A stretch of 26,489 nt of DNA. Origin: a virus. Below, one piece after another: positions 1 through 26,489 of the stretch. Under the pieces are notes generated by a model that was not told the DNA's origin, did no database searches, and saw nothing but the letters and a program-made list of their open reading frames with translations. The DNA lies in the IMG/VR virus record IMGVR_UViG_3300027754_000368, positions 1 through 26,489 of that record, one strand, 5' to 3'. Numbering within the stretch: the stretch's first letter is position 1; every line of letters starts with the position of its first letter. The translations under genes and the position numbers were made by a program.

Positions 1-1009
1 GGATGATTGGTTCGATGAGCCAGTCTTCTTCTGGGAATGTTTGTTGCCAGAAGTCTTGCCAGTTGATGAGGATGTTGTCGGTGATGCGTGGTTGTTCTAC
101 TGGTTGCAGTGACCGTGTGTCTTGTAGAAGTTTCTTTGCGAACAAGGATCGGTCGCCTTGGTGGTGCATGGATGCGGTGTATCCGAATCGGGTGTATGCA
201 CCGGCTGGGAGGTTGGTGATGCTGGTTGTGAATACTTTGAGGATGTCTTTGCCTTGCCATCCTGTGGTGGCTGAGGTGCCTTCGCGGATGTCTTTGCCTG
301 GTCGTACCCAGTGTGATTCGCCTGTCTGGTCGGTGTGGGCGAGTGTCCATCCGTCTTGCCTCAGTAAGTCGTGCCAGGTTGTTGCGGCGCAATAGCGGGA
401 CGCTGGTCCTTCTTCGTCTTGCAAGAGCGGTGACAGCGACGCAGATGTTGCGGGTGCCGTGGTGGGTTCGGGTTTGGCTGTGAGCAGTAGCACCATCCAA
501 AGTGGCATGTCTGCTGGTTTGCGTTCTTCAATGCTGTGTCCGTCAAGCCATTGGTATGGTTTACCGTTGCCGTGTATTGATGGTGGTGCAACGACTTGTC
601 CGCCGATGCCACGGATGTCTAGACCTTGACCGAGTTTGCCTGATGCTTCGTTGTAGATGGGCTGGTCGGTGAAGAAGTAGAGGTGTCGTCCACCTGATCC
701 TGTTACGGCTTCGAGTGTGTCTGGGAGTTTGCCGTGGAGTTGTTCTAGGTCGTAGAGGGTGTCGGAGCCACGATATTCTTCACGGTCGTCCACGTCTACG
801 ACGACAATGTATTTGTCTGCGAACTTGCCTGTGGCGATTCCGAGTCCGCAATCTTTGAATGCACCGGTGAACCATTGTCGGATTTGTGTCGGGTCGGCTG
901 TGGCTGCGTTCTGCCAGCCTTGCATTGGCGGTCGTTTCTCGCCTTGTTTGATTGGGATTACTCGTAGACCTTTGTGCGCGTATGCGAGTGCAGTGTCTAA
1001 CACATTCAT
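1..1009 (-). CDS. Prim-Pol (AEP) primase/polymerase, N-terminal part, truncated by window edge
   Basis: This reading frame is open from an ATG at 1009 to the left edge with no stop, so about 336 residues are visible and the 3' end is missing. It looks like the N-terminal Prim-Pol domain of bifunctional DNA primase/polymerases. A VVVDVDD stretch (residues 69-75) supplies the metal-binding DxD, SGGRHLYF (105-112) supplies the sxH motif, and DIRG..GQVVAPPS lies at 131-144. In phages this domain makes primers and usually leads into a superfamily 3 or RepA-like helicase. The last visible residues (DWLIEPII) look like the lead-in to a Walker A ATPase, which is inference. AAGGAG ten bases before the ATG supports the start. 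Confidence 0.85.
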   Translation of the reverse strand, partial: MNVLDTALAYAHKGLRVIPIKQGEKRPPMQGWQNAATADPTQIRQWFTGAFKDCGLGIATGKFADKYIVVVDVDDREEYRGSDTLYDLEQLHGKLPDTLEAVTGSGGRHLYFFTDQPIYNEASGKLGQGLDIRGIGGQVVAPPSIHGNGKPYQWLDGHSIEERKPADMPLWMVLLLTAKPEPTTAPATSASLSPLLQDEEGPASRYCAATTWHDLLRQDGWTLAHTDQTGESHWVRPGKDIREGTSATTGWQGKDILKVFTTSITNLPAGAYTRFGYTASMHHQGDRSLFAKKLLQDTRSLQPVEQPRITDNILINWQDFWQQTFPEEDWLIEPII

Positions 1010-1032
1010 GATTCTCCTTGGGTTGGCTTAGT

Positions 1033-1482
1033 TTAATGTTTGGTAATGGTGGCGAGTATGTCGGCTGGTGTCTTGCGTCCGCGCAACTGGTAGAGGAACT
1101 CTACGAATCCGATCTCGTCAACTTTCTCAACTTTGTTTTCCATAAATGTTTTGGCGTGTTGGTTGAGCGGCCAGATCACAAAGAATGGCACAGAGTCTTC
1201 GGCGACTTCGCCCCACCATCCGTCCTGATTCGAGTGACCGTACTGCACGATGAACGCTGGGATGCTCGCCAAGTTGCCGAGGTTGCATAGTGTCTTAGCA
1301 CCGACGTTGGTTAGATTAAGTGTGGCGTGTTCGTGCTTGTAGTCGATGATTGCTTTGGGTACGCAGTTGTCGTATTCGACCATGAGGAAGTCAAGGTCCA
1401 TTGCCGGCACGTTGTAACCCCAGGTGCGATGTCTGCCCGACAGCCATGCGTCGCGTTTGAAGTGTTGCTCATTGGATGTCAT
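1033..1482 (-). CDS. PD-(D/E)XK nuclease-like protein, coupled to the DNA methyltransferase
   Basis: This is a 149-residue protein. The start at 1482 (MTSNEQHF) overlaps the methyltransferase stop as ATGA and has AGAGGAG upstream, so it is preferred over a longer frame that runs back into the methyltransferase. A pattern of DLDF, about a dozen residues, then AIIDYKHEHA, followed by PAFIVQYG, resembles the core of PD-(D/E)XK nucleases (acidic residue, then D/E-x-K on the next strand). The family call rests on this motif only. Its position directly behind a C5 methyltransferase raises the possibility of a restriction-modification-like pair. A DNA-processing nuclease for replication or recombination is the alternative. 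Confidence 0.6.
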   Translation of the reverse strand: MTSNEQHFKRDAWLSGRHRTWGYNVPAMDLDFLMVEYDNCVPKAIIDYKHEHATLNLTNVGAKTLCNLGNLASIPAFIVQYGHSNQDGWWGEVAEDSVPFFVIWPLNQHAKTFMENKVEKVDEIGFVEFLYQLRGRKTPADILATITKH

Positions 1483-2639
1483 TTTTGCTCCTCTAGTTTG
1501 AGTAAATGTTTGGCGATCCATTGCGCTACTGGTGACGCAACTCCGTTGCCACATTGTTTGTAGCGGTGCGTGTCGGCTTGTTCAGTTCCGTCTGCTTTGT
1601 ATCGGGTGTGATGATCAGGCCATCCCATTAGCCGTTCACATTCCAACGGTGTCAGTCGGCGTACTGCCATCGTTGATTGAGCGTCGTAGGCGACTGATGG
1701 TGGTGCTTGTGATGATTTAAGTGTTGGTGCAATGTTTTCGGTCACGTTTGCGTTGCTGCCAAACTGTGTGTCAAAGGCAAGCATCGGCACATTGTTGCCA
1801 CCTGTTCCCATGCGTTCTTTTAATGTTTGTACCGGTTCTTCATATATTCGGACATCATCTACCCGTGTGCCGTCAATCAGCATCGGTTCTACTACACATT
1901 TATTTTCACGCACATACTGGTCGCTTATCATCTTGGCATCGGAAGTGTTTAGTGGACCAACTATGTTCGATCCGAGGATGCGACCATCTGTTCCAACGCT
2001 TTTTGCAAGCGTGTTGGTAGCACTTTGTCTCTTCGGTTTGCTCTTCGTAAGATGCCTTGGCAAGCTTTCGGCGACAGGTAATAACGTTTCTGGACATCGT
2101 TCGGCGAGGACAGGATCGAAGATAGCGATGACGAACACGCGCCTTCGTCGTTGGGGTACTCCGAAGTATTGCGCATCCAGCACTGCCCATTCAATGACCA
2201 TCGCGCCTGCTTCAGCCATTTCGTTGAGGATGATCCCGAAGTCAGCACCTCGGTTGGAGTTGAGTGCGCCGACGACGTTTTCCCAAATAGAGATTCTTGG
2301 ATATTGTCCATTAGTTTCCTTTCGTAGTTCTTTGATGATGCGTATGCCTTCGTGGAATAGTCCTGATCGTTCGCCTTCTAGTCCGCTGCGTTTACCTGCG
2401 ACCGATAGGTCTTGGCATGGTGAACCCCACGCAACAACATCAATCACGGGTGCGTGGGTGACGATGTGTTTACCTGTGAGCGTTGATACGTCCTCCCATT
2501 TCGGGAGATGAGGCCAATGCTTGTTGAGGATTGTGTTGGCGTGTTTATCCCATTCGCATTGGAAGACGGTTTGCATGCCTGCGTTTTCTAAACCCATGTC
2601 GAATCCGCCGACACCACTGAACAGTGACAGCACTTTCAT
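1479..2639 (-). CDS. C5 cytosine DNA methyltransferase (Dcm-type)
   Basis: This 386-residue protein carries the ordered motifs of bacterial C5-cytosine methyltransferases. SAM-binding LFSGVGGFDMGL is at residues 6-17. The catalytic loop GSPCQDLSVAG has Cys75. ENV is at 120-122 and QRRRRVFVIA at 163-172. A variable target-recognition region follows, then RRLTPLECERLMGWP and the C-terminal QCGNGVASPVAQWIA. All key residues are present, so it is probably active, methylating phage DNA to resist host restriction. It overlaps the preceding ribbon-helix-helix gene and the following nuclease-like gene by ATGA-type junctions, so the three are probably translated together. The recognition sequence cannot be read from the protein. 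Confidence 0.95.
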   Translation of the reverse strand: MKVLSLFSGVGGFDMGLENAGMQTVFQCEWDKHANTILNKHWPHLPKWEDVSTLTGKHIVTHAPVIDVVAWGSPCQDLSVAGKRSGLEGERSGLFHEGIRIIKELRKETNGQYPRISIWENVVGALNSNRGADFGIILNEMAEAGAMVIEWAVLDAQYFGVPQRRRRVFVIAIFDPVLAERCPETLLPVAESLPRHLTKSKPKRQSATNTLAKSVGTDGRILGSNIVGPLNTSDAKMISDQYVRENKCVVEPMLIDGTRVDDVRIYEEPVQTLKERMGTGGNNVPMLAFDTQFGSNANVTENIAPTLKSSQAPPSVAYDAQSTMAVRRLTPLECERLMGWPDHHTRYKADGTEQADTHRYKQCGNGVASPVAQWIAKHLLKLEEQK

Positions 2640-2800
2640 TTAGGTGGCATCTCTCTGACATCTGCAAGGTTTTCTAGGTGGAAGGTGACGGCTTCTTTGA
2701 TGAACTCGCTTGTGTTCATGCCACGCCGTTTCGCTTCTTTTCGGACTTGTTTCAATAGTTTGTCATCGCATCTGAATGACAGCATCGGATAGGTCTTCAT
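2636..2800 (-). CDS. Ribbon-helix-helix (CopG/Arc-type) small DNA-binding protein
   Basis: A 54-residue protein beginning MKTYPMLSFRCDDKLLKQVR. It has a short strand (PMLSFRCDD), a first helix (KLLKQVRKEAKRRG), a turn (MNTSEF), and a second helix (IKEAVTFHLENL). This is the layout of ribbon-helix-helix repressors, which dimerise and insert the strand into the major groove. AAAGGAG precedes the ATG at good spacing, and its stop TGA overlaps the methyltransferase ATG. By family it may regulate the operon in which it sits. Palindromes in the 3214-3336 gap are candidate binding sites, which is inference. A plasmid-style antitoxin is possible, but no toxin partner is seen. Confidence 0.75.
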   Translation of the reverse strand: MKTYPMLSFRCDDKLLKQVRKEAKRRGMNTSEFIKEAVTFHLENLADVREMPPK

Positions 2801-2814
2801 GATTGCTCCTTTGT

Positions 2815-3213
2815 TTAGAGTGAGTTGATGATGTCAAGGAAGGAGATTGCGATCTCGTGTTGGATGTATTGCTCGTTCGGGTAGGCGACTTCGCTTGCTT
2901 GTGAGAAGTCTCGCAAGTCTTGGCTCCACGATGTGTTGCCTTTGACTCCGTTGTAGTAGTTGCATCCACCATCGCCACGGTTCTCCACTTCCAAGATTGC
3001 TTTGCCGTTCTTGTAAAGTTTGCCTTCCCACCAGTTACCTTCTCGTGTGTTGCGTGAGAAGGTTATTTTGAGTGAGTATTCTTTGATTGCTTCAAAGTTG
3101 GTTGGTACGCAGTATGACATTTCTTCGCATCGTGTGATTAGTTGATCACACAGTTCTTGTGTTGGTGTGATCAAAGGCTTTGTCGCCTTCTTGGTTTTTG
3201 TTGTTGTTGCCAT
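2815..3213 (-). CDS. Hypothetical protein, 132 aa
   Basis: I do not recognise this family. The protein opens with a short Lys/Thr-rich stretch (MATTTKTKKATKPL) and continues with an acidic, soluble-looking body containing WWEGKLYKNGKAILEVENRG and a C-terminal helix-like end. There is no signal peptide or membrane segment. AAAGGAGAAACGAA directly before the ATG is a good ribosome binding site. It is the first gene after the only clear noncoding gap in this part of the genome (3214-3336), so it probably heads the small operon that continues into the ribbon-helix-helix protein and methyltransferase. Confidence 0.75.
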   Translation of the reverse strand: MATTTKTKKATKPLITPTQELCDQLITRCEEMSYCVPTNFEAIKEYSLKITFSRNTREGNWWEGKLYKNGKAILEVENRGDGGCNYYNGVKGNTSWSQDLRDFSQASEVAYPNEQYIQHEIAISFLDIINSL

Positions 3214-3336
3214 TTCGTTTCTCCTTTGTTGTATAGGGCTTATTCCCTATGTATGACAAGTTACTGGCTTTGTCAGACAAATGCAAGTCATTTGGCAAGA
3301 TTCTTTTATATGGCGTAAAATAGCCCTTTTATAGCC
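3214..3336 (-). promoter_or_regulatory. Intergenic control region with two palindromes and promoter-like hexamers
   Basis: This 123-base AT-rich gap separates two minus-strand genes. It contains a perfect 13-base palindrome, TTTGTC-A-GACAAA (3269-3281). It also contains a 6-bp inverted repeat ATAGGG/CCCTAT around a six-base centre (3233-3250), close to the start of the downstream gene. Two TATAAA hexamers read on the minus strand (3328-3333 and 3305-3310), with TTGACC at 3354-3359. The spacing between TTGACC and the first TATAAA is 20, so the promoter assignment is weak. The palindromes look like operator sites. Confidence 0.45.
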
Positions 3337-3612
3337 TTATTGCTCCTCATCTTGGTCAAATGGTGTCTGGTCAGCACCATATGTGTAGTAGCCCATGGTG
3401 GGATGGTTTCGTCGGCGTTTCTGCTTTGGCTTGCCAAGTGTCGCACCAGGGTATTGCATACCGTTGCGCAACAGTTCGTGGAATGTCAACGCTTCGAATG
3501 ACCGATCCAGTCCGCCTTGGATGAGCGCGTCTGCGAGCATGTCGCAGCATTGACGTTCCTTCTGCAATTCGTTTTGCATTTGGATAAGTAGTTGTTTTTC
3601 TTTGTTATTCAT
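3337..3612 (-). CDS. Hypothetical protein, 91 aa, N-terminal coiled coil
   Basis: An unrecognised small protein. Residues 1-30 (MNNKEKQLLIQMQNELQKER and onward) form a charged amphipathic helix likely to be a coiled coil. A basic patch KPKQKRRRNHP lies near residues 62-72 and the tail is acidic (DQDEEQ). AGGAGG seven bases ahead of the ATG is a strong ribosome binding site. The basic patch would suit nucleic-acid contact, but nothing specific can be claimed. It is the last gene before the 3214-3336 control gap. Confidence 0.65.
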   Translation of the reverse strand: MNNKEKQLLIQMQNELQKERQCCDMLADALIQGGLDRSFEALTFHELLRNGMQYPGATLGKPKQKRRRNHPTMGYYTYGADQTPFDQDEEQ

Positions 3613-3630
3613 GTGCAGGCCTCCTATGAC

Positions 3631-3876
3631 CTAATCGTCTTCGAGTAGCTGTCTTGCTATCCGTAGCTTCTCGGCAGCCGAGGCTGATTCGAGAAGACCG
3701 ATAGTAGTTGATGTGACCTGCTCGGGCGGGCATATGGTAAAGAATTTTTGTTCGGTTGTCACATAGTTTTGGATCGTCGCGACCAGCACATAGGCGGTGC
3801 ATACGTTGTCGGCGTCAACTTCGGATTCAATAAAGTATTTGATGCGGTCATCAATCGGATCCTGATGCTCACTCAT
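3631..3876 (-). CDS. Hypothetical protein, 81 aa
   Basis: An unrecognised acidic soluble protein beginning MSEHQDPIDDRIKYF. A hydrophobic core VCTAYVLVATIQNYV is followed by a C-terminal helix (SASAAEKLRIARQLLEDD). The start at 3876 lies inside the last codons of a tiny upstream cistron, with an 8-base overlap, which suggests coupled translation in the dense run of small genes from 4794 to 3631. No motif supports a function. Confidence 0.65.
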   Translation of the reverse strand: MSEHQDPIDDRIKYFIESEVDADNVCTAYVLVATIQNYVTTEQKFFTICPPEQVTSTTIGLLESASAAEKLRIARQLLEDD

Positions 3877-3958
3877 CGTCGTCGTCTAGTTTCTCGCCAC
3901 AGTACGGCTTGACCGGCAGGACACGTTTGCGAACACAGGAGCAGAGTGTGGCTTTCAT
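3869..3958 (-). CDS. Cys-containing micro-protein, 29 aa
   Basis: A very short frame beginning MKATLCSCVRKRV and ending in DDDDE. Its ATG overlaps the stop of the gene before it as ATGA, and its own stop overlaps the start of the next gene, so it fills an otherwise empty interval in exact register with coupled neighbours. That junction pattern is the main evidence that it is translated. Three cysteines (residues 6, 8 and 20) hint at metal binding, though one ligand short of a typical zinc ribbon. No function is assigned. Confidence 0.45.
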   Translation of the reverse strand: MKATLCSCVRKRVLPVKPYCGEKLDDDDE

Positions 3959-4260
3959 TTGTTTGCCACGGTCTGCGGGAATGGGAGTTCTTCGTAGGCT
4001 TGATTCAAGAGTGCCAGGTAGCCGAGAGCGTCGAGCAGGCTGTCGTGGTGCAGACGGTTCTTCTCAAGGTTGGTGCGGAGTCGTGCCATCTTTACCGACA
4101 CCATGAACAGCAGCGCATCGGACATGGAGAGTCGGATGCCTGTCAGCCCAGCGAAGATGTCAATCACTTTGGCGTAGTCTTCGGTGACTGGGCCGTAACT
4201 GGCGTTGCGTGGACCTGTAATGGTTGCGTGTGCTTCGAGCAGAATGTTCTCGCCAGTCAT
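3955..4260 (-). CDS. DUF6378-like phage protein, 101 aa
   Basis: The protein begins MTGENILLEAHATITGPRN. It has a short turn with an ASYG motif, then a helix around DYAKVIDIFAGLTG, then a hydrophobic helix with KMARLRTN, then DSLLDALGYLALL. The ordered features (N-terminal helix, R-x-x-x-YG, K-x-A-R-L, D-S-x-x-D-x-x-G-Y) match the phage domain I know as DUF6378, often encoded among replication genes. Its biochemical role is unknown. The ATG overlaps the previous stop as ATGA. Confidence 0.7.
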   Translation of the reverse strand: MTGENILLEAHATITGPRNASYGPVTEDYAKVIDIFAGLTGIRLSMSDALLFMVSVKMARLRTNLEKNRLHHDSLLDALGYLALLNQAYEELPFPQTVANK

Positions 4261-4445
4261 TTGTTCTCTTTGACGATTTCGTATTTGGATTGGCTAAATG
4301 CAAGGACACGGCCGTTTGGTTCTATGCCGATCCATGTCGGATTATCTGGGTCGCAAAGACATCCTGCAATGCGTTCGGTGTTGAGTCGGACTTCGCCGTC
4401 ACACAGTTGGCAAACGATGTATGTGTCGAGTCCGATGGTGATCAC
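4257..4445 (-). CDS. Small Cys-rich protein, possible zinc ribbon, 62 aa
   Basis: The start is a GTG at 4445 that overlaps the preceding stop (GTGA), read as MITIGLDTYIVCQLCDGEV. It carries CQLC (residues 12-15) and CLC (29-31), a CxxC plus CxC arrangement. That could bind one zinc ion as a small ribbon. The rest is a short beta-rich stretch (WIGIEPNGRVLAFS). Zinc binding is inference from cysteine spacing, and the family is not recognised. Confidence 0.6.
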   Translation of the reverse strand: MITIGLDTYIVCQLCDGEVRLNTERIAGCLCDPDNPTWIGIEPNGRVLAFSQSKYEIVKENK

Positions 4446-4666
4446 AGTTCAACGCCTTGTTGGATGTGAACTCGGAGTCGGCTGACAAGTGCGTGTGCTT
4501 CGCGCAGATGAACTTTGCAGGCTTCTAGTTCTTGGTGAAGGCTGACGCAGTTGGTGCGGTCGTCGTCGCGTTGCTGGGTGACGAGTTCAAGTGCGACAGA
4601 TAGTTCTGCGACTCGGGTTTGTAACTCGACTATCTCTTGGCTCATTGCGTATGTGTCGCCGGTCAT
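4442..4666 (-). CDS. Coiled-coil protein, 74 aa
   Basis: Almost the whole protein is a heptad-patterned helix, from IVELQTRVAELSVALELV through LHQELEACKVHLREA to its end, so it is expected to be a coiled coil. AGGAG lies within the end of the previous gene at suitable spacing, and the ATG overlaps that stop as ATGA. Two in-frame ATGs are close together (residues 1 and 8). The first is chosen because of the overlap. No enzymatic motif is present. Confidence 0.65.
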   Translation of the reverse strand: MTGDTYAMSQEIVELQTRVAELSVALELVTQQRDDDRTNCVSLHQELEACKVHLREAHALVSRLRVHIQQGVEL

Positions 4667-4794
4667 TTCTTGCTCCTTCGTTCTAGTTCTTGTTTGAGTG
4701 CTGCTATCACTTCGAATAGTCGGTCTTGATCTCCAACACCGACATATTGTCTTTCAAGGAACGCGATTGCGTCCTGTATATCTTTCTTAGTCAT
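4663..4794 (-). CDS. Small helical protein, 43 aa
   Basis: A short frame beginning MTKKDIQDAIAFLERQYVG, predicted as two helices, ending ELERRSKK. It has a strong GGAGG ribosome binding site five bases before the ATG, and its stop overlaps the next gene's start as ATGA. Both features support expression despite the size. It is the first cistron after the 4817-4857 hairpin and so opens the run of small genes. Function unknown. Confidence 0.65.
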   Translation of the reverse strand: MTKKDIQDAIAFLERQYVGVGDQDRLFEVIAALKQELERRSKK

Positions 4795-4816
4795 GTGACC
4801 TCCGTTAGTAGGTGAA

Positions 4817-4857
4817 CGACCTTACTCTGCCGAAAGGGATAGTGCAAAGTAAGGTCG
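4817..4857 (-). other. 10-bp perfect inverted repeat (RNA hairpin) ahead of small-gene run
   Basis: CGACCTTACT (4817-4826) and AGTAAGGTCG (4848-4857) are perfect complements around a 21-base loop. In the minus-strand transcript the hairpin would end 22 bases upstream of the ATG at 4794 and sit just after the SSB-like gene. No T-tract follows, so it is not a typical intrinsic terminator. It could be a processing or stability element, or a U-tract-free terminator of the kind described in actinobacteria. Confidence 0.6.
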
Positions 4858-4873
4858 AACCCTGCTTAGGTTT

Positions 4874-5272
4874 CTACCAACGGTCGTCGGTTGCGACCTT
4901 CTCTACCTTGGCTGCGAAGAGCTTCGGTGCGTTGAATCCTGCCTTCTTTTCTCCATCTGCCGAGTATTTGACCGAGATTTTGTTGCCGGTCAACTCTGTC
5001 ACTGATGCTTGCTTCGCTGCTTCACGGATTGCGGTGATCATTGCACCACGCGCCCAGATGTTTGCGTCGCCTTGATTTTCGGTTTTGAGTGTGATGACGT
5101 ACACGAAGCGTGGATCACCGTTCGGCCATGTCTTTGCGACACCGGCTGGATCACGGTCTTCCAATTTCTTGACGTCTGTGACGATGCCCGAATGGACATC
5201 ACCAATCTTCTCGAACTTCAAACTTGGCAGTTTGGGTCCGCCTCCTGCTAGGAGATCTTGTTCATCTGACAT
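4874..5272 (-). CDS. SSB-like phage DNA-metabolism protein, 132 aa
   Basis: The protein starts MSDEQDLLAGGGPKLPSLKF, then GDVHSGIVTDVKK, KTWPNGDPRFVYVITLKT, and a central ARGAMITAIREAAKQA helix. This matches a widespread actinophage family with LLAGGG near the start and a TWPNGDP motif, usually found beside recombination exonucleases and taken to be OB-fold, single-strand-DNA-binding-like. The C-terminus is acidic and ends DDRW, loosely recalling the acidic tip of SSB proteins. DNA binding is inferred from family and neighbours (an exonuclease two genes upstream), not shown by a catalytic motif. Confidence 0.7.
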   Translation of the reverse strand: MSDEQDLLAGGGPKLPSLKFEKIGDVHSGIVTDVKKLEDRDPAGVAKTWPNGDPRFVYVITLKTENQGDANIWARGAMITAIREAAKQASVTELTGNKISVKYSADGEKKAGFNAPKLFAAKVEKVATDDRW

Positions 5273-5275
5273 TGC

Positions 5276-5710
5276 TTAACCTACCTTTTCTTTGCTTGGG
5301 AATCCGAAGGAGTCCGTTGATGTGTTCCACACGATGTCTTGTTCATCCCAACGGATCGCACGACAGATGACAGCGAACTGTTCTGCGCATGATGCGTCAA
5401 GATGCCCGATGGCACCGCCTGCCGTTTTGAATAACACACCCTGAATCGAGTGGCAGAGACTCGTGATCAGGAGTTCGTCGCAGTTATCAGACAAGATGAG
5501 GTCAACTAGACCTCGTCCGATCTGGTATCTGCGATGCGATTTGAGTTGGTCCAACGAGATGGAGTGTCCGTACTCGTTGCATTCTGTTGCGATCTTTTTC
5601 ATCATTGCGCGTTGATGTGGGCGTAGGCAGTCAAACTCTGATTGGAGTTGCAGTACACATGAGCGGTCAACGCCAGTGTCGTATGTTCGGCCTTCGAATG
5701 TGTCGGTCAT
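5276..5710 (-). CDS. Hypothetical protein, 144 aa, between exonuclease and SSB-like genes
   Basis: I do not recognise this protein. It is soluble, with a Cys-containing helical N-terminus (SCVLQLQSEFDCLRPHQRAM), a central part (YQIGRGLVDLILSDNCDELL) and an aromatic end (IRWDEQDIVWNTSTDSFGF). Five cysteines are spread without a clear metal-binding spacing. Its start overlaps the exonuclease stop as ATGA and its stop lies three bases before the SSB-like gene. The context suggests a recombination or replication accessory, which is inference from position only. Confidence 0.65.
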   Translation of the reverse strand: MTDTFEGRTYDTGVDRSCVLQLQSEFDCLRPHQRAMMKKIATECNEYGHSISLDQLKSHRRYQIGRGLVDLILSDNCDELLITSLCHSIQGVLFKTAGGAIGHLDASCAEQFAVICRAIRWDEQDIVWNTSTDSFGFPSKEKVG

Positions 5711-6756
5711 TTCTTTGCCTTCTTGCGGGCAGGTTTCACCATCGGATCTGTTTCAAAGAACTGGACACTATGTTCGGCTTCGAGCAGACCGACGATGCGG
5801 ATCAGCAGGTCTATTTGTTCGGATGATGCGTCAGCCAACTTCGGTACTTCATTCGGCCATAATGCCCGCAACATCTTCTGCGCTGGTTCTGGCATGTGTT
5901 TGATTCGTGCTGTCATCCAGTCGCGACGCTTATCCAAGCCTGTGTCAAGTTTGATGATTTTGGCTTCTTCGAAGCGTTGGTTGATGTCGTTACGTTTGCG
6001 CCAGGCACGAACATTGAGTGCGAGTGCTAGACCTTCGCGTCCTGCGTTGAGGTCTACCCAATACAGTTCGCAGCGGGCTTCGCCTGCTGGTAGGTGGAAG
6101 ACGATGGCACGATCTTTCTCGATCATCGGGAGGCTGGTGCGGACTGCGGTCTGGTAGTTGTAGATGTGTTCGGCGTCGGCGTAGGCAGCCAACTGGATTG
6201 CGATTGACCGCCAAGAGTAGGTGAGGTCGGTGCCAGTTTTCAGGTCGGCAATATACATTCGGCCATCTACTTCAACTATGCGGTCAAGTGTGCCTGCGTA
6301 TTCTGAGCTGTCATTGATGATTACTGACTCGATGTAATCGGGCATGATGTGGACACCGTACTTTTGCAATGTGGTCACATATGCGTCAACATCTGGTTGC
6401 AGACCTGGGAGGATTTGTGGTTTCTTGCCGAGGTCAACTTGTTCGGTGACTGAGTGGAGTGCTGTGCCGAGGTTGGCGCGGTGTGATCCGCCACCTGCGG
6501 TGATTGCTTCTTCACAGATTCTGTTCAACGCAGATTTGTCATCAAGTTTTGTTGATGCTTGCGCAAGTAGATCTGATCGGTTGATTAAGCCGGTGACAAC
6601 CATTCGGTTCGCCCATTGTTTTAATGCGGCTTCGTCGTCTGGTGCTTTTGCGATTGTGGTGACACGGGTGTAGCCGCGTTGTTTGCCGTCAGGTGTTGTG
6701 ACGAGGTAACGACCCCACCGATCTTTCGGTGCTTCTTGTCGTGTTTCTTCGAGCAT
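5707..6756 (-). CDS. RecB/Cas4-like PD-(D/E)XK exonuclease
   Basis: This 349-residue protein shows the motif series of phage RecB/Cas4-type exonucleases: GTALHSVTEQ (97-106) as the GxxxH motif, a glutamate before the central strand (E143), EYAGTLDRIVEVDG (152-165) with the catalytic Asp158, IADLKTGTD (169-177) as the D-x-K motif, and the downstream QLAAYA (188-193). These nucleases degrade one strand from DNA ends to feed single-strand annealing. AAGGAG before the ATG supports the start. The order with the SSB-like gene downstream and a resolvase-like gene upstream makes a coherent recombination module. The last residues (KPARKKAKK) are strongly basic. Confidence 0.85.
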   Translation of the reverse strand: MLEETRQEAPKDRWGRYLVTTPDGKQRGYTRVTTIAKAPDDEAALKQWANRMVVTGLINRSDLLAQASTKLDDKSALNRICEEAITAGGGSHRANLGTALHSVTEQVDLGKKPQILPGLQPDVDAYVTTLQKYGVHIMPDYIESVIINDSSEYAGTLDRIVEVDGRMYIADLKTGTDLTYSWRSIAIQLAAYADAEHIYNYQTAVRTSLPMIEKDRAIVFHLPAGEARCELYWVDLNAGREGLALALNVRAWRKRNDINQRFEEAKIIKLDTGLDKRRDWMTARIKHMPEPAQKMLRALWPNEVPKLADASSEQIDLLIRIVGLLEAEHSVQFFETDPMVKPARKKAKK

Positions 6757-6798
6757 GTGCAGTCTCCTTGTTTTCTTGAAAATCTTTGTTGGTTGGAA

Positions 6799-7167
6799 CT
6801 ATACCTGATCGGTGTGCGCGGATGCGGGAATGTTTTTATAGGCGTTCCAAAGTTTGAGGAACTCGGTCATTGTCATGATCGCATACCAGTTGTCAACTTC
6901 GACTGCGCCTTGTTTCTTCACGGCGCAAACACCATGATTCGTGCCACGGTTCTTCTGCTCAACTTCTAGTTCTCGAAGCCAACAACCGATGTCGTGTCGG
7001 CGTTGATCCTTCACTTCTACGGTCAGGTCTTCAACACCGTCAATGTCACCACGGTCATCTGTCCAACCTGATCTGGCGCGTTCAGCCTTTGGGTGGCCGT
7101 GGTCTTGGAAGAACTTCGCCACCTGCAATTCGGCGCGCGTACCTTTTCTTCGTTGCGGATTTGACAT
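6799..7167 (-). CDS. Holliday-junction-resolvase-like nuclease
   Basis: This protein of about 122 residues begins MSNPQRRKGTRAELQVAKFF. An N-terminal KGTRAE glutamate helix is followed by RGDIDGVEDLTVEVKDQ, giving the E...D...E-x-K arrangement of Hjc-like members of the PD-(D/E)XK fold, then W-rich segments. A role in cutting branched DNA during phage recombination or packaging is likely by family. The ATG at 7167 is preferred because GGAG lies 11 bases before it. An ATG three codons earlier (7176) is only two bases from the same GGAG. Either way the start lies inside the end of the WhiB reading frame, an overlap of more than 80 bases. Confidence 0.75.
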   Translation of the reverse strand: MSNPQRRKGTRAELQVAKFFQDHGHPKAERARSGWTDDRGDIDGVEDLTVEVKDQRRHDIGCWLRELEVEQKNRGTNHGVCAVKKQGAVEVDNWYAIMTMTEFLKLWNAYKNIPASAHTDQV

Positions 7168-7456
7168 GAGTACCATCTCTCCTTCTTCGTCGTGTCTCGT
7201 TGCGTCGCTCGACTGTTGTCAGTCCGCCCCACACGCCGACAGAATCGTTCTTGATAGCAAAGTCTAGACACTTTTCGCGGACCACGCAGATGTCGCAAAG
7301 TTTCTTCGCTTCACGCACCGCATGTAAATATCTTTCGTGGAAGAAGATGTCTGTTCCTTCGCCACGACAAGTTCCGTATTGTTGCCAATCTGGTCGGAGT
7401 AATTCGAAGACGTTCTTCGACTCCGACCAGACGTCAATGATTCTGTTTTCGCTCAT
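7082..7456 (-). CDS. whiB: WhiB-family iron-sulfur transcriptional regulator
   Basis: This 124-residue protein has the four conserved cysteines of WhiB proteins (residues 30, 54, 57 and 63; LCDIC spacing C-x2-C-x5-C), which bind a [4Fe-4S] cluster. The family turn VGVWGGLT follows at 73-80, with a basic RRRRRD stretch behind it. WhiB proteins act with the primary sigma factor in Actinobacteria. Phage copies such as that of mycobacteriophage TM4 are known to interfere with host WhiB function and superinfection. The start overlaps the preceding stop (TGATG). The C-terminal tail of about 25 residues (ending PRPRPPKG) overlaps the resolvase-like gene and lies beyond the conserved domain. Confidence 0.93.
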   Translation of the reverse strand: MSENRIIDVWSESKNVFELLRPDWQQYGTCRGEGTDIFFHERYLHAVREAKKLCDICVVREKCLDFAIKNDSVGVWGGLTTVERRNETRRRRRDGTHVKSATKKRYARRIAGGEVLPRPRPPKG

Positions 7457-7638
7457 CAGTTAATTTGGCGTATCCATTTAGATACTTTGATCATCACCGC
7501 AAAGTTGATTGCCGCATAGATTGCGATCTGTGTTGTTGATGCCGGTGATTCTTCTGGGAGTCGTGGCATGCAAAGAAGCATGACCCAACCCGCCAAGATG
7601 AACGCCAATGTGAACTTGATTTTTTCTTTGTTACTCAT
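7456..7638 (-). CDS. Small membrane protein, 60 aa, two TM segments
   Basis: The protein starts MSNKEKIKFTLAFILAGWVM and has two hydrophobic segments, at about residues 8-26 and 38-52, joined by a short polar loop (PRLPEESPASTT). The end is basic (KVSKWIRQIN). AGGAGG lies seven bases before the ATG. It sits between the endolysin gene and whiB. A holin or other lysis accessory is possible from size and topology, but nothing distinguishes it from a general small membrane protein. Confidence 0.65.
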   Translation of the reverse strand: MSNKEKIKFTLAFILAGWVMLLCMPRLPEESPASTTQIAIYAAINFAVMIKVSKWIRQIN

Positions 7639-7651
7639 TTGTCCTCCTAGT

Positions 7652-7670
7652 TGATACTTCGCCTGTATCA
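7652..7670 (-). other. Short stem-loop between endolysin and small membrane protein gene
   Basis: TGATAC (7652-7657) and GTATCA (7665-7670) form a perfect 6-bp stem with a seven-base loop on the minus-strand transcript, just after the endolysin stop. No T-tract follows. TATAAC lies just upstream on the minus strand, but no good -35 partner was found. It may be a weak processing or termination element. Confidence 0.35.
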
Positions 7671-7681
7671 GTTATAGGACA

Positions 7682-8245
7682 TTAGGGCATGGATGTGGTG
7701 GATACCTTGCAGACCGTCCAGTTGCAAGGGTTCCAAGGCTCAAAGCCTGACATGCGGTACAGAACCAGCCCAGCCTGAAGATTCGTGTAGGCGTCCAATA
7801 GTGGTGCTTGGGTGCAGATGTTTAGTTCACGGCAAACCGCAGCCCACTTGTTTCTTTTCGTGTCGTAGTTGACGCCATTAATTTGAAGGAGTCCTGTATC
7901 TGACCTGTGATTCCATTCGCTGACGCCTGTCACGTTGCAGTCTTCGTCAACCTTGTCTCCACCGCGACGGTTTGGGCAACCGCCTGATTCGCGTAGGACG
8001 ATCTGGGTGAGCTGGTCAATGCTGTGGTCTGGCCATCCTGCCTGCTTGGCAAGGGACGGAAGCCAGGAGACATCGCCGTGACGGAACCTGATCGGCTTGG
8101 GTAGGTCAAGCCTGTCAGGTTGCCAGAGTGGCTGTAATGCTTCGACATCGCTTCTGGTGACGTCTGGTGCGTATGCGGCGTGGGCTATGCCAAGGCTCAT
8201 GGTGAGTGTTGCGACTGTTGCCATGATTGCGGAGAGTATGCGCAT
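7682..8245 (-). CDS. Secreted lytic transglycosylase/lysozyme-like endolysin
   Basis: This 187-residue protein starts at the ATG at 8245, chosen because GAAAGGACC lies just ahead and because it begins a clear Sec signal peptide (MRILSAIMATVATLTMSLGI, with AHA before the likely cut near residue 24). The mature part has IVLRESGG with candidate catalytic Glu86 and SDTGLLQING (115-124), the signature of SLT/lysozyme-like muramidases. Six cysteines suit an exported, disulfide-bonded enzyme. It would cleave host peptidoglycan at lysis, reaching it through the Sec system rather than only through a holin. A hairpin with an anti-SD loop lies 29 bases upstream. Confidence 0.85.
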   Translation of the reverse strand: MRILSAIMATVATLTMSLGIAHAAYAPDVTRSDVEALQPLWQPDRLDLPKPIRFRHGDVSWLPSLAKQAGWPDHSIDQLTQIVLRESGGCPNRRGGDKVDEDCNVTGVSEWNHRSDTGLLQINGVNYDTKRNKWAAVCRELNICTQAPLLDAYTNLQAGLVLYRMSGFEPWNPCNWTVCKVSTTSMP

Positions 8246-8274
8246 CGTGGTCCTTTCGTAAGTGCAGAGGGTAA

Positions 8275-8304
8275 CGCAACTCAGAAGGAGGTGACTGAGT
8301 TGCG
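8275..8304 (-). promoter_or_regulatory. Hairpin with anti-Shine-Dalgarno loop upstream of the endolysin gene
   Basis: CGCAACTCAG (8275-8284) and CTGAGTTGCG (8295-8304) are perfect 10-bp complements enclosing a 10-base loop. On the transcribed minus strand the loop reads UCACCUCCUU, identical to the conserved 3' tail of bacterial 16S rRNA. The hairpin ends 29 bases before the endolysin ATG. No T-tract follows on either strand, so it is not an intrinsic terminator. Pairing of the UCCUU part of the loop with the endolysin's own AAGGA is possible. Confidence 0.7.
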
Positions 8305-8372
8305 GTGACACTCAACCCTAGTGGGGAGGACACAAGGCAACCTTAGCCGATGGGCTTTGATTTTCGCTAGTT

Positions 8373-8636
8373 TTAGCGGTCTGGAGTATTTATTTCTAGA
8401 TCCATCAACACTTTGATGCTGACAACCATCTTCACAGGAATGTGCAGAACGTGGTCAATGGCATCTTCGTTGCGTGATTGGTAGACGGTGACGTGTTCAG
8501 GTTTGCCACCATCGGATGTGGAGAGCAGGAAGCCGACTGTGTTGACGACCGCTGGTTCGGTGTCGAGGCTGCTGATCGGTATCCATGATTCGGATCCGCT
8601 GTGCGCGTCATGCCAGATGACAAGTACGGCGGTCAC
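8373..8636 (-). CDS. Phage hypothetical protein, 87 aa, between lysis genes
   Basis: The start is a GTG at 8636 overlapping the preceding stop (GTGA). The protein reads MTAVLVIWHDAHSGSESWIP, then DTEPAVVNTVGFLLS, then DHVLHIPVKMVVSIKVL. This pattern (V-x-W-x-D-A-H-S, W or I at the next strand, a D-H-V-L-x-I-P strand) recurs as a small uncharacterised phage protein of beta-rich, SH3-like appearance, by my recollection of the family. No catalytic motif is visible. Confidence 0.65.
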   Translation of the reverse strand: MTAVLVIWHDAHSGSESWIPISSLDTEPAVVNTVGFLLSTSDGGKPEHVTVYQSRNEDAIDHVLHIPVKMVVSIKVLMDLEINTPDR

Positions 8637-8899
8637 TTCTTCTTGCGTGTCGCAACCTGCTTGACCTTTAGGTCTTTGCGTGGCTCCTTGGTTGATGTGT
8701 TGACATGCCAGTCAAGATGGCTGGTGAGTTTCGCAGATGTTTTGCCGACCATGTCAATCACGGTGTCGAGTCTCTTCTGGACGATGGCGTGGTCGGTTCG
8801 GTTTTCGTTGGCGAGGTTGCGCATTTGGATGATTGCGACGGCGATTCCGCCGAGTGCTGCAACTACTGCGGCGAAGACAACAGCGAGTCCAGCGTCCAT
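8633..8899 (-). CDS. Holin-like single-TM protein (DUF2746-like)
   Basis: The likely start is the ATG at 8899 (MDAGLAVVFAAVVAALGGIA), one base after the M15 peptidase stop. A longer in-frame start at 9073 would run through the peptidase gene and is rejected. Residues 1-24 form one membrane segment. A polar helix follows (NRTDHAIVQKRLDTVIDMVG), then SHLDWH and a Lys/Arg-rich tail (KQVATRKKK). This layout matches the DUF2746 type of small actinophage membrane protein encoded beside endolysins and often proposed as a holin. The holin role is inferred from topology and position. Confidence 0.7.
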   Translation of the reverse strand: MDAGLAVVFAAVVAALGGIAVAIIQMRNLANENRTDHAIVQKRLDTVIDMVGKTSAKLTSHLDWHVNTSTKEPRKDLKVKQVATRKKK

Positions 8900-8900
8900 G

Positions 8901-9452
8901 TCACACGACCTTCTTGCGGTCAAGCCATGCTTGGACAGCTGGTGGGACGTTGTCACCTGCTGTGTAGCGCAGATGCCATGGTTCTTCTGGTACGACTTCC
9001 CACGAGAACCCAAAGTCAAGTGCGTTGGCAAGCATCCATTCGAAGCGTGGACCTGACGCCGACCAGATGTCAACTGCGATGCCGAGGTTGTGTTGAGATG
9101 TACCTGGTGCTGCGAGTGATGCCATGGTCGGTGACTTCTTGTACCACTTCACACCTTCCCAAGTTCGTGTTGATGCGCCTTCAAGCGGTGACTTCTGGTA
9201 TCGCTGCAAGAACACTGTGGTCTGCATGGCAAGTGTGCGGTAGGTGTCGCCTGCCGAGGTTGGTTTGAATGGTTTGATTCCGTCAGCGAGTGCTTTGTCG
9301 CGCATCGCATGATAGGCGTCGGCTGCTCGCCAATGAAGTTTGCCTTCAGGTTGGACGTCGCGGAGCAGATGCGCAGGCACCTCACCAGGCTTGACGCCTT
9401 TGAGATCTGCCGGCAAAGTGACCTTGACTATCGGCCAGTTTTTTGCGTTCAC
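8901..9452 (-). CDS. M15-family (VanY-like) peptidoglycan peptidase, endolysin
   Basis: This 183-residue protein contains the zinc-site motifs of M15 peptidases: SQHNLGIAVDIW (119-130, ligands His121 and Asp128) and EEPWHLRY (156-163, catalytic Glu157 and ligand His160). Members cut D-Ala-D-Ala or L-Ala-D-Glu bonds in peptidoglycan. There is no signal peptide, so export would depend on a holin, unlike the lysozyme-like enzyme two genes downstream. The start overlaps the preceding gene's stop by four bases. Two wall hydrolases of different bond specificity in one lysis region suggests a composite lysis strategy. Confidence 0.9.
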   Translation of the reverse strand: MNAKNWPIVKVTLPADLKGVKPGEVPAHLLRDVQPEGKLHWRAADAYHAMRDKALADGIKPFKPTSAGDTYRTLAMQTTVFLQRYQKSPLEGASTRTWEGVKWYKKSPTMASLAAPGTSQHNLGIAVDIWSASGPRFEWMLANALDFGFSWEVVPEEPWHLRYTAGDNVPPAVQAWLDRKKVV

Positions 9453-9724
9453 TTCTTCTTCTTACCGTTGCTCGATCCGAACGCATCTTTGATCTCGTCC
9501 GCTGTCAACGCACCGTCAACCGATGCGGCTGCGAGCTTCTGCACAACTGCGATGACCGACATCGCTCCAGCCATGATCGCCGACTTTGCGACAGACACAC
9601 CGATGACTGCGCCTGTGGTGATTGCTGGGAGTGCTGTCGAGAGGAACAGACTGAACAGTCTTTGTCCGAGGTCAAAGAATCTTGCAGCAGTTGCGTTTGG
9701 TTTAATCTTCATGTCCTGATCCAT
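9449..9724 (-). CDS. Small membrane protein, holin candidate, 91 aa
   Basis: The protein begins MDQDMKIKPNATAARFFDLG, with GGAG and six bases of spacing before the ATG. Hydrophobic stretches at about residues 24-46 and 48-64 (FSLFLSTALPAITTGAVIGV, SAIMAGAMSVIAVVQ) suggest two membrane helices. The C-terminus is polar and ends GKKKK. It sits directly upstream of the M15 peptidase with a four-base overlap, the usual place for a holin. It overlaps the preceding two-TM gene by 23 bases. Confidence 0.65.
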   Translation of the reverse strand: MDQDMKIKPNATAARFFDLGQRLFSLFLSTALPAITTGAVIGVSVAKSAIMAGAMSVIAVVQKLAAASVDGALTADEIKDAFGSSNGKKKK

Positions 9725-9890
9725 CTTTTTCTCCTTTGGTCAATACTCCTGCCAAGTGTAGTGCGAGGGACAGGAACGTGAATATCAATGCCCATGTCTG
9801 AACTGACCCTGAAAGGGTCATGATGGTTATGGCTGATGCACCCAGCGTGAATCCTAGGGCGAACAGTTCATTGCGTAGTTTGGCAAACAC
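9702..9890 (-). CDS. Small two-TM membrane protein, holin or antiholin candidate
   Basis: The GTG start at 9890 overlaps the preceding TAG stop by one base. The protein (MFAKLRNELFALGFTLGASA onward) has hydrophobic segments at about 8-26 and 31-49, then a charged tail (TKGEKDGSGHED). With the next gene it forms a tandem pair of tiny membrane proteins ahead of the peptidase. Holin/antiholin pairing is a reasonable inference from position, but sequence alone does not separate the two roles. Confidence 0.6.
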   Translation of the reverse strand: MFAKLRNELFALGFTLGASAITIMTLSGSVQTWALIFTFLSLALHLAGVLTKGEKDGSGHED

Positions 9891-11425
9891 TATTTGTCTT
9901 TTCTGCGCAGGCTTGCTCCGACTGCTACAAGTGTATTGGATACGGCGATGAGAGTTCTACGCTCGCCGACAGGTATTGTCTGGCCGACCATTTGGAACGA
10001 GTCGAAGAAACCTGCGAACACGTTGATTGTGTCTTGGAATGCTTGCTTGACTTTCGTTGGTGCTTCGTTCAGGACTGCGACCAGTTCGTCGGCTTGTTCG
10101 GTTGTGAGTTCTTCAACGATGATCTCTTCAAAGATTGCTTCGGCTTGGTCTTGTGTTACCGCAGCCAACACTTCAGGAGTCGACGCGATGCTGACAGCCT
10201 GGTCGGATGTAATTGTCGTGGTCAAGATCTGCTCAATCGCTGCAACAATCTGTGCCGGTGCCGCGTCTTTCAACACTTCAAGAATCTGCTCAACCTTCTC
10301 ATCGGTGATCGGTTCATCTTCAACGATGTCGAGTGTCTCTACGAACGCATCCAGTTCTTCTTCGGTGAACACCTCAGACTCGATGTCAGGTAGCGTTGTG
10401 GTCGATGAACTCTCTACTTCTGGTGGCAATGTTTCTTGGGTATCTGGTTCTTGCAACGGCTGTGATGTTGGCGTGGTTGTTTCGGCGGGCAGAGTTGGAA
10501 CGGATTCAGGAACAGTCGGATCAGGCTCGGGAGGAACGGTTGTAGATGTTTCGGCAATCGTGGTGGATGTTGTGGATTCGGGTTCAGGTGCGACAGTTGT
10601 GGTCGTGGTATCAGGAACTAATACGACGACTGGTTCGCTAGTCGTCGTCGTCTGAGGAGGCGTATATGGTGCAGAAGTTGTGGTCGTTGTTTGAACTGGG
10701 ATGGTCGTCGTTGACGTTGTTGTTGTCGTTTGCGTGGTTGTTGGTGCAAGAGTTGTTGAAGTCGTTGTGGTCGTTTCTTGTGGAAGGGTTGATGTAGATG
10801 AACTGGTTGTTGTCTCAGGCAAAGTTGTTGTGGTTGAAGTGGTGGTGGTCGTAGATGAGGATGTGGTTGTTGAAGATGTTGTTGAAGTTGTCTGCGAGAC
10901 TGCGTTAGTTGTAAACGCGGAGTCTGGAACCATCTCCCAGCCTTGACCGTTAATGTTCCACGCGAGCATCACACAAGTGCCACCGCCGTTCTCGTACATC
11001 CACAATTCGAGCGGCACACTTTCGGCTTCTAGTTCTAATTCACCTGACGTTGTGGCCGAACAACCCTGATCCCACCAAACACCGAACGTGTTGCCATCAA
11101 TCGTTATCTCACCACCGTCATCTGACGCCAACCAGAACTCAATCGTGTTGTGTTCAGGGATTGTGATGTAGCCGGTCATGTGAACCATGAACAGATCGCC
11201 TGTGCAATCCTCGTACGGTTCACCGTCATAGCTGCGATTGATATTGTTCTCGACCTCTGAACCGCAAACAGGATATTCGTCAGTCGACTGAACTGGTGGA
11301 ATCTCGTCAATCGAGTAGTAGTTAGTGACAAGTCCTGGAATCGGATCGGCGCGAACGATTGTCGGCCAGAACGATAGAACGATTGCTGGTAGCGGAATCA
11401 GCCACCTAGTTAGACGGCGACCCAC
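9890..11425 (-). CDS. Secreted PA14-like protein with Thr/Ser-rich mucin-like stalk
   Basis: A 511-residue protein starting at a GTG (11425). A signal peptide (MGRRLTRWLIPLPAIVLSFW, cleavage probable after VRA at 24-26) is followed by a PA14-like beta domain at about 30-173 (YITIPEHNTIEFWLASDDGG, ITIDG, WDQGC, LELWMYENGGG), a fold often used for glycan binding. Residues of about 174-340 are a low-complexity Thr/Ser/Pro stalk. An acidic helical domain follows (about 345-470). The end, TLIAVSNTLVAVGASLRRKDK without its last residues, could be a weak membrane anchor. It may be a host-surface or virion adhesion protein. The Thr/Ser stalk is an obvious glycan acceptor, but glycosylation is inferred. 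Confidence 0.75.
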   Translation of the reverse strand: MGRRLTRWLIPLPAIVLSFWPTIVRADPIPGLVTNYYSIDEIPPVQSTDEYPVCGSEVENNINRSYDGEPYEDCTGDLFMVHMTGYITIPEHNTIEFWLASDDGGEITIDGNTFGVWWDQGCSATTSGELELEAESVPLELWMYENGGGTCVMLAWNINGQGWEMVPDSAFTTNAVSQTTSTTSSTTTSSSTTTTTSTTTTLPETTTSSSTSTLPQETTTTTSTTLAPTTTQTTTTTSTTTIPVQTTTTTSAPYTPPQTTTTSEPVVVLVPDTTTTTVAPEPESTTSTTIAETSTTVPPEPDPTVPESVPTLPAETTTPTSQPLQEPDTQETLPPEVESSSTTTLPDIESEVFTEEELDAFVETLDIVEDEPITDEKVEQILEVLKDAAPAQIVAAIEQILTTTITSDQAVSIASTPEVLAAVTQDQAEAIFEEIIVEELTTEQADELVAVLNEAPTKVKQAFQDTINVFAGFFDSFQMVGQTIPVGERRTLIAVSNTLVAVGASLRRKDK

Positions 11426-11766
11426 TCAAGTTCTTCTTCGTTCCAGTAATAGTCGCCTTCAGGTTTTGGTGTTGGTGGTTGCCAATCGTGATTGCTGTCA
11501 AGAGTCCACGAAGAATACGGTTGTGGTGCTACGAACACATCAGCATCAGATAAATATGTAAACCCAACGCCACAAAATTGTTTGCGAAAGTTGTTGTTGA
11601 ACGAAGTTTGTTTCCACACGCCAGCAAGTTTTAGAGTGTCAGCAATAAACGCTTGACCAAGTGCTTCTGTTTCGGGAAAATTAGATGTCGGTTCACCACA
11701 AACATCGTTACTTAAAACAATAACTTGTGTAACAACATCATTTTCTATCTTTGCGAAGTGTGCCAT
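11410..11766 (-). CDS. Tail-fibre-associated phage protein, 118 aa
   Basis: The start MAHFAKIENDVVTQVIVLSN at 11766 overlaps the previous stop by one base (TAATG), so the longer frame from 11781 is not used. The pattern MAHFAK..., VIVLSND, a TSFNNNFRKQFCGVGFTY stretch and DVFVAPQPYSSWTLD belongs to a small protein common near tail-fibre genes in aquatic phages, with unknown role (assembly factor or fibre tip). Hand counting 11521-11820 gives about 39 percent GC, well below the flanking tail genes, which suggests the gene and its upstream edge have a different history. Confidence 0.7.
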   Translation of the reverse strand: MAHFAKIENDVVTQVIVLSNDVCGEPTSNFPETEALGQAFIADTLKLAGVWKQTSFNNNFRKQFCGVGFTYLSDADVFVAPQPYSSWTLDSNHDWQPPTPKPEGDYYWNEEELEWVAV

Positions 11767-12845
11767 TAGAGACTCGCCCACGCAATCGTTCCACTTGCAT
11801 TAAATGTATAAATTTTGTAACCGCCTGATGTGACTTGAGTGCCAACAGTCAAAGTGCTTGCACTTGCAACAGAATCTAAAGTTCTTATAATCACAACACC
11901 GCTACCGCCAGCAGCACCGTTACCATTTTGACCTGCGCCTTGGTCGTTACCACGACCACCGCCACCGCCACCCGTGTTCGCTGTTCCAGCAGTCGGAGCT
12001 GTGTTGCCAACTGAGCCAGCACCGCCACCGCCATTTCCGCCAGCGCCAGCCGTGCTTGCACGAGAAGAACCGCCACCGCCACCAGCACGAAAAGTTGATG
12101 AACCAGATATTGACGATGCCACACCCACACCACCGCTTCCTGCAACTGTGCTTGCACCAGTTCCACCAACCGCACCAGCACCGCCACCGCCACCTGTAGC
12201 CTGTTCACTAATACCATTCCCACCGCTAAAACCTTGAGCATAAGTTCCTGCACCTATAGTGCCGTTTGCGCCACCACAGCCACCACCAGAACCACCAGCA
12301 ACACCACTTGCATCAGCGCCAGCAGTAGTGCCGTAACCGCCACCACCACCACCAGTCGCAGTAACAGTTTGAATGTTTGACCCAGCAATAGAACTAGCAA
12401 CACCCGAAGAACCTTTTGCAGCATTTACACCACCAGCACCGCCAGCACCAATCGTAATTGTGTAAGTAACACCAGCCGAAATTGTTGGAGATGGATCAGC
12501 AACAGCACTACCACCTGAATTTGCACCGATAACTGATGTTCGGTATCCGCCAGCACCGCCACCACCACCTTCGTCAGCACCGCCACCAGCACCGCCAGCA
12601 ATAACCAAATACTCTAAATTAACTGTAGATGCACCACCCACACTCGCCCATGTTGAGCCGTTGAATACTTGTAAACCTGTCGCAGTCGAGTAGGCGACCA
12701 TGCCTGTTGACGGAGATGGTACTGCGGATGATCGTGCTGCTGTGCCGGAGTAAACCTGCACGGCTTGATCCATCAAATATGTTTGCACATTGGTCGAAGT
12801 GAGGACTTCACCAGATGCGAATGTTCTATATCCTGCGCCAGCCAT
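11766..12845 (-). CDS. Glycine-rich tail fibre / receptor-binding protein
   Basis: This 359-residue protein has two parts. Residues 1-69 (MAGAGYRTFASGEVLTSTNV onward, ending GLQVFNGSTW) repeat the neighbouring 69-residue gene and look like a virion-attachment domain. After NLEYLVIAGGAGGG, the rest is dominated by glycine runs (GGGGGAGG, TGGGGGG, and others), followed by GGSGVVIIRTLDS and a final beta segment YKIYTFNASGTIAW. Glycine-rich motifs of this kind form the receptor-binding tips of some phage adhesins by packed polyglycine helices. The exact receptor cannot be inferred. Only two bases separate it from the duplicate domain gene. Confidence 0.8.
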   Translation of the reverse strand: MAGAGYRTFASGEVLTSTNVQTYLMDQAVQVYSGTAARSSAVPSPSTGMVAYSTATGLQVFNGSTWASVGGASTVNLEYLVIAGGAGGGADEGGGGGAGGYRTSVIGANSGGSAVADPSPTISAGVTYTITIGAGGAGGVNAAKGSSGVASSIAGSNIQTVTATGGGGGGYGTTAGADASGVAGGSGGGCGGANGTIGAGTYAQGFSGGNGISEQATGGGGGAGAVGGTGASTVAGSGGVGVASSISGSSTFRAGGGGGSSRASTAGAGGNGGGGAGSVGNTAPTAGTANTGGGGGGRGNDQGAGQNGNGAAGGSGVVIIRTLDSVASASTLTVGTQVTSGGYKIYTFNASGTIAWASL

Positions 12846-12847
12846 GT

Positions 12848-13057
12848 CTATACATTAACCCATGTTGAGCCGTTAAAAACTTGCAAACCTGTAGCAGTTG
12901 AATACGCAACCATGCCAGTCGAAGGTGACGGTATTGCTGATGCTCGTGCTGCGGTACCTGCGAAGACTTTGACCATCTGATCCATGAGGTACGTCTGAAC
13001 ATTATTCGAAGTCAATACTTCGCCCGATGCAAATGTTCGATATCCAGCTCCAGCCAT
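12848..13057 (-). CDS. Stand-alone duplicate of the fibre N-terminal domain, 69 aa
   Basis: The protein matches residues 1-69 of the following glycine-rich fibre at 60 of 69 positions (both begin MAGAGYRTFASGEVLTS). It stops after the NGSTWVNV end of the domain with no fibre tip. The DNA differs at many synonymous third positions, so both copies appear to have been kept as proteins for some time rather than arising as a recent assembly duplicate. It could be a short fibre, a plug on vacant attachment sites, or a relic of a lost fibre. Confidence 0.75.
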   Translation of the reverse strand: MAGAGYRTFASGEVLTSNNVQTYLMDQMVKVFAGTAARASAIPSPSTGMVAYSTATGLQVFNGSTWVNV

Positions 13058-13064
13058 AATGCTC

Positions 13065-14309
13065 CTATGTTAGTGCGTAATCTGTGTCATCTAATTCTGA
13101 TGTGTCGAGCAGGAATGGCAAGATGACTTGTGCCTGTCCTAGTCCGAATCTTATCCGATGATCGGTGGGTGTGATGTCGTGGGTGACGGACTCGATGAAC
13201 ACGGTGTCGGTGCGCGACAGTGGCAGACCTTGCGTGTAGGTCTTCGTGACCTCGACTACGTCACCCACATCTAATGTCAACACGGTCGCAAACAAGGCCG
13301 TCCCGCAAGCATTCAAACTCGTTGAGATCTGATCGAATCGGATCTTGGGTTCTTTGTATTTGTCCACAATGTTCTGTGCCAACGCCGCACCAGCAGCCAA
13401 AGTATTCAACGGCACATTTGAGAACGACAACGTCTGCACACCGAACTTCGTTTGACTTGTCGCATCGGATGCGACCTGTGCTGCGGTGCCACCATCAACA
13501 TCTATCTGCACACGGTTGAACAATGTTTCTTGACCGTATGCGACACCGATGTCGAGTAGCGGAATCTGGTTGGATGCTGTGCCACCGAACCCTGCGATAG
13601 CGGTAGAGAATGTGAAGTCCACACGCTGATCAAACACAATTTCGTTGCGACGGTTTGCGAAGAGCCTGCCATCCTCAGCGATCGCAACAGCCTGCAACGC
13701 TGACAGAGTGTTTGCGTTCGCGGCATAGGCAACGGTGCCACATGTTGCGAGTCCTGTCTCGATGCTTCGTAGTGCGGTCGAGTAGTTGACTTCTGGTCGG
13801 TTCAAGATTGTGGACACACGCGCAGACGTAAGTTCTGATGACGGTGTGAACGCGGCAAGACTTGTGCGACTCAACTCATACAGTCCATCGGCTGCTGTGA
13901 TAGAAGCAAACGACAGGTCAGGCATTTGGTAGGTGATGTCAAGGTCGGTGATTGCTCCGACGAACAGCTCGGCTGTGCCGGCAAGAACTTTGATGGCGCG
14001 TCTCGGTGCCAGATCAAAGTTGCCTTCATACCAGGTTGATGCGGTGTTCGCTGGGTCAAAGAGTCTGCCTGATGCGCGGTCGTCGGCCAAGATGCGACAG
14101 GTACCTGGTTGGAACTGTTCAACTTGTGAACCACGGCCACGTTGAATTGCTACAGACAACACATATTCGGTTGCGTCCACGAAGTCTGTTGAGCCGTCAA
14201 GCACATCTGTGCCATCAAGAAGTGATGAGTCGAGTATGAATGCGTCAGCGACCGCACCAACATCCAACAAAACCGAATACGGTTGACCCCACTTCAAAGT
14301 CTTCGGCAT
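13065..14309 (-). CDS. Minor tail protein, 414 aa
   Basis: The protein begins MPKTLKWGQPYSVLLDVGAV. It has an N-terminal domain with repeated ILDSSLLDGTDVLDGSTDF, a central section with LSVAIQRGRGSQVEQFQPGT and RLFDPANTASTWYEGNFDL, and a C-terminal HDITPTDHRIRFGLGQAQV. These features and the place directly after the tape measure match siphovirus minor tail proteins of the distal-tail/hub type in actinophages. There is no catalytic motif. AGGTAGCC precedes the ATG, and only two bases separate it from the tape-measure stop. Confidence 0.8.
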   Translation of the reverse strand: MPKTLKWGQPYSVLLDVGAVADAFILDSSLLDGTDVLDGSTDFVDATEYVLSVAIQRGRGSQVEQFQPGTCRILADDRASGRLFDPANTASTWYEGNFDLAPRRAIKVLAGTAELFVGAITDLDITYQMPDLSFASITAADGLYELSRTSLAAFTPSSELTSARVSTILNRPEVNYSTALRSIETGLATCGTVAYAANANTLSALQAVAIAEDGRLFANRRNEIVFDQRVDFTFSTAIAGFGGTASNQIPLLDIGVAYGQETLFNRVQIDVDGGTAAQVASDATSQTKFGVQTLSFSNVPLNTLAAGAALAQNIVDKYKEPKIRFDQISTSLNACGTALFATVLTLDVGDVVEVTKTYTQGLPLSRTDTVFIESVTHDITPTDHRIRFGLGQAQVILPFLLDTSELDDTDYALT

Positions 14310-14311
14310 GG

Positions 14312-16399
14312 CTACCTACGAACTAGAGACGCAATAGCATCACGATTGATGTTCGTATATTGTTGCAACAATTCAACCATCTGACGCGCAGCCTCAATAC
14401 CGTTCGTCCCGATACCTGTGTTGACCACAATGTTTGCACCCGTACCACCACGAATATCTGATGGCACCGTTGTTGGGCTTGGTGTCACCACACCAGGCAA
14501 AGTCGGGATTGACAAGCCACGACCAGGTATCAGAGCAGCAGCGTCAGCGACCTTCTTGATCGCTTCGGCAAGTGCTTCAAATGCTTCAGTCTCACGCTCC
14601 GTTGCATCAAACAGACGTTCCGACGCATCAACCTGTGCTTGCTTGGCATCGTTCACCAACTTTAAGAACTCGTTATAGGTTTCGGATCCGCTGATAGCAC
14701 CATCCGTCGCTTCGTTCAACTTGAGTTGCGCATCCTTCAAACCATTCGTTGCTTCAAACTCTGTGTCCGAAGCGTCAGCCACAGCCAACTTTGCTTGGGC
14801 AAGATCAATCTCAGCCTGTCGGATTACTTGCGGAGTGGACAGAGGATCGGCTCGAAGTTCGGCAAGTTTCTTCTCGGCATCCGTAACCGCAAACACGGAC
14901 TCTTCAACAGCAAACCCAGCGTTCGCCACATTGCGTTGAGCCTTAGCCAACTCACGTTGCGCGGCCTTCGCTTGTGGCGAGTCAGCACCAAATCCTCTTG
15001 TTGCTTGGTCAAGGTTTTCTTGAGCGGTCAGAAGATCCTTGTTTGCTTTGAAGACTCCGAGTTGTGCTTCGCGCGTTCCCTTCTGTGCGCTAGTCAACGC
15101 CTTCTGCGCAGATGTTGAAGACTTCAACGCTGACGTGTACTTCTCAAGATTCTGTTTAGTGTCATCCACCGTCTTAGCCACACCACCTGAAGACTTCTTG
15201 ACGTTGTCCAAAGAACCTGCAAACATATCGGCTGCTTCTTTCGCTTTCGGTAGAACCTTCTGACCGATACTGTCAGTCTGGTCAACGAACTTTGAAAGAG
15301 TGTTGCCGGACAGATTCAATGCAGCTCGCGCGTTTGAGACTGAGTTACGGAACCCGTCAAAGGTTCTGCTGATCTGTTCAGTTCGGTTGATGAGTTGTTG
15401 CTCAATGGTGATGATTCCATCGCCACCCACGATTGCGTTTCCGAATGCTCGAAGAAAGTCAACACCTGCAGCGAGCGGTCCGATCAGATCAACAAAGCTC
15501 TTTTGCAGTTCGTAAAAACTAAGTATCAGTGCTTCAACTCTGTCAAGAACAGAGAAGGTCATCTGTCCAAATGCAGCACCAAAGTATGCGACTGCACCCG
15601 ATAGTCCTTTTTCTCTAAAGCCGTCAACCGCAGCCTTCAAAGCTGGCAACACATTGTTTGTTAAGAATGCAACGAACTTCTCGGCGACCGGCAGAAGTGC
15701 GAAGCCGATCTCCTCAACCACTTCACCAAGACCTGTTTTAAGAATCTTTACTCGGCCAGAGAATGTGTCGGCTGCGGTTGCGGCTGCACCACCGAATTGT
15801 GTTTGCAAAGTTGTGAGGATTGCACCGAAGTCTTTTGACTTCTTTGCGCCTTCATCCAACGGAATGCCGAGTCGAGTGAGGGCACCGATCTGCCCTGTCG
15901 CCGCACGTCCGAGACCCAAAGTCACGGCCTCCAAATCGCGCCCAGTTGCCGCGCTGATGTCAAGCGCAAGTGTGAACAGCGATTGCGCTTTCTCCACATC
16001 GTTTGTTGCGCGAACAAGATTGCCGAACGCTGGTCGAAGTTCATCGTCGGCAATACCAGTTGCCAACATCGCCTTCTCAATAAACAACTCTGTCGCCGAT
16101 ACTTGTGCCAAGGTCGCGTCAGCGGACTTGATTAACTGGTCGGCGAGAAGTTTCTGTGACTTCTCATCGGCTGCTGCTGCTGCGACCGCAGCTGCTGCTG
16201 CACCAGCCACCGCGGTCAATCCACCGAGCGCAATGAATGCACCCTTCTTTACGAAGTCAAATGCGCCACCTAATGCGGCACCAATCTTGCCGACCTTCTC
16301 TAAAGAGTCTTGACCTTCACGCGCAAGTTTCTTGAACGCCGTGACAGCACCATCGGCATTGCCGAGAATCTTTACAACGAATGTGCGTTCACCTGCCAT
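14312..16399 (-). CDS. Tail tape measure protein, 695 aa
   Basis: The longest gene of the tail module. It begins MAGERTFVVKILGNADGAVT, contains an Ala-rich hydrophobic stretch (about 45-80) that may later cross the host membrane, and has long coiled-coil blocks rich in Ala, Lys, Glu and Asp (about 420-610). That is the standard profile of tape measures, which set tail length and lead DNA out. At the usual ~1.5 angstrom per residue, 695 residues predict a tail near 100 nm. It lies between the AEP-like gene and the minor tail protein. Confidence 0.9.
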   Translation of the reverse strand: MAGERTFVVKILGNADGAVTAFKKLAREGQDSLEKVGKIGAALGGAFDFVKKGAFIALGGLTAVAGAAAAAVAAAAADEKSQKLLADQLIKSADATLAQVSATELFIEKAMLATGIADDELRPAFGNLVRATNDVEKAQSLFTLALDISAATGRDLEAVTLGLGRAATGQIGALTRLGIPLDEGAKKSKDFGAILTTLQTQFGGAAATAADTFSGRVKILKTGLGEVVEEIGFALLPVAEKFVAFLTNNVLPALKAAVDGFREKGLSGAVAYFGAAFGQMTFSVLDRVEALILSFYELQKSFVDLIGPLAAGVDFLRAFGNAIVGGDGIITIEQQLINRTEQISRTFDGFRNSVSNARAALNLSGNTLSKFVDQTDSIGQKVLPKAKEAADMFAGSLDNVKKSSGGVAKTVDDTKQNLEKYTSALKSSTSAQKALTSAQKGTREAQLGVFKANKDLLTAQENLDQATRGFGADSPQAKAAQRELAKAQRNVANAGFAVEESVFAVTDAEKKLAELRADPLSTPQVIRQAEIDLAQAKLAVADASDTEFEATNGLKDAQLKLNEATDGAISGSETYNEFLKLVNDAKQAQVDASERLFDATERETEAFEALAEAIKKVADAAALIPGRGLSIPTLPGVVTPSPTTVPSDIRGGTGANIVVNTGIGTNGIEAARQMVELLQQYTNINRDAIASLVRR

Positions 16400-16415
16400 G
16401 GTGAAGCAATTCTAC

Positions 16416-17129
16416 TCAGTTAGCAGCCATCCGTTTGCGAAGCTCAGCCCACTCGCGTTGCATGTCTTTGTGAATCTCTGACTGTGTCATGCCGTCATAT
16501 TGCGACATATCAATCGGTGCATCCCACCACTTTGGATCAAGAACGCATCGCATCGGATTACCGCGACGCGGTTGACGAGTCGAGCGAATGTTTGGTGTGT
16601 TGAATCGGCGTGTCGGTGCAGCGATGTCTGTGATGGTTGGATCAAGGAATCGCCAACCTGAATGATGTGTGCGAAACTGCTGACCTGCTTCGTGCTGTGG
16701 CAGATAGAAGATACGGGCAGGGTCTTTGGTTGCTGGGTCGCCTTTGAGACGAAGACGCTCATGTGTCTCGTACCAAACTTCTTCCCAACTCTGCACCGGC
16801 ACAGCCTGCTCAAACGGGATGACAACGTGCCAGTGCGGATTGTCTTCACGATGCGACCAGGTCGTGTATGCGAAGTGTATATACGATCCGATATCTGCTT
16901 GCTCGAATGCTTCACCGTCAAGGTCGGCAACCAACGCCCAGATGTGCGACACGTTTGCGTTGCCACGGGTCGTGTGTTCACGGTAGGTGACTGGCGAATA
17001 TAACTTGCCGTCAGACTTCTGTTCACGTTCTTGATGGTTGCCGAGGATTGTGGCGAACTCCATCCAAGATGTTGCGATGGTCTTTGGGTAGACGGACTTG
17101 ACCGATGAGAACCCGACGACTTCAAACAT
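16416..17129 (-). CDS. Archaeo-eukaryotic primase-like (AEP) protein inside the tail module
   Basis: This 237-residue protein has an AEP-type motif series: WALVADLDGE (64-73) with DxD at Asp69/Asp71, an IHFAYTTWSH strand (84-93), HWHVVIP (99-105) in place of the sxH/RhhhP strand, and GDPATKDPARIFYLP (130-144). This matches the compact primase domain of plasmid and phage replication proteins. The C-terminal tail is basic then helical (SEIHKDMQREWAELRKRMAA). There is no helicase domain. GGAGG precedes the ATG. Its position between a gp10-like protein and the tape measure is unusual for a replication gene. Confidence 0.65.
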   Translation of the reverse strand: MFEVVGFSSVKSVYPKTIATSWMEFATILGNHQEREQKSDGKLYSPVTYREHTTRGNANVSHIWALVADLDGEAFEQADIGSYIHFAYTTWSHREDNPHWHVVIPFEQAVPVQSWEEVWYETHERLRLKGDPATKDPARIFYLPQHEAGQQFRTHHSGWRFLDPTITDIAAPTRRFNTPNIRSTRQPRRGNPMRCVLDPKWWDAPIDMSQYDGMTQSEIHKDMQREWAELRKRMAAN

Positions 17130-17181
17130 TGTGCAGAACCTCCGACTATCAGGATAGCGAATCCTCAGCGGATTGCAAGTA

Positions 17182-17745
17182 TCAAAGACCTAGTTCCTTG
17201 ACCACTTTGTCTATGCCTTCTAAGTATTCTTTGGCGATCTGGTTCTTGCGTTTGCGGACGGTGGGCCAGAAGAAGTATCCAGACTGACCGCGATGGCGTA
17301 AGAACTGCTTGGTCTTAGGTGTCAATCCACCACCAAACTCCGCACCGAAGAACACATCTCGGCGAGTCACCTTTGTTTTGCGTCTGCTGTTCGGACGCGA
17401 CTTAGATACGAATGATTCATTGCCACGCAACTTGATTGTCGGGATGCGATCATTAGATGCCCGTAATCCTTTGGCAACCTGTATCGCTTGGCTTGCTCGA
17501 CTGACCGTACCTGCTGTGACTCTGACTTCGGTTGACAGATCTTTGGCGATTGTGTAGGCGACTTTGCGCAGCTCTTTGCTGAACTCGTAACTGGCTCGAT
17601 CAAACTTGCGCAGAGTTTCGTACAGGTCTTTGATGATGACTGTGTTGGCAAGGACTGCTGCTTGACCGGCACTGCCGATTGTTGCACCTGTGTCACCTGG
17701 CAGGTTCGGGAATGCTGAGAACTTATTACCTGTAAAGGCCATCAT
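17182..17745 (-). CDS. HK97 gp10-like head-tail/tail-completion protein
   Basis: This 187-residue protein starts with two adjacent ATGs (17745, 17742) after AAGGATTCA. The first overlaps the stop of the chaperone frameshift product. Its C-terminal half contains RRDVFFGAEFGGG, TKQFLRHRGQSGYFFWPTVR and an ending helix (AKEYLEGIDKVVKEL). That matches the HK97 gp10-like group, with its HrG..GYFFWPT signature, usually a neck or tail-completion protein. Finding it between the chaperone and the tape measure, rather than between connector and major tail protein, is a shuffled order. Confidence 0.6.
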   Translation of the reverse strand: MMAFTGNKFSAFPNLPGDTGATIGSAGQAAVLANTVIIKDLYETLRKFDRASYEFSKELRKVAYTIAKDLSTEVRVTAGTVSRASQAIQVAKGLRASNDRIPTIKLRGNESFVSKSRPNSRRKTKVTRRDVFFGAEFGGGLTPKTKQFLRHRGQSGYFFWPTVRKRKNQIAKEYLEGIDKVVKELGL

Positions 17746-18160
17746 TGAATCCTTTGGTTCGGGTTCATCTTGACACTCTTCCAGCGCAGATAGCCGAGCA
17801 TCGTGTACAGCATTCTAGGTGACTCTTGCAGAAGTAAAGATGGAGCGATGTGAGTTTCACACGCTAGGTATGCGATCAGCCAGTGGGCTGAGGATTCTCC
17901 AAAGGGTTGATCGCCGAAGATTCGGCACCAACCTCCACGCTCTCGACTGTTTCAATCCATTCTTCAAACTTCATCGCGGTCTTCTTCGTGCGCTTCTGCG
18001 AATGCCAAGCCAACCATGCAAGGTCGGTCAACTTCAGTTCTGTTTGGAAATTTGCAACGGAACGATTCTTCTCTGTTTCGAATGCGATGAAGTCGGCGAA
18101 CTGTGCGGTCGCTTTCACGGTGACGTTGTCAAGCGTCGTGACTTCTAGGTTGATCTTCAT
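17742..18160 (-). CDS. Tail assembly chaperone GT-type fusion made by -1 frameshift
   Basis: If ribosomes slip by -1 at the slippery site (17900-17906), the chaperone reads through its own stop into a frame that stays open for 52 more codons, ending at a TGA at 17742-17744 that overlaps the next gene's ATG. The added part begins GESSAHWLIAYLACETHIAP and continues with LYTMLGYLRW, giving about 139 residues in total. Lambda gpG/gpGT-type chaperones made this way are standard in siphoviruses. The extension has no start codon of its own in a sensible position, which supports frameshifting. Confidence 0.8.
17876..18160 (-). CDS. Tail assembly chaperone, short (G-type) product
   Basis: A 94-residue protein beginning MKINLEVTTLDNVTVKATAQ, with LKLTDLAWLAWHSQKRTKK and FEEWIETVESVEV, the typical profile of the short tail-assembly chaperone encoded just after the major tail protein. 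TCAGGAGGTAAGA before the ATG is a strong ribosome binding site. The last residues (NPLENPQPTG) lie after the slippery heptamer and are made only by ribosomes that do not shift. Confidence 0.85.
   Translation of the reverse strand: MKINLEVTTLDNVTVKATAQFADFIAFETEKNRSVANFQTELKLTDLAWLAWHSQKRTKKTAMKFEEWIETVESVEVGAESSAINPLENPQPTG
17900..17906 (-). other. -1 slippery heptamer CCCTTTG
   Basis: On the minus strand the chaperone codons AAC-CCT-TTG form C-CCT-TTG, an exact X-XXY-YYZ heptamer in the zero frame. Slippage re-pairs the tRNAs on CCC-TTT and enters the 52-codon extension frame. The site is eight codons before the zero-frame stop, the usual arrangement in phage chaperone genes. Confidence 0.8.
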
Positions 18161-18188
18161 TCTTACCTCCTGATTGTTTTATTAAGAA

Positions 18189-18596
18189 CTATGCAACTGC
18201 TTTTGTGATCGTTCCGCTGATTGGCCAAGTGACATCGGCTGTGTTCAATTCACCGACAGCACCGTTGACTGGTGTCCATTCGGTGCAAAGAACCGAGAAC
18301 GTGTAGGACGGGTTTGCGGTTGATACTGCGGCGGTGCCTGCTTTGATAACCATTGTGACAGCAGTTGAACCGATCAATGGGAAGATCAATCCATCAATCG
18401 CGTTGTAGTCGTTGTGCATAGACAGAGTGACCGAATTGTCTATCAATCCTGAGACTCGAGTGACTGCGCCACCTGAACCGAAGTTAGTTGTTGGTACCTC
18501 TGCAGCAGAAGTCGAGATTGTAATTGCTGCCACGCTTGAACTTATATCTTGTCCGTTGAGCGAGACTGTTGAGTTTGTGAGAACTAACTTTGCCAT
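18189..18596 (-). CDS. Major tail protein
   Basis: This 135-residue protein begins MAKLVLTNSTVSLNGQDISS and is beta-rich throughout (AAITISTSAAEVPTTNFGSG, SVTLSMHNDYNAIDG, a CTEWTPVNGAVG loop, and a final TADVTWPISGTI strand). This is the small immunoglobulin-like tail-tube protein seen in many actinophages, and it lies directly before the frameshifting chaperone. AGGAGATAAATAATC precedes the ATG. The tube is built from its hexameric rings. Confidence 0.85.
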   Translation of the reverse strand: MAKLVLTNSTVSLNGQDISSSVAAITISTSAAEVPTTNFGSGGAVTRVSGLIDNSVTLSMHNDYNAIDGLIFPLIGSTAVTMVIKAGTAAVSTANPSYTFSVLCTEWTPVNGAVGELNTADVTWPISGTITKAVA

Positions 18597-18598
18597 GA

Positions 18599-18767
18599 TT
18601 ATTTATCTCCTGCCGTGTCGGCTTTCGAGGTTGATTTATCCGCTACCGGAATAATGCTACCCGATTGCAGTAGAGAGTCTAGATGATCAACATCTGCGCC
18701 ATCAATAGTGGCTGGATATTGTTTGTCTAAGACCGTGAAGCCTTGAACCACCTGGAACTTTGCCATG
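18599..18767 (-). pseudogene. Small tail-region gene interrupted by a one-base frameshift
   Basis: An ATG at 18767, three bases after the preceding stop, opens MAKFQVVQGFTVLDKQ, but the frame then hits a TGA at 18702-18704. Removing one A from the CAAACAAATAT run (about 18716-18726) restores a 55-codon gene ending ADTAGDK at 18599, with YPATIDGADVDHLDSLLQ and SGSIIPV in between. The restored protein resembles small phage proteins found here, with a VxxGF..DxxxYPxG-like start and a G-x-I-x-P-V end. The cause may be an assembly indel, a real mutation or programmed slippage. Confidence 0.5.
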
Positions 18768-18769
18768 GG

Positions 18770-19180
18770 CTAAGCGTACACGACGACACGAAAGTCAACC
18801 GTGAGGTAGGTTGTGTCGTTCGCGTCAACGGTTGAGATGTTGGATGCCTCTTCGACGATCAAGGTTTGTGCATACCCGCCGAGTGATGTGTCGGCTTCAA
18901 TCGCTGCGCGAATCCCGCTGTCATAAGACAGATAAGTGTCCATCAAGTTCTGTGCGGTGCGTTCAGCAGCACGACCAACAATCACACTGACCGTGAACAC
19001 ATGTGTGACTAAGCCTGCCCGCATCGCACCGTGGTAGGTGATTGATTCAAGTGTCGGCCATGCGATACCGCCGAGCGACGGATTGACCTGGTCGGGTTGC
19101 TGTGCGAATGCGCGAAGGTTTGCGATCGTGGCAAGACGTGTTTGTAGTCCTGTTTTGAGTTCGGTGACTGTTGCGGTCAT
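18770..19180 (-). CDS. Tail-terminator/minor capsid-like protein, 136 aa
   Basis: This protein begins MTATVTELKTGLQTRLATIA, continues with a strand-rich core (HGAMRAGLVTHVFTVSVIVG), a helix (AERTAQNLMDTYLSY) and a final strand TTYLTVDFRVVVYA. The layout, with an N-terminal helix and a long hydrophobic beta-strand followed by a conserved YLSY...I, fits the tail-terminator group that closes the tail tube and joins it to the head. The ATG overlaps the connector stop as ATGA. Assignment rests on pattern and position. Confidence 0.65.
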   Translation of the reverse strand: MTATVTELKTGLQTRLATIANLRAFAQQPDQVNPSLGGIAWPTLESITYHGAMRAGLVTHVFTVSVIVGRAAERTAQNLMDTYLSYDSGIRAAIEADTSLGGYAQTLIVEEASNISTVDANDTTYLTVDFRVVVYA

Positions 19181-19803
19181 GCGAACATTCGCATTCGGCG
19201 ATATGGCTCGACAAGTTGTGCGACGTCTGGGTCAAGTGCGCGTGTCACTCGTATCGCACCCAAGTCTCCGAAGCCGGCAACGCCGAGCGGTGAATCGTAA
19301 CGCTTGAAGATTCTTGATGACTGGATGATCACAGCTTGTGTGATCGGCTCAGGCACAGACGGCCAACCGTAAACGGCGGTGAGTTGCACCAATGCTTCTG
19401 ATCCGAAGTTTGCGTTTAAGGTTGGGAACAGATAGTCGCCGACTGCGCGGATGCGTGTGAACGGAACGGTGAGTCCGTCCAAGATTCCGTTGACTGGTTC
19501 TAGTTGCCAATCGCTTGGAGTCCAAGTGACATCAAAGTTGCCGTCCGCGTTGGTTTGTGTTTTCAATGTGATTGCAGTTCCAGCGATGTCGTCAATCTCG
19601 CACACGAATGAATCGGCTGCGGTGAACACTCTTGTCGTCGCAGATCCGTAAGCCCAGAACTGTCGGTTCGCATAACCGTCAATCAGTCGACTGGCTGCAC
19701 CGGCACAGTTGTCAATCAGGTCGTCGTCTTGTGTGTCGGCAGTCCCGATACGAAGAGCAGCCTTGATCTGGTTGCGTGTGGCATAGCCGTTTGTGATTGC
19801 CAT
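19177..19803 (-). CDS. Head-tail connector (gp6-like), 208 aa
   Basis: The protein begins MAITNGYATRNQIKAALRIG, then DTQDDDLIDNCAGAASRLID and GYANRQFWAYGSATTRVFTA. The ordered N-terminal pattern (GY-x-T, helix with D-D-x-L-x-x, AASRxID, R-x-FW) is typical of phage connector proteins that sit on the portal. The later part has a YGWPSVPEPITQAVIIQSSR helix. In most siphoviruses this gene lies next to the capsid gene. Here six glycan genes separate them. Confidence 0.85.
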   Translation of the reverse strand: MAITNGYATRNQIKAALRIGTADTQDDDLIDNCAGAASRLIDGYANRQFWAYGSATTRVFTAADSFVCEIDDIAGTAITLKTQTNADGNFDVTWTPSDWQLEPVNGILDGLTVPFTRIRAVGDYLFPTLNANFGSEALVQLTAVYGWPSVPEPITQAVIIQSSRIFKRYDSPLGVAGFGDLGAIRVTRALDPDVAQLVEPYRRMRMFA

Positions 19804-19814
19804 AGATTCCTATC

Positions 19815-20432
19815 CTACTCAACAACCAACAACTCAAGTGATGGCTGAAGTCTGAAGAATCTTACTCCATACAACTCACGCAACTTATTCACGACGACAC
19901 TGAATTGTTGACGCCAACCATCCATTGAACCATTTGACTTGCGATAACCAGCGAAGTTCTCTTGCCCATCTACCAGACCGAGGTCAACACCGATCAGGTT
20001 GATTTGTGACGCACCCATGTAGCAGGCAAGGTGCATCGCTATATGTGCCGAAGTGCCACCAGTAACCAGCACGTCAGGATCAGTTGGCCAGTTGGTATCA
20101 GGTTTCCAGAATGGTGCATGTGGTCTGAATGTGATGTGATTACCTGACCCGACATGGGTTGCGGTCATGTCGCCCGCTTCAAGGTTCATGTCTGGTGTGA
20201 TGAAGATGCGATGCGGGTTCGCAGCGACATTGCCTGCCACGACAGGATGGTGAGTTGAATAGTTTGTCGCCGTGTAAAAGTCTTCAAGTCCGAACACGAA
20301 TCCGACCTCGTTGATCGCAACCACAATCTTGCCTTCGAAGAACTTTGGTGTCACCCATCCCATACTCGGACCAGATCCACACACCCAAACAGGTTCGCCT
20401 TTGTGGCGGTCTTTCAAGTCGAGCAGAATCAT
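19815..20432 (-). CDS. DUF115/Maf-like glycan-transfer protein
   Basis: The start at 20432 (MILLDLKDRHKGEPVWVCGS) overlaps the preceding stop as ATGA, making 205 residues. Residues 13-24 contain the glycine loop VCGSGPSM, followed by VVAINEVGFVFG. Later VTGGTSAHIAMHLACYMGAS and INLIGVDLG follow. This is the DUF115-type Rossmann-like pattern (GxGPS then a loop, then TGGTS.H and a GxDL) shared with Maf glycosyltransferases and sialyltransferase-like families. The sugar donor and target cannot be read. It closes the glycan cassette, next to the connector gene. Confidence 0.7.
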   Translation of the reverse strand: MILLDLKDRHKGEPVWVCGSGPSMGWVTPKFFEGKIVVAINEVGFVFGLEDFYTATNYSTHHPVVAGNVAANPHRIFITPDMNLEAGDMTATHVGSGNHITFRPHAPFWKPDTNWPTDPDVLVTGGTSAHIAMHLACYMGASQINLIGVDLGLVDGQENFAGYRKSNGSMDGWRQQFSVVVNKLRELYGVRFFRLQPSLELLVVE

Positions 20433-21094
20433 TGAGCCAACTTCGCAGGCCAATCCTCACCAGGTATCACACGACCAGACTTCAACAGTCCACAGAACTC
20501 GACAACATCCTGCTCGGCTTGCCGGTCAGGTTGAGCTGTCAACGCATCGTCGTGTCGAACCCAAGTCCACACACAACGCGAATCAAACGACGCTTCAACA
20601 TTGTGTGACCGCATCTCACACCAATGAACCCAATCAACATACTTGTGGGAACGGTACGGAATCTTCAACCAAGTCTTGCGACGAATCACCGCAAGACCTG
20701 GCATACCGTTGTTTTGCATATTGAGCAGATTCTGATATTGCTCAGGTGTGCCATAACACAACCCGCCGTTCCAGCGACCGCGCACATTCACGGCGTCACC
20801 TTGCAGAACTAGACCGTCAAAGAAGTTCGGATCCATCGTGTCATCGACTGGCAGATGTGTACACCATTCCGCTGTTGCTTCACGCACACCCACATTCACA
20901 CACGGCCAGATACGGTCATCCCAATACGGCACAACCTTCCACCAAGACGGCACATCAACTCTTGCAGTCGTCACAAGAATGACCTCTTGCGGTTTGACCA
21001 TCAAGCCCTCAATCGAAGCAATGAACCCTTCACCGAACCGATCCCAATAGTTCTGCTCAAACGGTGAGATGACCGCTACCGGCGACGGTACCAC
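20429..21094 (-). CDS. GT-A-fold glycosyltransferase-like protein
   Basis: The start is a GTG at 21094 (MVPSPVAVISPFEQNYWDRF), overlapping the GT17-like gene by 19 bases. After an IEGLMVKPQEVILVTT strand the chain reaches CTHLPVDDTMDPNFFDGL (about 78-95), in which VDD fits the metal-binding DxD/DDD site of GT-A enzymes. A W-rich region follows (SHKYVDWVHWCEM). The family is GT2-like in pattern. The donor sugar is unknown. It lacks a membrane segment, so it probably acts in the cytoplasm. Confidence 0.65.
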   Translation of the reverse strand: MVPSPVAVISPFEQNYWDRFGEGFIASIEGLMVKPQEVILVTTARVDVPSWWKVVPYWDDRIWPCVNVGVREATAEWCTHLPVDDTMDPNFFDGLVLQGDAVNVRGRWNGGLCYGTPEQYQNLLNMQNNGMPGLAVIRRKTWLKIPYRSHKYVDWVHWCEMRSHNVEASFDSRCVWTWVRHDDALTAQPDRQAEQDVVEFCGLLKSGRVIPGEDWPAKLAQ

Positions 21095-21810
21095 GACAAC
21101 GGAGCCTTCCCTTCACGGATCCACGGAATCCACGAATCATCCATCTGCACCTCAATCAACTGTTCGCCGCGTATCGAGCGACCGACACGATAGTTCTCAG
21201 CCATGAACACATCAGGATCATCAACCATAAGTTCTTGATGAGAGAACGAACGCATCTTGTTCGCAGCCCATTCAGGTCCACCCATCCACGACACATGCCA
21301 ACCTGACCGCAACTCAGGCAACTTGTATCGAGCCGACCGCATTGACTGCGCGTCACCTGACCGTTGACCCCACGGACCCGCAACCATTGTGTGTTCATCA
21401 GATAGACGCCAATACGCCGACATCACAAGACGCTTCATCATGTAACCATGCCAACCAGTTTTCAAAGTCTCTATATCGTTCGGCGACCAGATCTCATCAC
21501 AATCCGCAACCGTCACAATGTCTTCGGCTTCTGGTGCAAACTGTCGCAACACGGTGAAGAGATGGTTGCGTTGCTCCGCTTCAGCAAACCAACTGCGAAG
21601 CGAAGCATCTGCTTCATAGATCTCGTAGTGGATTTTGTCGCGCCATTTGTAGAACCTGTCAAGGTCAATTCCGTGTGCTTTGGGTTGACCCATGAAAGTT
21701 GTTGCCGACTCGACAACGATGACCTTGTCTACGACATCACCGATCTCTGACAGTCGGCATTCGAGCATGTCGTGTTCTTGGTTGAACAGGATGCAGTCAA
21801 ACACTCTCAT
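21076..21810 (-). CDS. GT17-family glycosyltransferase
   Basis: The 244-residue protein begins MRVFDCILFNQEHDMLECRL, followed by DKVIVVESATTFMGQPK, the hallmark N-terminal block of glycosyltransferase family 17 (relatives of beta-1,4-mannosyl-glycoprotein N-acetylglucosaminyltransferase). A central IVTVADCDEIWSPND with DCDE at 103-106 provides a metal-site candidate. Bacterial and phage members are poorly characterised, so the sugar is not assigned. The ATG overlaps the methyltransferase stop as ATGA. Confidence 0.85.
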   Translation of the reverse strand: MRVFDCILFNQEHDMLECRLSEIGDVVDKVIVVESATTFMGQPKAHGIDLDRFYKWRDKIHYEIYEADASLRSWFAEAEQRNHLFTVLRQFAPEAEDIVTVADCDEIWSPNDIETLKTGWHGYMMKRLVMSAYWRLSDEHTMVAGPWGQRSGDAQSMRSARYKLPELRSGWHVSWMGGPEWAANKMRSFSHQELMVDDPDVFMAENYRVGRSIRGEQLIEVQMDDSWIPWIREGKAPLSWYRRR

Positions 21811-22376
21811 CGTCGTGACTTACCTACGAGCAGGATGCGGTCGTCGTTCATCACAATCTTTGTGTCAATCGCGCAATGCTTCTCAACTTCGAGCATCAAA
21901 GACCAGATGTCAGGAATATGCCATTGCGTTTCGGCTGGGACATATTCGTGGATGACAAGCCAGTTGCATCGTGCTGCTGCTTCGGCGATGACTTCACGCC
22001 AATCAGATTGCACATACAACGTCTGCGACATGACCGCGCAATCGTACCCACCTGACTTCGCTGCGGTCAGACCGTCACCGACACGGAACTCGATGCCAGG
22101 GTAGGACGCTTTTGCTTTACGGATCGCAGCCGACGAGATGTCGTAAGCGACAACCCTTCTACCGCGCAACGCCATCAGATGTGTTTGTGTACCTTTACCG
22201 CAACCGATATCCAGTATCGAACCAAACGAGAACGCCAACATGACTGTTGAGAGCAGTCGGTAACTGATTGGCCGTAGATCTGACTGATACCACGAATCAA
22301 ACTCCTCTGATTCTTCGGCGTTGTACATCGCATCAAAGTCGGTATGCGGGAACAGATAGTGATGATACTTAGCCAT
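21807..22376 (-). CDS. SAM-dependent methyltransferase in the glycan cassette
   Basis: The start at 22376 (MAKYHHYLFPHTDFDAMYNA) overlaps the preceding stop (TGATG), giving 189 residues. SILDIGCGKGTQ (53-64) is the class I SAM-binding loop, VVAYDISSAAIRKA the acidic ribose-contact strand, and YDCAVMSQTLYVQSDW the post-II region. Its place among glycosyltransferases suggests methylation of a sugar or of the acceptor. A small-molecule or protein substrate cannot be excluded. The longer frame from 22415 would overlap the GT2 gene without a good ribosome site. Confidence 0.75.
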   Translation of the reverse strand: MAKYHHYLFPHTDFDAMYNAEESEEFDSWYQSDLRPISYRLLSTVMLAFSFGSILDIGCGKGTQTHLMALRGRRVVAYDISSAAIRKAKASYPGIEFRVGDGLTAAKSGGYDCAVMSQTLYVQSDWREVIAEAAARCNWLVIHEYVPAETQWHIPDIWSLMLEVEKHCAIDTKIVMNDDRILLVGKSRR

Positions 22377-23029
22377 CAGTCCCAACTGAGATTGATTCGG
22401 CGTTGCAGATCCCACTGACCTGCGTCAAGTCGTGCGTTGCGAAGTTTGAACAACTCCATGTTTGCTCGGAAGCTCTCACGATTCTTGTCAAACAGCGACG
22501 GATCCGACAGCAACGTGGACGAGTTGTCGTGATAGACCAGCGCATCAGACTTGACAATCTTCTTGTGCAACCGTGTTGCGCGACGCTCATAGTCATTGTC
22601 TTCAAAGTATGCAGGATGGAATGCTTCGCAGAACAGTCCAACATCTTTGACAACTTCGGATCCGATCCAAGCACAACACCAACCAGGTTCACCCGCTAGA
22701 TGTATCTCGTCAATGTCTGATTCTTTGTAGAACTTCTTTAGATGACCGTGACCGAAGTGCGCATCCGAGTTAAGCAGAATCCAACCTGATGCAAACGGTG
22801 TCATCTTGATTCCAAGATTCCACGATGTCGCCACACCAAGATTGCTCGGCATATCCAAGATGTATCGGTTCTCAATATTTGAGTTCTTCGGCAACGACAA
22901 ACAATCCTTCTCGATCAGTCCGCCGTTGTCGATGATGATCAGATTCTCGACTGGGTAGTCGATTGACTTGATGCACCTTTCAAGCAGGTCGTATCGGTTG
23001 AGGACAGGGATGACTATGACCGGCACCAT
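22376..23029 (-). CDS. GT2-family glycosyltransferase
   Basis: The start at 23029 (MVPVIVIPVLNRYDLLERCI) is chosen because AAGGAG lies eight bases ahead. A GT-A fold follows: IPVLNR at the N-terminus, IIIDNGG (31-37), then GWILLNSDAHFG (82-93) as the metal-site region, and YFEDNDYERR further on, a GT2-like acidic motif. It overlaps the preceding GT4 gene by 16 bases. The length of about 217 residues is short for GT2, suggesting a stand-alone catalytic domain. Confidence 0.8.
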   Translation of the reverse strand: MVPVIVIPVLNRYDLLERCIKSIDYPVENLIIIDNGGLIEKDCLSLPKNSNIENRYILDMPSNLGVATSWNLGIKMTPFASGWILLNSDAHFGHGHLKKFYKESDIDEIHLAGEPGWCCAWIGSEVVKDVGLFCEAFHPAYFEDNDYERRATRLHKKIVKSDALVYHDNSSTLLSDPSLFDKNRESFRANMELFKLRNARLDAGQWDLQRRINLSWD

Positions 23030-24309
23030 GCGGACAACTCCTTCATTGTTGGCTTCCAATACTGCTCAAATACTTGATCGGCTCCGTACCCTAGGGCATG
23101 GGTGATCGCGTCCTCAGAACGGCTCCTAGGCGCGTTATAGGCCGCTTTGAGAGCGTTCACGATGTCAGGCACGTTCGGTGTGAAGAACCATGACTTCTGT
23201 GCCGCATCCCACCACGGCTGACCCTCCACCGTCCAGCCGTCGCCGACGAGTTCTGGTTGTGCTGTGAAGTTGCTGACGATCACTCGACATCCGCAAGCCT
23301 GCGCTTCGATGACAGGAATGCCGAAGCCTTCACCCATTGAGCAGGCCAACAGAACATCGGACGCCGTGTACATCGCAGCCATCACATTCTGTGGCAACGA
23401 ATGACGGTACGCATACTGATCGACCACCTTGTACTTGTCTTTCGATACACCGACCGCATCCAACAATGTTGGCAAACTAATCCCAGCCATCGCACCATCA
23501 GGTTCCGTGTACAGATACAGCACAGCATCAGGATGATCTTTGGCGAAGATTGAGAACGCAAGAATGTTCTCAGCCCAAGCCTTACGCGCAGGTTGCGAAC
23601 CTTTGTTGGTCGCAACCATCGACACAACGAATCGGTCTTCTTCCCAACCCATGAACTCGCGACCAGTCATCTTCTGACCGCTCGCCAACGTCACCGACTC
23701 GGTCGGTTTGAACACCGGCTCGATTGCGTGCGGAACATACAAGTGTTCAACTCCTGCTGTCTCCAACATTCGTGAACCAAACTTTGACATTGCGATCGGT
23801 CGCACGTTCTCACGCGCACACCAAGCCAACACTTCTGGTGGCGTTGGCTGATGATCAATCGGAACCCATGACGCAATGTTCTTCAAAGTTTTCAACGAGT
23901 CAGACTTCAACACCCAAGTGTCGAAGAGTGTGATGAGCAGTGTCGGCGTTGATGGATCTTGGTTCGCCCATTCCATTGTGTGCGCGACAACTACATCGTC
24001 GGAGTATGCAGCCAATCCTTGTGGATAGATTTTGAATCCGTTCCAAGTTGATGCCGCGCCTGCGAGGCCGTACATCGCATGGACTGCTACTTGGTGGTCT
24101 TCTTTTGCGAGCCTTTGGATGACTTGCGCGGTTTGCTGTCCGTATCCTGTGGCAGCCCAAGGTGCGTTGGAATACCAAACGATTCTGAGTCGGTCGGGAT
24201 TGGTAGGTCGGACACTTCCAACGAGTGCGCTACGCCCGCTCGGAGCAAACGCTCCGCTAAATACCCTGGCATCTCCACTGGGACGCCTTTCACGATTACG
24301 GTTTGCCAC
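23014..24309 (-). CDS. GT4-family (GT-B) glycosyltransferase
   Basis: This 431-residue protein from a GTG at 24309 has the GT-B two-Rossmann layout. Domain 1 begins RIVWYSNAPWAATGYGQQTA (42-61), domain 2 has FVVSMVATNKGSQPARKAW (227-245), and the C-terminal site EGFGIPVIEAQACG (327-340) holds the E-x7-E motif of GT4 retaining enzymes. The first 40 residues are Arg/Ser/Gly-rich and unlike the rest. They are read from the same DNA as another frame (24087-24311), and no alternative start exists before the conserved domain. The gene heads the glycan cassette. Confidence 0.85.
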   Translation of the reverse strand: MANRNRERRPSGDARVFSGAFAPSGRSALVGSVRPTNPDRLRIVWYSNAPWAATGYGQQTAQVIQRLAKEDHQVAVHAMYGLAGAASTWNGFKIYPQGLAAYSDDVVVAHTMEWANQDPSTPTLLITLFDTWVLKSDSLKTLKNIASWVPIDHQPTPPEVLAWCARENVRPIAMSKFGSRMLETAGVEHLYVPHAIEPVFKPTESVTLASGQKMTGREFMGWEEDRFVVSMVATNKGSQPARKAWAENILAFSIFAKDHPDAVLYLYTEPDGAMAGISLPTLLDAVGVSKDKYKVVDQYAYRHSLPQNVMAAMYTASDVLLACSMGEGFGIPVIEAQACGCRVIVSNFTAQPELVGDGWTVEGQPWWDAAQKSWFFTPNVPDIVNALKAAYNAPRSRSEDAITHALGYGADQVFEQYWKPTMKELSAWCRS

Positions 24310-24311
24310 AT
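24087..24311 (-). CDS. Small phage protein, 74 aa, overlapping GT4 gene in another frame
   Basis: The ATG at 24311 is two bases ahead of the GT4 GTG and shares its AGGAGG. The protein begins MWQTVIVKGVPVEMPGYLAE and continues RLLRAGVAHSLEV. That is a pattern typical of small phage proteins of the head region (V-x-V-x-G-x-P, then PxYLAxxLLxxGxA), ending with a Lys/Ser tail KPRKSSKGSQKKTTK. It is wholly contained in the GT4 gene. Against it: the SD-to-ATG distance is only three bases, against five for the GTG. The pattern argues it is real, but proof needs expression data. Confidence 0.5.
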   Translation of the reverse strand: MWQTVIVKGVPVEMPGYLAERLLRAGVAHSLEVSDLPIPTDSESFGIPTHLGLPQDTDSKPRKSSKGSQKKTTK

Positions 24312-24342
24312 GATCCTCCTAAGAATAGTGCAGATATAGAGA

Positions 24343-24381
24343 AAGTCCACGGCCAACCCTGCACGAAATGGCCGTGGACTT
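24343..24381 (-). terminator. Intrinsic terminator after the major capsid gene
   Basis: AAGTCCACGGCC (24343-24354) and GGCCGTGGACTT (24370-24381) form a perfect 12-bp stem with a 15-base loop. On the minus strand it is followed by TTTCTCTAT, a T-rich stretch. It lies about 60 bases after the capsid stop and ahead of the GT4 gene, so it would limit read-through from capsid into the glycan cassette. Confidence 0.75.
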
Positions 24382-24391
24382 AATCCTAGTC

Positions 24392-24409
24392 ACAGTCCTT
24401 GCGGACTGT
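24392..24409 (-). other. GNRA-tetraloop hairpin in the capsid 3' region
   Basis: ACAGTCC (24392-24398) and GGACTGT (24403-24409) enclose a four-base loop that reads GCAA on the transcript, a GNRA tetraloop known for stable folding. It sits between the capsid stop and the terminator. A palindrome CCTGAT-A-ATCAGG also covers the stop codon (24432-24444). These may protect the capsid mRNA 3' end. Confidence 0.55.
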
Positions 24410-24439
24410 CATGTCTGTTTTGGTGTTACTTCCTGATTA

Positions 24440-25636
24440 TCAGGTTGTTGCACCGATGAAGTATTTGACATGTGATGTTTGTGGCAAGTTACCGTCAACA
24501 CGCATTGTGGCGCGGAAGGTGACAAGGCCTGTGCTGAATGCGAAGTCATCGCTTCGATCCAGTTTGATGCCGCCAACTTGACGAACATAGTACGAAGGAA
24601 GGTGTCCGAAGATTACCGACTTCGCGCTTGTTGCTGTGTCAACGATTGCTGGGTTCTCGAATACTGGGTATCCGAGGAGCAAGTCGTTTGCATCAGCGTT
24701 CAATGCTGGTTGGAACACATAGTTGCCTGCTGTGTCTTTGAGAGAACGCATCTGACCGATTGACTTCGAGTTCATCTGGAAGCCTGAACCTGGAAGACGA
24801 CGACCTGCTGTGTCTACCGAGTAGACAAGGCTGATCAAGTTGTCTGCCGTGAACGCACCAGATACACCCGTTCCGCCAGTTACGCCGGCAGCTGCTGCTG
24901 CGACGATACCTTTTGGTTGGTTTGTTCCTGATCCGACTGTCAAAGCCGAGTTCACACGGAAGCCAAGTTCATTGCCGACTTCGCTTGCCAAGAATGACAA
25001 GATGTCAACACCGCTGTCCTCGATCAACTCTGTTGAGAGCTGTACAAGGAATGAATACTTGTATGCACCCAAAGTGATGAACGAGTTGAAGATCGGATCC
25101 GACTCAGCGATTGCTGTGCCTTCGCCAGCGATTGCCGCTGTTGAGTATTGAGCAAGTGATGGAATCTGAAGGTTTTCACCTGACGCTGTGTTCAAGACTG
25201 TTGAAGTCTGGAGCATCGGACCAACGTGACGAGCAAGCATGATGACCTGATCGTAGAAAGATGTTGGAACTGGTGAACCAGTTGATGTCTTTACTACGTC
25301 ACGCTTTTCAAACGAATGCGAACGAAGTTCGCCTTTCGCCATTGAGCGAATGACTTCTGCGTCTGAACGAACACCGCGTGGAGCGTCAGCGACAGGACGA
25401 ACCTGGTCTGCGATCTCGCGTGTTGCTGCATCCAAACGAAGTTCACGAGCCTCATCGGCGCGGAGCTTCTCGATTGTTGCTGTGCGATCATCAAGTTCTT
25501 TGCTGATGCGCTCATATGTTTGTGTCTCTTCTGCTGACAAGTCACGCTTCTCAGCGGTTGCAACATCAAGAATCTTCTTTGCGGCTTCCCACGCTGTAGC
25601 GCGTTGAGCCATTTGTTGTTCAATAAATTGTTTCAT
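24440..25636 (-). CDS. HK97-fold major capsid protein, 398 aa
   Basis: The N-terminal ~100 residues (MKQFIEQQMAQRATAWEAAK onward) are a charged coiled coil typical of the HK97 delta domain, normally removed by the prohead protease. The mature part begins near SFEKRDVVKTSTGSPVP and has the fold's core signatures (LQTSTVLNTASGENLQIPSL, AESDPIFNSFITLGAYKYSF, LSTELIEDSGVDILSFLASE, GTNQPKGIV). About 400 residues is normal for the family. It follows the protease gene and has its own candidate promoter and leader, fitting its need for high expression. Confidence 0.95.
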   Translation of the reverse strand: MKQFIEQQMAQRATAWEAAKKILDVATAEKRDLSAEETQTYERISKELDDRTATIEKLRADEARELRLDAATREIADQVRPVADAPRGVRSDAEVIRSMAKGELRSHSFEKRDVVKTSTGSPVPTSFYDQVIMLARHVGPMLQTSTVLNTASGENLQIPSLAQYSTAAIAGEGTAIAESDPIFNSFITLGAYKYSFLVQLSTELIEDSGVDILSFLASEVGNELGFRVNSALTVGSGTNQPKGIVAAAAAGVTGGTGVSGAFTADNLISLVYSVDTAGRRLPGSGFQMNSKSIGQMRSLKDTAGNYVFQPALNADANDLLLGYPVFENPAIVDTATSAKSVIFGHLPSYYVRQVGGIKLDRSDDFAFSTGLVTFRATMRVDGNLPQTSHVKYFIGATT

Positions 25637-25758
25637 GATTTCTCCATGATTGGTTAAGTTGTGGTGCGCAGGAAGTTGTCTTCCGATCGTAGCGGTACGC
25701 TTACCAATCTCTAGCCGTAGCGGAACGCTTACCGGCAGACCTGAGTCTATATCAGAGT
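25637..25758 (-). promoter_or_regulatory. Leader region of the capsid gene with hairpins and direct repeats
   Basis: This 122-base gap carries the -10 part of a candidate promoter, two TAGACTC copies 12 bases apart (25743-25749 and 25755-25761, the second just past the gap), the 18-base tandem repeats, and a small stem GGAAG/CTTCC (25671-25684, loop ACAA). Nearest the ATG is TGGAGAAATC. No reading frame is supported here. The structure suggests a regulated or stabilised 5' leader for the capsid mRNA. Confidence 0.5.
25688..25733 (-). repeat. Two tandem 18-base imperfect palindromic repeats
   Basis: CGTAGCGGTACGCTTACC (25688-25705) and CGTAGCGGAACGCTTACC (25716-25733) differ at one base and are 28 bases apart. 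Each can fold on AGCG/CGCT. With flanking GCCG/CGGC, the upstream copy forms a longer bulged stem. They lie in the capsid leader. Two copies with a helical-turn-like phase suggest a protein site or paired RNA stems. Confidence 0.6.
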
Positions 25759-25773
25759 CTAGATATTTTTCAA
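25746..25773 (-). promoter_or_regulatory. Candidate sigma70-type promoter for the major capsid gene
   Basis: On the minus strand, TTGAAA (25768-25773, five of six to TTGACA) and TATAGA (25746-25751, four of six to TATAAT) are spaced by 16 bases. The -35 lies in the last codons of the protease gene. Transcription would start near 25739, about 100 bases before the capsid ATG. Confidence 0.5.
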
Positions 25774-26466
25774 GAGTTCAAGATGCTTGGCCATCAAACT
25801 TACTGATGCAGGAACCTTGGCTGGTTCGGCACGAAGTTTGCTGACCGCACCCGACAACAGATCAGCCGACTCATCTGACAGAGTGCCACCCGCTTCAAGG
25901 ACCGTGATCGCTTCAGCGAGTTTGTCTACGTCAACACCTGTGCGCTCGGCAAGGATGTCCAGCGAACGAACAGAAGCAGAAGTTGCTGTGTAGGCAGGGA
26001 AGCCAGTCACGACCGACACTTCATGCAAACGTACTTGGCGCAGTTCACGGCTCATCCCATCATCCGACCATTTGTCACCACCAGACGGAACCGAGAAGCC
26101 GAACGACATCGAGTCAACATCGCCGCGCTTCATCAACACGCTCAAGTCACGGCCAACAGTTGTGTCAGGAAGATCTGCTTCAACGAGCAAACCTTTTGAA
26201 TCTTCTTGCAATCGCAAAGTCTTTGACCTTGTCGAAGCGAGAAGCATTGATGAGTCGTGGTTCATGTACATCTTGATTGGCATTCGACTCTTCAAAGATT
26301 TTTTGAATGCACCTTGTGCGATTCGCTCGATGAATGGCAACGGTTCAGAATCAGAGTTGAAGACTGCTGCATATCCTGTGAATGACATTCCGTCACCTGT
26401 TGGCCCTGCGCGAAGTTCAAACTCGTTGACTTGGATGCGGCGTGTCTCAACCTTGTTGTCTTCCAT
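25759..26466 (-). CDS. Prohead protease (HK97 S78/U35 family)
   Basis: This 235-residue protein begins MEDNKVETRRIQVNEFELRA. It has GYAAVFNSDSEPLPFIERIA, the YMNHD histidine motif (His70), DTTVGRDLSVLMKRGDVDSM with SFGF (catalytic serine among 119-121), and an LHEVSVVTGFPAY strand with Glu149. These match HK97-type prohead proteases, which cut the capsid scaffold domain during maturation. The C-terminal third is Ala/Glu-rich helix. The frame stays open upstream to the window edge, so the ATG at 26466 is the likely but not certain start. The upstream portal is outside the window. Confidence 0.88.
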   Translation of the reverse strand: MEDNKVETRRIQVNEFELRAGPTGDGMSFTGYAAVFNSDSEPLPFIERIAQGAFKKSLKSRMPIKMYMNHDSSMLLASTRSKTLRLQEDSKGLLVEADLPDTTVGRDLSVLMKRGDVDSMSFGFSVPSGGDKWSDDGMSRELRQVRLHEVSVVTGFPAYTATSASVRSLDILAERTGVDVDKLAEAITVLEAGGTLSDESADLLSGAVSKLRAEPAKVPASVSLMAKHLELLKNI

Positions 26467-26489
26467 GCCTGGAATGTTAGCAAAGTATT

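Follow-up and report, generated by a model that had tools for sequence, protein, structure and literature searches.

Described anti-Shine-Dalgarno loops and structured lysis genes

In phage lambda, translation of the holin encoded by the S gene is controlled by an mRNA structure, sdi, which sits at the holin start itself. The leader described here would, according to the role proposed for it, resemble sdi in that an RNA structure governs the start of a lysis gene and hence the timing of lysis, but it lies upstream of another gene and would therefore have to act at long range. Loops carrying an anti-Shine-Dalgarno (anti-SD) sequence are already known from the small RNAs (sRNAs) CyaR, RNAIII and 6C, whereby CyaR possesses an anti-SD hairpin loop, SD sequences are targeted by C-rich loops in RNAIII and further sRNAs (PMC2837412) and B11 (6C) employs two C-rich loops to repress an mRNA that carries a G tract in its 5' UTR (PMC10470900). 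For actinophages, the SAS/ESAS elements of Cluster K mycobacteriophages were reported, of which a genome carries several copies, each accompanied by an SAS that bears an SD (PMC3203893).

The window, i.e., the whole stretch of 26,489 nucleotides that was analysed, possesses a lysin gene whose leader comprises two adjoining hairpins, P1 and P2 (Table 1). With CyaR, RNAIII and 6C/B11, P2 shares a stable hairpin whose C/U-rich anti-SD loop is conserved and unpaired, as is characteristic of RNAs of the CyaR/RNAIII type, and could pair with SDs; unlike them, it is a phage leader that keeps a distance of 28-31 nt to the lysin start codon and is tied to one operon. With ESAS it has in common that conserved inverted repeats lie beside translation starts in actinophages (PMC3203893). 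However, ESAS is repeated at several genes, whereas P2 occurs once per record (exactly one TYACCTCCTT in 23 of 23 related phage records) and its loop is an anti-SD and not an SD, hence the ESAS arrangement of several copies, each with an SD-bearing SAS, was not found for P2. Covariance-model searches of Rfam, including 6C RNA, with the window region and nine related loci gave no relevant match at E values up to 3-5. P2 may act like an anti-SD loop RNA without necessarily belonging to the CyaR, RNAIII, 6C or ESAS families.

Table 1. Features of the lysis region and its leader in the window
Feature	Position	Strand	Basis and remarks
-10-like hexamer TAAGGT	8340..8345	(-)	leader alignment; promoter reading inferred
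P1 hairpin, abuts P2	8305..8335	(-)	RNAalifold and folds of all clades
P2 hairpin, 10-bp stem CGCAACTCAG/CTGAGTTGCG	8275..8304	(-)	folding and covariation
P2 loop UCACCUCCUU, anti-SD	8285..8294	(-)	invariant core CCUCCUU at 8285-8291
Lysin SD GAAAGGA	8251..8257	(-)	complement of the 3'-most 16S tail of actinobacteria; no more than 5 bp with the P2 loop
Secreted lysin gene (signal peptide and lysozyme-like domain)	7682..8245	(-)	ORF; Pfam SLT_3, weak, E 0.0033
SD AGGAGG of the two-TM gene, putative target of the P2 loop	7643..7648	(-)	match of 6 bp in the window and of 7-8 bp in most relatives
Two-TM holin-like gene, 60 aa, two hydrophobic segments	7456..7638	(-)	conserved; follows the lysin in all loci that have P2

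The P2 hairpin and its conservation

Read on the minus strand from 8304 to 8275, the window gives CGCAACTCAG-TCACCTCCTT-CTGAGTTGCG, meaning a perfect 10-bp stem which closes a 10-nt loop equal to nucleotides 1532-1541 of the E. coli 16S rRNA (compared with rrsB), and the hairpin ends 29 nt upstream of the lysin ATG (8245-8243). In the predicted ensemble the P2 stem forms with a probability of 0.97 and the loop core is unpaired with a probability of 1.00. A chance origin of P2 in the window is excluded by dinucleotide shuffling, as a CCTCCTT loop closed by a stem of 8 bp or longer arose in none of 400 shuffles of the window, the expected count of the loop 10-mer alone being 0.05. A preliminary description of this DNA had put forward the perfect stem and ten-base loop, a distance of 29 bases to the endolysin start and a loop match unlikely to arise by chance, all of which was re-derived from sequence, folding and shuffling; the folding of the leader which it had proposed as a check likewise returned a formed stem and a free loop. 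Its further claim, that the loop is identical to the conserved 16S tail, holds for the ten bases matching E. coli 16S, but the conserved property is the anti-SD core and not exact identity.

About 27 distinct leaders of close relatives (first clade) were gathered from IMG/VR by pattern and protein searches, L264 and the clade B leaders were found by searching with the protein encoded upstream of the leader, and further leaders came from a search with the SLT-type lysozyme of clade B. Taken together, the 42 or so different leaders obtained comprise 12 distinct P2 sequences, all with a CCUCCUU loop; as the script hairpin scans sought CCTCC-type loops only, a P2 homologue with another loop could be missed. 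First-clade stems were found to change in pairs (CGCAACTCAG, CGCAACCAG, CGCAACCAAG and CGCATCAAG, each with its own complement) around the constant loop TCACCTCCTT, the sole exception being TTACCTCCTT in L030. L264 possesses the stem CGCAACCAC/GTGGTTGCG and differs in its upstream sequence, clade B carries CGCACACC/GGTGTGCG with the loop YCCCCUCCUU and precedes a different, SLT-type lysozyme, and the lysozyme-based search added the stems CCTCACAC, CCCGCATC, CGCACACCC and CGCACCCCC. All eight base-anchored pairs form in 12 of 12 P2 sequences, with at least two pair types at seven of the eight positions. Among the six stems of equal length, 100% of cells are paired, five of nine pairs show changes on both sides (formal count) and the covariation score amounts to 0.62 as compared to 0.16 when shuffled and at most 0.13 when slid; beyond these, stem length varies through paired insertions. 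The spacing between P2 and the start codon is 28-31 nt throughout the relatives, and the same leader precedes different lysin types, with different upstream genes. A covarying structure at a fixed distance from one kind of gene, as in cis-acting structured leaders, was thus found. In the preliminary description a search for the same element upstream of lysins in related phages had been proposed, and missing conservation of stem and loop had been named as speaking against a function; the search recovered the element, and stem and loop are conserved, with covariation. Judging by these alignments, covariation maintains the P2 stem, and what persists across all clades is the 7-nt anti-SD core.

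This invariance bears on two further readings. According to the first of these, P1 and P2 would merely be a 5' stabiliser or a ribosome standby structure whose loop sequence is incidental, as might be suggested by hairpins with unrelated loops which lie near the presumed 5' end before other lysins as well; given that the loop core stays invariant while stems and flanks change completely, this reading is highly improbable. The second assumes that the loop is a decoy or control site, imitating the 16S 3' end so that a protein or nuclease would recognise it. Ten-base 16S identity is, however, confined to the window's clade (clade A) and L264, the other clades having YCCCCUCCUU, and since no more of the loop than CCUCCUU is invariant, the match to 16S over its full length is in part a feature of the clade. 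Imitation of the 16S end would be in line with that identity and with two larger actinophages in which a different hairpin, with the loop UCACCUCC, is followed by a 13-nt stretch identical to 23S rRNA, but clade B loops depart from 16S outside CCUCCUU and the idea comes without a candidate protein, which makes it improbable.

A hairpin with the loop UCACCUCCGAG was observed directly after the lysin at L315:1862-1935 (OQ999401.1 ~4191-4264) and at L033:3575-3660, whereby CCG-UCACCUCCGAG-CGG is conserved on otherwise different stems in phage DSL-LC01 and the 98-kb contig (L033). This post-lysin hairpin is followed by GTCCTAAGGTAGC(GA), which equals nucleotides 1922-1934(1936) of E. coli 23S rRNA (13 nt, 15 nt in DSL-LC01), so that 16S- and 23S-like pieces occur together in two large actinophages (DSL-LC01, L033); no convincing match was obtained in any further phage record. 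A more general idea, in which actinophages use rRNA mimicry near lysis genes and the P2 loop (16S anti-SD) and the UCACCUCC-loop hairpin with its 23S 1922-1934 piece are decoys or sensors for a factor recognising rRNA ends or core, tying lysis to the state of the ribosome, is a long shot. Among GenBank phages, leader and lysin were without match, only a distant SLT relative being present in DSL-LC01, where the hairpin scan gave no P2-like hairpin before the lysin; a host or prophage search of genome contigs returned nothing.

Leader anatomy and strand

A TANNNT hexamer was found at the equivalent place in every clade (TAAGGT, TAGACT, TAGGGT, TAGGCT, TAAGAT), 5-7 nt before P1. In the window, TAGGGT (8315-8320) had been considered as -10 element and was dropped for TAAGGT, as with the latter P1 follows TANNNT at 5-7 nt in all clades; a promoter consensus scan of the window did not flag the TAAGGT hexamer. 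From the hexamer only, we infer that the mRNA would start at P1. This hairpin is degenerate in the window (a GTG/CAC base and CCC-ACTA-GGG) and stronger in the relatives, where RNAalifold revealed a change from C-G to U-A in L061, L067 and L070 and where clade B and its kin possess a covarying stem with a UU bulge. An intrinsic terminator was not identified at P2, as no U tract lies 3' of it in the window and a terminator scan of the window, which allows loops of 3-8 only, gave none at this position.

Single leader hairpins, their loop often containing UACUA or UACUG, were also seen in lysin relatives that are devoid of P2 (L150, L157, L160, L162, L169, L178, L187, L192, L194), with a CUAUCC-like motif between hairpin and SD, and AACGCCCA...TGGGCGTTTT, a hairpin resembling a terminator, occurs in the lysin leaders of another SLT-lysin group (L347-L395). 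Other strong inverted repeats of the window locate to 4817-4857, 24343-24381 and 7389-7431.

The RNA was placed on the minus, lysin-coding strand because of the gene direction, the U.G pairs seen in the sense reading (L334 and the closing pair of clade B) and the lack of A.C pairs. Being an inverted repeat whose opposite strand reads AAGGAGGTGA, the feature could instead act as a DNA operator or as the SD of a plus-strand gene. Yet stem length varies by paired insertions, the U.G pairs favour the sense strand and the recognisable genes of the window are found on the minus strand; moreover, a plus-strand ORF of 15 codons with a TTG start, which some relatives possess, is interrupted in both the window and L030, and clade B shows different antisense frames opposite the leader. 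A plus-strand gene behind the ideal SD was hence rejected, in agreement with the preliminary description, which had seen none following, and action of the feature as DNA or from the opposite strand is scarcely credible.

Partners of the loop and a possible lysis timer

The two-TM protein is holin-like by topology alone and gave no match in Pfam or PHROG. Among 160 loci (80 from each of two lysin-family searches), P2 and the two-TM gene are both present in 53 and both absent from 105, while P2 alone was found in none and the gene alone in two, the 53/105/2 split being obtained by subtraction; with the overlapping loci of an earlier search added, these counts become 77 (both), 109 (neither), 0 (P2 only) and 2 (gene only). 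Both loci with the gene only are contigs cut inside the lysin, and in L031 and L032, where a methyltransferase-like gene is inserted between the lysin and the two-TM gene, the latter still follows. Complementarity between the loop and the SD of this gene comprises 6-8 contiguous Watson-Crick bp in 38 of 38 leaders (6, 7 and 8 bp in 6, 16 and 16 of them), with a pairing energy of -10.2 kcal/mol in the window.

To the SD of the lysin, the loop offers 4-5 contiguous bp in the 38 leaders, and in the window this pairing (five contiguous pairs) amounts to -4.6 kcal/mol as compared to -9.5 kcal/mol for 16S with the same SD. Pairing being weak, the lysin SD was rejected as chief target of the loop. 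An H-type pseudoknot between the loop and the lysin's own SD (UCCUU with AAGGA), which would restrain lysin translation, might be reasoned from the 5-bp match in nearly all leaders and from the 28-31 nt spacing as a connector of constant length; next to the energies, however, only 4 bp are left in L334, the invariant CC of CCUCCUU would be unused and any SD matches an anti-SD to this extent, so that such a pseudoknot is rather unlikely. Of the partners named in the preliminary description, the endolysin's AAGGA therefore proved a poor fit, whereas the AGGAGG of the gene at 7456-7638 fits best: 6-8 pairs are predicted in all relatives, and gene and hairpin co-occur perfectly.

In clade B, the loop CCCUCCUU faces AAGGAGGG in most SDs of the two-TM gene, which gives 8 bp, but this match is not specific, as GGAGGG is frequent in the SDs of clade B as a whole (20 of 72 GGAGG sites in the clade B records L405-L414 versus 4 of 49 in clade A). 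A covariation of loop position 3 with the holin SD was considered and set aside, being suggestive in clade B, where, however, GGAGGG is common, and L264 misfits. The frequent GGAGGG SDs of clade B were seen to match the CCCUCC of the clade B loop. The leader might also be, or yield, a trans-acting sRNA whose C/U-rich loop pairs with strong SDs of phage or host mRNAs in the manner of 6C, RNAIII and CyaR, to which it bears resemblance in loop chemistry and accessibility (PMC2837412, PMC10470900) and for which the frequent GGAGGG of clade B phages would provide targets; this is unlikely, given that the tight start-codon spacing and the perfect co-occurrence with one operon gene point to action in cis, that no clear terminator follows P2 and that Rfam holds no match.

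With a probability of roughly 45%, the P2 loop of the lysis-operon leader masks the SD of the holin-like gene and thereby sets the timing of lysis, a reading which is favoured because P2 co-occurs with one gene across two lysin types. The suggested mechanism assumes that the lysis-operon mRNA begins at P1, with P1 and then P2 as a conserved two-hairpin leader, and that the exposed anti-SD loop would pair with the strong SD of the holin-like gene (AGGAGG/AAGGAGG(G)) about 600 nt downstream, either in cis on the same mRNA or with a sister copy, which would block ribosomes at this gene. Since P2 would lie directly 5' of the ribosome footprint on the lysin start, and since the lysin SD pairs better with the 16S tail than with the loop, the lysin would still be translatable. 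The holin-like protein would be made later than the lysin, until the pairing is relieved (e.g., by leader decay or mRNA build-up), and this delay would set the timing of lysis. Masking is weakened above all by the fact that a strong SD such as AAGGAGG will match every anti-SD loop: the SD of the two-TM gene ranks 1-9 of about 50 by energy in its own genome (genomes where the script recognised it), thus among the best but not unique. In clade A, moreover, the three bases with which the loop opens (UCA) find no pairing partner in cis. A kissing contact of 7 bp that spans 600 nt, with the 16S tail binding equally well, may be a weak repressor, the co-occurrence could stem from one shared lysis cassette, and the loop may compete with ribosomes, as had been considered in the preliminary description.

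In a group of actinobacterial viruses from metagenomes, the lysis-gene mRNA would thus open with two small hairpins, one of the two presenting an anti-SD copy. A structured RNA family with strong covariation and without Rfam match is thereby added to viruses known mostly from metagenomes, and its seven loop bases versus one SD are a simple handle for testing lysis timing in actinophages. If masking holds true, the leader would be a phage lysis clock made of RNA, in which an anti-SD copy in the lysis-operon leader restrains the holin-like gene.
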